A DNA stretch of 54,555 nt from positions 1-54,555 of the forward strand of contig JALSIX010000107.1 of NCBI GenBank assembly GCA_026989655.1, read 5' to 3'. The number at the start of each line of letters is the position of its first letter. The stretch's first letter is position 1. This stretch comes from Caldilineaceae bacterium. Its GTDB lineage: Bacteria; Chloroflexota; Anaerolineae; Caldilineales; Caldilineaceae. Position numbers and translations under genes: made by a program. Below are positions 1 through 54,555 of this stretch, in pieces. The notes below the pieces were generated by a model. The model searched no databases. It was not told the origin of the DNA and saw only the letters and a program-made list of their open reading frames with translations.

Positions 1-327
1 GAAATAGATTGCGTGCAAAGAAAATAGGGTACGTACCCGCATCAAGATACGGGGATCTTGCAACCAAACGAGCATTTGAGAAGGAGCAATTCACGATTTG
101 AGCCAAACGGAGGAGTGAGCATCCTCCGATGCGGCATCGCCCCTCTGGAATCGGCATCTGAGGATGCCGACTCCGCTACGAATTCGTGAACTGCTGAGAA
201 TGAGTATCTCGTGCAATTGCCCGGTGCGAGCCCAAGCATGGATTCCCTGAGCAAAGCGTCTTCACAGCTCACCCGCGCGGACACCGCCCTGCGGCCAGAC
301 CCTGTTGACCCACCCCAACGAAGCGAT
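1..327. other. Left-edge intergenic region with repeat copy 1
   Basis: I see no convincing gene here. The stretch contains the first copy of a 110-bp dispersed repeat (88-197), followed by about 130 bases of unremarkable sequence leading to the carbonic-anhydrase-like gene. Base composition is clearly less GC-rich than the bulk of the window. Open frames on both strands are short and resemble nothing I know. Confidence 0.6.
88..197. repeat. 110-bp dispersed palindromic repeat, copy 1
   Basis: This 110-bp block matches 53111-53220 at all but four positions by hand alignment. Its ends form an imperfect inverted repeat: TTCACGATTT at 90-99 against AATTCGTGAA at 181-190. Inside are a GGAGGA...TCCTCC hairpin and a TCGGCATC...GATGCCGA hairpin. 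It has no coding potential. Size, terminal inverted repeats and internal hairpins fit a MITE- or REP-like non-autonomous element; a structured RNA is the alternative. No target-site duplication is evident. Confidence 0.75.
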
Positions 328-714
328 ATGCGATTCTGTACAGCCATCAACTGCATGGATGGACGAGTTCAATTACCCGTAATCGCGCACCTGCAAAAGC
401 GATTCGATGTGGAGTATGTCGATTCCATCACCGAGGCCGGTCCGAATCGAATTCTGGCAGAACGAAGAGATCCAGCCTTGGTTCGGTCTATCCTCGAAAG
501 GGTGAAAATCTCCATGGAGAACCATGGCTCTGTCGGGGTTGCCATCGTTGGCCATTACGATTGCGCCGGAAATCCAGCCCCTCGAGACGAACAAATCATG
601 CACATCCAAAAGGCAGTGCGCTTCCTCCGTCAACAATATGGAGATATAGAGATAATCGGGTTGTGGGTCGACAAAAACTGGGAAGTCCATGAGGTTATTG
701 GAGAGGGAAGATAG
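328..714 (+). CDS. Small beta-carbonic-anhydrase-like protein
   Basis: A 128-residue protein with the zinc-site signatures of beta-class carbonic anhydrases: Cys9-x-Asp11-x-Arg13 (NCMDGR) near the N terminus and His76-x2-Cys79 (GHYDC) in the middle. Known beta enzymes hydrate CO2 to bicarbonate using two cysteines and a histidine as zinc ligands. This protein is much shorter than the usual 190-220 residues and lacks the N-terminal arm, so it belongs to the minimal subgroup, where activity is less certain. The ATG at 328 puts the first ligand at residue 9, as in that subgroup; the frame also stays open upstream to 211. A perfect palindrome follows the stop codon. The gene sits alone in the lower-GC edge beside a dispersed repeat, so it may have been acquired. 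Confidence 0.7.
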   Translation: MRFCTAINCMDGRVQLPVIAHLQKRFDVEYVDSITEAGPNRILAERRDPALVRSILERVKISMENHGSVGVAIVGHYDCAGNPAPRDEQIMHIQKAVRFLRQQYGDIEIIGLWVDKNWEVHEVIGEGR

Positions 715-718
715 ATTC

Positions 719-752
719 AACGGCGCTGCGGGGTGCACCCCGCAGCGCCGTT
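719..752 (+). terminator. 34-nt perfect palindrome, probable terminator
   Basis: Two perfect 16-nt arms (719-734 and 737-752) flank a GC centre, starting four bases after the carbonic-anhydrase-like stop codon. The hairpin is very GC-rich and is followed by only two T residues, so it resembles the U-poor palindromic ends seen elsewhere in this window (8331, 9601, 53235). Confidence 0.7.
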
Positions 753-792
753 ATCTGCACCTGGCCAGAAAGCACTTTATCAAGAACACCCT

Positions 793-945
793 ATGGTAGG
801 CCGCTTGAACGATGGCTACATCTGTACAAGCGAGATGATCAAGGTGCTCTATCTGGACCGGGGATTCTGCTCGGGTCCTGTGATCGCCTATCTGCGAGAA
901 GTGAGGCAGCCAGCCGTTCTCGCCTGCATCATCCACCCGGTCCGC
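793..945 (+). pseudogene. Remnant of an ISH3/IS4-like DDE transposase
   Basis: The frame starting at 793 encodes a block reading MIKVLYLDRGFCSGPVIAYL followed by RQPAVLACII. This resembles the region around the second catalytic aspartate of ISH3/IS4-type DDE transposases (pattern LYLDRGFxSxPVIxYL). The remaining domains are absent on both sides, and after about residue 50 the frame loses any resemblance. I read it as a decayed insertion-sequence fragment of about 150 bp. The family assignment is from memory of the motif and is moderate at best. Confidence 0.45.
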
Positions 946-1181
946 TTTCAGCTCCATGCCTTCGTCTCTCTGTTCAGACGAGTCATTGAAGAACGACTCG
1001 GAGGTGTCATGGCTATCCCCTCCTCTACTCCCTTATCCAAAATCGTGAACGACTGATTTTTATTTTCCCGCCGAGAAACCGGCGAACTTTCGAAAGGTGG
1101 AAGGGGACACATATCGAAAAAACTACTCTGGCCACCAAGCAGGAGACAAAATCTTGTCGTGCGATTGTCAGAAAAAGTTGC

Positions 1182-1210
1182 TTGACAGCAAATTCATAGC
1201 AACGTATACT
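1182..1210 (+). promoter_or_regulatory. Near-consensus sigma70 promoter
   Basis: TTGACA at 1182-1187, a 17-bp spacer and TATACT at 1205-1210: eleven of twelve consensus bases at ideal spacing. Transcription would start near 1217, leaving a leader of about 140 nt before the ATG at 1359. No riboswitch class is recognisable in that leader. Confidence 0.85.
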
Positions 1211-1358
1211 GACCGTAATGAGGGCGAATGGAGTGATGTTGCTGATTCACATTGGTATCGAAACGTTTCCTCTGGTTCAGTTCATAGCCGAGTCAATTCA
1301 ACGCTTTGACGTTTAGTTCGTACAACACGGCCACATCTGCACTGCTCAGGAGGAAAAC

Positions 1359-2024
1359 ATGCGAAACATCGTTGCAGCCTTGATACTATTTGTTGCTTTA
1401 ATGGTCGGTCTGGTCTGGTCCGTGGCCATCGCCGACGACATAGGATCGCCCCGAGACGCGGGTGTTGTTCAACCGTTGGTGATCCACTTGGAACAGACTA
1501 TACCTTTCACGGCAACGGTCTTGATCTCTGAGGCCATAACTGTGGCGGTTCCGGCCAGCATCGACCTGAAGATAAACATCTCCCTGGGCAGCGGGCTCAC
1601 GCCCACCATTCTTACCCCTACGCTGCCCCCCATTCTCGAGATCGGACAGCTTGAGGAGGGCAAAGAGTCAGGCACGATGTTGGAACGAGATGGCCGCGTC
1701 TATTCCCTGCAGCCAGAGCCGGGAATTACATTAGTGCAGGCGAGTATCAAGAATGCCCCCCTCGGTGGTGTCGTGGTGGTTGGGCAGATTCGGAATGAGA
1801 CCGGAAAGACCGTTGAAGGTGGGATGTTCCTCGGTAGTAGCATCATAACGACTTTGGTGGATAGCGAGGGCAACATTCTTGATGTTGCACAGGGATACTT
1901 CCTGGTGGATAGTGTGGCCGACGGTGAGTTGGCTCCCTTTGAGGTCGATTTCCTGAACGATGATATTTCTATCAAGGACGTGGCCGAGGTCTTATTCCAG
2001 CTCAATCTCTCCTACTCGGATTAA
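1359..2024 (+). CDS. Exported FxLYD-like domain protein
   Basis: A 221-residue protein. Residues 1-25 form a signal peptide (short positive start, hydrophobic core LILFVALMVGLVW, then A-I-A-D), so it is exported or anchored outside. The C-terminal part, about residues 125-215, has the pattern of FxLYD-type domains: a beta strand ending in GQIRNETG, then LVDSEGNILD, then LAPFEVDF. These domains are extracytoplasmic beta-sandwiches of unknown ligand. The start is well fixed by AGGAGG at 1348-1353, five bases before the ATG. It has its own strong promoter and no operon partner, and its codons are less GC-rich than those of genes to the right. The function is unknown. Confidence 0.75.
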   Translation: MRNIVAALILFVALMVGLVWSVAIADDIGSPRDAGVVQPLVIHLEQTIPFTATVLISEAITVAVPASIDLKINISLGSGLTPTILTPTLPPILEIGQLEEGKESGTMLERDGRVYSLQPEPGITLVQASIKNAPLGGVVVVGQIRNETGKTVEGGMFLGSSIITTLVDSEGNILDVAQGYFLVDSVADGELAPFEVDFLNDDISIKDVAEVLFQLNLSYSD

Positions 2025-2105
2025 AGTCTTGTTGGGTCCGAGCGCTGCGACTTTGGGGTCGTGCTAAAATGGAGCCGGGTCCGTTCAGAGCCGGGTGTGG
2101 ACATC

Positions 2106-2391
2106 ATGCCCACCATCAAACGAACCACCATCAAACGAATAGGATCCATACCGGTTCTTCTTCTACGCAGGCGATCGTTCTGAGCCATCACATGTGCATG
2201 TAGAACGAGAAAGTCGGGGGACCCAATTTTGGCCGAAGCCTGTGCGTCTTCAATCGAGCGGACGATTCCGCCCCCATGAGATTCGACAAATCTAGCACCT
2301 TGCTGAAGAACATGAAGGGGAGTTCCTGGAGGCATGGCTGGATCATCGCCGCCTGAAACAAGCGGATGAGGCGGAGGGAAACCCTGCCTAA
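2106..2391 (+). pseudogene. DUF4160-family gene, frameshifted and interrupted
   Basis: Reading from the ATG at 2106 gives MPTIKRTTIKRIGSI. One extra C at about 2150 then shifts the frame. In the +1 frame it continues as RFFFYAGDRSEPSHVHVERE, later HEIRQI, an in-frame TAG at 2293-2295, and LAEEHEGEFLEAWLDHRR before a TAA at 2389. RFFFY...HVHVER and the C-terminal EEH..EFLEAW block are the hallmarks of small DUF4160 proteins, which often sit in toxin-antitoxin-like pairs with DUF2442. The 12-base unit ACCATCAAACGA is duplicated near the 5' end. At least two lesions make this a clear pseudogene. Confidence 0.8.
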
Positions 2392-2577
2392 CATCCCGTG
2401 CAGCGGGGGGAGAAGGGGCTGGACTTCCTGCGCGAGTCCATCCTGGACCCAAACGCCTTCGTGGAGGAGGGGTTCCCACCCAACATCATGCCGGGAAACT
2501 TCGGCGAACTGCTCACAGACACGGAGATCGAGACCCTGGTGGCCTACATCGCCAACCTGGACTGCCGGACACCGTAG
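2392..2577 (+). pseudogene. C-terminal fragment of a monohaem cytochrome c
   Basis: Directly after the DUF4160 stop and in the same frame, about 60 codons read GLDFLRESILDPNAFVEEG, then PPNIMPGNFGELLT, then DTEIETLVAYIANL, ending at TAG 2575-2577. This is the C-terminal half of a class I cytochrome c domain: the Met in NIMPG would be the distal haem ligand, and the last helix carries the usual LVAYI pattern. The CxxCH haem-attachment half is missing, so the gene is truncated at its 5' end, probably at the junction near 2395. Confidence 0.8.
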
Positions 2578-2744
2578 CCCGTCCACCGGATTGGGGGATA
2601 GGCAAAGACCTGGACACCCGGCTTCCCCATCGGAAAGGGGCGGACGGTTCACCCATCCCCCCGCCCTCCTTCCAAGGAGATCCCCCACCCTTGGGGAAGC
2701 GGACAGCACCTCAGGGCCAAGGGCCCCGACCCAGGGTCCGGAGG

Positions 2745-4247
2745 CTAGGGGGCCATGGCCCGCCGCCCCACCCAGAGCCGCCGGATGGCCTCTCCGTTCA
2801 TGACCACCGCCAGGAAGACCAGGGCCGGGGCCACCAGATCCACCACAGCGGCCAACGCGATCAGGAACAGGCGCAGATCTCGGCCGATGCGCAGGCCCGG
2901 GGCGCGGCCCTGCCGCACCTCCTCGCGGATCCGATCGTCGTACTTCACCGCGGTGTAGCTGACCATGAACGAGCCCACCATGGCCCCCACACCGGCCATC
3001 CAGATCCAGTCCCCCGCGCCTCGGGTGTACAGGTGCCAGGTCAGGCCGAACAGGAGCAGGGCGTCCGCGTATCGATCCAGCACCGCGTCCAGCCAGCCGC
3101 CGTACTCGCTGCCCAGGTACTTCAGGCGAGCGATCTCCCCGTCGCAGCCGTCGACCACCGAGGCCAACTGGGCCAACAGACCGCCCAGGACTCGGGCCCA
3201 TCCTGCCCCCGTGGCGAAGAGGCCGGCCGCAATACCAGCCAGGGCAAAGGCGAACAGGGTGATCTGGTTGGGGGTCACCGGATAGCGGGCCAGGAGCCGA
3301 CTCAGGCGGCTGGACAGGGGCCGGTTCAGGTAACGGGCAATGGGGCCATCGGTGGGCTTGGTCCGCAACTGGTCCACCAGGGCCTCCTCGGCCCGGGCCA
3401 GGGCCCGGGGGCTGTCCAGGTCCACCCAGAACAGCCCCGAGACATCCACGGCCCGAACTCGCCCCTGGTCGGCCAGGTGCTGGATGGCCCCGCTGAGGCT
3501 GGAGTTCCCCCGGTCCAGGGCCGCCTCCATCCCCTGGAAGATGGCCCCGGTGCACAGGAAGACCCCGGTATCGTAGCCGTTGAAGGCGGCCAACCCCTTG
3601 CCGATGGCCTGGACACGGTCCCCCTCCACCCAGACCCGGGTCACGTCCTCCGGATCCACCAGGGGGCTGTCCAGCCGCCGGTCCACCGCCAGGAGGACCT
3701 CGCCTTCGGCCACAGGGCACTGGAGAAGCCGTTGGACCAATGCAGGCTCGATCAGATGGTCGCCCATGAGCAACACAAAGGGCCCGTCCAGGCGATCCCG
3801 GGCCAGGAGCAGGGAATATCCGTTCTCGTGCTGGTCCCAGCGGGTATTCTGGATGGGGATGATCCGAGCCCCCAGCCGAGCACTCAGCTCCGCCAGAAAG
3901 GGGATCAACCGCTCCGCCTGGTGGCCCACCACCACGTAGAACTCGTCCAGCCCCGCCTCCATGGCCGTGCGGATCACCCGCTCCAGGATGGGCACCCCCA
4001 GCAGGGGGTGGAGGGGCTTGCTGTGGGCCACCTCTCGCAGGCGACTCCCCTGACCTGCCGCCAGGATCACGCACTTAGACGTGGTCTCGGGTTCCAGCCA
4101 GTCCCCGACCTCGGCCCCCAGCCCTGGGGTGCGTGGAAGCCGGGCCGATGACAGGAACTCCAGCTCCTCCACCGAGGCCCCGTTCTCCGGAGACGGCTGG
4201 GCCCCCATGGGCTCGGGAAGGTCCTGAAAGCCACGTGTCTCGTCCAT
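2745..4247 (-). CDS. Bifunctional inositol-1-phosphate cytidylyltransferase / DIPP synthase
   Basis: A 500-residue fusion. Residues about 57-295 are a nucleotidyltransferase domain with the signature CVILAAGQGSRL at 59-70, expected to make CDP-inositol from CTP and L-myo-inositol-1-phosphate. Residues about 300-500 are a multi-helix CDP-alcohol phosphatidyltransferase domain with a complete motif D369-G370-x2-A373-R374-x8-G383-x3-D387-x3-D391, expected to condense CDP-inositol with inositol-1-phosphate to phosphorylated di-myo-inositol phosphate. The family is known from (hyper)thermophiles and supplies the heat-stress solute DIP. Inositol-1-phosphate synthase and the final phosphatase are not in the window. 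AGGAGG precedes the ATG at 4247. The gene diverges from the next gene across a dyad at 4314. Confidence 0.88.
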   Translation of the reverse strand: MDETRGFQDLPEPMGAQPSPENGASVEELEFLSSARLPRTPGLGAEVGDWLEPETTSKCVILAAGQGSRLREVAHSKPLHPLLGVPILERVIRTAMEAGLDEFYVVVGHQAERLIPFLAELSARLGARIIPIQNTRWDQHENGYSLLLARDRLDGPFVLLMGDHLIEPALVQRLLQCPVAEGEVLLAVDRRLDSPLVDPEDVTRVWVEGDRVQAIGKGLAAFNGYDTGVFLCTGAIFQGMEAALDRGNSSLSGAIQHLADQGRVRAVDVSGLFWVDLDSPRALARAEEALVDQLRTKPTDGPIARYLNRPLSSRLSRLLARYPVTPNQITLFAFALAGIAAGLFATGAGWARVLGGLLAQLASVVDGCDGEIARLKYLGSEYGGWLDAVLDRYADALLLFGLTWHLYTRGAGDWIWMAGVGAMVGSFMVSYTAVKYDDRIREEVRQGRAPGLRIGRDLRLFLIALAAVVDLVAPALVFLAVVMNGEAIRRLWVGRRAMAP

Positions 4248-4283
4248 GATCCCTCCTCACCTCCTGCCACACGGATCGCCCCC

Positions 4284-4313
4284 AACATAACATAAGGCCA
4301 TGGCCCGTGTCAA
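4284..4313 (-). promoter_or_regulatory. Promoter for the DIPP synthase gene
   Basis: On the minus strand TTGACA (4313-4308) is followed after 18 bp by TATGTT (4289-4284), or after 17 bp by TTATGT. This places the start near 4277, about 30 nt before the ATG at 4247. Its -35 box abuts the dyad at 4314-4334. Confidence 0.6.
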
Positions 4314-4334
4314 TTCGTGTCACATTGACACGAA
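4314..4334. promoter_or_regulatory. 21-bp operator-like dyad between divergent genes
   Basis: TTCGTGTCA-CAT-TGACACGAA is a perfect 9-bp inverted repeat with a 3-bp centre, sitting between the DIPP synthase promoter and the plus-strand gene at 4415. A further GTGTCA half-site lies just upstream at 4307-4312. Size and symmetry fit a dimeric repressor site. No regulator gene for it is visible nearby. Confidence 0.65.
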
Positions 4335-4414
4335 GCTGCCACATGGGCAGATGGGGGCAGATCGGGTACAATGGGGGAGATGCCAAGAGGGTTCTCGCGG
4401 ATGGAGGGGACATC

Positions 4415-5623
4415 ATGGGCAGAGACCGTGGTCGCTCAAACCAGGTGGTTCTGTTGGGCCTGGGCATGCAGGGGAAGGCAGCCCTCCACGATCTGGTGGC
4501 CGCTCCGGAGGTGACGCATGTCTGGGTGGCCGACGGGGATGCAAAGGCCCTCCACGCCCATCTGGCCACCCTGGGCTCCTCCAAGGTCCAGGCCGTGGTG
4601 TTGGACGGTTCCGACTTCCCGGCGCTTGTGGCCCTGCTGGAACGGGCCCAGGTGGCTGTGGAGCTCCTGCCCGCCCATCTCCACGAGAGGGTGGCCCGGG
4701 CGGCCATCGCGGCCGGCACCCACCTGGTCAACGCCTCCCACGCCTCCTCGGCCCTGCGCTCCCTGGATCCAGAGGCCCAGGCCGCAGACGTGGCCATCCT
4801 GCCGGAGAGCGGCCTGGATCCGGGGATCGACCTGGTGTTGGCCCGGCTGGCGGTCCAGGAGTTGGACACGGTGGAGGCCTTCTCCTCCTACGGCGCCGGG
4901 ATCCCAGAACCCCAGGCCGCGGACAACCCCCTGAAGTACAAGATCTCCTGGACCTTCCGGGGGGTCCTCTCCGCCTATACCCGAGAGGCCCGAGTGCTCC
5001 GGGACGGTCGTCCCGTGACCATCCCCGGCCACTCCCTCTTCGCGCCGGAACACGTCCACACCCTGGACGTGGAGGGACTGGGCACCCTGGAGGCCTACCC
5101 CAACGGCGATGTGGTCCACTACCTGGAATCGCTGGGCCTCACCGGGGTGCGGGAAGCGGCCCGCTACACCGCCCGCTGGCCCGGCCACGCGGCCTTCTGG
5201 CGCCCCCTGGTGGCCCTGGGCTTCCTGGCCGACGACCCCATCCAGGTGGGTGAGACGGCCGTGCGCCCCCGGGACTTCCTGGAAAGCCTGCTGGCGCCCC
5301 AGCTCCAGTACGGGCCCCAGGAACGGGACGTGGCCTTCCTGCGGGTGGAGGCCCGGGGCCTTCGGGCCGGACGTCCCCACCGGGTGATCTACGAGCTGGT
5401 GGACTTCCGCGACCTGGAGACCGGCTTCCTGGCCATGCAGCGGACCGTGGGTTTCACCGCGAGCATCGTGGCCCGGATGCTCTTGACAGGCCAGATCCAG
5501 GCCCGGGGGGTCCTCTCCCCGGCTCGGGATATCCCTCCGGAGCATCTGCTGGCCGAGCTGGGGCGGCGGGGCATCCAGGTGCGCCGTCGGGTGGAGGCGG
5601 GCGCCGGCCTTCCGCCTGGGTGA
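4415..5623 (+). CDS. Saccharopine-dehydrogenase-like oxidoreductase
   Basis: A 402-residue protein with an N-terminal Rossmann fold (VVLLGLGMQGKAAL, GxGxxG near residues 12-22). The body resembles the saccharopine dehydrogenase / carboxynorspermidine-type NAD(P) oxidoreductase superfamily, including the SGLDPGIDLVLARL segment after the first domain. Known members act on amino-acid or polyamine imines, but many bacterial homologues have no assigned substrate, and nothing adjacent identifies one here. The ATG at 4415 is preferred over one at 4307 because GGAGG (4403-4407) sits at the right distance and the earlier start would precede the operator dyad. It may be co-transcribed with nothing, since the rhomboid gene has its own promoter. 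Confidence 0.75.
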   Translation: MGRDRGRSNQVVLLGLGMQGKAALHDLVAAPEVTHVWVADGDAKALHAHLATLGSSKVQAVVLDGSDFPALVALLERAQVAVELLPAHLHERVARAAIAAGTHLVNASHASSALRSLDPEAQAADVAILPESGLDPGIDLVLARLAVQELDTVEAFSSYGAGIPEPQAADNPLKYKISWTFRGVLSAYTREARVLRDGRPVTIPGHSLFAPEHVHTLDVEGLGTLEAYPNGDVVHYLESLGLTGVREAARYTARWPGHAAFWRPLVALGFLADDPIQVGETAVRPRDFLESLLAPQLQYGPQERDVAFLRVEARGLRAGRPHRVIYELVDFRDLETGFLAMQRTVGFTASIVARMLLTGQIQARGVLSPARDIPPEHLLAELGRRGIQVRRRVEAGAGLPPG

Positions 5624-5684
5624 CATCCCATCCCCAGGGGAGAGACACGGCTTCCGGGCAGGTTCCCGGGCCACCCAGGAGGAT

Positions 5685-5713
5685 TTGTCATCACTTCCAA
5701 GGGCCGGTACAAT
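5685..5713 (+). promoter_or_regulatory. Promoter upstream of the rhomboid gene
   Basis: TTGTCA at 5685-5690, a 17-bp spacer and TACAAT at 5708-5713 give good sigma70-type boxes, with a start near 5720 and a leader of about 50 nt before the GTG at 5773. Confidence 0.7.
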
Positions 5714-5772
5714 AGGAGACCCGTTCCCCGACCCTTCCGATTCCCGTCTGGCAGCATCAGGGGGTATGCCGC

Positions 5773-6468
5773 GTGATCCCGTTGTTCGACAACGTCCCCT
5801 CCCGTCGGCCACCGCTGGTCAACTACACCCTCATCGGCCTCAACGTCCTGGTCTTCCTCTGGGAGGTGGGCCAGGGACCTCGGCTGGACGAGGTCTTTCG
5901 CGCCTACGGGGTGGTGCCTGCGGTCTTCGTGGCCAGCAGTGGCCTGGAGCGGTGGGTTCCGGTCTTCACCTCCATGTTCCTGCACGGTGGGGTGTGGCAC
6001 CTGGTGAGCAACATGTTGGCCCTCTGGATCTTCGGGGACAACGTGGAGGACCGCATGGGACACTTCCGGTACCTGCTCTTCTACCTCCTGTGTGGGGTGG
6101 CGGCCTCCCTGGTCCACATCTACACCGATCCCACGAGCACCATCCCCTCGGTGGGCGCCAGTGGGGCCATCTCCGGCGTGCTGGCCGCGTACCTGGTCCT
6201 GTATCCCATGGCCTACGTGTACACCCTGATCCCCCTCTTCTTCTGGGTGGAGATCGTGGCCATTCCGGCCCTCCTCTACCTGGGCCTGTGGTTCCTCTCC
6301 CAATTGGTGAACGGCCTCTTCGCGCTGAGCGCCACCAGTCTCCAGTCGGGCGGCGGCATTGCCTGGTGGGCCCACATCGGCGGCTTCATGGCCGGCCTCA
6401 TCCTGGTGTGGATATTCCGCCGTCGAGAGGAGCGCAGGAGCTACCCGGACGAACACTGGCCCTACTGA
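5773..6468 (+). CDS. Rhomboid-family intramembrane serine protease
   Basis: A 231-residue protein with six hydrophobic segments. It carries the rhomboid signatures: HGGVWHLVSNM (residues 71-81) in the second helix, GASG with the catalytic serine at 130, and the histidine partner in AWWAHIGGF (His201) in the last helix. Rhomboids cut single-pass membrane proteins within the bilayer. The length is typical of the bacterial minimal form. The GTG start at 5773 yields MIPLFDN, a common N terminus for this subgroup. The gene heads a plus-strand run with a Clp-fold membrane protease and a TrkA-C membrane protein, suggesting a shared role in membrane protein turnover. Confidence 0.92.
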   Translation: MIPLFDNVPSRRPPLVNYTLIGLNVLVFLWEVGQGPRLDEVFRAYGVVPAVFVASSGLERWVPVFTSMFLHGGVWHLVSNMLALWIFGDNVEDRMGHFRYLLFYLLCGVAASLVHIYTDPTSTIPSVGASGAISGVLAAYLVLYPMAYVYTLIPLFFWVEIVAIPALLYLGLWFLSQLVNGLFALSATSLQSGGGIAWWAHIGGFMAGLILVWIFRRREERRSYPDEHWPY

Positions 6469-6587
6469 GGACCGCCGGCAGGAGAGGCCGGGGCGCCGGG
6501 GCCAGGAGGCCGCTGTGCCCTATCCCGCCCCTGGACCTTCCAGAGCGCCGACCGTCTCCCATCCATGTCCAAGGAGGAACGATTTCC

Positions 6588-7451
6588 ATGGACCTCATCT
6601 CCATCATCTGGCTCTTCTTCCTGCTCTCGGCCCTGCAGCCCATGATCCAACAGCGGGTGTTGCTGGCCCAGCGCATCAGCAAGATGCGCGAGATCGAGAA
6701 GAAACGAGGCAGCCGGGTCATCGCCATGATCCACCGCCAGGAAGCCCTGAGCTTCCTGGGCATCCCCTTTGCCCGCTACATCGACATCCAGGACAGCGAA
6801 CAGGTGTTGCGGGCCATCAAGCTGACGGACGACGAGGTGCCCATCGACTTCGTCATCCATACCCCAGGAGGGCTGGTCCTGGCCGCGGAGCAGATCGCCA
6901 TGGCCCTCCTCAAACACCCGGCCAAGGTCACGGTCTTCGTGCCCCACTACGCCATGTCCGGCGGCACCCTGATCGCCATGGCCGCGGACGAGATCGTCAT
7001 GGACGAGAACGCGGTCCTGGGCCCGGTGGATCCCCAGTTGGGCCAGTTCGCCGCGGCCAGCATCGTCAAGGCCGTGGAGGAGAAGCCCATCGCCCATGTG
7101 GACGACCAGACCCTGATCATGGCCGACCTGGCCCGCAAGGCCATCGCCCAGGTGACCCACACCGTCACCGAGATCCTGACCCCCAAGATGGGCCCGGAGA
7201 AGGCAGCCCAGGTGGCCGAGATCATGGCCACCGGCACGTGGACCCACGACTACCCCATCATGGTGGAGGAGGCCCGGAACCTGGGGCTGCCCATCTCCAC
7301 CGAGATGCCCCAGGAGGTCTACGAGCTCATGGCCCTCTACCCCCAGCCCGCCCAGCACCGTCCCTCGGTGCAGTACATCCCCGCGCCCTACGGCGGCCGA
7401 GACCATCGGCCCGAGGGAGGACAACGGCCCCGGGCCCTGGGACGGTCCTAG
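6588..7451 (+). CDS. SDH-family Clp-fold serine protease (membrane anchored)
   Basis: A 287-residue protein. An N-terminal membrane segment (IIWLFFLLSALQPMI, residues 4-20) is followed by a Clp/crotonase fold. HTPGGLVLAAEQIAMALL and the nucleophile-containing YAMSGGTLIAMAADEIVMD match the SppA-like SDH proteinase family, which is thought to degrade membrane-associated peptides. ENAVLGPVDPQLG follows, as in SppA-type enzymes. AAGGAGG (6571-6577) precedes the ATG at 6588. It lies 119 bp behind the rhomboid gene. An NfeD partner, frequent beside related proteases, is absent. The substrates are unknown. Confidence 0.87.
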   Translation: MDLISIIWLFFLLSALQPMIQQRVLLAQRISKMREIEKKRGSRVIAMIHRQEALSFLGIPFARYIDIQDSEQVLRAIKLTDDEVPIDFVIHTPGGLVLAAEQIAMALLKHPAKVTVFVPHYAMSGGTLIAMAADEIVMDENAVLGPVDPQLGQFAAASIVKAVEEKPIAHVDDQTLIMADLARKAIAQVTHTVTEILTPKMGPEKAAQVAEIMATGTWTHDYPIMVEEARNLGLPISTEMPQEVYELMALYPQPAQHRPSVQYIPAPYGGRDHRPEGGQRPRALGRS

Positions 7452-7490
7452 CTCCTCAGGGCCCAAGCCCCTGGACAGAGAGGGTCGGCC

Positions 7491-8291
7491 ATGACCACCC
7501 TGATCTCCTTCCTCCTGGTCGTCGCCCTCTCCATGCTGATGGTCCGCATCGCCACGGTGGCCCTGACCCTGACCGGCCTCTCCCGGGAGGCCGCCCAGTT
7601 CCAGGCCCGCTCGGCCTTCACCGGCGTGGGCTTCACCACCTCCGAATCCGAGTACATCGTCCGCCATCCGGTCCGGCGGCGGATCATCCTATGGCTCATG
7701 CTCCTGGGCAACCTGGGCATCGTCACCGCGTTCTCCTCCCTGCTCCTGACCCTGGTGGAGACCGCGTCGCCCCAGGAGCGGTTCATCCGGGTCCTCTGGC
7801 TGCTCCTGGGACTGGGGCTCCTCTGGTTCCTGGGAACCAGCCGGTGGGTGGACCGCTACCTGACCCGCTGGATCGAGCGGGCCCTGCGCCGCTGGACCCG
7901 GCTGGAGGTGAAGGACTACGAGGCCCTGCTCCAGGTCTCCGGAGGCTTCCAGGTGGCCGAACTCCACGTGGAGCCCGGCTCCTGGCTGGCCGACAAGACC
8001 CTGGCCGAATGCCGGCTCAACCAGGAGGGGATCCTGGTCCTGGGCATCTTCCGCCCAGACGGCACCTACATCGGCGCGCCCCGGGGCTACACCCGGATCC
8101 AGGAGGGAGACATGTTGGTCCTCTACGGCCGGGGCGAGACCTTGGAGGAGCTGAGCCAACGGCTCCAGGGGGCCAGCGGAGACGCAGCCCATGAACGGGC
8201 CGTCCGCGAGCAGAACCTGGAGCTGGAGCGGGAACGGCTGGAGGATGAGCTGGCGGCCCAACGGAGGGCGGTCCCGTCCCCGAAGCCGTGA
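7491..8291 (+). CDS. Membrane protein with TrkA-C (RCK_C) domain
   Basis: A 266-residue protein. The N-terminal half has about three membrane segments and the sequence SAFTGVGFTTSESEYIV, which resembles the pore loop region of Trk/Ktr cation transporters. Residues about 140-230 form a TrkA-C-type domain (FQVAELHVEPGSWLADKTLAE...DGTYIGAPRGYTRIQEGDML), a fold that binds small nucleotide ligands in potassium uptake systems. The C terminus is a charged helix. It is too short to be a full Trk channel, so a regulatory or sensor role is plausible. It lies 39 bp after the protease gene, so co-transcription is likely. A hairpin at 8331 ends the unit. Confidence 0.7.
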   Translation: MTTLISFLLVVALSMLMVRIATVALTLTGLSREAAQFQARSAFTGVGFTTSESEYIVRHPVRRRIILWLMLLGNLGIVTAFSSLLLTLVETASPQERFIRVLWLLLGLGLLWFLGTSRWVDRYLTRWIERALRRWTRLEVKDYEALLQVSGGFQVAELHVEPGSWLADKTLAECRLNQEGILVLGIFRPDGTYIGAPRGYTRIQEGDMLVLYGRGETLEELSQRLQGASGDAAHERAVREQNLELERERLEDELAAQRRAVPSPKP

Positions 8292-8330
8292 GCGGAGCCG
8301 CTAAGAGAGCATCTGGACAGGGAGATCCAC

Positions 8331-8359
8331 GGGGGCACGGCCGGTATGGCCGTGCCCCC
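8331..8359. terminator. Hairpin between convergent genes
   Basis: A perfect 12-bp stem, GGGGGCACGGCC (8331-8342) and GGCCGTGCCCCC (8348-8359), with loop GGTAT. It lies between the convergent stops at 8291 and 8395 and could serve both strands. On the plus strand it is followed by CTTCCTTCT. The flanks resemble those of the hairpin at 9601. Confidence 0.7.
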
Positions 8360-8394
8360 CTTCCTTCTCGCGACGGCGCCTGGCTGGGCTCGCC

Positions 8395-8904
8395 TCACGC
8401 CTCTGGATCCTTCGCCAACAGGGCCACGGCTCCCAGGGCCGACAGACCGCTCAGGCTCAGGGGGGCCAGAGGCGGTGCCTCGCCCTCCTCCCCCTCGTCC
8501 TCCTCGTCCTCCTCGTCCTCGTCCCAGGTGTAGCGCACCAGGGTCGTGCCCGACGACCACTGGACCCGGGTGGAGGTCTCGAATCCCTCGGCCTCCAGCC
8601 GGGCCTCGTTGTGCTCCACCACCCCCACCAGGCCGGTCAGGGCCAGGAGCAGGAAGAGAAGCACGGCCACGTCACGAAGCCGTCCCCCCACGAAGAGCCC
8701 CACCAGGCCCAACAGCGCGCCCAGGATGCTCGCGCCCACTGCAACCCACTGGATGCCTTCGGTATGGTTGGTCCACAGCAGCTCGGCCAACAGGAAGAGA
8801 AAACCCAGAGCCACGAACACCAACAGAAGGGACGTCAGGTTCGCCTGCAGCCGGGCCTGGAGCTGCGCCCACAGGGAACGTGGAGTCGTTGTCCGCACGG
8901 TCAT
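8395..8904 (-). CDS. Membrane protein with acidic tract, putative TCS target
   Basis: A 169-residue protein of unknown family. Three hydrophobic segments (about residues 24-42, 52-72 and 78-94) are followed by a soluble stretch with an acidic run, WDEDEEDEEDEGEEGE, near residues 127-142, and a short final hydrophobic segment. The ATG at 8904 is chosen because GGAGGTGA stands 8 bases upstream; the frame also stays open to 9006. Its promoter region (9002-9066) carries three half-sites of the same kind as the DUF5666-protein gene at 11382, so I place it in the regulon of the 13165 response regulator. The acidic tract could bind cations; that is inference. Confidence 0.7.
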   Translation of the reverse strand: MTVRTTTPRSLWAQLQARLQANLTSLLLVFVALGFLFLLAELLWTNHTEGIQWVAVGASILGALLGLVGLFVGGRLRDVAVLLFLLLALTGLVGVVEHNEARLEAEGFETSTRVQWSSGTTLVRYTWDEDEEDEEDEGEEGEAPPLAPLSLSGLSALGAVALLAKDPEA

Positions 8905-9001
8905 GGTGTGCTCACCTCCTCTGTCCATGGGGATAACGGGCGACCGCGACCTCTCCCGCCGGGGAGAGAGCCGGGGAAGCTCGGTGGCCTCCCTGGGCTC
9001 C

Positions 9002-9066
9002 AGCATAGCCCAACCAGGCCGGGCCTGGGTTAACCGAGGGCGAACACCAGGTTAACGACAGGTGAA
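9002..9066 (-). promoter_or_regulatory. TTAACC-box promoter A
   Basis: Reading the minus strand: TTCACC (9066-9061), TTAACC (9055-9050, start-to-start 11), TTAACC (9033-9028, start-to-start 22), a 20-bp gap, then TATGCT (9007-9002) as -10. The proximal half-site occupies the -35 position and no TTGACA is present, as expected of an activator-dependent promoter. It serves the gene at 8395-8904, whose ATG is about 98 bp from the -10. Confidence 0.75.
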
Positions 9067-9094
9067 GGAGGTCCGAGGAAGCCCGGACCCCGCC

Positions 9095-9541
9095 TTACCT
9101 CGATCCAAAGGTGCGCCGAAGGCCTTCCACCAGTCGCTGCTGTTCCTCCGGGCTCAGCCGGGCCTCGGGACGGAGCCAGGTGTAGAGGGGAGGAGGCATC
9201 TCTCCCTCGAGGATGGTCTCCACGGCCTCCCGGAGCTCGTGGGACGAGAGCCCCTGGGGCGCGGAGAAGTTCAGCTCATCGCGGCCCGCGATCACGTCCC
9301 GAACCACCAGCAGGGACACAGGCGGCACATAGCTGTACCAGGGCCAGTGGGTCTCGTAGCTGTGGCAGTCCATGCACGCCCGCCGGGCCAGGCGCTCGGT
9401 CTCGGGGCTGTCCCAGGGGATGGGGGGGGCCGGTGGGTTGCGGCCGATGACGAAGACCAGGGCCAACACCTGGAGGATCAGGGCCGACCCAAGCACCAGG
9501 AGCAGGCCATACAGCAAGCCGGTACGTAGAAGACGGTTCAT
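9095..9541 (-). CDS. Haem-binding domain protein (single CxxCH)
   Basis: A 148-residue protein. Residues 5-33 form an N-terminal membrane anchor or signal segment (LLYGLLLVLGSALILQVLALVFVIG). A CMDCH haem-attachment motif follows at about residue 55, then the block HWPWYSYVPPVSLLVVRDV and, near the C terminus, EMPPPLYTWLRPEARLS. This is the arrangement of the Haem_bd family of periplasmic c-type haem proteins of unknown function. The ATG at 9541 is chosen because GAGGT lies upstream and the longer frame adds only an unconserved proline-rich tail. It is read away from the DUF5666 gene, with a terminator hairpin between them. Confidence 0.82.
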   Translation of the reverse strand: MNRLLRTGLLYGLLLVLGSALILQVLALVFVIGRNPPAPPIPWDSPETERLARRACMDCHSYETHWPWYSYVPPVSLLVVRDVIAGRDELNFSAPQGLSSHELREAVETILEGEMPPPLYTWLRPEARLSPEEQQRLVEGLRRTFGSR

Positions 9542-9600
9542 AGGCGGACCTCTGTGCTCTTCCCCTCGCGAGGGACACGAAGGACACGGACAGGGAGATC

Positions 9601-9641
9601 GCGCAGGGGCACCGGGCCGTATCGGCCCGGTGCCCCTGCGA
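9601..9641 (-). terminator. Strong hairpin after the DUF5666 gene
   Basis: An 18-bp perfect stem: left arm 9602-9619 begins CGCAGGGGCACC, right arm 9623-9640 is its complement, with a three-base TAT loop. It lies about 30 nt beyond the stop of the gene ending at 9670 (minus strand) and lacks a U-tract. A 13-base flank, GGACAGGGAGATC (9588-9600), is shared with the 8331 hairpin (8315-8327). Confidence 0.75.
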
Positions 9642-9669
9642 ACGGCTTCCCACACGGGGCTGGCTGGGT

Positions 9670-11271
9670 TCAGCGGGCCAGGGTCACCGGCAGGTAGACG
9701 GCATGGGTGAAGTTCACGCCGGTGATCCGGGTGGCCACCTCCACGCCATTGGCGTCGGTGTAGCTGTTCACCAGGGCAGTGTTGCCCGGTGCCAGGGCCA
9801 CGTTCAGGTCGTTCAGATCCGTGGCCGACGTCACCCGGTAGTCGACCCCGCCGATCCGCCAGACAGCCCCCGTCGCGGAGGCGGCCCGGACCGTACCCGT
9901 GGACTCAATGCGTCCCACCCGGTGGTTCGGGCCGGCGCCGGGCGGCACATGGGTCTCGATCTGGGTGGCCCAGTTCGTGCCGCCGTTCTGGGTGTACTCC
10001 ACCTCCACGTAGGCCCCCACGGCCAGGACGCCATGGCTCTCCTCGAACCGGGTCCGGGTGTCGGCCATGAAGGTCACTCCGTTGATCACCCAGGCGCCGT
10101 TGAAGCCGCCAGCGGGCATCTGTTCCACGAAACCGTAGAGCTTGTAGTGGTTGGGCCGGGTGATCACCCCCCCACTGTTGGACTCGGTCTCGATCTTTCG
10201 GGCCACCCGGGCATTGTTCGCGTCCAGGTAGTACTTCACCTTCACCAGGGCCCCCACCGTGAAGGGGCCGTGCTCCTGCTCGAATCGGGTGGACTGGGTG
10301 GCCCGGTACTCCACGCCACCGATGCGCCAGATCCCCCACAGCCCACCGCTGGGCATGGACTCGATCACACCGTAGGCGTGGCCCTCGTAGCCCTCGTAGA
10401 TGCCGTTGAAGTCGTCGTCGTCACCGGGTCGATCCCACGAGTACTTGGTCTCGATCTCGGTGGCGTGGTGGACGCCGTTGGCATCCGTGTAGAACTTCAC
10501 CTCCACCAGGACCCCCACCGCGAAGGGGCCGTGCTCCTGCTCGAATCGGGTGCCCGGATCGACCACGAAGGACATCCCGCCGATGCGCCAGGTGCCGAAC
10601 AGGCCGCTGCCGGGCAACTGTTCGATGAGGCCGTACATCTCGCCGTAGGCCTGGGAGCTCCCCCCACCGCTGCCGGAGCCCCCACACTCGTAGGCCCGCT
10701 TGGTCTCGATCTTGGTGGCCCGCCGAGGCGTGCCCTCCACGTAGTAGACCTCCACACAGGCCCCCACGGCCAGGGCGCCGTGCTCCTGCTCGAAGTACGT
10801 GTTGCTGTCGGCCTGGTAGGCGACACCGCCGATGCGCCAGGTGCCGAACAGGCCGTTGCTGGGCATCTGCTCCACCAGGCCGTAGACCTTGCCCGAGGAG
10901 GTGCCGCCGCCACCGCTGCTGCCGCACTTGTAGGGCTCCTTGCTCTCGATCTCGATGGCCCGATACCCGTTGCCCATCACCTGGTACTTCACCTCGGCAC
11001 AGGCCCCTACCTGGAGCAGGCCATGCTCCTGCTCGAACTTGGTGCCGGCGTCCGCGGTGAAGGTACGCCCGCCGACGACCCAGGTGCCGAACAGGCCGTT
11101 GCTGGGCATCTGCTCCACCAGGCCCCGCCACTCGGGCCACTCGTCCTGGGGAGCAGGGGCCTGGGCCAGGGAGACCGGTGCCGGGAAGAGCACCATCCCC
11201 AGGACCAGAGCCACGCCGGCCAGGTAGATCCGGTACCTGTGCAACCGTTGACCTCCATGGACTGCCTTCAT
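9670..11271 (-). CDS. Exported protein with six DUF5666-like repeats
   Basis: A 533-residue protein. A signal peptide (about residues 1-37, hydrophobic IYLAGVALVLGMVLFPAPVSLAQA) precedes six repeats of about 65 residues. Each has the pattern G-hydrophobic-hydrophobic-E-x-M/L-P, then GxW-hydrophobic-hydrophobic-GG, then T-x-F-E-Q-E-HG, VGAxVEV and A-x-x-IE(T/S)K. This is the DUF5666 type of small beta domain. Short Gly/Ser or acidic linkers (for example PGDDDDF) join repeats. The most N-terminal repeats are the most alike. The ATG at 11271 has GGAGG upstream; a GTG at 11280 is the alternative. It lies 110 bp after the related gene at 11382 and is probably co-transcribed. The ligand and role are unknown; a cell-surface scaffold is plausible. 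Confidence 0.82.
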   Translation of the reverse strand: MKAVHGGQRLHRYRIYLAGVALVLGMVLFPAPVSLAQAPAPQDEWPEWRGLVEQMPSNGLFGTWVVGGRTFTADAGTKFEQEHGLLQVGACAEVKYQVMGNGYRAIEIESKEPYKCGSSGGGGTSSGKVYGLVEQMPSNGLFGTWRIGGVAYQADSNTYFEQEHGALAVGACVEVYYVEGTPRRATKIETKRAYECGGSGSGGGSSQAYGEMYGLIEQLPGSGLFGTWRIGGMSFVVDPGTRFEQEHGPFAVGVLVEVKFYTDANGVHHATEIETKYSWDRPGDDDDFNGIYEGYEGHAYGVIESMPSGGLWGIWRIGGVEYRATQSTRFEQEHGPFTVGALVKVKYYLDANNARVARKIETESNSGGVITRPNHYKLYGFVEQMPAGGFNGAWVINGVTFMADTRTRFEESHGVLAVGAYVEVEYTQNGGTNWATQIETHVPPGAGPNHRVGRIESTGTVRAASATGAVWRIGGVDYRVTSATDLNDLNVALAPGNTALVNSYTDANGVEVATRITGVNFTHAVYLPVTLAR

Positions 11272-11381
11272 CGTCGTCACCTCCGTGCTCTATGGTTGGT
11301 GTGCATGGATCCGTCGGCGACACCACGAGGAGCCGCCCTCTCCATCACGCCGGTGTGGGAAAGGCCACCCGGCCGATTGCC

Positions 11382-12479
11382 TCACGGACTGCCCAGCCAG
11401 ATGACCCGGTTGAGGCCGTGCTCGTCCACATAGTAGATCACCTGGACCCGATCGCCGATCCGCAGCCCAGCCACCTGGGGTCCCACGGTGGAGTCCTGCC
11501 CCACGAAGAAGGGACGACGGCCCACCACCCAGATGCCCAGCACACCCTGGCGAGGCCGGTAGTAGACCGGTCCCCTGATCTCCGCCACAGCGATCTCCGG
11601 GACAGCGGGCTCGGCTGGGTCGGCCACCTGCGCCGTGGCGGGTGCCCCAGAAGCTGCAGAGGACGTCGAGGCAGGAGGGCGAGCGGACGGGGCGCTCGGG
11701 CTCCCCGATCGGTCGCCGGCAGAGCGGCGGATATCGTCCCGCTCCGACCGTCCCTCCCGAGAATCCGGACGGGGTGCCGTCCCTCGGCATTCCCAGGCGG
11801 GCTTGGCCTCGATCTTCACGGCCTGGGGCGGGTTCCCCGGCACATATTCCACCTCCGCGCACATGCCCACGCCCATGACCATCCCATGGGACTCGAACCG
11901 GGTGTAGGCGTCGGCCTGGTAGGTGATGCCGTCGATGACCCAGGTGCCCCGGCCGCCGGGCTGGACGCTGTCCACCACTCCATAGGCCTTTCGATAGGCC
12001 CGGTCGTCGTCCTCCCAGCCCCGACGAGGCCGGACCTGGGGCTGGGAAGACGGCTGGCTCTGCGACCCTCGATACCGATAGGCGTCGTCCGAGTCCCGGG
12101 ACGAGGAGTCGTCGTACCGGTGGTCGTCGCTCCGCCCATCGTCGTCGTACCGACGGCCATCGTCCCGATCCTCGTACCGGTACTCGTATCGGTCATCATG
12201 GTCCCGGTCGTCGTATCGGTCATCATCGTCCCGATCGTCGTCATCGTCGTCGTCCCAATCCCGATCGTCGTCATCGTCGTCGTCCCAGAGGGGGGCCTGC
12301 CAGTCTCCCGGGAATGGGGCCATCTGCTGCCCCTGAGAGGACGACGCGGCCATCGCGGACCGGCTCTCCACCGCCGTCCACGCCGCGGCCCACACCAGGA
12401 GCCACACCCCGATCCACAGGGCAAAGCGCATGCGAACAGGCACGGTTCGAACAGGCACAGAAGGATGTCGCCGATACAT
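11382..12479 (-). CDS. Exported Asp/Arg-rich protein with two DUF5666-like domains
   Basis: A 365-residue protein. An N-terminal hydrophobic export segment (FALWIGVWLLVWAAAWTAV, about residues 18-36) is followed by an extreme low-complexity region rich in Asp, Arg and Tyr (about residues 65-130, runs such as WDDDDDDDRDWDDDDDDD). A DUF5666-like domain follows (AYGVVDSVQ...GTWVIDGITYQADAYTRFE), then a Ser/Ala/Pro linker, and a second, diverged copy at the C terminus (GPVYYRPRQGVLGIWVVGRR). The ATG at 12479 has AGGAGG upstream. The promoter at 12571 has three TTAACC half-sites. The acidic tract may bind divalent cations. The family and function are otherwise unknown. Confidence 0.78.
   Translation of the reverse strand: MYRRHPSVPVRTVPVRMRFALWIGVWLLVWAAAWTAVESRSAMAASSSQGQQMAPFPGDWQAPLWDDDDDDDRDWDDDDDDDRDDDDRYDDRDHDDRYEYRYEDRDDGRRYDDDGRSDDHRYDDSSSRDSDDAYRYRGSQSQPSSQPQVRPRRGWEDDDRAYRKAYGVVDSVQPGGRGTWVIDGITYQADAYTRFESHGMVMGVGMCAEVEYVPGNPPQAVKIEAKPAWECRGTAPRPDSREGRSERDDIRRSAGDRSGSPSAPSARPPASTSSAASGAPATAQVADPAEPAVPEIAVAEIRGPVYYRPRQGVLGIWVVGRRPFFVGQDSTVGPQVAGLRIGDRVQVIYYVDEHGLNRVIWLGSP
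12231..12287. repeat. Tandem repeat coding for the poly-Asp tract
   Basis: Two perfect 27-bp copies at 12231-12257 and 12261-12287 (period 30 bp) begin CCGATCGTCGTC and encode alternating Asp runs. The surrounding 12100-12290 is also built from GTCGTC/GTCATC units, so the tract length is likely to vary by slippage. Confidence 0.8.
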
Positions 12480-12570
12480 GGCAGTTTGCCTCCTATCACC
12501 GCTGCTTGGTTCAGAAACGGAGTCGGTTGAAGGAAGGGGGCCTCGAGGAACTCCCCTGTTCCGCCTCTGC

Positions 12571-12635
12571 AATATAGAAGAGGGGCCGACGGCCGTGGTT
12601 AATACAGGCCGAGGAACAGGTTAACATCACGTTAA
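12571..12635 (-). promoter_or_regulatory. TTAACC-box promoter B
   Basis: Minus strand: TTAACG (12635-12630), TTAACC (12624-12619, step 11), TTAACC (12602-12597, step 22), 20-bp gap, TATATT -10 (12576-12571). The architecture is the same as at 9002-9066. The start would fall near 12564, with an 85-nt leader before the ATG at 12479. Confidence 0.8.
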
Positions 12636-12720
12636 CCTCCAGAAAACGCAGGGAACTCCGGGTGCCTGGAGAGGGCGCCGGCCCGATGGCCTGGATCCCG
12701 CGACCGGGTCGCCCACGCTT

Positions 12721-12785
12721 TTAACCTGCTCTTAACCCGCCGATGGCCTGGCCTTCACCCGTCCGGCCGTCTCCTGTGCCATAGT
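12721..12785 (+). promoter_or_regulatory. TTAACC-box promoter C (probable autoregulation)
   Basis: Plus strand: TTAACC (12721-12726), TTAACC (12732-12737, step 11), TTCACC (12754-12759, step 22), 20-bp gap, CATAGT (12780-12785) as a weak -10. Spacing and order are identical to promoters A and B, but it points toward the response regulator/kinase operon. Confidence 0.65.
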
Positions 12786-12997
12786 TCTCCATGGCCGGGT
12801 TCGTTGTGGTCGCGTCAGGTGCTCCTGCCCTTTGCGTCCAGCTACCAGCCTGTGGCCGTGGCCCTGGGCCGGGGAGCCTGTGGCTGCTGTCTGTGCTCCG
12901 GGTCGTCAGCTTCTGTGTGCGCAGATACACGGGCCCAAAGCACTGGCGGCTCCACGACGCCAGCTTTCTGGCCTGCATCCTCGTCCTGGGCCAGCCA

Positions 12998-13006
12998 TGC
13001 TATACT
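12998..13006 (+). promoter_or_regulatory. Extended -10 promoter for the TCS operon
   Basis: TGCTATACT at 12998-13006 is a full extended -10 (TGnTATACT) without a clear -35. The start near 13013 would leave a leader of about 150 nt before the ATG at 13165. It may give constitutive expression, with promoter C adding feedback. Confidence 0.6.
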
Positions 13007-13164
13007 GACAGGCACGGACACCGCTCATCCGGGGGCATCCGCCGGATATGTGGTCACCGGGGACGTGGTGGCCTCCTGGTGGGGCACCGGCTCTGGCCCC
13101 CGTCCTGAGGGCAGGGAGTCCCCAGGCCTGGACGTTGACACGCCTTCACCGTGAGCAAGGGACC

Positions 13165-13890
13165 ATGCGCACCACTATCCTGTTGGCCGATGACGACGAG
13201 ATGATCGTGGAGGCCCTGAGCTACCAGTTGGAACAGGAGGGCTACCGGGTGCTCAAGGCCTACGACGGGGAGGAGGCCCTGACCCGGGCCCGGGAGCAGA
13301 ATCCCGATCTGATCCTCCTGGACGTGATGATGCCCAAGAAGCACGGCTGGGAGGTCTGCCAGACCCTGCGCCAGGAGAGCGCCGTGCCCATCCTGATGCT
13401 CACCGCCCGGGGAGACGAGATGGATCGGGTGCTGGGCCTGGAGCTGGGCGCGGACGACTACATCGTCAAGCCCTTCAGCTTCCGGGAGCTGCTGGCCCGG
13501 ATCCACGCCCACCTGCGGCGGATGGAGCTCATGCGGGAGTCCGCCCGTGGGCAGGCCAGCCACCCGGTGGTGACCATCGGCCCCATCACCATCGACAAGC
13601 GGCGCTACCAGGTGCTCCGCCACGGAAAGCCCGTGCACCTCTCCCAACGGGAGTACGAGCTGCTGATCGCGCTCCAGGAGGCCCAGGGGGCTGTGGTGAA
13701 ACGGGGAGATCTGCTGGATCGGGTCTGGGGGGAGAACTGGATCGGGGATCCCCGGACCCTGGACGTCCACATCCGCTGGCTGCGGGAGAAGCTGGAGGAC
13801 GATCCCTCCACCCCTCGGCTGATCCGCACCGTTCGGGGCGTGGGCTATCGTCTGGTGGCCCCGGAGGAGTTGGGAGGCGACGAACCATGA
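13165..13890 (+). CDS. OmpR/PhoB-family response regulator
   Basis: A 241-residue regulator. The receiver domain (residues 1-120) has the acidic pair at 9-11, the phospho-acceptor Asp53 (LILLDVMMP), the switch Thr in LMLTARG and Lys in IVKPFSF. Residues about 140-235 are an OmpR-type winged helix (VHLSQREYELLIAL...DPRTLDVHIRWLREKLEDDP...RTVRGVGYRL). Family members bind direct repeats at about 11-bp spacing, and three such arrays (TTAACC type) surround this locus. I infer that it activates the genes at 8395 and 11382 and its own operon. It overlaps the kinase gene by four bases (ATGA), so the two are translationally coupled. Confidence 0.93.
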   Translation: MRTTILLADDDEMIVEALSYQLEQEGYRVLKAYDGEEALTRAREQNPDLILLDVMMPKKHGWEVCQTLRQESAVPILMLTARGDEMDRVLGLELGADDYIVKPFSFRELLARIHAHLRRMELMRESARGQASHPVVTIGPITIDKRRYQVLRHGKPVHLSQREYELLIALQEAQGAVVKRGDLLDRVWGENWIGDPRTLDVHIRWLREKLEDDPSTPRLIRTVRGVGYRLVAPEELGGDEP

Positions 13891-15653
13891 GCGACGAGCC
13901 CCCCCGGCAGGGGATCGGAGTCGGGGTCCGCTCTCTGTGGGCGTGGCTGTCCCGGCCCTGGCGGCGCAGCCTCCGGGCCCGTCTCGTCGCGTCCTTCGGG
14001 CTGGTCTTCTTCCTGGCCCTGGTGCTGCTCCTGGCCCGCATGGGCCAGGTGATCTACACCGCGCAGCTGGAGGAAGCGGAACACAACCTGGAGATCGAGG
14101 CCTTCCTGGCCGCGAACGCCCTGGAGGATCCCCTCAGCGGCTACGCGGTGGAGTTCGAACGCCACGAGCTGGAGGAGAACGACGAGGGGGAGTGGGAGAG
14201 AGACGACCCGGAGGATGAAGCCGACGAGGAGGCAGAGTGGGGACCCAGGGCCCAGGGCCTTGAGGGCCTTCTGCGGGGTGGCCGCGGAAACCCCGGGACA
14301 CGGGGAACCATGGGGAACGGAGATCGGCCCGGCCCGGCCCGGCCCGACGGCCGGCTCCAGTACGTGGCCGAGAGCTTCGCCCAGGATCTGGATGCCCGGG
14401 TGACCATCCTGGATGCGCGAGGACATCCGCTGGCCGACAGCCACTACCCACCCCATCAGATCCCAAACCAGTTCCACCAGACGGAGATCCAGGCGGCGCT
14501 GCGTGGGACCGAACAGCATGATGTCCGCCGGGATCCCCTCTCGGGGGAGTGGACGATCTTCGCGGCGGCCCCCATCCAGCAGGGCAGCCGGATCCTGGGG
14601 CTGGTCCAGCTCTCCCAACCCCTGGATCGGGTGGTCTCCCACACCCAACAGCTCGTGAGCAGCCTGCTTTTCACCGGCCTGGCCGCGTTGCTCCTGATGA
14701 CCGTCCTGGGGCTCTGGATGAGCCGCCAGCTGGTGGAACCGGTCCGCCGCCTGGAGCAGGCCGCCCTGGCCATGGCCGCAGGCGATCTGGAGCAACGGGT
14801 CCAGATCGACGCGGAGGACGAGCTGGGAGCACTGGCCCGGGCCTTCAACTACATGGCCGCCCGGCTCCAGGACACCCTGGAGCGCCAGCGGCTCTTCGTG
14901 GCCAACGCGAGCCACGAGCTGCGCACCCCCCTGACGAACATCAAGCTGCGGAGCGAGGCCCTGGTGAACGAGAGCGTGCCCGACCCGGCCATGGCCCAAC
15001 GCTACCTGGCGGAGATCGATCGGGAGGCCGATCGGCTGACCCGGCTGGCCAATACCCTGTTGGATCTCTCCCGGCTGGAGAGCACCGACCCGCCGCCGCC
15101 CTCGAAGCCGGTCCATCCGGTCCAGATCCTGAGGGCCATGGTGCCCGGGATGACGGCCCGAGCCCAGGCCAAGGGCGTGGCCTTCCAGGCCACCCTGGCG
15201 GAGGACACGCCCCCGGTCCAGGTATGGCCGGAACAGCTGGAGGCCATCGTGGTGAACCTGGTGGACAACGCGATCAAGTACACCCCCGAGGGCGGGCAGG
15301 TAGCTCTCTCCACCGGCGAGGCCGATGGCCGGTGCCGCATCCAGATCGCGGACACCGGGGTGGGCATTCCACCGGAGGACCTGCCCCACATTTTCGACCG
15401 CTTCTACCGGGTGGACAAGGCCCGAAGCCGGCAGGAGGCCGGGAGCGGTTGGGGCAGCGGCGCGGGGCTGGGGCTCTACATCGCCAAGACTCTGGTGGAA
15501 CAGAACGGGGGACACATCCGGGTGGAGAGCACCCCCGGGCAGGGGACCACCTTCACCGTGGAGTTTCCCGCGGCCGAGTGGCCTCCAGGCCCGGGTCCCT
15601 CCTCGACAGGGCCCCAGGCCGGCCCTGTCCGGAGGGGTGGCTCCCGGAGATGA
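13887..15653 (+). CDS. Sensor histidine kinase with acidic extracytoplasmic loop
   Basis: A 588-residue membrane kinase. The order is TM1 (about residues 33-52), an extracytoplasmic sensor loop of about 200 residues, TM2 (about 254-275), HAMP, HisKA with phospho-acceptor His343 (ASHELRTPL), and HATPase with N (NLVDNAIKYT), G1 (DTGVGIPPEDLPHIF) and G2 (GLGLYIAK) boxes. The sensor loop holds a strongly acidic run (about residues 92-115, ELEENDEGEWERDDPEDEAD) followed by a Gly/Pro-rich segment. PhoQ-type sensors use acidic surfaces to read divalent cations or cationic peptides; the same logic may apply here, but that is inference. It is the cognate partner of the overlapping response regulator. 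Confidence 0.92.
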   Translation: MSDEPPRQGIGVGVRSLWAWLSRPWRRSLRARLVASFGLVFFLALVLLLARMGQVIYTAQLEEAEHNLEIEAFLAANALEDPLSGYAVEFERHELEENDEGEWERDDPEDEADEEAEWGPRAQGLEGLLRGGRGNPGTRGTMGNGDRPGPARPDGRLQYVAESFAQDLDARVTILDARGHPLADSHYPPHQIPNQFHQTEIQAALRGTEQHDVRRDPLSGEWTIFAAAPIQQGSRILGLVQLSQPLDRVVSHTQQLVSSLLFTGLAALLLMTVLGLWMSRQLVEPVRRLEQAALAMAAGDLEQRVQIDAEDELGALARAFNYMAARLQDTLERQRLFVANASHELRTPLTNIKLRSEALVNESVPDPAMAQRYLAEIDREADRLTRLANTLLDLSRLESTDPPPPSKPVHPVQILRAMVPGMTARAQAKGVAFQATLAEDTPPVQVWPEQLEAIVVNLVDNAIKYTPEGGQVALSTGEADGRCRIQIADTGVGIPPEDLPHIFDRFYRVDKARSRQEAGSGWGSGAGLGLYIAKTLVEQNGGHIRVESTPGQGTTFTVEFPAAEWPPGPGPSSTGPQAGPVRRGGSRR

Positions 15654-15710
15654 CCGGCCTGGGTCGGCTCCTGTTTCCGAGGAGGGCAGTGGGGCCGGGG
15701 GGAGCGGCGC

Positions 15711-16946
15711 TCAGGCCGTCACCCGCTCCCGGGAGGTGAGCCCGGCGGCTTCCCGCAGCAGCTCCGCCCGGTCCGTGCGCTCCCAGGGGAGATCGATGTC
15801 GTCGCGGCCGAAGTGGCCGTAGGCCGCGGTCTGTCGATAGATGGGGCGTCTGAGGTCCAGGTCGCGGATGATGGCGCCGGGGCGCAGGTCGAAGAACTCG
15901 TGGATGAGCTGGGCGATCCGCTCATCGCTGATCCGGCCCGTGCCGAAGGTCTCCACGTTCACGCTGACCGGCCGGGCCACGCCGATGGCATAGGCGATCT
16001 GGATCTCGCAGCGGTCGGCCAGCCCCGCGGCCACGATGTTCTTGGCCACCCAACGGGCCGCGTACGCGCCGCTGCGGTCCACCTTGGTGCAGTCCTTGCC
16101 GCTGAACGCCCCGCCGCCATGGCGCCCCATCCCCCCGTAGGTGTCCACGATGATCTTGCGGCCGGTGAGGCCGGCATCGCCCATGGGGCCGCCGATGACG
16201 AAGCGGCCGGTGGGGTTGACGAAGACGCGCAGGTCCCGGTCCACCAGGGGGCCGGGGAGGATGGGATCGATCACCTTTTCGATGATCTCCCGCCGGATCG
16301 CCTCCTGTTCGATCTCCGGCGCGTGCTGGGTGCTGATGAGCACTGTGTGGATGCGCTTGGGCTTGCCGTAGCTGTACTCCACCGTCACCTGGGACTTCCC
16401 ATCTGGGCGCAGCCAGGGCAGGATGCCGGACTTGCGCACCTGGGCCAGGCGGCGGGCCAGCTTGTGGGCCAGGTAGATGGGCATGGGCATCAGGGTGGGC
16501 GTCTCGTTGCACGCGTAGCCGAACATCATGCCCTGGTCCCCGGCCCCCACGGCCTCGATCTCGGCATCCGTCATCTCCCCGGCCTTGGCCTCCAGGGCCT
16601 GGTCCACCCCCATGGCGATGTCCGGGCTCTGCGCGGCGATGGCCACCTGCACACCACAGGTCTCCGCGTCGAACCCTTTGTCGCTGCAGTCGAAGCCGAT
16701 CTCCCGGATCACCTGGCGGACCAGGCGGTCGTAGTTGACCTGGGCCGTGGTGGTGATCTCGCCCAGCAGCATGACGAAGCCGGTCTTGACCGCGGCCTCG
16801 CAGGCCACGCGACCGTGGGGATCCTGCTCCATGATGGCGTCCAGCACCGCGTCGCTGATCTGGTCGCACATCTTGTCCGGGTGGCCCTCGGTCACGGATT
16901 CGCTGGTGAAGAGCAGGGACGGGGCCGTCATGAAGGTGGTGCTCAT
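15711..16946 (-). CDS. metK: S-adenosylmethionine synthetase
   Basis: A 411-residue protein that makes SAM from methionine and ATP. It shows the N-terminal ATP/methionine block ([21 protein letters not shown]), [12 protein letters not shown], and the phosphate-binding loop [19 protein letters not shown]. The length and motifs are those of the bacterial enzyme, a cytosolic tetramer. The ATG at 16946 has GGAGGAGA upstream; a second ATG five codons in is possible. It is the last gene of the mtnA-LOG-PfkB-ahcY-metK run, 86 bp after ahcY, so the SAM riboswitch at 21432 probably controls it by read-through. Confidence 0.97.
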
Positions 16947-17032
16947 CTTGGAGTCTCCTCCTGGTTCAAGGCGATCTCGGTGCCTCTCCGAAGCGGCGAA
17001 GCCCCCTCGGCTCCTGGGAACGGGATCCGGTC

Positions 17033-19435
<2,403 letters not shown>

Positions 19436-19558
19436 TTATCCCTCCAGGGGGACGGCCGAGAGCCGAGCCCTGGAGCCCCAGGCCAGGAGCGGGCTCCGGG
19501 GTCGGTCTGGGGTCGTCCAGGGGGATGGGCGGCCGGCTCGGCACGTTCCCCCCGGAGC

Positions 19559-20148
19559 TCAGATCTCCTCCGGTCGGATCCATTGCACCGCGGGTTCCGG
19601 CGGGCGATGGGCTTCCAGCCGATCCAGCAGGCGGCCCGGTTCCCTGTCCACCACCCACAGATCTCGGTACTCGGGCCGGATGAACCCCTGCGCCACGGCA
19701 TGGTCCACCAGACGGCACAGGGGATCGAAGTAGCCGGCCGGGTTGAGCAGGCCGATGGGCTTGTTGTGGATCCCCAACTGGGCCCAGGTGATGGTCTCGA
19801 ACAGCTCCTCCAGGGTGCCGAAGCCACCGGGCAGGGCGACGAAACCGTCCGCGAGCTCGGCCATCCGGGCCTTGCGGGCATGCATGGAGTCCACCACCTC
19901 CAGCTCCCCCAGCGGAGGACCCGAGATCTCCTTGGGGGCCAACGGCGCGGGAATGACCCCGACCACTTCTCCTCCTCGCTCCAGGACAGCCCGGGCCACC
20001 GCCCCCATCATGCCCAGGCTGCCGCCTCCGTAGACCAGGCCGATGCCCCGGCGGACCAGCTCCGCGGCCAAGGCCTGGGCCGCGGCCAGGTAGACCGGGC
20101 GGATGCCGTTGTTGGAGCCACAGTAGACACACAGACGGCGAAACCGGC

Positions 20149-20152
<4 letters not shown>
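19559..20152 (-). CDS. LOG-family nucleotide 5'-monophosphate phosphoribohydrolase
   Basis: A 197-residue Rossmann-like protein with the LOG motifs: [16 protein letters not shown] (residues about 40-55), SMHARKARM and [15 protein letters not shown] proteins hydrolyse AMP-type nucleotides to base and ribose-5-phosphate; plant members activate cytokinins, while bacterial members are usually in purine turnover. The start ATG overlaps the mtnA stop by four bases. In this operon it could handle AMP made from adenosine, or modified adenine nucleotides. It is often misnamed lysine decarboxylase. Confidence 0.9.
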
Positions 20153-21270
<1,118 letters not shown>

Positions 21271-21364
21271 GTCGCTCCATCCTGTGGCGATGTTGAAAGG
21301 CTGCCCCAGGGCCCCCAGACGAGCCGCCCCGGCCCCCTGGGGGCCAACCCCGAGATCCCCGGGC

Positions 21365-21401
21365 AAAAAAGTCCCCCCTGGAAGCTCTCTCCAGGAGGGA
21401 C
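21365..21401 (-). terminator. Riboswitch-controlled intrinsic terminator
   Basis: On the minus strand the arm GTCCCTCCTGGA (21401-21390) pairs with TCCAGGGGGGAC (21382-21371), twelve pairs with one G-U, around a seven-base loop and followed by six Ts (21370-21365). It is the only hairpin here with a classic U-tract besides the one after groL, and it stands 30 nt past the SAM aptamer as an attenuator. Confidence 0.9.
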
Positions 21402-21431
21402 GAGCGGCATCTTGGGATGTGGGCCACGTCC

Positions 21432-21658
21432 GCTCTCATCTTCCAGCCCGGGGAGCGGAGCCCCCCTTGTGGGCTGACGGAATTGGCACCGAAACTGGAA
21501 CCCAAGTGGCCATGGACGCCGGTCCACGGAGCCTGGAGCCTGCCGAAGGCAGGCCGGTTCCCTGGATCGGGCGCTCTCCATGGCAACCGAAGACCGGGAC
21601 TCCAGCAGGTTGCCGGGGGATCATCGGGCCGGTCCCTCCCCCCTCTCTGGATAAGAGC
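21432..21658 (-). ncRNA. SAM-I (S-box) riboswitch with enlarged P3
   Basis: The minus strand shows the conserved S-box core: CTCTTATCCAGAGAGG, GAGGGACCGGCCCGATGA, CCCGGCAACC, GGTGCCAATTCC and GAAGATGAGAG. P1 pairs GCTCTTATC (21658-21650) with GATGAGAGC (21440-21432), one wobble. Between GCAACC and GGTGCC there are about 120 nt instead of the usual short P3. They include a GCCTGCC-TTCG-GGCAGGC hairpin and GCCATGGA/TCCATGGC arms, so P3 is expanded and branched. SAM binding should favour the terminator at 21401-21365 and shut off the mtnA-to-metK operon. Confidence 0.93.
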
Positions 21659-21729
21659 AACGCTGTGTGGTTGTCAAGCACGGCCCCCCGGAGCGGGACG
21701 CTCCGCCAGGACCGATGCACATTGGAGAC

Positions 21730-21759
21730 AGGGTACCACACGGGCCGGCGCTTTGTCAA
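21730..21759 (-). promoter_or_regulatory. Promoter of the SAM operon
   Basis: TTGACA (21759-21754), 18-bp spacer, TACCCT (21735-21730) on the minus strand, starting near 21723 and including the whole aptamer. A second TTGACA (21677-21672) with TTATCC would start inside P1 and is less likely. Confidence 0.6.
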
Positions 21760-21859
21760 AGTCGCCCGGGGGCATCCCGGCTCCACACGGTCCTCGATCT
21801 GTATCGGTGCTGTATCCGTACCGGGCTGCGCGGACAGGAGGGGGGTCGATGGGCCCGGG

Positions 21860-22504
21860 CTAGGGATCCCCGGAGGATTCCGGCTCCAGGCCGAGGGCCA
21901 GGGCCTGGTCCAACTGCGCCGCGTCCTCCGGAGGGAGGGGAGGGAGTTCGTCCAGACTGGTCAGACCGAAGTGGCGCAGGAACTGGTCTGTGATCCCATA
22001 TCGGATGGGCCTGCCGGGAGCCTCCAGGCGATCCACTTCCTGGATCAGGCCCAGGTGGAGCAGCTTGCGCAGGACGCCGGAGCAGTCCACGCCTCGGACC
22101 GCCTCGATCTGGGCCCGGGTCACGGGCTGGCGGTAGGCCACGATGGACAGCACCTCCAGGGCCGGTCCACTGAGGCGGGTGGACAGGTCCAGGTTGAGGA
22201 AGTCCTCCACGGCCTGGGCCGCGGCCGGATGGGTGACGAGCTGGACCCGCCCCCCCTGGCGCAACAGGCGCAGACCGGCCCCCCGGGCCACGTAGGTCTC
22301 GGCCAGCTCGTGGAGCGCGACCTCCACGGCCTGGATCTCCACCCGAAGGGCCTGGGCCAACTGGCTCGGCTGCACCGGTTCGTCGGCCACGAAGAGCAGG
22401 CTCTCCACCAGCCCGGCCAGGGAGAGGGATGCGCTCGCCACGGGGATGCGGCCGTTGGGTTCCCCTGGGCGGGCCGAACCCGGAGGCGGGGCCGGAAGGT
22501 TCAT
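21860..22504 (-). CDS. scpB: Segregation and condensation protein B
   Basis: A 214-residue protein with the two winged-helix domains of ScpB. The family pattern is [22 protein letters not shown] near residue 30, [39 protein letters not shown] in the middle, and [18 protein letters not shown] near the C terminus. ScpB joins ScpA and Smc in the condensin complex acting on chromosome segregation. ATG 22504 overlaps the upstream stop by four bases (ATGA) with AGGAGG 10 bases upstream; an ATG three codons earlier is too close to that site. scpA is not adjacent, which is unusual. Confidence 0.93.
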
Positions 22505-23067
22505 GCCAGCCATTCCTCCTCGAAGGGCGCATGGCGGATGCGGACATCCAGCTTACCCAGCCGGAGCCCCATGTCCTGCTCCAGGATCTCCCGGGTGACC
22601 TCCACCACCTCTTCGGTCTTCATGGGGACGTCGATGTCCGGCGCGGTCTCGATCTCCAACTGCACATCCACCAGGCTCCCACGGGCCTTGACCGTGGGCA
22701 CCACCGTGATCACGTCGGCGAGCTGGTCCAGGTGCCAGGTGAGCCGGCGGGCAATGCTCTCGGTGTCCAGCTCCACCACGCCGCCCTCCGCGGTCTGCAG
22801 CCGCACGCCCCGCCGCCGTCGGGGCCACAGCTCGAACCAGAGGAGGCTGCCGAAGACCAGGACAGCCACCACGCCCACCGCGATCTGGGCGATGAGGAAG
22901 TTGGACGGATTGGTGTCCTGCCAGGAGCGGAGCTGTTCCTGGGTGCTCTGGAGCCAGGCCATGGCCTGCGCCAGGGCCGTGAAGGGTTCGATGGCGGTGT
23001 AGACGGCCACCAGGAGCAGGAGCAGCCATAGCAGCACCGTGACCATGCGATTGAACAGGTTCAACAC
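22501..23067 (-). CDS. AmaP-like alkaline shock response membrane anchor protein
   Basis: A 188-residue protein. N-terminal [21 protein letters not shown] (broken by segment, residues 3-24) and a second hydrophobic helix (about residues 50-72) span the membrane. The cytosolic remainder ([16 protein letters not shown]...[16 protein letters not shown]) resembles the AmaP/Asp23-associated fold, which tethers Asp23-type proteins to the membrane under envelope stress. The GTG at 23067 is chosen because GGGAG lies nine bases upstream; TTG one codon on is possible. A TATAAT on the minus strand (23139-23134) suggests its own promoter. Translationally coupled to scpB. Confidence 0.72.
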
Positions 23068-23231
23068 CGTGTGTCTCTCCCTGAAGGCCGAAGGGTGGGT
23101 GGGCAGCCACGGAGAAGATGAAACCGCGGCCCCATTATACACGAGGGCGGGGCATATGGCGGACTCGACGGCCCCAGGGTCGGACAGGGGACGTGGATCC
23201 CGTGGACGGTCTCGGGACAGGGTGCGTTCCC

Positions 23232-23756
23232 TCACCCTTCCAGGGGCTCGTAGAGCTCCCGGAGCAGGGAACGGGATGGATCGAACTGGTGGACCAGGAC
23301 GGTCACCGTGTGGCCGGGCCGGAGTGCCGGGTGTCGCTCGTACACCCGATGACGTCGGACGGTGGCCGTCGCGGTGTAGGACTGGTGTTGGTAGGTGAAG
23401 AAGTACTCCACCTGGAAGGCCAACGGCCGCCGGGCCACCCGGCTCACCCGTCCCGAGATGGGCACCGCGTGGTCCAACAGAGAGCGCACGGAGAGGACAC
23501 GACGCAGCAGGTACCCTCCCCCGAACAGGGTGACCAGGGCGGTGGTGAGCAGGATGTGGCGCACGTCCTGGGGGGAGAAGACCAGGCGCCCGATGTAGAG
23601 CGGGATGTAGCCCCAGAGGGTGGCTGTCAGGGCCAGGGCCCAGCTTCCCAGGACCCACAGGAGCACCGGCAGGAAGAAGCGTTCCAGCCACAGGACACGC
23701 CACAGGAAGCCCAGGCCCAGGTCGAGGAGACGGCGACGGACGAGGGGACCCTTCAT
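23232..23756 (-). CDS. Membrane protein of unknown function
   Basis: A 174-residue protein with about three hydrophobic segments (about residues 25-45, 45-62 and 68-85), then a soluble C-terminal domain (ISGRVSRVARRPLAFQVEYFFTYQHQSYTATATV...HTVTVLVHQFDPSRSLL). That domain has the strand pattern of DUF3592-like beta domains, in which a converted value ends in a V-x-x-D-P-x-x motif; the match is weak. It begins 9 bp after the cysteine desulfurase stop, so the two are probably co-transcribed, although no functional link is obvious. Confidence 0.6.
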   Translation of the reverse strand: MKGPLVRRRLLDLGLGFLWRVLWLERFFLPVLLWVLGSWALALTATLWGYIPLYIGRLVFSPQDVRHILLTTALVTLFGGGYLLRRVLSVRSLLDHAVPISGRVSRVARRPLAFQVEYFFTYQHQSYTATATVRRHRVYERHPALRPGHTVTVLVHQFDPSRSLLRELYEPLEG

Positions 23757-23765
23757 GGAGCGTGG

Positions 23766-24950
23766 TCAGAGGGCGATGGGCACAGTGCCCCGAAGCTGTC
23801 CCACGATCCGGGGCAGGTGCTCCAGCACGTGCTCCACCTGTTCGGGGGTGTTGCTGTGGCCCAGGCTCAGGCGCAGCCCGCCCACGGCGTCCGTGGGGGG
23901 CACGCCGATGGCCTCCAGGACGTGGCTGGGGCGCTGGGACGCGCTGGTGCAGGCGCTGCCGCTGCTGGCCGCGACGCCGGCCAGGTCCAGCCCCATGAGG
24001 ACTCCCTGGGCCTCCACGCCCGAGATGACGAAGCTCGCGTGGTTGTCCAGGCGTCGGCTGGGGTGTCCCGTGAGCCGGGCGCCCTCCACGCTCTCCAGGA
24101 TGCCGCCGATGAGGCGATCCCGCAGGGCCCGCAGCCGGGTTCCCTCCTGGGTGCGCTCGCTCTCACACAGGGCCAGGGCCCGGGCCATGCCCACGATGCC
24201 GGGCACGTTCTCGGTGCCGGCCCGGCGGCCCCGTTCGTGGCTGCCCCCGGTGATGAAGGGGTGAAAGGGCGTTCCCCGGCGCAGGTAGAGGAACCCCACC
24301 CCCTTGGGGCCGTAGAACTTGTGGGCGCTGACGCTCAGGGCATCCACGTTCAGCGGGTCCACCTGGAGGGGGAGCTTGCCCGCGGCCTGGACCGCGTCGG
24401 TGTGGAAGGGGACACCCCGTTCCCGGCAGAGGGCGCCGATCTCCGCGATGGGCTCCACCGTGCCGATCTCGTTGTTCGCGTACATCACGCTGACCAGGGC
24501 CACCTCGGGGCCCGCTGCCAGGGCCCGGGCCACGTCCTCCGGGTCCACCAGGCCGTGTTCGTCCACCGGCACCAGGGTGAGCTGGAAGCCGAAGTGGTCT
24601 CGGAGGTCGTAGGCGGTGTGGAGCACGGCCTTGTGCTCCACCGGTGTGGTGACGATCCGGCTGGCGCCGGTCTGGGCTCGACGGGCCAGGGCGATGCCCC
24701 GCAGGGCGGCGTTGTCCGCCTCGGTGCCGCAGCCGGTGAAGACGATCTCGTCCGGCCGGGCTCCCAGGATCTCGGCCAGGGTTCGTCGGGCGTCGTCCAG
24801 GCCGGCCTTGGCCTTGCGCCCCACCCCGTGGATGCTGGAGGGGTTGCCGTAGTGGACGTCGAAGTAGGGCAACATGGCCTCCAGCACCTCGGGACGCACC
24901 GGGGTGGTGGCCGAGTGGTCCATGTAGATGGTCGGGCGTTCGCGGTCCAT
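23766..24950 (-). CDS. Cysteine desulfurase (NifS/IscS type)
   Basis: A 394-residue PLP enzyme that removes sulfur from cysteine to feed Fe-S cluster or thio-RNA synthesis. It begins IYMDHSATTPVRPEV, carries the PLP histidine in VEHKAVL, the Schiff-base Lys211 (SVSAHKFYGPKG) and the persulfide Cys334 in SSGSACTSA, the long-loop arrangement of group I enzymes. GAGGAG precedes the ATG at 24950. No iscU, sufU or mnmA is adjacent, so which sulfur pathway it serves cannot be told from context. Confidence 0.95.
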   Translation of the reverse strand: MDRERPTIYMDHSATTPVRPEVLEAMLPYFDVHYGNPSSIHGVGRKAKAGLDDARRTLAEILGARPDEIVFTGCGTEADNAALRGIALARRAQTGASRIVTTPVEHKAVLHTAYDLRDHFGFQLTLVPVDEHGLVDPEDVARALAAGPEVALVSVMYANNEIGTVEPIAEIGALCRERGVPFHTDAVQAAGKLPLQVDPLNVDALSVSAHKFYGPKGVGFLYLRRGTPFHPFITGGSHERGRRAGTENVPGIVGMARALALCESERTQEGTRLRALRDRLIGGILESVEGARLTGHPSRRLDNHASFVISGVEAQGVLMGLDLAGVAASSGSACTSASQRPSHVLEAIGVPPTDAVGGLRLSLGHSNTPEQVEHVLEHLPRIVGQLRGTVPIAL

Positions 24951-25084
24951 GGCTCGCTCCTCGGGCAGATGGGGATCCGCCACCTCGGCGACGGGTCCTT
25001 GTGGCTCGATCGGCACGGGTGGGCCGTTCCGGATAGGGCCTAGGTCCCCCGGAACAGGAGGCCCGATCCGAGGTCCTCTGGGTC

Positions 25085-26569
25085 TCACGCGGTGGCGGGC
25101 TTGCCCTGGCGAGAACCCGCCCCGGCAGCGCCGGGCTCCTCTGCCTCTGGGGGGGCTTCCTCCCGCCGGGCCGGACTCTCCTCCAACTGGATCACGGTCC
25201 GGTGGACCACCTGGTCCGCGGCCGGGGGGCCGGGCGCCTCCACCATGAAGGGGGGCGGTTGGTCCAGCAGCTTGGCATGGAGGTAGCGGCCGATGACCCG
25301 GCCGCTGGCGATGGTGGGCGCGGCCAGGAACGCGCCCAGGATCCCGCCCACGCTGGCCCCCACCAGGATCCCGCACATGACCACCACCGGATGCAGGTGG
25401 ACGCTGCTGCCGATGATCCGGGGGACCAGGAGCTGGTTCTCCAGCTGTTGGAGCACGAAGTAGACGCCGATGATCAGCAGGGCGAACTGGAGGTTGCCCA
25501 GGTCCAGGGTGGTGCTTCCCTGGATCAGGGCCACGATCACCGCGGGGATCATGGCCAGCACCGGGCCCACGTTGGGGATCACCTCCAACACGCCGGCCAG
25601 GATGCCCAGGATCAGGGCACCGGGCATGCCCAACGCGCTCAACACCCCCCAGGTTGCCAGCCCCATGATGGTGGAAAGGGCCAACTGTCCCCGGAAGAAC
25701 GCGTGCCAGATGCGCCCGATCTCCCGGAGGAGACGGTGGGCCTCGGGCTGGTATTGGGGCGGGAAAAGGCTCTGGACGTATTCCCCGAACAGGGGGGCGT
25801 CCTTGGTCATGTAGAGGCTGAGGAAGAAGAGGAAGAGCAGGAAGAGCAGCGCGTTGAAGATGCCCCCCACCACGGTCAGGCTGATGACCGCGGTGCTGCC
25901 CACCAGGCTGGTGGTGGTGGTGATGAGCTGGTTGAAGGTGTTCAACAGGTCCTGGAAACTGGGCAAGATCTGGGGGGCGATCTCGCCGCTCACCGTGGCC
26001 TGGAGCTCTCGGACCACCCCTTCGATGTTCATCTGGATGCCCAGGACCTCCACCTGGGTGGGCAGATTGGCCACCCAGGTCTGCAGGGCCTGGAAGAGCT
26101 GGAAGGCCGTGGTGGGGACGCTGGGCACCACCAGGGCCTGGAGCTGGTCCAACAACACCGGGACCAACAGCACCGGGGTGAGGATCAGGATGACCAGGAA
26201 GAGGGCGTACAGGACCACTGTGCTGGCCCAGCGTGGGATCCGGAAACGCTGGCAGGTGTCCACCACAGGGCTCAGCAGATAGGAGATGATCCAGGCCAGG
26301 ATCACCAAGGGGAGGACCGGCCGGCTGACCCAGAGCAGCAGCGCGCCGAAGAGGACCAGAAAGGCCACCACCATGCGCTTCGTGGCCGGATCCCAGGTGG
26401 AGTAGGGCGGGAAGGCGGTTGCCCCCGGCGCGGGCGCCGTGCCTCGGGGCGCCCGCGGGCCCACGGGCCGTGGCGAGGGGGCGGGGCGGGCAGGCCCTTC
26501 CGCGGGCGTCGGCGGACGAGACTCCTGCTGGGTCATGGGCTCTGGACTCGTCTCCTGCTCAACCGGCAT
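25085..26569 (-). CDS. AI-2E family transporter
   Basis: A 494-residue membrane protein of the AI-2E/PerM family. About eight hydrophobic segments lie between residues 65 and 440, with family features VVLYALFLVILILTPVLLV, the soluble middle domain around residues 150-230, and late GVLEVIPNVGPVLAMIPAVI. N- and C-terminal extensions of 55-60 residues are rich in Pro, Ala and Glu and likely disordered. Known relatives export autoinducer-2 or act as ion antiporters; the substrate here is unknown. The ATG at 26569 overlaps the dipeptidase stop (TGATG), so the two genes are translationally coupled. Confidence 0.87.
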   Translation of the reverse strand: MPVEQETSPEPMTQQESRPPTPAEGPARPAPSPRPVGPRAPRGTAPAPGATAFPPYSTWDPATKRMVVAFLVLFGALLLWVSRPVLPLVILAWIISYLLSPVVDTCQRFRIPRWASTVVLYALFLVILILTPVLLVPVLLDQLQALVVPSVPTTAFQLFQALQTWVANLPTQVEVLGIQMNIEGVVRELQATVSGEIAPQILPSFQDLLNTFNQLITTTTSLVGSTAVISLTVVGGIFNALLFLLFLFFLSLYMTKDAPLFGEYVQSLFPPQYQPEAHRLLREIGRIWHAFFRGQLALSTIMGLATWGVLSALGMPGALILGILAGVLEVIPNVGPVLAMIPAVIVALIQGSTTLDLGNLQFALLIIGVYFVLQQLENQLLVPRIIGSSVHLHPVVVMCGILVGASVGGILGAFLAAPTIASGRVIGRYLHAKLLDQPPPFMVEAPGPPAADQVVHRTVIQLEESPARREEAPPEAEEPGAAGAGSRQGKPATA

Positions 26570-27594
26570 CAACCGATCACCTGCTCCAATACCCTCAGGT
26601 AGTTGCCTCCCAAGATCTTGCGGATGGTCGCCTCGGAGAATCCCTGTGCCCACAGGGCCTGGGTGATCGCGGGGTAGTGGGTGACGTCGGCCAGGTCCCG
26701 GGGCGGGGTGCAGCCGTCGAAATCGCTGCCCAGGCCCACATGGTCCTCTCCGACCACCTGGATGATGTGGGCGATGTGGGCGATCACATCCTCCAGACTG
26801 GCCTGTTCCGGGTCCTCCCGGCGCAGAAAGGTGTTCACGAAGGTCACGCCGATGACGCCGCCGGTGGCCGCGATGGCCTCCATCTGGGCGTCCGTCAGGT
26901 TGCGGGGGTGGTCGCAGAGCGCGGCCGCGTTGCTGTGGCTCGCGATGACCGGATGTTGGGTGATGGTGAGCACGTCCTCCACCCCGGCCGGGGAGAGGTG
27001 GCTCAGGTCGATCAGGATGCCCAGCTCGTTGCACAGCTCCACCACCTGGACGCCGAACTCCGTGAGGCCGCCACCGGTACGGCGCTCGGCCACGCCGTCA
27101 CAGGCCGGGTTCCGATAGTTCCAGGCCAGGCCCAGGTTCCGCACCCCCAGTCGGTAGTACTGGCGCAGCAGCCCGAGCTCGCCGTCCAGGGCCTCGGCGC
27201 CCTCCAGGCCGGCGATACCGGCCAGCTTGCCGCCGGCCTTGGCCCGCAGGATGTCCTCCACTCGGCGCACCAGGACGAACTCCCGTTCCAGGGTCTCCTC
27301 CAGCATCAGGAGCTGGTCCAGCCGGGCCATGGCATGGGTCACCGGGGCGTGGCGTTGATAGGGCACGGGCACGTAGCAGGCGAAGAACTGGACATCCACC
27401 CCGCCCTCTCGCATGCGGGGCAGGTCGAGATGGCCCTCCTGGCTGCGGTCGCCCAGCCAACGCCGCCCCTCGAGCTGATCGCCGATGCTGTCGCAATGGC
27501 CGTCGATCACCAGCGCGTCGAAGTGGAGGGCCCGGCTCGCGTCCTCCAGGGCCGTGTCGTGGGGCTGGGAATGGGAGCTTGGGGCGTGGGCCAT
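26569..27594 (-). CDS. M19-family membrane dipeptidase
   Basis: A 341-residue zinc peptidase of the renal dipeptidase (M19) family. Metal-site motifs are visible: DGHCDS near residue 30 (DGHxD type), the bridging Glu region [39 protein letters not shown] and GLGSDFDGC. The family hydrolyses dipeptides, often with D-residues. AGGAGAAG stands before the ATG at 27594. It is the first gene of a pair with the AI-2E transporter and has a TTGAAC-18-TACCAT promoter at 27677-27648. Confidence 0.92.
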
Positions 27595-27898
27595 GGCTTC
27601 TCCTGAGGCTCGGTGTGCACCGCCGCATGCCAGGCGACATCGGTTCCATGGTACACGAACACGGGCGATCCGTTCAAGTCGCGTTTGTAGCGTACAGTGC
27701 GCGCCTGGGCCGGGGGACACCTCCGCCCCAGCCCACACAATACCCCCTGGACGATGTCCCACCGTGGGTGCCCCTGGGGGCGCCCATGGCCCACTGTGCC
27801 CGCCCTGCCTTTCCTGGCCCTCCCAGGAAGCCATGGTACAATGGATGGAGGTCGGCCATCCGAAGGGCTGCCGTGTGCGGCGACCCTACCCAGAGACG
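27595..27898. other. Divergent promoter region, dipeptidase / ubiE-like
   Basis: A 304-bp intergenic region. It holds the minus-strand dipeptidase promoter (27677-27648) and, on the plus strand, TACAAT at 27837-27842 followed by GGATGG, the likely -10 of the UbiE-like gene, without a clear -35. I see no hairpin or riboswitch. Confidence 0.6.
27648..27677 (-). promoter_or_regulatory. Dipeptidase operon promoter
   Basis: TTGAAC (27677-27672), 18-bp spacer, TACCAT (27653-27648) preceded by TG, on the minus strand; the start would be near 27641, about 47 nt before the ATG at 27594. Confidence 0.55.
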
Positions 27899-28621
27899 AT
27901 GTCCACAGCCATGAGCACCCTGCCACCTCCCCAGGAGAAGCCCCGGTACGTGAACCGGATGTTCGCGGCCGTCGCGCCCACGTACGACCTCCTGAACCGG
28001 CTGATCACCGGATATCAGGATGTGTACTGGCGCAGAGAGGTGATCGGGCTGTGCGATCTGCCGCCCCACGGCCGTTTCCTGGACGTGGGCACCGGGACCG
28101 GGGACCTGGCCGCGGAGGCCGTGCGCCGACATCCCTCTGTCACCGCGGTGGGCTGCGACTTCACCTACGAGATGATGGCCCACGGCCGCCACAAGGCGTC
28201 CGGCCGCATCCACTTCGTCCAGGGAGACGCCCTGGACCTCCCCTTCCCAGACGCCACCTTCGACGCGGTGGCCAGCGGCTTCCTCCTGCGCAACGTGGCC
28301 GACGTAGACCGGGCACTGCGGGAGCAGGTGCGGGTCACCAAGCCCGGGGGACGGGTGGTCTGTCTGGAGACCACGCCCCCGGAGAGTGCCCTGCTGGAGC
28401 CCCTGGTGCGCTTCCATCTCCTCAAGGTGATCCCCGCCTTGGGGCGGCTCCTCAGCCCCGCAGGGGACGCCTACACCTATCTGCCCCAGAGCACGGTCCA
28501 CTTTCTGAAGCCCCAGGAGCTGGCCCACCGGATGGAACGGGCCGGCCTGGCCCATGTCTTCTTCCAGCGCCGGATGTTCGGCACGGTGGCCATCCATGTG
28601 GGCATGGTGGTGGCACCATGA
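27899..28621 (+). CDS. UbiE/COQ5-type quinone methyltransferase
   Basis: A 240-residue SAM-dependent methyltransferase. Near the N terminus it has the UbiE-specific YVNRMFAAVAPTYDLLNRL, then motif I FLDVGTGTGDLAAEA, GCDFTYEMM, and FDAVASGFLLRNVADVDRALRE followed by VTKPGGRVVCLE. UbiE methylates demethylmenaquinone (or the benzoquinone precursor of ubiquinone); in this lineage menaquinone is the likely product. The usual GLRN appears here as LLRN. Start choice is uncertain between ATGs at 27899 and 27911, neither with a good ribosome site. A UbiA-family gene lies 21 kb away at 49162, not linked. Confidence 0.87.
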   Translation: MSTAMSTLPPPQEKPRYVNRMFAAVAPTYDLLNRLITGYQDVYWRREVIGLCDLPPHGRFLDVGTGTGDLAAEAVRRHPSVTAVGCDFTYEMMAHGRHKASGRIHFVQGDALDLPFPDATFDAVASGFLLRNVADVDRALREQVRVTKPGGRVVCLETTPPESALLEPLVRFHLLKVIPALGRLLSPAGDAYTYLPQSTVHFLKPQELAHRMERAGLAHVFFQRRMFGTVAIHVGMVVAP

Positions 28622-28670
28622 GGACGCCCGGAGACGGGGAAGCATCTGTGGAGGAGAGGTGAAAGCAGCC

Positions 28671-29438
28671 ATGAGCCCACGTGGAGGGGAGAGATCCCCG
28701 GAGAGCCGGGCCGCGGTGCGGGGCAATCCCTCCTTCGTGTGGCGGGCCGGCCAGGAACGTCGTCTGCGCCGGATCCTGGACTGGGCACCTCGGCCCCTGG
28801 CCCGGATCCTGGTGGACGGCTGTGGAGTGGGCCTGTACGTGCGGGCCCTCCAGATGCACGTGCCAGAGGTCCACGGGGTGGACATCGAGGGGACATATCT
28901 GGAACGAGCCCGGGAGAACGCGGCGGGCGCCCACCTGCTCCTGGGTCGGGGAGAGGCACTGCCCTACCACGATGGGGTGTTCGATCTGGTGCTCAGCCAC
29001 GAGGTGTTGGAGCATGTGGCCGACGACCGGGCCGCGGCCAGAGAGATGGTCCGGGTCCTCCGTCCCGGGGGACGGGCCATCGTCTTCGTTCCCAACCGCC
29101 TCTACCCCTTCGAGACCCACGGCATATACTGGCGGGGGAAGTACATCTTCGGCAACATCCCCCTGGTCAACTACCTCCCCGACCCCGTGCGTGGGCACCT
29201 GGCCCCCCACGTCCGGGCCTACACCCGACGGGGGCTGTTGTCCCTCTTCCGGGGACAGCCGGTACGGGTGTGCCATCTGGCCACCATCTTCCCGGGCTAC
29301 GACAACCTGGCTGCCCGCCTGCCAACCCTGGGGCGCTGGATCCGGCGGATCACCTACGGGCTGGAGGCCACAGCCCTGGCCGGCCTGGGCCTGAGCCACT
29401 TCCTGGTGGTGGAAAAGGTCGGGGGAAACGATCGGTGA
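28671..29438 (+). CDS. Class I SAM-dependent methyltransferase
   Basis: A 255-residue methyltransferase of the Methyltransf_11 kind. Motif I is ILVDGCGVGLYVRAL, followed by VHGVDIEGTYLERAREN, LPYHDGVFDLVLSHEVLEHV and VLRPGGRAIVFVPN. After residue 150 a segment (ETHGIYWRGKYIFGNIPLVN) lies where such enzymes often bind lipid or sugar acceptors. The substrate is unknown. The ATG at 28671 has AGGTGA nine bases upstream; a GTG at 28659 is the alternative. It follows the UbiE-like gene by 49 bp, so both are likely one transcript. Confidence 0.8.
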   Translation: MSPRGGERSPESRAAVRGNPSFVWRAGQERRLRRILDWAPRPLARILVDGCGVGLYVRALQMHVPEVHGVDIEGTYLERARENAAGAHLLLGRGEALPYHDGVFDLVLSHEVLEHVADDRAAAREMVRVLRPGGRAIVFVPNRLYPFETHGIYWRGKYIFGNIPLVNYLPDPVRGHLAPHVRAYTRRGLLSLFRGQPVRVCHLATIFPGYDNLAARLPTLGRWIRRITYGLEATALAGLGLSHFLVVEKVGGNDR

Positions 29439-29504
29439 CAGAGGCCGGCTCTCCGCCCTCCCTATCTCACCCTATTTCCCCCGCCCCCTGGGGTGGTCGC
29501 TGGC

Positions 29505-30425
29505 TCACTCCACCGGGGTCAGCCAACCCCACTTGTCCGGGTGGGTGCCCTCCACGATGCCGAAGAAGACCTCCTGGATGGCCTGGGTGATGGGCCCCCG
29601 GCGTCCGTCGCCCACGGGCAGGCGGTCCACGGAGCGGACCGGGGTGATCTCCGCGGCCGTGCCGGTGAAGAAGATCTCGTCCGCCAGGTAGAGCATCTCC
29701 CGGGGAATGGTGGTCTCCTTCACCGGGTAGCCCAGATCCCGGGCGATGGTCACCGCGCAGTCTCGGGTGATGCCGCCCAGGATGCTGTTGTACAGGGGTG
29801 GGGTGTGGAGCACGCCCCTGTAGATCACGAAGATGTTCTCCCCGCTGCCCTCGCTCACGTAGCCGTGGACGTCCAGGGCGATCCCCTCCACGAAGCCGTT
29901 GTCCCGGGCCTCCATGACGATGTTCTGGCTGTTCACGTACTGGCCGCCGATCTTGGCCATGGCGCTCAGGGTGTCCGGGGCCATGCGCCGCCAACTGCTC
30001 ACCTGGACATCCACCCCCTGTTCGATGGCCTCGGGCCCCAGGTAACGGCCCCAGGGCACCGCGGCCAGGATGGCCTCCACCGGACAGCTCCGCCCGTCCA
30101 CCCCCAAGGTCTCGTAGCCCCGAAAGACCAAGGGGCGAATGTACGCGCTGCCCAGGCCGTTGGCCTTCAGGACCTGTCGGGTCACCTCCATCCACTCGTC
30201 CACCGTGAGGGGAGAGGGGATGCGGGCCACCTTACAGCTATAGAGCAACCGCTCGAAGTGCTCCGGCCCCCGGAAGATGGCCGGCCCGTGGCGGGTCTCG
30301 TAGGCCCGGATGCCCTCGAAGACGCTGCTGCCGTAGTGGAGGGCATGGGTGAAGACATGGACGGTGGCCTGGTCCCAGGGGAGGAGCTCGCCGTTCATCC
30401 AGATGTAATCGGCCTTCATGGGCAT
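29505..30425 (-). CDS. ilvE: Branched-chain amino acid aminotransferase
   Basis: A 306-residue fold-type IV PLP transaminase. It shows YIWMNGELLPWDQA at the start, HYGSSVFEGIRAYET, the lysine region MAKIGGQYVNSQN, YVSEGSGENIFVIYRG and LYLADEIFFTGTAAEITPV. The length and motifs fit IlvE, the last step in leucine, isoleucine and valine synthesis. AGGAG stands upstream of the ATG at 30425. No ilv or leu partners are in the window; it has its own promoter at 30576-30548 and diverges from an ABC exporter operon. Confidence 0.94.
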   Translation of the reverse strand: MPMKADYIWMNGELLPWDQATVHVFTHALHYGSSVFEGIRAYETRHGPAIFRGPEHFERLLYSCKVARIPSPLTVDEWMEVTRQVLKANGLGSAYIRPLVFRGYETLGVDGRSCPVEAILAAVPWGRYLGPEAIEQGVDVQVSSWRRMAPDTLSAMAKIGGQYVNSQNIVMEARDNGFVEGIALDVHGYVSEGSGENIFVIYRGVLHTPPLYNSILGGITRDCAVTIARDLGYPVKETTIPREMLYLADEIFFTGTAAEITPVRSVDRLPVGDGRRGPITQAIQEVFFGIVEGTHPDKWGWLTPVE

Positions 30426-30547
30426 GGTCGCACTCCTGTGGTTGCGGGTGGTTCGAGAGCGGTTCGCGGGTGTGCCTTCGATGCCCCGGCCCATCCACGC
30501 CTCCCGGAGGCGGAGGACACGGCGGCCGAAGCGGTGGGACGGCCTCC

Positions 30548-30576
30548 ATTATATCGGCCCGGTCCTCCGGTGTCCA
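30548..30576 (-). promoter_or_regulatory. ilvE promoter
   Basis: TGGACA (30576-30571), 17-bp spacer, TATAAT (30553-30548) on the minus strand: a full consensus -10 and five of six in the -35. The start is near 30541, leaving a leader of about 115 nt with no obvious attenuator. Confidence 0.8.
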
Positions 30577-30680
30577 CCGGAGCCGGGCCCGGAGATCACG
30601 GAGGCCGGGATGGTGGGCCCCCGTGTGTGGGGAATGTCCCGGGGGCCATGTGGCGGACCCGGCAGGCGGGCGATCCGGCC

Positions 30681-30709
30681 TTGACATCCGGATATTCCGG
30701 GACTATGGT
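30681..30709 (+). promoter_or_regulatory. ABC exporter promoter with dyad in spacer
   Basis: TTGACA (30681-30686), 17-bp spacer, TATGGT (30704-30709). The spacer itself contains CCGGA-TAT-TCCGG (30688-30700), a perfect 5-bp inverted repeat placed where a repressor would block polymerase. The start would be near 30716. Confidence 0.7.
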
Positions 30710-30783
30710 GGTAACGAAGGCGTTCGGCCTCTGTCCGTGCCCCATGGCGGCCATCGGCGCGGGTCTCCAGGAGAGGGGATGGC

Positions 30784-33015
30784 ATGATCCTGCGCAACCT
30801 GAGACGCCGGGCCATCCGCAGTCTGCTCACCCTGCTGGGCATCGGGGTGGGTGTGGCCGCGGTCATCTCCCTGGGAGCCATCGCCCAGGGGCTGGCCCAG
30901 AACTACGCGACCGTGGTGGCCGGCGGCGAGAACGAGCTGCTGGTGACCCAGGCCAACGCCATCGATCCCGCCTTCAGCAGCCTGGACCTGACCCTGGCCG
31001 ACCGTCTGCGCCAGGTGCCCGGCGTGGAACGGGTGGAGCCGGGGGTCTACGCCTGGGTGACCACCGAGGCGCTCCCCTTCCTGCTGATCTTCGGCTACGA
31101 ACCCGACAGTGTGGCCCTCCGCCACTACAACGTGGTGGCAGGTCGGGGCCTGCGCCGATCCGGGGAGATGGTGCTGGGACGTCGGGCTGCCGAGTCCCTG
31201 AAGATGGGGGTGGGAGACACCCTGCGCCTCTACGGCCGTCCCTACCAGATCGTGGGCATCTACGAGACGGGCCAGGCTCTGGAGGAATCGGGCGGTGTGG
31301 TGGTGCTGGAGGATGCCCAGGCCATTGCCAAGAAGGAACGGCGGGTCAGCCTCTTCCAGGTGGGGCTACGGCGAGGCCAGGAGGTGGAGCCGGTCATCCG
31401 GCGGATCCAGGCCCTGGATCGGGATCTGAAGGTGAGCCGAACCGGTGCCCTGGAGTCCAACCAACAGTGGTCCGAGATCCTGGAGGGGTTCGCCCTGGGC
31501 GTCGCGGGCATCGCCATCCTCATCGGCGGCCTGGGCATGATGAACGCCATGATCATGAGCGTTCTGGAGCGGACCCGGGAGATCGGCACCCTGCGGGCCC
31601 TGGGCTGGAGCCGGGCCCGGGTGTTGGCCCTGATCCTGGCCGAGTCCATGGCCCTGAGCCTGGGAGGCGGCCTGGCCGGGGCGGTCCTGGGCGTGGCGCT
31701 GACGGAGCTGGCGGCCCGGGCCCCGGGTGTGGGGGCCATGCTGGTGGGCGTCTACACGCCGAAGGTCTTTGCCCAGGGCCTGGGCACCGCGTGGGTTCTG
31801 GGCCTGGTGGGGGGTGTCTACCCGGCCTGGCGGGCCGCGGGCCTCCAACCCGTGGAGGCCCTGCGCTACGAGGGTGGGGGCGGGGACGGCGCGGCGGGAG
31901 GGCTGAGCCGGGTGGGCCCCGCGGCCTTCCGCAACCTCTGGCGACGACGCCTGCGCACCCTGGTGGCCGCCACCGGCATCGGCATCGGCGTGGCCACCCT
32001 GGTCATGCTGGGCGGCCTGACCAACGGCTTCATCCAACAGCTCAACAACCTGGCCGGCTCGGGCACACCGGGTTCCATCACCGTGATGCAGAAGGACGTG
32101 CCGGACATGAGCCTGAGCGCCCTGGACGAGCGGATGGTCTCCGCGATCCGGGCCATGCCCCATGTGCAGGCCGTCAGCCCGGTGGTCCTGGGCTTCGAGA
32201 TGTCCGAGAACTTCCCCCTCTTCATCGTCCTGGGCATCGATCCCGGTTCGCCGGCCATGCGCCACTACCGCCTCATCCAGGGACGGGGGATCCGACGCCC
32301 CAACGAGATCCTCCTGGGCAAGAGCGCGGCCGAGGACTACGGTTTCCAGGCCGGGGACACCATCGAGGTGCTGGGCAACCGCTACCGGGTGGTGGGGATC
32401 TACGAGACCGGGGTGGCCTGGGAGGAGGTGGGCGGCATCCTGGCCCTGCGGGAGGCCCAGCGGCTGTTCAACCGCCCCCGCTCCGTGAGCTACCTCTTCG
32501 TGGATGTGGATCGGCCCGAGGACGCGGAGGCCGTCCGCCAGGCCATCCGGCGCCGCTTCCCCGACGTGAGCGCCAGCCTGAGCAGCGAGTTCGCCCAGAA
32601 CACCAACGACATCCAACAGACCCAGGCCATGGCCGGGGCCATCAGCCTGCTGGCCATCATCGTGGGCGGCATTGTGGTGACCAACACCATGGTCATGTCC
32701 ATCCACGAGCGCACCCGGGAGATCGGCACCCTGCGGGCCCTGGGCTGGGCCCGTGGCCGGATCTTGGGCCAGGTCATGGAGGAGAGCCTCTACCTCTGTC
32801 TCCTCTCCGCCCTCCTGGGCTCGGCCCTGGGGGTGGGGCTGTTGACCCTGGCCACCGCCCTGCCCTACTTCGGGGCACTCCTGCGCCCGGTGTGGGACGT
32901 GTTCACCTTCGCCCAGGCAGCCGGGGTGGCCCTCGTCCTGGGCCTCCTGGGAGGTGTCTACCCGGCCTGGCGGGCCGCGGGCCTCCAGCCCGTGGAGGCC
33001 CTGCGCTACGAATGA
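30784..33015 (+). CDS. ABC transporter permease, internally duplicated FtsX/MacB type
   Basis: A 743-residue protein made of two complete FtsX-like permease units of about 375 residues. Each unit has an N-terminal membrane helix (RSLLTLLGIGVGVAAVISL and, in unit 2, LRTLVAATGIGIGVATLVM), an extracytoplasmic MacB-PCD-like domain, then three helices. Both units contain ERTREIGTLRALGW and both end GGVYPAWRAAGLQPVEALRY. MacB/LolCE-type permeases use mechanotransmission to export or extract substrates; two separate or identical subunits are normal, so here both halves are on one chain. It shares a promoter with the adaptor and ATPase genes, and its stop codon overlaps an ATG. Confidence 0.9.
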   Translation: MILRNLRRRAIRSLLTLLGIGVGVAAVISLGAIAQGLAQNYATVVAGGENELLVTQANAIDPAFSSLDLTLADRLRQVPGVERVEPGVYAWVTTEALPFLLIFGYEPDSVALRHYNVVAGRGLRRSGEMVLGRRAAESLKMGVGDTLRLYGRPYQIVGIYETGQALEESGGVVVLEDAQAIAKKERRVSLFQVGLRRGQEVEPVIRRIQALDRDLKVSRTGALESNQQWSEILEGFALGVAGIAILIGGLGMMNAMIMSVLERTREIGTLRALGWSRARVLALILAESMALSLGGGLAGAVLGVALTELAARAPGVGAMLVGVYTPKVFAQGLGTAWVLGLVGGVYPAWRAAGLQPVEALRYEGGGGDGAAGGLSRVGPAAFRNLWRRRLRTLVAATGIGIGVATLVMLGGLTNGFIQQLNNLAGSGTPGSITVMQKDVPDMSLSALDERMVSAIRAMPHVQAVSPVVLGFEMSENFPLFIVLGIDPGSPAMRHYRLIQGRGIRRPNEILLGKSAAEDYGFQAGDTIEVLGNRYRVVGIYETGVAWEEVGGILALREAQRLFNRPRSVSYLFVDVDRPEDAEAVRQAIRRRFPDVSASLSSEFAQNTNDIQQTQAMAGAISLLAIIVGGIVVTNTMVMSIHERTREIGTLRALGWARGRILGQVMEESLYLCLLSALLGSALGVGLLTLATALPYFGALLRPVWDVFTFAQAAGVALVLGLLGGVYPAWRAAGLQPVEALRYE

Positions 33016-33032
33016 GGCAAGGGGGAGAGATC

Positions 33033-34361
33033 ATGCGACGGCTGATGGGCCTGATCCTGGCCGGGCTCCTGGTGGCCGGGGCCGCATGGTGGGGGTACAC
33101 CACCTACGGCCCCTCCCAAGAGACCCGGCCCGGGCAGCCCCGGGAGACGGCAGAGGCACAGCCGCCCCCGGAGGATCTGGAGAGCGTGGTCTGGGCCTCG
33201 GGAAGGCTGGTGCCCAGGCGCTGGGCCAACCTGAGCACCCAGGTGGGCGGCACCGTGGCCCAGATCCATGTGGCCGAGGGGGACTGGGTGCAGGCCGGAG
33301 ATCTGTTGTTGGAGCTGGAGAACCGGACACTGGAGGCCCAGGTGACCCAGGCCCGGGCCCGGTTGGCCCAGGCCCGGGCCGCGTTCGACAAGGTCCAGGC
33401 CGGCCCCACGGAGGCCGAGGTCGCGGCCGCCCGGGCCGAGGTGGCCGGGGCCCAGGCCGCGCTGGCCCAGGCCGAAGGCCAGCTCCAGGAGGCCCAGGCC
33501 GCCCTCGCGCAGGCAGAGGCCCAGTTGGCCATTGCCCAGGCCCAGTACGACGAGCTGATCAGCCACCCGACGGAGCCGGAGCGGAGGCTGGCCGAGGCCG
33601 AGCTGGAGAGGGCCCAGGCCGCGCTGAACCAGGCCACCGCGGCCTACAATCAGGTGCGAGGGGACCCCAACATCGCGGCTCGGCCCGAGGCCCTGGCCCT
33701 CCAACAGGCCACCGCGGCCTTCAAGGCGGCCCAGGCTCAATACGACCTGAAGGTCCAGGGACCCACCCCGGAACGGCGGGCCATTGCCCTGGCCCAGGTG
33801 CGTTCCGCCCAGGCCGCGGTGGCCCTGGCCCGGGCCCGGCTGCCGGGCGCCCAGGCCCACGTGGACGCGGCCCGAGCCCGGCTGGCCGGAGCCCAGGCCG
33901 CGCTGGAGCGCCTGTTGGCCACCCCCACGGAGGAGGACCTGGCCATGGCCCAGGCCGATGTGGAGGCGGCCATCGCCGGGCTGGCCAACGCCCATGCCCA
34001 GCTCCGACAGACCCAGGTCATCGCGCCCTTCCAGGGCCAGGTGGGGCGCATCCACGTCCGGCCCGGCGAGCTGGCCGGGGCCGGCCAGCCCCTGATCCTG
34101 TTGGGAGACACCCGGGCCATGCACGTGGAGACCACCGACCTGCGGGAGACCGACGTGGTCTTCCTCCAGGAGGGCATGTCCGTGGAGGTCACCTTCGATG
34201 CCCTGCCCGAGGAGACCTTCCAGGGCACGGTGGCCCGCATCGCGCCGGTCAGCCGGGCGGAGCAGGGGGGCACCAACTACACGGTGGAGATCGCCCTCGA
34301 CCGCCTGGACAGCCGCCTGCGCTGGGGAATGACCGCGTTTGTGAACATCGAGATCCCGTGA
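33033..34361 (+). CDS. HlyD/MacA-like periplasmic adaptor with long coiled coil
   Basis: A 442-residue adaptor. An N-terminal anchor (LMGLILAGLLVAGAAWWGY, residues 4-22) precedes the first half of a lipoyl domain (STQVGGTVAQIHVAEGDWVQAGD). A very long Ala/Gln/Glu-rich coiled coil follows (about residues 95-330, repeats like AQARARLAQARAAF). The second lipoyl half (APFQGQVGRIHVRPGELAG) and a beta-barrel domain (VDEEGMSVEVTF-type region) come last. In tripartite exporters such adaptors bridge permease and outer layer. GGGGGAG precedes the ATG at 33033; the ATG at 33012 overlaps the permease stop but lacks spacing to a ribosome site. Confidence 0.88.
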   Translation: MRRLMGLILAGLLVAGAAWWGYTTYGPSQETRPGQPRETAEAQPPPEDLESVVWASGRLVPRRWANLSTQVGGTVAQIHVAEGDWVQAGDLLLELENRTLEAQVTQARARLAQARAAFDKVQAGPTEAEVAAARAEVAGAQAALAQAEGQLQEAQAALAQAEAQLAIAQAQYDELISHPTEPERRLAEAELERAQAALNQATAAYNQVRGDPNIAARPEALALQQATAAFKAAQAQYDLKVQGPTPERRAIALAQVRSAQAAVALARARLPGAQAHVDAARARLAGAQAALERLLATPTEEDLAMAQADVEAAIAGLANAHAQLRQTQVIAPFQGQVGRIHVRPGELAGAGQPLILLGDTRAMHVETTDLRETDVVFLQEGMSVEVTFDALPEETFQGTVARIAPVSRAEQGGTNYTVEIALDRLDSRLRWGMTAFVNIEIP

Positions 34362-34387
34362 GCCCGCCCCACCCCGATGGGTGTCCC

Positions 34388-35275
34388 ATGTCCACAGAGC
34401 CCCTGATCCGCACCGAGAACCTGACCAAGGTCTACGGTCGTGGGCCCACCGCGGTCCGCGCCTTGGACGGGGTGTCGCTGGAGGTCTACCCCGGGGAGTT
34501 CCTCGCGGTGATGGGGCCCAGCGGGTGCGGCAAGAGCACCCTGCTCAACCTCCTGGGCGCTCTGGATCGACCCACCGAGGGGCAGGTGTGGGTGCAGGGC
34601 GAGGATCTCGCCCGGCTGAAGGATGTGGACCGGTTCCGGGCCCAGACCGTGGGCTTCGTCTTCCAGCTCCATAACCTGTTGCCCACCCTCACCGCGTTGG
34701 AGAACGTGGAGATCCCCATGCAGGGGCTGGGCATGGGCCGAGGCCCACGCCGGGAACGAGCCCGGGAGCTGCTGGCCCGGGTGGGGCTGGCCGATCGGAT
34801 GGACCATCTGCCCAGCCAGCTCTCCGGAGGACAGCGCCAACGGGTGGCCATTGCCCGGGCCCTGGCCAACGACCCGGCCCTCATCCTGGCGGACGAGCCC
34901 ACCGGCTCCCTGGACAGCCAGAGCGGCGAGGAGCTCCTGGCCCTCTTCGAGGACCTGAACCGGGCACACGGCACCACCATCCTGGTGGTGACCCACGACC
35001 GCCGGGTGGCCCAGGTGACCCGGCGCATCCTGCGCATGCGGGACGGCCGGATGGTGGACGACCACCGGGTGACGGACCCCCTGGAGGAGGACCTGCGCAT
35101 GTTGGCCCACAGCCGGCTGGGGCAGGCGGTTCTGCAAGGCAAGCCGGTATCCTCCCGGGTGCTCCTGCCCGAGGAGCGGGCGGTGTTCCAGCGGGTGCTG
35201 CGACGGGCGCTGGGCCTTCCCGAGGAGGGGGCATTGGCGGAACCGGAGCTCGACGAACAGTCCGCCCGGGGCTGA
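34388..35275 (+). CDS. ABC transporter ATP-binding protein (MacB/LolD type)
   Basis: A 295-residue ATPase. It has Walker A GPSGCGKST (about residue 42), the Q-loop in FVFQLHNLLP, signature LSGGQRQRVAIARALA, Walker B LILADEPTGSLD and the switch histidine in VVTHDRR. These features match the MacB/LolD/FtsE subgroup that drives FtsX-like permeases. A C-terminal extension of about 60 residues beyond the ATPase core (from DDHRVTDPLEE) is unusual for the family. It follows the adaptor gene by 26 bp, completing a three-gene export operon. The substrate is not predictable. Confidence 0.93.
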   Translation: MSTEPLIRTENLTKVYGRGPTAVRALDGVSLEVYPGEFLAVMGPSGCGKSTLLNLLGALDRPTEGQVWVQGEDLARLKDVDRFRAQTVGFVFQLHNLLPTLTALENVEIPMQGLGMGRGPRRERARELLARVGLADRMDHLPSQLSGGQRQRVAIARALANDPALILADEPTGSLDSQSGEELLALFEDLNRAHGTTILVVTHDRRVAQVTRRILRMRDGRMVDDHRVTDPLEEDLRMLAHSRLGQAVLQGKPVSSRVLLPEERAVFQRVLRRALGLPEEGALAEPELDEQSARG

Positions 35276-35300
35276 GGGGCCCAGCGGGGCAGAGAGAGGC

Positions 35301-35346
35301 GGAAAGAAAAAAGAACGAGGCGCCAGGGCCGTGGCCCTGGCGCCTC
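35301..35346 (-). terminator. groESL intrinsic terminator
   Basis: On the minus strand, a perfect 14-bp stem (35346-35333 and 35330-35317, GAGGCGCCAGGGCC type) with a two-base loop is followed by C and GTTCTTTTTTCTTT (35315 downward). It stands about 50 nt beyond the groL stop, and its plus-strand face may also end the ABC operon. Confidence 0.85.
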
Positions 35347-35394
35347 AACGGTCGGCCCTGGGCTCTACCCGGGCCGCTCCGTTCCCTCACACGG

Positions 35395-37146
<1,752 letters not shown>

Positions 37147-37446
37147 TTACCGGCGGCCGTTCTCCACAATGGCCAGGACGTCGTTCTCCCGCAGAATGAG
37201 GAGCTCGTCCCCCTCCAGCTTGACGTTCGTGCCCGCGTACTTGGCGTAGAGCACCACATCCCCCAGCTTCACGTCCATGGGGATCCGCTCGCCCTTCTCG
37301 TTCCGGGCACCGGGCCCCACCGCGATGACCTCACCCTGCTGGGGCTTCTCCTTCGCGGTCTCGGGCAGGTAGATGCCGGAGGCGGTCTGCTCTTCCTGCT
37401 CAATGGGCTTCACGACCAGTCGATCCCCCAGTGGTTTGAGCTTCAT
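37147..37446 (-). CDS. groS: 10-kDa co-chaperonin GroES
   Basis: A 99-residue co-chaperonin with the mobile-loop region [19 protein letters not shown] (residues about 17-35), GEVIAVGPG, and the C-terminal [16 protein letters not shown]. It caps the GroEL ring. The ATG at 37446 has AGGAGGAG upstream; the longer frame to 37497 runs into the promoter leader. Expression is expected from the promoter at 37589-37561 under CIRCE control. Confidence 0.97.
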
Positions 37447-37524
37447 GGATACCTCTCCTCCTTCTGTCGATTCGGGTGGAACTCGGTGTGTGGTCATGGA
37501 AAGGCATTGTCACGGCATCGCCGG

Positions 37525-37551
37525 CTAGCACTCACACCCTCCGAGTGCTAA
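37525..37551 (-). promoter_or_regulatory. CIRCE element (HrcA operator)
   Basis: Minus strand TTAGCACTC (37551-37543), nine-base spacer, GAGTGCTAG (37533-37525): matches the CIRCE consensus except for the last base. It lies just downstream of the groS promoter, the usual position for HrcA repression. hrcA itself is outside the window. Confidence 0.95.
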
Positions 37552-37560
37552 CCATTCCCT

Positions 37561-37589
37561 ACTATACTCGGCTTGTGGGGTTTTGGCAA
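37561..37589 (-). promoter_or_regulatory. groESL promoter
   Basis: TTGCCA (37589-37584), 17-bp spacer, TATAGT (37566-37561) on the minus strand. The start would fall near 37554, directly in front of CIRCE. The -35 is 33 bp from the stop codon of the preceding STAND gene. Confidence 0.85.
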
Positions 37590-37621
37590 GTCGCGAAGGG
37601 CTGGAAAATATAAGAGGTTTG

Positions 37622-39832
37622 TTAGAGGTCGACTCCGCTGGCCTGGGGTGCCCGGAGGGAGTCGATGTAGCGGATCATCTCCTCCTCCTCTTGGACGTAT
37701 TCGGCCAACTGGAAGGCCCCGTAGAGGTCTCGGCTTTCCAGGAAGTACCGGCGGGCCTGGTCCAGATCGCCCTGTTCCAGGGCCACATGGCCCAGGTTGT
37801 GAAGGGTGGCGGCCATGTCCATCCAGGCCCCCCGCCGCTCCGACAGGGCCAGATCTTGCCGATACCACTGTTCGGCCTCCTCCAGCCGCTGTTGGGCATA
37901 GGCCACAGAGCCCAGGTTGTTGTAACAGGTGCTGATGCCCAGCAGATCGCCCTCCAGCTGGAAGTACTGGAGGGCCTGGAGGTAGGCCTGGCGGGCCTGG
38001 TCGAAGTGTTCCATGGCCTCCAGGGCCAGGCCCAGGTTGTTGAAGGTGCTGGCGATGAGGATGTTGGCCCCCAGCCCCAAGGCGATGCGCAGGGCCTTGC
38101 GGTGCTGTTCCACGGCCCGCTCGTAGTTCTGGAGGGCGAAGTAGGCGCTGCCCAGGTTCAGGTACGCGGCGATCAAGGAGCGGGTGTCCCCGAGCTGGGC
38201 CACCGCCTCGAAGGCAAGCCAGAAGTAGTCCAAGGCCGTCCGGGACTCGTCCAGGATCCGGAGGGAGGTGCCCAGGTCGGTGTAGGCATAGGCCATCTCC
38301 GTCACCAGGTCGTGCTCGTCGAAGAGACGCAGGGCCCGCCGGAGCCAGCCCACGGCCTCCTCCACGTCGCCCCGGAAGAAGAGCTGTCGGCCGATGTTGG
38401 CCAGGAGCCAGCCCAGGTCCCGGACGTCGCCCAGCGCGTGGGCTGCCACCCCGCCGGCGGCCAGCCAGCGCAGGATCCCCGGCGGATGGCGCCAGAACGC
38501 GTAGTGGGCCAGGGCCAGGCCGTAGTCCCGGGCCAGGCGCAGGTCGGCCTCCACCTCTGGAAGGGGCTGGATGGGTTCGGGCAGCTCCTGGGTCTCCAGC
38601 GCGGACACCAGCTCCAGGGCCGGCCGCCCCCACAGGCGTTCGACCCGGTCCGCGACCCAGTCCGCGCCCAGGTGGATGTTCCCCCACTCCGGATCCACCT
38701 CGGTCCAGCGGTGCAGGGGGAGCTCCTCGTAGCGGCGGGCCAGGTGCAGGTAGTAGCGCGCGTGCTGCCGGTCCCACTCCTCGCCCAACATGGCCGCGCT
38801 CTGGACCAGGTAGCGGCGGACCACCGGCTGGACCAGGATCCGCCGATCGAAGGGGTTCTCCTCCACCAGGGCCCGTTCCACCAAGCCCTGGAGAGTCTCC
38901 GCGAGCTCCTCCTCCGAGCCGAGCCCGGCCCAGAAGAGCTCTCGCAGCGCCCTGAAGGTGGCACCGCCCGCGGCCCGCACCAGCCGATCCAGCAGGGGGC
39001 CGGCCTGGGGCCAGAAGGCGGCGAAGTTCTCCACCGCGAAGGCGGCCAGGGCCGCCATCCGTACCTGGCCCTGATCGTCTCGGCGGGGCAGTTCGGCCAG
39101 GGCCAGCTCCAGATCCTGCCAGGTGCCGAAGTCCAGGAGCAGGCCGTAGAGGAGCCGCAGGCTCAGGGGGCGGCCGCCGCTGCGCCGGTGGAGGGCCTCG
39201 ATATGGCGCAGGGCCGTGGGGCGGGCGGCCTCTGGACAACGGCGATGGGTCAGCTGCACCGTCTCGGCCAGGTCCAGCCCCCCCAGAGCCAGGTGGTGTT
39301 CTCCCACCAGCTCTCGGATCTCGGGATGGAGGTCCCGATCGATGAGGAGGATGTGGGACTGGCCGCCAGAATCCTGCAGGTGGCCGATGATCTCCACCAG
39401 GGTTCGGAGCTCGCTCTCGGTGGCGCCGGAGAGCTCGTCCAGGATCAGCAGCCGGCGCCGGCGGTAGAGCTGTTCCAGGATGCCGATACCCCACCGGTCC
39501 TCGCTGACCCGGGTCAGGGTGGTGCCCAGGACGGAATCCAGGGTGCGGACCACATCGTAGAGCCGGAAGCGGTCGCCCCCGGCTGCCCCCACCCAGATCA
39601 CTCCATCGGCGAAGTGGTGGATGTTGTTCCACGCGGCCGCGGTGGCCAGGGTGCTCTTGCCGTTGCCCTGGCTGCCGCTGATGGCCAACGCGGGCGGGCT
39701 CTCCGGGTCCGTGAGCCAGCGGTGGAGGGCCAACAGGGGCTCCTGCCGGCCGCTGAACCCCTGGAGCCGGTAGACACCCAGGTTGTGGGGTATGGCCGTG
39801 GATGGGGACATGGACCGAGTTTGCCGGGACAT
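37622..39832 (-). CDS. STAND-type NTPase with TPR repeats
   Basis: A 736-residue protein. An NB-ARC-like NTPase occupies about residues 20-330: P-loop ISGSQGNGKSTLA (51-63), Walker B RRLLILDEL (about 131-139) and a winged-helix-like part. The C-terminal 350 residues are helical repeats, with clear TPRs from about residue 530 (AYLNLGSAYFALQNYERAVE, FNNLGLALEAMEHFDQARQ, CYNNLGSVAYAQQRLEEAEQ). STAND proteins act as signal-driven oligomerisation switches; bacterial ones may be transcription activators or defence sensors. No DNA-binding or effector domain is visible on either end, so it must act through partners. The start at 39832 is tentative (alternative 39811). Confidence 0.8.
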   Translation of the reverse strand: MSRQTRSMSPSTAIPHNLGVYRLQGFSGRQEPLLALHRWLTDPESPPALAISGSQGNGKSTLATAAAWNNIHHFADGVIWVGAAGGDRFRLYDVVRTLDSVLGTTLTRVSEDRWGIGILEQLYRRRRLLILDELSGATESELRTLVEIIGHLQDSGGQSHILLIDRDLHPEIRELVGEHHLALGGLDLAETVQLTHRRCPEAARPTALRHIEALHRRSGGRPLSLRLLYGLLLDFGTWQDLELALAELPRRDDQGQVRMAALAAFAVENFAAFWPQAGPLLDRLVRAAGGATFRALRELFWAGLGSEEELAETLQGLVERALVEENPFDRRILVQPVVRRYLVQSAAMLGEEWDRQHARYYLHLARRYEELPLHRWTEVDPEWGNIHLGADWVADRVERLWGRPALELVSALETQELPEPIQPLPEVEADLRLARDYGLALAHYAFWRHPPGILRWLAAGGVAAHALGDVRDLGWLLANIGRQLFFRGDVEEAVGWLRRALRLFDEHDLVTEMAYAYTDLGTSLRILDESRTALDYFWLAFEAVAQLGDTRSLIAAYLNLGSAYFALQNYERAVEQHRKALRIALGLGANILIASTFNNLGLALEAMEHFDQARQAYLQALQYFQLEGDLLGISTCYNNLGSVAYAQQRLEEAEQWYRQDLALSERRGAWMDMAATLHNLGHVALEQGDLDQARRYFLESRDLYGAFQLAEYVQEEEEMIRYIDSLRAPQASGVDL

Positions 39833-39928
39833 CTACCCCTGGGAAATACGAGAGGCCCTGGGAGAGACCATGCCCCTGCCCCGGCCTCCCGCTCCCGGAA
39901 AGTCACCATGGCCCTGGGGAGGGGGGCC

Positions 39929-40375
39929 TCACTCGAAGATCCAGGGATCCGTGGCCCGGGACCAGGCCACCAGATCGTCGCCGAACCAGAGGTCGATCTC
40001 GAACGCGGCCGTCTCCGGCCCGTCGCTGCCGTGGACCAGGTTGCGGCCGATCTCCAGGCCCAGATCGCCCCGGATGGTGCCCGGCTCGGCCTCGGCCGGC
40101 CGGGTCGCGCCGATGGTCCTCCGCACCACCTGGATGGCGTCGGTGCCCTCCAGGACCATGGCCACCACGGGCCCGCTGGTGATGTACTGGATGAGGCCGG
40201 AGAAGAAGGGCTTGCCCTGGTGCACCGCGTAATGCCTCCGGGCCAGCTCCTCGCTCACCGCCATGAACTTCATGCCCACGATCTTCAGGCCGCGTCGCTC
40301 GAAACGGGCCACGATCTCGCCGACAAGGCCCCGCTGGACCGCGTCGGGCTTGAGGATGACGAAAGTGCGTTCCAT
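39929..40375 (-). CDS. ndk: Nucleoside diphosphate kinase
   Basis: A 148-residue enzyme that balances NTP pools by phosphate transfer through a phosphohistidine. It shows the start [19 protein letters not shown], the ATP-site block [10 protein letters not shown], and the active-site histidine in [12 protein letters not shown]. The C terminus TDPWIFE is family-like. It lies 145 bp after the TPR gene and 96 bp before the STAND gene on the same strand. Confidence 0.97.
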
Positions 40376-40520
40376 CCGTTCTCTCTCCACAGAGGCGCTG
40401 GAGTTCGGTTGAGCGCAGGCTCCCCTATCTCCTCCGGTGTGCAAGAGGGCAGCCCGCAATGCCCAATAACCATAGCCGGATTCCCCCGAGAGCGCAAACC
40501 TCCAGGGCGCTCCCCTGGGC

Positions 40521-41315
40521 TCAGGGGGCGAGCAGGGCCTGTTCCTCCGGCGCCACCGCGATGGCGTGGGTGGGGCGGGGGACGAGCTCCTCGAAGCGGG
40601 CCCGGGCATATTCCCGGTCCACGTCCAGAGCGGCCAGAGGTGCACGGGCCAACGCCCGGTCGTCCGGATCGCCCAGGCGGTCCATCACCAGCCAGGGAAG
40701 GTAGAGATCAGGATGGCTGCGGCTGAGGGCCCGGGCGGTCTCCAATGCCTCGGCCCGCCTCTCCCCTCGCCACAGGGCCTCCAACAGGGCACAGCGGAGG
40801 TCCAGCCGGGCCGGGAAGGCCTGGACCAGGCCTCGATAGAGGGCCGCGGCCTGGGCCCAGCGTTGACCGTGGCGGTACAGGGTGGCCAAAGCGGCCCGGG
40901 TCAACGTGAGGGAATTGGAGGAGACGCCCACATGGGTCCGGAGCACACCCTCTCGGACCACCCGGCTGTAGGGCGCGTACTCGAGGGCCCGCTGCCAGAT
41001 CCGTCGGGCCCTTTCCGGCTCGCCCGCGTGTTCCAGGCTGCGGGCCCACACCACCCAGGGCAGCTCGTGGTGGGGGTCCGCGCGGAGCAGGCGCCGGGAC
41101 CAGTCCACACCCTCGTCCCAGCGTTTGAGCCACCAGATGAGGTGGAGGAGACGTTCGTAGGAGGGGAGGTGGCGGGGCAGGCGGGCCAGCACCACCCGCA
41201 ACAGGCGGATGGCCTGGGTGTATTCCCCGGCCTGGATGGCCCGATCCACCCCGGTGCACCAGTCTCGCAGAGGGGAGGGGGTCCATTCCGTGGAGGGGGA
41301 AGCCATGGCACACAT
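40521..41315 (-). CDS. TPR-repeat protein of unknown function
   Basis: A 264-residue all-helical protein built of tetratricopeptide-like units (for example [20 protein letters not shown] near residue 27, [40 protein letters not shown]). No signal peptide, membrane segment or catalytic motif is visible, so a cytosolic protein-protein adaptor is likely. Start ambiguous between ATGs at 41315 and 41306, neither with a strong ribosome site. It lies 23 bp behind the epimerase gene, probably in the same transcript, with no evident functional link. Confidence 0.75.
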
Positions 41316-41338
41316 GGGTGTCCGGGGTCCCGGGCCGT

Positions 41339-41755
41339 TCAGGGTTCCTGCCGCTGCAGGAGCTCGATCATGAGACCGTGGGTGGCCTTGGGGTGGACGA
41401 AGGCCACCAGGCCGTGGATCCCCGGCCGGGGCTCTTCGTCCACCAGGGCCATGCCCTGGCGGTGGAGCTGCTCCAGGGCGGCGTGGATGTCTGAGACGAC
41501 GAAGCAGACGTGGTGGGGGCCCTCGCCCCGGCGGGCCAGGAAGCGGGCCGTGCCGCTCGTCGGGTCGATGGGCTGGAGCAGCTCCAGCCGAAGGTTACCC
41601 GCGTCCAGGAAGGCCAGGTCCACCCCGTGCTCAGGGGCGTGGTGGCGCTCCAACAGAGGGAAGCCCAGCAGCCCCTGGAAGGTGGCCAGGGCCCGATCCA
41701 GGTCCACCACCACAATGCCGATGTGGTCCACGTGTTCGAAAGGGGACGGGGTCAT
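41339..41755 (-). CDS. mce: Methylmalonyl-CoA epimerase
   Basis: A 138-residue glyoxalase-fold protein. The metal ligands of the family are visible: His in EHVDHIGIVV (residue about 10), His in GPHHVCFVV, and Glu in MIELLQ near the C terminus, and PKATHGLMIELLQ is the epimerase-type ending. It interconverts (2S)- and (2R)-methylmalonyl-CoA so that the mutase can use it. ATG 41755 is preferred because the extra 14 residues upstream are unconserved Pro/Thr. The mutase large subunit is two genes upstream. Confidence 0.9.
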   Translation of the reverse strand: MTPSPFEHVDHIGIVVVDLDRALATFQGLLGFPLLERHHAPEHGVDLAFLDAGNLRLELLQPIDPTSGTARFLARRGEGPHHVCFVVSDIHAALEQLHRQGMALVDEEPRPGIHGLVAFVHPKATHGLMIELLQRQEP

Positions 41756-41822
41756 CTGGGTGCCTGTCGGAGTCGGTGTGCTGGGATCTCGGAGCATCGA
41801 CCAGGGGTGCGGCGGGGAACGG

Positions 41823-42353
41823 TCATGGGCGCTTCTCCTCCGGCGCGGTGTGGGGTTCCTGGGCCTCGGGCGGATCGGGGTAGATCCGCCAGCCCAGGGC
41901 CTGGGGGTCCACCGAGGAGATGGCCTCCAGGGGGAGCTTGAGGAACTTGCCCCGGGCGGTGACCGCCACGGTGCCGTCCGGGAGGTAGATCTCGCCGCTG
42001 CCCTGGAAGAGGCGTCGGTTCTCCGCGGCCACCCGGCCGCGGGCCGTGAGCTCCACGTGGAGGGGCACAGGCCGGAGGAAGCGGACGGTCAGCTCCGCGG
42101 TGACCCCCCAGGTGGTGACCCGCTCGCCCATGCCATGGTGGATGGCTCGACCGATGGTCTCGTCCAGGATGCCGGTGAGGACGCCCCCGTGGAGCCGGTC
42201 GGGATAGCCCTGGTGCACATGCCGCCCCACGAAACGGGCCAGGATCTCCGGCGTGCCTTCTGGGGTCCAGATCTCGTAGAAGCGGACCTGGACTCCGGCC
42301 ACGTTGCCCACGCCGCAGATGAAGCAGTGGTGGCTGTTGGGCTGTTTCCGCAT
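41823..42353 (-). CDS. PaaI/hotdog-fold thioesterase-like protein
   Basis: A 176-residue hotdog protein. It starts with the Cys pair SHHCFICGVGN typical of one PaaI subgroup, then the catalytic-helix motif LHGGVLTGILDETIGRAIH (about residues 54-72) and a following strand GVTAELTVRFLRPVPL. Such enzymes hydrolyse acyl-CoA or acyl-carrier thioesters. It is packed between the mutase gene (stop 42357, 3 bp away) and the epimerase, so it may remove off-pathway acyl-CoAs of the methylmalonyl branch; this is inference from context only. Confidence 0.82.
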   Translation of the reverse strand: MRKQPNSHHCFICGVGNVAGVQVRFYEIWTPEGTPEILARFVGRHVHQGYPDRLHGGVLTGILDETIGRAIHHGMGERVTTWGVTAELTVRFLRPVPLHVELTARGRVAAENRRLFQGSGEIYLPDGTVAVTARGKFLKLPLEAISSVDPQALGWRIYPDPPEAQEPHTAPEEKRP

Positions 42354-42356
42354 CCC

Positions 42357-44060
<1,704 letters not shown>

Positions 44061-44101
44061 GGTCTCGTCCGATCCTTGGCAGGCAGTGGCGTCTGGCTCC
44101 G

Positions 44102-44719
44102 CTACAGCTCGCTGCGCCCTGTCAGGGCATTGGCCAGGGTAGATTCGTCCGCGTACTCCAGGTCACCGCCGGTGGGCAGCCCTCGGGCCAGTCGGGTCAC
44201 CCGAAGCCCCAGGGGTTTGAAGAGACGGGCCAGGTACATGGCCGTGGCCTCCCCTTCCAGGTTGGGGTTGGTGGCCACGATGAGCTCCTGGACCGGGGTC
44301 TCGGTCTCCAGGCTGCGGCGCACCCGGGCCATCAGCTCCCGGACCTTCAGATCCTCCGGTCCGATGCCCTCCACCGGAGAGATGGCCCCGTGGAGGACGT
44401 GATAGACCCCCCGAAATTCCCGGGTGCGCTCGATGGCCTGGACATCCAGGGGCTCCTCCACCACGCAGATGACCGTGGGGTCCCGCTGGGGATCCGCGCA
44501 GAGGCGGCACGGATCCTGGTCCGCGATGTTGAGGCACACGCTGCAGAAGAGGGTCCGGGCCTTCAGCTCTTCCAGGGCCCGGGCCAGGTTGAGCGCGATC
44601 TCGTCGTCGGCTCGGAGGAGGAAGTAGGCCAGCCGGGACGCGGTCTTGGGGCCGATGCCGGGCAGTCGGCTGAAGGCCTGGATGAGGTTGCTGACCGGCT
44701 GTGCCAGAGGCTCTGCCAT
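44102..44719 (-). CDS. recR: Recombination mediator RecR
   Basis: A 205-residue protein of the RecFOR repair pathway. The N-terminal helix-hairpin-helix segment ([24 protein letters not shown]) is followed by a zinc finger ([16 protein letters not shown]), and the Toprim domain shows [14 protein letters not shown] and [16 protein letters not shown]. It loads RecA at gaps together with RecO/RecF. The dnaX-ybaB-recR order is conserved across many bacteria. It sits 37 bp after ybaB and 41 bp before the mutase gene. Confidence 0.97.
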
Positions 44720-44756
44720 GGCGATCCACCGATGGGCGAAGGAGGTGGAAGGCGGT

Positions 44757-45125
44757 TCAGAACCCCAGGCCCGGGATCTCCAGGCCGCCCAGTCGCTCTT
44801 CCTCCAGGGCCCGGGCCTTCTCCGCGGCCTCGTTGATGGCCGCGAGCAGGAGGTCCTGGAGCATCTCCACGTCCTCCGGGTCCACCACCTCGGGATCGAT
44901 CTGGATGGCCTTGACGTTGCGATGGCCGTCCATCACCACCTGGATCACGCCCCCGCCGGCGGTGCCCACCACCTCCAGCTCGCCCAGCTCCTCCTGGGCC
45001 TTCTCCATCTCCTCCTGCATCTTCCGCACCTGGGCCATCAGGTTGCTGCCCAGGCCTCCGGGCATGCCGCCGCCCATGCCAGACGGCCCCTTCTTGCTCT
45101 TGCGCTTTCGTCGAAGCTTTGCCAT
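44757..45125 (-). CDS. YbaB/EbfC-family nucleoid-associated protein
   Basis: A 122-residue protein. A basic N-terminal stretch (LRRKRKSKKGPSGMGGGMPG) precedes the conserved YbaB core: LMAQVRKMQEEMEKAQEEL, VVGTAGGGVIQVVMDGHRNV, and DVEMLQDLLLAAINEAAEKA. Family members are dimeric DNA-binding tweezers that coat the nucleoid. The gene lies between dnaX and recR, its usual place. The basic, Gly/Met-rich N-terminal extension of about 35 residues is longer than in the E. coli protein. Confidence 0.93.
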   Translation of the reverse strand: MAKLRRKRKSKKGPSGMGGGMPGGLGSNLMAQVRKMQEEMEKAQEELGELEVVGTAGGGVIQVVMDGHRNVKAIQIDPEVVDPEDVEMLQDLLLAAINEAAEKARALEEERLGGLEIPGLGF

Positions 45126-45152
45126 GGAACTCTCTCCTCGGCGATCCAGGTG

Positions 45153-46850
<1,698 letters not shown>

Positions 46851-46890
46851 GGCCCTCTCCGTCTCCGCTGCGGGGGCGGTCTCCGCTCCC

Positions 46891-46920
46891 AGTGTACCAT
46901 CCAAGAGGGACCCGGTGCAA
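46891..46920 (-). promoter_or_regulatory. dnaX operon promoter
   Basis: TTGCAC (46920-46915), 18-bp spacer, TACACT (46896-46891) on the minus strand, giving a start near 46884 and a leader of about 34 nt before the dnaX ATG. Confidence 0.55.
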
Positions 46921-46968
46921 AACCCGGTGGATTTCTCCCCCTCTGGGCCTCGTGGCATAATGGGGGGC

Positions 46969-48591
46969 ATGAGCGGGAAGATCCTGGACGATTTCCAACG
47001 GCGGCGTCAGCTCCAGGAGGCCCTGGAGGCCCTGGGGAACACCTCCACGGAACTCGAGCTGTGGGCCCAGGTCCGGGAGATCGCGGCCCGATACCCGCCC
47101 TCCCTCATCCTGGCCGCCATGCGCCGCTTCCTGGACACCTCCAGCAGCCAGCTTCGGGGAGGCCTGGGACGGCTGGCCACCCTGTTGCCCCGGGAGGAAA
47201 CGATCGCCCTGCTCCTCCAGGAGGCCCGAAACCGGAGCAACCCCACCGGCGCCCGACTGACCGCGGCCCTCATCCTGGAACGGTTCCTGGAGGTCTCGGT
47301 GCCACCGGGCCTGATGAGCGATCTCCAGAACCCCGAGGTGGTGGTCTACCAGAGCCTGGAAGAGGCCCTGGCCGATGCCCGTGCCCACCGACACGTCCTG
47401 CTGGAGTACGTCCAGCAGATGCGTCGGGAGAGCGAGGAGGTGGCCCACCTGGTCATGGGGCTGCTGGAGCGGTTCCCCCCCCGAGAGCGCATCCCCCTCC
47501 TGCGCCTGATCGCCCACGACGCCCGGCTCGGCGTGGCCCAAACGGCCATGGAGCGGCTGGGACGCCTGCGGGCGCCGGAGGCCCTGATGCCGGCCATGCG
47601 GGCCCTGCACAGCCTGGCCATCGACCTGCCCCCGGATCGGGCCGACCTGGCCGAGCGGAGCCTGCGGAAGCTGCGCTTTGCGGCCGGGGTGGCCTTCCAG
47701 CCCCAGAGGGCGGACGGCTGGCGGGCCCTGGTCTCTCCGGTGGATCCCCAGGCGGATCAACAGCTCTGGTTCATCTACACCGGGCCGGAAGGCCCGAGCC
47801 AGGCCCGGCCGCCTGAGCTCGATGCCCCGCCCTCAACCCTGCTGTTGAGGCTGCGCCTGAACCGCGCGACAGGCCTGGTGGACGCATTGGCCCACGAGGG
47901 GCTCTCCCCCCAACAGCTCCCTCCTCCGCGCCAGGTGGGCGAGTTCATGAGCATCGCGCTGGCCGACGGCCTCACCAGTCTCTTCCTGGAGCTGGAACCA
48001 GGCCGTGGGCAACAGCTACTCCGAAGGGCCCTGGAGCTCCACTGGCAGCGGCCGGTGTGGCACCCTCTGCCCCCGGAGTACACCCTGTACGCCGAGTTCC
48101 TGTGGAGCTGGCAGGCCGCACCCCAAGAGGGCCGATGGCCGGAAGCGGCCGGCCGCGGGATCTCGGATCCCGGCGATGGATTCGACGGTCGCCAGGCGTT
48201 GGAGGCCGCGACGGCCCGGCTGCTGCGCCACCCGGCCATGGTGGGGTGGATCCCCATGGCCCCCGCCCTCCAGGACGCGGTGGAGCCCCTGGACGGCGAA
48301 GCCGATCCCCAGACACTCGCCCAGGCCGCGGCCGAGATCCGGGAACGTCTCTTCCCCACCCAGAGGGAGGCAGAGCTGCGACACCGGCTGGCCACGGCCC
48401 TGAACGCCCAGGCGGAGTGGCTGCAGGTGGCCGGCTTCCCGGCCCTGGCTCGGGACGCGGCCCGGATCGCGGCCAGCCTGCAACGGCTTCCCCTGGCCGA
48501 ACACCCCCTGCCCCTCCTCATGGTCCAGTTGGGTCTCTCCATCCTGGTGAACCGAGCCCGTTCCAGCACCTCGGCCCCCACCTCGCCCTGA
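46969..48591 (+). CDS. Conserved hypothetical protein, helical-repeat N-terminal half
   Basis: A 540-residue protein that I do not recognise. The first 240 residues are Arg/Leu-rich helices with a HEAT-like rhythm (VAHLVMGLLERFPPRERIPLLRLIAH, VAQTAMERLGRLRAPEAL). A mixed region follows (residues about 240-360, with QLWFIYTGPEGP and RLNRATGLVDALAHEGLS), reminiscent of hypothetical repair or maintenance proteins in this phylum, and a helical C terminus. No signal peptide or membrane segment. The ATG at 46969 lies only 8 bases after a CATAAT -10-like box (46956-46961), so the message could be leaderless. It is divergent from dnaX. Confidence 0.65.
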   Translation: MSGKILDDFQRRRQLQEALEALGNTSTELELWAQVREIAARYPPSLILAAMRRFLDTSSSQLRGGLGRLATLLPREETIALLLQEARNRSNPTGARLTAALILERFLEVSVPPGLMSDLQNPEVVVYQSLEEALADARAHRHVLLEYVQQMRRESEEVAHLVMGLLERFPPRERIPLLRLIAHDARLGVAQTAMERLGRLRAPEALMPAMRALHSLAIDLPPDRADLAERSLRKLRFAAGVAFQPQRADGWRALVSPVDPQADQQLWFIYTGPEGPSQARPPELDAPPSTLLLRLRLNRATGLVDALAHEGLSPQQLPPPRQVGEFMSIALADGLTSLFLELEPGRGQQLLRRALELHWQRPVWHPLPPEYTLYAEFLWSWQAAPQEGRWPEAAGRGISDPGDGFDGRQALEAATARLLRHPAMVGWIPMAPALQDAVEPLDGEADPQTLAQAAAEIRERLFPTQREAELRHRLATALNAQAEWLQVAGFPALARDAARIAASLQRLPLAEHPLPLLMVQLGLSILVNRARSSTSAPTSP

Positions 48592-48609
48592 CGGCCGGGG
48601 CTCCCCGCG

Positions 48610-49146
48610 CTACCCGCGTCCTGGCCCGCCGTGGGCCAGGTAGAGCTGTTGCCGCAGCTCTCGCCGGGCCTCCTCCAGGTTCTCCTTGATGCGGAAGTAG
48701 ACCGCCTCCGTGACCTCCATCTCGCCGCTCTGGAGCAGGCTCTCCAGGCCATCCACCACCCGGAGCAGTTTCCCCTCCAGAAGGGCCACTGTGGTCCCAT
48801 AGGTGGACTCGGGCACGAAGAAGGCCATGGCCAGCAGGCCCAGAAAGAGCGTAGCCGCCACCCGGCCTGCCCAGGGCCCCAGCCAACGCACCAGGAAGAG
48901 GTGGAGCACCAGCCATAGCCCCAGGCCGGTGGCCAACACGTGGAGGCGGGTGATCGGACGGGCCTCGGTCAATCCCCCCAGATGGGAACGGAGCACGCGG
49001 CAGGCACGAAGCCGGGCTATCCCCTGGTTGAACGCGCGACAGAGACCCGGATGCACCCGATGAGGATCGTGGCGGGCCAGCTCCAGGGCCAGATCGCGAC
49101 ACCAGAAGGAGAGGTCGTAGAATTCCTTGCGGGTGAGGGGAGCCAT
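48610..49146 (-). CDS. Small membrane protein of unknown function
   Basis: A 178-residue protein. A soluble N-terminal part (about residues 1-70) with many Arg/His precedes two hydrophobic segments (VLATGLGLWLVLHLFLVRWL and AATLFLGLLAMAFFV), and an acidic C-terminal helix ends it (SGEMEVTEAVYFRIKENLEEA). It follows the UbiA-family gene by 15 bp, so the two are likely co-expressed, and its two helices could make it a small partner of that enzyme. The ATG at 49146 is chosen; the frame continues to a TTG at 49158. Confidence 0.62.
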   Translation of the reverse strand: MAPLTRKEFYDLSFWCRDLALELARHDPHRVHPGLCRAFNQGIARLRACRVLRSHLGGLTEARPITRLHVLATGLGLWLVLHLFLVRWLGPWAGRVAATLFLGLLAMAFFVPESTYGTTVALLEGKLLRVVDGLESLLQSGEMEVTEAVYFRIKENLEEARRELRQQLYLAHGGPGRG

Positions 49147-49161
49147 GGCCCGCAGCAACGG

Positions 49162-50190
49162 TCAACGGCTCAGCCAGAGGACCAGGGTCGAGAGCAGGCC
49201 GGCCTGGATGGCGGCCGACGCGGTGCGTCGTACCAGCTCCCGGGCCTGCTCCGGCGAGATGGGCTCATCCGCATGGCCGGTGAAGGCCCGGAGGAAGGAG
49301 GGCAGCGTCCCCAACACCAACAGGCTTCCCAGGGGCAGCCGCTGGAAGGCCACGGCCAGGACCAGGACCAGATAGGCAAAGGTGCCCAGAAGGGCCGCCA
49401 CATCCCGGGCCCTTCGGGTTCCCAGGACCACCACCAGGGTCCGCTTGCGCAGGCGCCAGTCCCGACGCCAGCTGAGGAAGCCGTAGCTGAGCAGGCTCAG
49501 CCAGCCCAGGATACCGGGAGGGACCAAACCGATGAGGGCCATGGCGTTCAGGGTGGCCGTCTGGCCGTAGAAGGCCGCCCATCCAGGCAACAGGCCCAAG
49601 CCCACCAGGACCGCCAGCTCGTCCACCACCCACCACCGAGGCCCGTAACGGATGGGGGGCAACAGGTAGAAGGAGAGAGAGACCAGGCTCAGGAAGGCGA
49701 AGAAGCCCATGGGCCAGCCAGCCAGCAGGACCAGCCAGATCTGGGCCAGCGTGAACACCGAGAGGCCGATGGCCGCCAGCTCCAGGACGGTGCGGGGCCG
49801 ACAGTAGCCATCCCGCAGCAGGTGGAACCCGTCCCAGATGGGGAAGGACCCCGAGATCACCGGCAGCGGGGTGGCGTCCATGGCCGGGCCGCCCAGGCCC
49901 AGCCAACGCCGGTGGTCCAGGTAATAGCTGAGGAAGTGGAAGCTCAGAGCCAGGGAGAGCTGGGCCAGAAAGGCCAGCCCGCCCACCCAGATGTCAAACC
50001 GCCCCTGGGACCACCACGCCAGGGCCGCGGCCCAGGCCACCGGCATGAGCAGGGCCAGGGTGGCCGGAAGCCTGCCCAGCCGAGCCACCAAGAGGCTCAG
50101 ATGGACGGTGCTGGGAGCCGTGGATGCAGTGGAATGGGCAGGGTGGAGGACCGCAGGTTCCTTCCCCGCGGTGGTGGCGTCGTCGACCAT
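49162..50190 (-). CDS. UbiA-family prenyltransferase-like membrane protein
   Basis: A 342-residue protein with about eight membrane helices. The second UbiA signature is recognisable (SWRRDWRLRKRTLVVVLGTRRARD, like the D..D..aGKRTLxVxLG block). The first signature is degraded: SYYLDHRRW stands where NDxxDxxxD normally binds the prenyl diphosphate-Mg2+. This resembles divergent MenA-like proteins and may have altered or lost activity. AAGGAG precedes the ATG at 50190, and a promoter with extended -10 lies at 50243-50214. The product pathway cannot be set from context. Confidence 0.72.
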   Translation of the reverse strand: MVDDATTAGKEPAVLHPAHSTASTAPSTVHLSLLVARLGRLPATLALLMPVAWAAALAWWSQGRFDIWVGGLAFLAQLSLALSFHFLSYYLDHRRWLGLGGPAMDATPLPVISGSFPIWDGFHLLRDGYCRPRTVLELAAIGLSVFTLAQIWLVLLAGWPMGFFAFLSLVSLSFYLLPPIRYGPRWWVVDELAVLVGLGLLPGWAAFYGQTATLNAMALIGLVPPGILGWLSLLSYGFLSWRRDWRLRKRTLVVVLGTRRARDVAALLGTFAYLVLVLAVAFQRLPLGSLLVLGTLPSFLRAFTGHADEPISPEQARELVRRTASAAIQAGLLSTLVLWLSR

Positions 50191-50213
50191 GGTACGCTCC
50201 TTGCCGTTTTACA

Positions 50214-50243
50214 AGTATAGCACCCGCCAGGAGCCTGCGTCAA
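50214..50243 (-). promoter_or_regulatory. Promoter for the UbiA-like gene
   Basis: TTGACG (50243-50238), 18-bp spacer, TATACT (50219-50214) with TGC directly before it (extended -10), on the minus strand. The start would be near 50207, leaving a leader of about 17 nt. Confidence 0.75.
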
Positions 50244-50328
50244 AGAAAATCCACCACCGGGGGGCTTGGCGAGGTGGGCAAGGCGTGGAGGCCCCCGGCC
50301 CTGTCCTCCACGGGGAAGCGGCCGGGGA

Positions 50329-51873
50329 TCAGAGCCGGCGTTGGAACCGCATCCACGCGCCCAGGACGCGCTGGATCCAGGGGGTGAGCCGGGAGCGGTT
50401 GTAGAGGTCCGCGGCTCGGCGCAGGGCCCCAACCCGGGTGGGATAGGGGTGGATGGTGTCGGCCACGGTCTTCAGACCCACGCCGGCCCGCATGGCCAGC
50501 ACCAGCTCGCCCAGGATCTCCCCGGCATGGCTGGAGACCACCGTCGCGCCCAGGATCCGGTCCGTGCCTCGTTGGGTATGGATCTGGACGAATCCCTGGG
50601 TCTCCCCTTCGGTCACCGCCCGATCGACCTCGGCCCAGGGAACCCGGTAGGTGTCGAGCTCCATGCCCTGGGCCCGGGCCTGGCGAGGATGGAGGCCCAC
50701 GTGGCCGATCTCCGGATCCGTGTAGGTGACCCGGGGGACGAGGAGGCGGTCCACGGTGGCCTTGGGCCCGGGGAAGAGCGCGTTGCGCAGGACCAGCCGG
50801 GCCGAGGCGTCCGCGGCGTGGGTGAACGGATGGTCCAGGGCCACGTCCCCTGCGGCGTAGATGCGGGGGTTGCTGGTGCGCAGGGTGTTGTCCACCGCGA
50901 TCCGCCCGCCCTCACAGCGCACACCGGCTGCCTCCAGCCCCAGGTCCTGGACGTTGGGAACCCGCCCGGCGGCCACCAGGAGCGCGTCCACGGTCTGGCT
51001 GCGGGGCTGGCCCCGGATCCGGTAGCGGATATGTTTGCCCTGGGGCCCTGCGTGCACCGCCTCCACGGTGGCCTCCAGGCACAGCTCCACCCCCTCTTCG
51101 GCCAGGGAACGGGCCACCAGGTCCGCGGCCTCCGGATCCTCCCTGGGGAGGATCCGAGGCCCGATCTCCAACAGCGTGACCTGGGTCCCCAGCCGTTGGA
51201 AGGCCTGGGCCAGCTCGCAGCCGATGGGCCCAGCGCCGATGATCGCCAGCCGGGAGGGCTGCTCCCGGATGTCGAAGAGGGTCTCGTTGGTGAGGTAACC
51301 TGCATCGGCCAGGCCGGGGATGGGGGGAATCCAGGGCCGAGAGCCCGTGGCGATGAGCGCGCGGGCGAACCGCAGGACCTGGCCGCCCACCTCCACCGCG
51401 TCGGCCGCCACAAAGCGGGCCCTGCCGAAGAAGAGGTCCACTCCCAGGGCCGCGTATCGCTGGGCGGAATCGTGGGGGCTGAGCCGCGCCCGGGCCTCGC
51501 ACACGTGGGCCATCACCTGGGCGAAGTCCACCTTGGGCGGCTGGGTGTGGACGCCGAAACGGGAGGCCCGTCGTACGGCGGCCGCGGCCCGGGCCGCGCG
51601 GATCAACGCCTTGGAGGGCACGCATCCCACGTTCAGGCAGTCGCCGCCCAGGCGGTGGCACTCGATCAGGGCCACCTGGGCTCCCAGGGCTGCAGCGCCG
51701 GCCGCGGCCACCAGGCCCGCGGCCCCCCCACCCACGATCACCAGGTTGTACCGGCCCTTGGGAGGGGGGTTGCACCAGCCCGATGGGCATACGTTCGCCA
51801 GCCAGCGGACTGTGGCCTGCTGGCCCGGATCCGAGAGGTGGGTCGGCTCAGGCGGAGGAGAGGTAGTGGCCAT
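50329..51873 (-). CDS. FAD-dependent pyridine nucleotide-disulfide oxidoreductase (MerA/Lpd-like)
   Basis: A 514-residue flavoprotein. After a 40-residue extension come the FAD motif YNLVIVGGGAAGLVAAAGA, the redox disulfide GGDCLNVGCVPSKAL (Cys79, Cys84), the NAD(P) motif LAIIGAGPIGCELAQAF, AAGDVALDHPF and a dimerisation domain ending HPYPTRVGALRRAADLYNRS. This matches the mercuric-reductase-like subgroup, but there is no N-terminal metal-binding domain and no C-terminal Cys pair (the tail ends WMRFQRRL), so mercury reduction is unlikely. Typical partners such as a DedA-type membrane protein are not here. Start at 51873 by comparison of the N terminus. Confidence 0.86.
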   Translation of the reverse strand: MATTSPPPEPTHLSDPGQQATVRWLANVCPSGWCNPPPKGRYNLVIVGGGAAGLVAAAGAAALGAQVALIECHRLGGDCLNVGCVPSKALIRAARAAAAVRRASRFGVHTQPPKVDFAQVMAHVCEARARLSPHDSAQRYAALGVDLFFGRARFVAADAVEVGGQVLRFARALIATGSRPWIPPIPGLADAGYLTNETLFDIREQPSRLAIIGAGPIGCELAQAFQRLGTQVTLLEIGPRILPREDPEAADLVARSLAEEGVELCLEATVEAVHAGPQGKHIRYRIRGQPRSQTVDALLVAAGRVPNVQDLGLEAAGVRCEGGRIAVDNTLRTSNPRIYAAGDVALDHPFTHAADASARLVLRNALFPGPKATVDRLLVPRVTYTDPEIGHVGLHPRQARAQGMELDTYRVPWAEVDRAVTEGETQGFVQIHTQRGTDRILGATVVSSHAGEILGELVLAMRAGVGLKTVADTIHPYPTRVGALRRAADLYNRSRLTPWIQRVLGAWMRFQRRL

Positions 51874-52083
51874 GGGGCAAGATCCCTCGGTCGATGGGCT
51901 CGGAATGGACAGGGGCGGTGGCCGGCCTGTTCCAGCGGCCCGGCCATGATGTGCCGCCCGCCGTCGTGCCTGCCAGGAGGCGCTCTCCACGCTGGAGGCC
52001 AGGATACCAGGGAGGAGAAGCCCGATCTGTAAGCGAGGATCCTTGGCCTGGCAGGAAGGCCGACACCGGACCCGCAGGCCAGG

Positions 52084-52935
52084 TCAAGCCCGGTGACCAC
52101 CGTCCGGCCGGATCTCCCACAGCTCCACCACCCGGTCCGAGGGGAAGCCGGTGGGGTCGAAGTCATCCGTCTCCCGGGCCTGGCAGCCCACCCGAGCGAA
52201 GAGCTCCTCCATGGTGCGGGAGGAATGGTGCTGGGCCTCGCCCAGGGTGTGGTAGAGGTAGACCGCGGAGGGCAGGATGGCCGGATAGCCCATCTCGTAG
52301 AGGGCGTAGGCCAGGCCCTCTTCCCGGAGGCGCGGCAGGAACTCCCCTTCCCCTTGGCGGATGGCCCGGCCCCGGTGGGTCACCTCCACATGGAAGCGGA
52401 AGGCGAAGTGGTCCCGCAGATAGCCCTGCTCCACCAGGAAAGCCCCCAGACGCTCCAGGGCGGCCTGCAGCTGGCGGAAGTCCGCTTCCGTTTCCAGCCT
52501 GGGCGGCAGATCCAGGGCCAGGCGCTCTTCCAGGAGACGGTAGAAACGTTGACCCACCGCCACCGCGAAGCCCCGGCGGGCCTGGGCCAGGCGCTCTGGG
52601 TCCGGGAGATGGCTGGCCAGCTTCTCGTACGCGGAGCGGTAGAAGGCGTAGGAGAGGGCGTCGAACTCCCCGGAGCGGATGCCCTCCAGGCGGGTCCGGT
52701 CCGCGAAGCCCTGGACCAGGTCGGCCCGGGCCTCCCGGCGGTAGACCCGGGTCAGGTACTCCTCCGCCAGGACCTGGACCGGGGCCAGGTGGGTCGGGTC
52801 GTCCTGGAGGGCGCGCCATTCGGCCAGGATGGCCTGGGACATCCAGTCCAGGAAGGGGACGCCCATGGGCCACCAGGCCTGGTAGTCGGGGTAGGGATGG
52901 GCGGCGACGACGCTGGCCAGGGTGGGTGCGGTCAT
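52084..52935 (-). CDS. Conserved protein of unknown function
   Basis: A 283-residue soluble protein that I cannot place. It is rich in Arg, Glu and aromatic residues, with segments such as MGVPFLDWMSQAILAEWRAL (about 30-49), GEFDALSYAFYRSAYEKLASH and HFAFRFHVEVTHRGRAI, and a C-terminal stretch containing GCQARETDDFDP. No signal peptide, membrane helix or nucleotide motif. AAAGGA stands ahead of the ATG at 52935, and a TATAAT box (53059-53054, minus) lies about 120 bp upstream. It stands alone between the oxidoreductase gene and the second 110-bp repeat. Confidence 0.65.
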   Translation of the reverse strand: MTAPTLASVVAAHPYPDYQAWWPMGVPFLDWMSQAILAEWRALQDDPTHLAPVQVLAEEYLTRVYRREARADLVQGFADRTRLEGIRSGEFDALSYAFYRSAYEKLASHLPDPERLAQARRGFAVAVGQRFYRLLEERLALDLPPRLETEADFRQLQAALERLGAFLVEQGYLRDHFAFRFHVEVTHRGRAIRQGEGEFLPRLREEGLAYALYEMGYPAILPSAVYLYHTLGEAQHHSSRTMEELFARVGCQARETDDFDPTGFPSDRVVELWEIRPDGGHRA

Positions 52936-53110
52936 GGCTGGATCCTTTCTCGGGCGGGAGGGGCGGGCGGCGAAGGAGCCGAGGATGGAAAGTCGAAGCA
53001 GGGAAAATGCTGTCGAAAACGGAAGAGCGGACGTCTCTGCGGCGTCCGCTCTCATTATACACGATGGGCTGCTCCTGGCGCAGGCCAGGGACCAGAAAGC
53101 CATGACCAGT

Positions 53111-53220
53111 AATTCAGGATTTTAGCCAAACGGAGGAGTGAGCGTCCTCCGATGCGGCATCGCCCCTCTGGGATCGGCATCTGAGGATGCCGACTCCGCT
53201 ACGAATTCGTGAACTGCTGA
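53111..53220. repeat. 110-bp dispersed palindromic repeat, copy 2
   Basis: Second copy of the element at 88-197, same orientation, four mismatches by hand alignment, with the same internal hairpins. It lies between the convergent-free ends of the genes at 52084-52935 and 53271-54555 (both minus), upstream of the former. Outside the 110 bp the flanks of the two copies are unrelated, which defines the element ends. Confidence 0.8.
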
Positions 53221-53234
53221 TGACGGATGGATGC

Positions 53235-53264
53235 CCTCCTGGAAGCCGCGCGGCTTCCAGGAGG
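53235..53264 (-). terminator. 30-nt perfect palindrome, probable terminator
   Basis: CCTCCTGGAAGCCGC (53235-53249) followed directly by its complement (53250-53264). It lies 6 bases beyond the stop of the minus-strand gene at 53271 and has no U-tract, like the palindrome at 719-752. Confidence 0.7.
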
Positions 53265-53270
53265 ATTCCT

Positions 53271-54555
53271 TCACCTTCGCCGCAGGTAGGGCTGGCAGCT
53301 CTGGTCCGAACAGTGGACCAGCTTCAGGTCGCCCGCGCTCTCGTCGTAGTAGACGAAGATGGGCAGGCCGTCCGCGCCGACGGTGAGGGACGTGTGTCGG
53401 GGGCCGCCGCCGACCACTGCCTGGCCGTTGAGCGACGTGTCGGTGCAGATCAGGTCGCGACAGAAGCCCATGTAGACCCGGTTGCCTGTGTTCCAGCCGA
53501 AGGCGATCAGGGCCTGGCCGTTGGGGCCCACCGTGACCGAGAAGCCCTGGAACTGGGGACCGAGGCTGCCCATGGAAGCGATCGTGTCCGTCGTGGCTGT
53601 GGAGCAGGTACTGCTGGTGCAGTGGGTCACCAGCGCCTGGGACGCGGAGCCGGCCTGGGTTGCCTTAGCGTAGGCGATCACCGGGTAGTCGTCCATGAGC
53701 ACGGTGATGGAGGTCCACAGACCCACATCCTCCTCCTGGCCGTTGATGATATCTGTGCCGTCCACCACGCGGATGTTTCTGGAGTTGCAGCTCATGTCGT
53801 TGCAGCGGGCCACTCTCAGATTGCCGGTGGCGGCTTGGTAGTAGCTGATGTAGATGTAGTTGCTGTTGCTGCGCACCACCGAGGAGTATTGGCCCACGTC
53901 GTTTGCGGTATCCACTGACCTGGCGCTTGTTGCGCCGCAGACGGCGTCGTGGCAGCGTGCGATCTTGAGGTAGCCGTTGGTGACGTCGTAGTAGCTGACG
54001 AAGGCATAGCCCTCCTCATCGGTGGTGATGGAGGTCCATCGACCCACGTCGCCGGCACTGTCCATGGTGGTGAGGGTGGCGCTGGTGCAGGCTGTGTTCA
54101 GGCATACAGCCACTTTCAGGTCGCCGTTGGTGCGGTCGTAGTAGCTGATCAGCGGGTAGCCGTCTCTGCCGATGGTGATGGAGGAGTATTCGCCCACGTC
54201 GCCGGCGGAATCCAGGGTGGTTGCGACGCCGCTGGAGCAGGTCATGTCGTCGCAGTGGTAGACCTTCAGGTCGCGGTTGGTGGCGTCGTAGTAGCTGATG
54301 ATGGGCAGGCCGTCCAGGCCGATGATGATGGCCGGATACTGGCCGACGTCTCCCGTGCTGTCCAGGGTGCGGACGATGTAGCCGGCCTGGGGCACGGCGG
54401 CCACCCGGAAACGGTTGCCGCTCAGGGCCAGGCCCTCGCCGGCGCTGTAGGTGGTGTCGTCGTCCACACCGTCCGCGAACCCCGCGGGCACGCCGGTCAG
54501 GTTGTTCCAGTGGACCTGAGCCTGGCCCGAGGTCTGCAACTCGGTCTCGGTGTAG
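53271..54555 (-). CDS. Exported seven-repeat propeller-like protein, 5' end outside window
   Basis: The open frame runs to the window edge (last codons read ...Y-T-E-T-E-L-Q), so the N terminus is missing. About 428 residues are visible. The first part, QVHWNNLTGVPAGFADGVDD followed by DTTYSAGEGLALSG, is the kind of linker found in surface or tail-fibre-like proteins. Seven repeats of 50-60 residues follow, each with DxGxxxSI-type strand, DG-x-P-hydrophobic-ISYYD, LKV and a CX4C pair (for example CDDMTC, CLNTAC, CRDLIC). Seven such units suggest a seven-bladed beta-propeller with a cysteine pair per blade, probably disulfide-bonded outside the cell. Function unknown. Confidence 0.8.
   Translation of the reverse strand, partial: YTETELQTSGQAQVHWNNLTGVPAGFADGVDDDTTYSAGEGLALSGNRFRVAAVPQAGYIVRTLDSTGDVGQYPAIIIGLDGLPIISYYDATNRDLKVYHCDDMTCSSGVATTLDSAGDVGEYSSITIGRDGYPLISYYDRTNGDLKVAVCLNTACTSATLTTMDSAGDVGRWTSITTDEEGYAFVSYYDVTNGYLKIARCHDAVCGATSARSVDTANDVGQYSSVVRSNSNYIYISYYQAATGNLRVARCNDMSCNSRNIRVVDGTDIINGQEEDVGLWTSITVLMDDYPVIAYAKATQAGSASQALVTHCTSSTCSTATTDTIASMGSLGPQFQGFSVTVGPNGQALIAFGWNTGNRVYMGFCRDLICTDTSLNGQAVVGGGPRHTSLTVGADGLPIFVYYDESAGDLKLVHCSDQSCQPYLRRR

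Follow-up and report, generated by a model that had tools for sequence, protein, structure and literature searches.

The response regulator encoded at 13165 and the sensor kinase encoded at 13887, together with three promoters (A, B, and C) that carry the same repeat array, very probably form a small, autoregulated local regulon of the OmpR/PhoB type, activated by the 13165 protein. Judged from sequence comparison, the 13165 system would be a new and well-supported example of a type of gene control that is already known. The features concerned are listed in Table 1, with positions in the window, i.e., the whole stretch of 54,555 nucleotides analyzed (contig JALSIX010000107.1 of a Caldilineaceae bacterium). 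In this way a binding motif, a promoter layout with fixed spacing, and a set of targets become available for an unnamed two-component system that recurs in many families of a single class (probably Anaerolineae, genetically little studied).

Table 1. Promoters and genes of the 13165 locus. Weak third half-sites are in parentheses.
Feature	Position	Strand	Description
Promoter A	9002..9066	-	TTCACC-N5-TTAACC-N5-(TTCGCC)-N5-TTAACC-N20-TATGCT; -10 at 9007-9002; ahead of the acidic-tailed membrane protein gene
Promoter B	12571..12635	-	TTAACG-N5-TTAACC-N5-(CTCGGC)-N5-TTAACC-N20-TATATT; -10 at 12576-12571; ahead of the DUF5666 pair
Promoter C	12721..12785	+	TTAACC-N5-TTAACC-N5-(ATGGCC)-N5-TTCACC-N20-CATAGT; -10 at 12780-12785; ahead of regulator and kinase
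OmpR/PhoB-family response regulator	13165..13890	+	Response_reg and Trans_reg_C; recognition helix RTLDVHIRWLREK; own clade in tree
Sensor histidine kinase	13887..15653	+	HAMP, HisKA, HATPase_c; acidic stretch in sensor region
DUF5666 protein with poly-Asp tract	11382..12480	-	Likely start ATG 12480
Six-repeat DUF5666 protein	9670..11272	-	Second gene after promoter B
Small membrane protein, acidic tail	8395..8904	-	Homologues adjoin the regulator in three relatives
Haem_bd (PF14376) protein	9095..9541	-	Between a perfect hairpin and promoter A

In the window, the pattern TTMACS-N5-TTMACS-N16-TTMACC matches exactly at three places, 9066–9028 (minus strand), 12635–12597 (minus strand), and 12721–12759 (plus strand), all within 4 kb of the regulator, while 100 dinucleotide shuffles of the window gave no match with two mismatches permitted. 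The same three sites are the only exact matches in the entire genome (4,086,003 bases, 4.09 Mb), where the scan returned elsewhere just two poor matches with two mismatches, and the reversed pattern, used as a control, returned none. A preliminary description of this DNA had given the three promoters one shared layout, with no further clusters in the window and no TTGACA at any of them, and had proposed a genome-wide scan as a check on random occurrence. Its coordinates are right to the base, the exact pattern occurs in the window at those three sites alone, the genome scan speaks against random frequency, and a sigma-70 scan of 8250–13200 found no TTGACA-type promoter.

Other parts of that description need adjustment. 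It had read each promoter as half-site, 11-bp step, half-site, 22-bp step, half-site, 20-bp gap, and -10. This spacing is exact, and the gap between the last half-site and the -10 is exactly N20 at A, B, and C, but the 22-bp step conceals two 11-bp steps with a degenerate third half-site (TTCGCC, CTCGGC, and ATGGCC, respectively). A better reading of each array is four CTTAAC(C) half-sites in 11-bp phase, the third of them weak, followed after exactly 20 bp by the -10. Also, the proximal half-site had been placed on the -35; with a 20-bp gap it overlaps part of the canonical -35 (17-bp spacing) but not the whole hexamer. The proposed -10 pattern TAnnnT describes promoters A and B, but not promoter C, whose CATAGT departs from the strict form. 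In a profile of 40 related arrays, half-sites 1, 2, and 4 are near-invariant as (C)TTAAC(C/A), and the third has T at base 2 in 85% and A at base 4 in 70%. After the last half-site come N20 and TAnnnT; a G stands two bases 5' of the -10 in 80% of the arrays and a T immediately precedes it in half, resembling an extended -10. A looser pair, TTMACC-N5-TTMACC with one mismatch, gave 40 matches in the genome versus nine for its reverse and was rejected as too loose for defining a regulon, because most of the matches were TTCACC-containing words away from the locus.

The 13165 protein has the attributes of the OmpR/PhoB family, namely a receiver domain (PF00072, E 6e-32) and a Trans_reg_C winged helix (PF00486, E 1.5e-27), with 11-bp head-to-tail repeats present as sequence, and none of the NCBIfam equivalogs among the matches listed passes its cut-off. 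With the 13887 kinase it makes up a two-component pair of this family. The sensor region of the kinase has a weak sCache-like match, below cut-off, and its acidic stretch is found in most orthologues, being missing in genomes G010 and G013. Acidic stretches (at least 16 D/E per 40 residues) occur in three of the 36 window ORFs longer than 150 aa, one behind each promoter. The positions 8395 and 11382 are the 3' ends of mechanically listed ORFs, and translation probably begins at ATG 8904 and ATG 12480, both of which have a Shine-Dalgarno sequence; these starts were preferred because the listed starts, 9006 and 12572, fall within the promoters. In the gap between the two DUF5666 genes (11280–11382), neither an array nor a terminator was found, and the six-repeat gene is probably co-transcribed with the gene upstream. 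No terminator was found that clearly separates the minus-strand genes, and whether the Haem_bd protein belongs to the regulon is uncertain. The 8395 protein has no match in Pfam or NCBIfam.

Close orthologues of the regulator (62%–74% identity) were found in ten further genomes of the same family, and their neighborhoods were examined. With the window's genome included, all 11 same-family genomes that have a close orthologue carry an array near it, located upstream of the regulator–kinase operon, of a divergent gene, or of both. Top array scores were 18.7–22.4, compared with 16.8–18.5 for the best shuffle (20 shuffles per locus), and every locus beat its own shuffles. In six of these genomes (G027, G005, G018, G012, G014, and G011), the array is followed by genes for a small envelope protein (acidic or of the PepSY type), ApbE, a membrane protein, the regulator, and the kinase. 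In G008, as in the window, it stands ahead of a D-rich and a six-repeat DUF5666 gene, divergent from the regulator and kinase genes, and in G010, G013, and G009 it stands ahead of a homologue of the 8395 protein, likewise divergent. These divergent loci have one array per direction, clearly so in G013 and G009, with a weaker regulator-side array in G008 and a weak one in G010. The paired arrays and the 8395 homologues therefore support autoregulation and the inclusion of the gene behind promoter A, which in the window lies 4 kb from the regulator. Two additional arrays were seen in this family. A third one in G008 (L178 253, G008:C247) is downstream of the six-repeat DUF5666 gene and directed off the contig end, a location corresponding to that of promoter A in the window, and a second one in the G011 cluster (L219 3258, G011:C127:67219-67257) is ahead of a multihaem c-type cytochrome gene.

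A class-wide search that required N19–21 before TAnnnT found 25 sites in 22 of 396 genomes, and its reversed control found none. Nearly all of these sites have exactly N20; part of the N20 set was chosen by the 19–21 rule, and the same-family arrays were found independently of it. Most of the sites are ahead of small-protein or ApbE genes and one is ahead of a DUF5666 gene (G245), while at two loci a c-type cytochrome-like gene is divergent from the array. After subtraction of the G331 pst and G244 loci, 13 of the 23 remaining sites have, no more than 6 kb away, a regulator with at least 54% identity to 13165. Counting against the link, no close regulator adjoins the N20 array in G242, G226, G127, G146, G199, G217, and G281, for some of them because the contig ends. 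A variant of the search with one mismatch and no -10 was discarded, as many unrelated matches were mixed in. When the 40-array profile was applied to 79 loci that had been retrieved by similarity of the regulator alone, a single clear match was obtained (score 19.9; next best 8.2; reversed-profile maximum 4.8). It is from Candidatus Roseilinea, where the array precedes a DUF5666-like gene (assigned by eye from the sequence), the regulator, and the kinase. Our literature searches on TTAACA with PhoP and on OmpR-type motifs of Chloroflexi found nothing relevant.

These comparisons bear out the small autoregulated regulon of the preliminary description, in which the 8395 membrane protein, the DUF5666 genes at 11382 and 9670, and the kinase operon had been counted as members. 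Arrays of the same layout accompany the 13165 orthologues and elsewhere precede the regulator and kinase genes (G008, G009, G013, and weakly G010) or homologues of the other targets, be it the membrane protein beside the regulator (G009, G010, and G013) or the DUF5666 proteins (G008, G245, and Roseilinea). That the likeness of the three promoters is due to chance or derived from a repeat is hardly conceivable: besides the empty shuffles and the uniqueness of the pattern in the genome, its spacing is kept across many genomes despite unlike spacers, and the comparative data refute this explanation.

The half-site word itself has a wider distribution. The cyanobacterial SphR Pho box, CTTAACCT, is composed of 8-bp repeats with 3-bp linkers (PMC1906773), and has in common with the arrays described here the word CTTAACC, the 11-bp head-to-tail phase, and a regulator of the OmpR/PhoB family. 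Moreover, the same four-repeat CTTAACC array was found ahead of pstS-pstC-pstA operons (pst genes recognized by sequence, without a family scan) in several other families of the class and in the same-family genomes G004 and G372, and the recognition helix RTVDVHIRWLREK is nearly identical to the RTLDVHIRWLREK of 13165. Since the pst loci share the array, the box word alone cannot identify the regulator, and the CTTAACC box would be common to phosphate regulation rather than private to 13165. It follows from these likenesses that the boxes could be Pho boxes of the ordinary sort, recognized by a phosphate regulator of the PhoB type, the three units belonging to a phosphate regulon and not to that of 13165. 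We consider this quite improbable, as several findings stand against it. The pst operon of the window's own genome (C84) has no array, and no other intact regulator with a 13165-type helix was found in that genome. The -10 spacing is 20 bp in the 13165 set but 9 bp, one helical turn closer, in seven of the ten promoters of pst operons. In the regulator tree, those linked to N20 arrays form one clade (support 100/99), with the pst-linked regulators outside it. Finally, 13165 scores 232.5 bits against the PhoB equivalog TIGR02154, whose cut-off is 296.2. Compared with the SphR system, the 13165 locus has no phosphate genes and has other targets, with four half-sites of which the third is weak and the last ends 20 bp before the -10. 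In the pst promoters of the same class (L196–L198, L202, L205, L210, and L213), the third half-site is often TTGAAx or TTCTTx.

Given the shared array and the near-same helix, it is possible, and we suggest it tentatively, that in this one class there are two paralogous regulons which are kept apart by promoter geometry, N9 for phosphate and N20 for 13165. If so, the register of the repeats would set which regulator can activate, and, should the N9/N20 split hold, it would offer a simple test of how paralogous regulators sharing one recognition word avoid crosstalk. One more protein of the window's genome has the recognition helix RTLDVHIRWLRE, as in 13165 (G000:C113:21633; L238 5806-6855); its receiver is apparently degenerate, and it could also read the boxes. 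CTTAACC arrays were also seen ahead of a surE-like gene in three genomes (L194 3191, L195 1710, and L210 3055), so that this gene, too, may be a target of the Pho-type box.

As for the mechanism in the window, phosphorylated 13165 would probably bind head-to-tail along the four 11-bp-phased CTTAAC(C) half-sites and, covering the DNA upstream of the -35 position and part of that position itself, would recruit RNA polymerase to promoters that have no -35. It would thus raise the expression of its own operon from promoter C, of the pair of DUF5666 envelope proteins from promoter B, and of the acidic-tailed membrane protein from promoter A. Activation from sites that approach the -35 from its upstream side and partly cover it is known for PhoB-like proteins. 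The overlap of the array with part of the -35 region would also suit a repressor of A, B, and C, but we find such a role unlikely for 13165, as a repressor would have no TTGACA to compete with at these promoters, and an array that lies upstream of and reaches the -35 at one single spacing is what is generally known of promoters activated by PhoB-like proteins.

With 13165 as an activator, the operon under the same regulator and array in the relatives would encode ApbE and a membrane protein together with a small protein, acidic or of the PepSY type, and in some cases a c-type cytochrome. The regulon would thus probably match redox or cation-binding proteins of the envelope to an external signal, perceived through the acidic sensor region of the kinase. 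Our guess is that cations or redox state are sensed at the envelope, which fits the acidic stretches and the ApbE, PepSY, haem, and cytochrome genes of the relatives. The DUF5666 proteins and the membrane protein of the 8395 type, neither of which has a known function, are tied in this manner to the same regulator as the ApbE/PepSY operons, which suggests that all of them may share an envelope redox or metal role. As in the ApbE/flavinylation clusters described in two papers (PMC8238504, PMC11334425), the regulon of the relatives has ApbE near a ferric reductase-like membrane protein and small proteins of the envelope, and the passages of these papers retrieved by term searches mention no such regulator or box and no Chloroflexi. 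ApbE was absent among the seven window proteins scanned and present in relatives such as L175, whose membrane protein resembling ferric reductase has no match in Pfam or NCBIfam.

Some minor features of the locus were also noted. The leader behind promoter C (12791–13160) extends for ~370 nt to the regulator and no clearly coding ORF was seen in it; a TATACT near 13001 may be the -10 of a second promoter. Two hairpins, at 8313–8360 and 9588–9640, have a common GGACAGGGAGATC lead, of which the window holds only two copies, and a GGGGCAC...GTGCCCC stem. The second of them lies between the genes for DUF5666 and Haem_bd; its stem is long and perfect, and no T-run goes with it. The two resemble copies of a single small element, either a repeat or a terminator.
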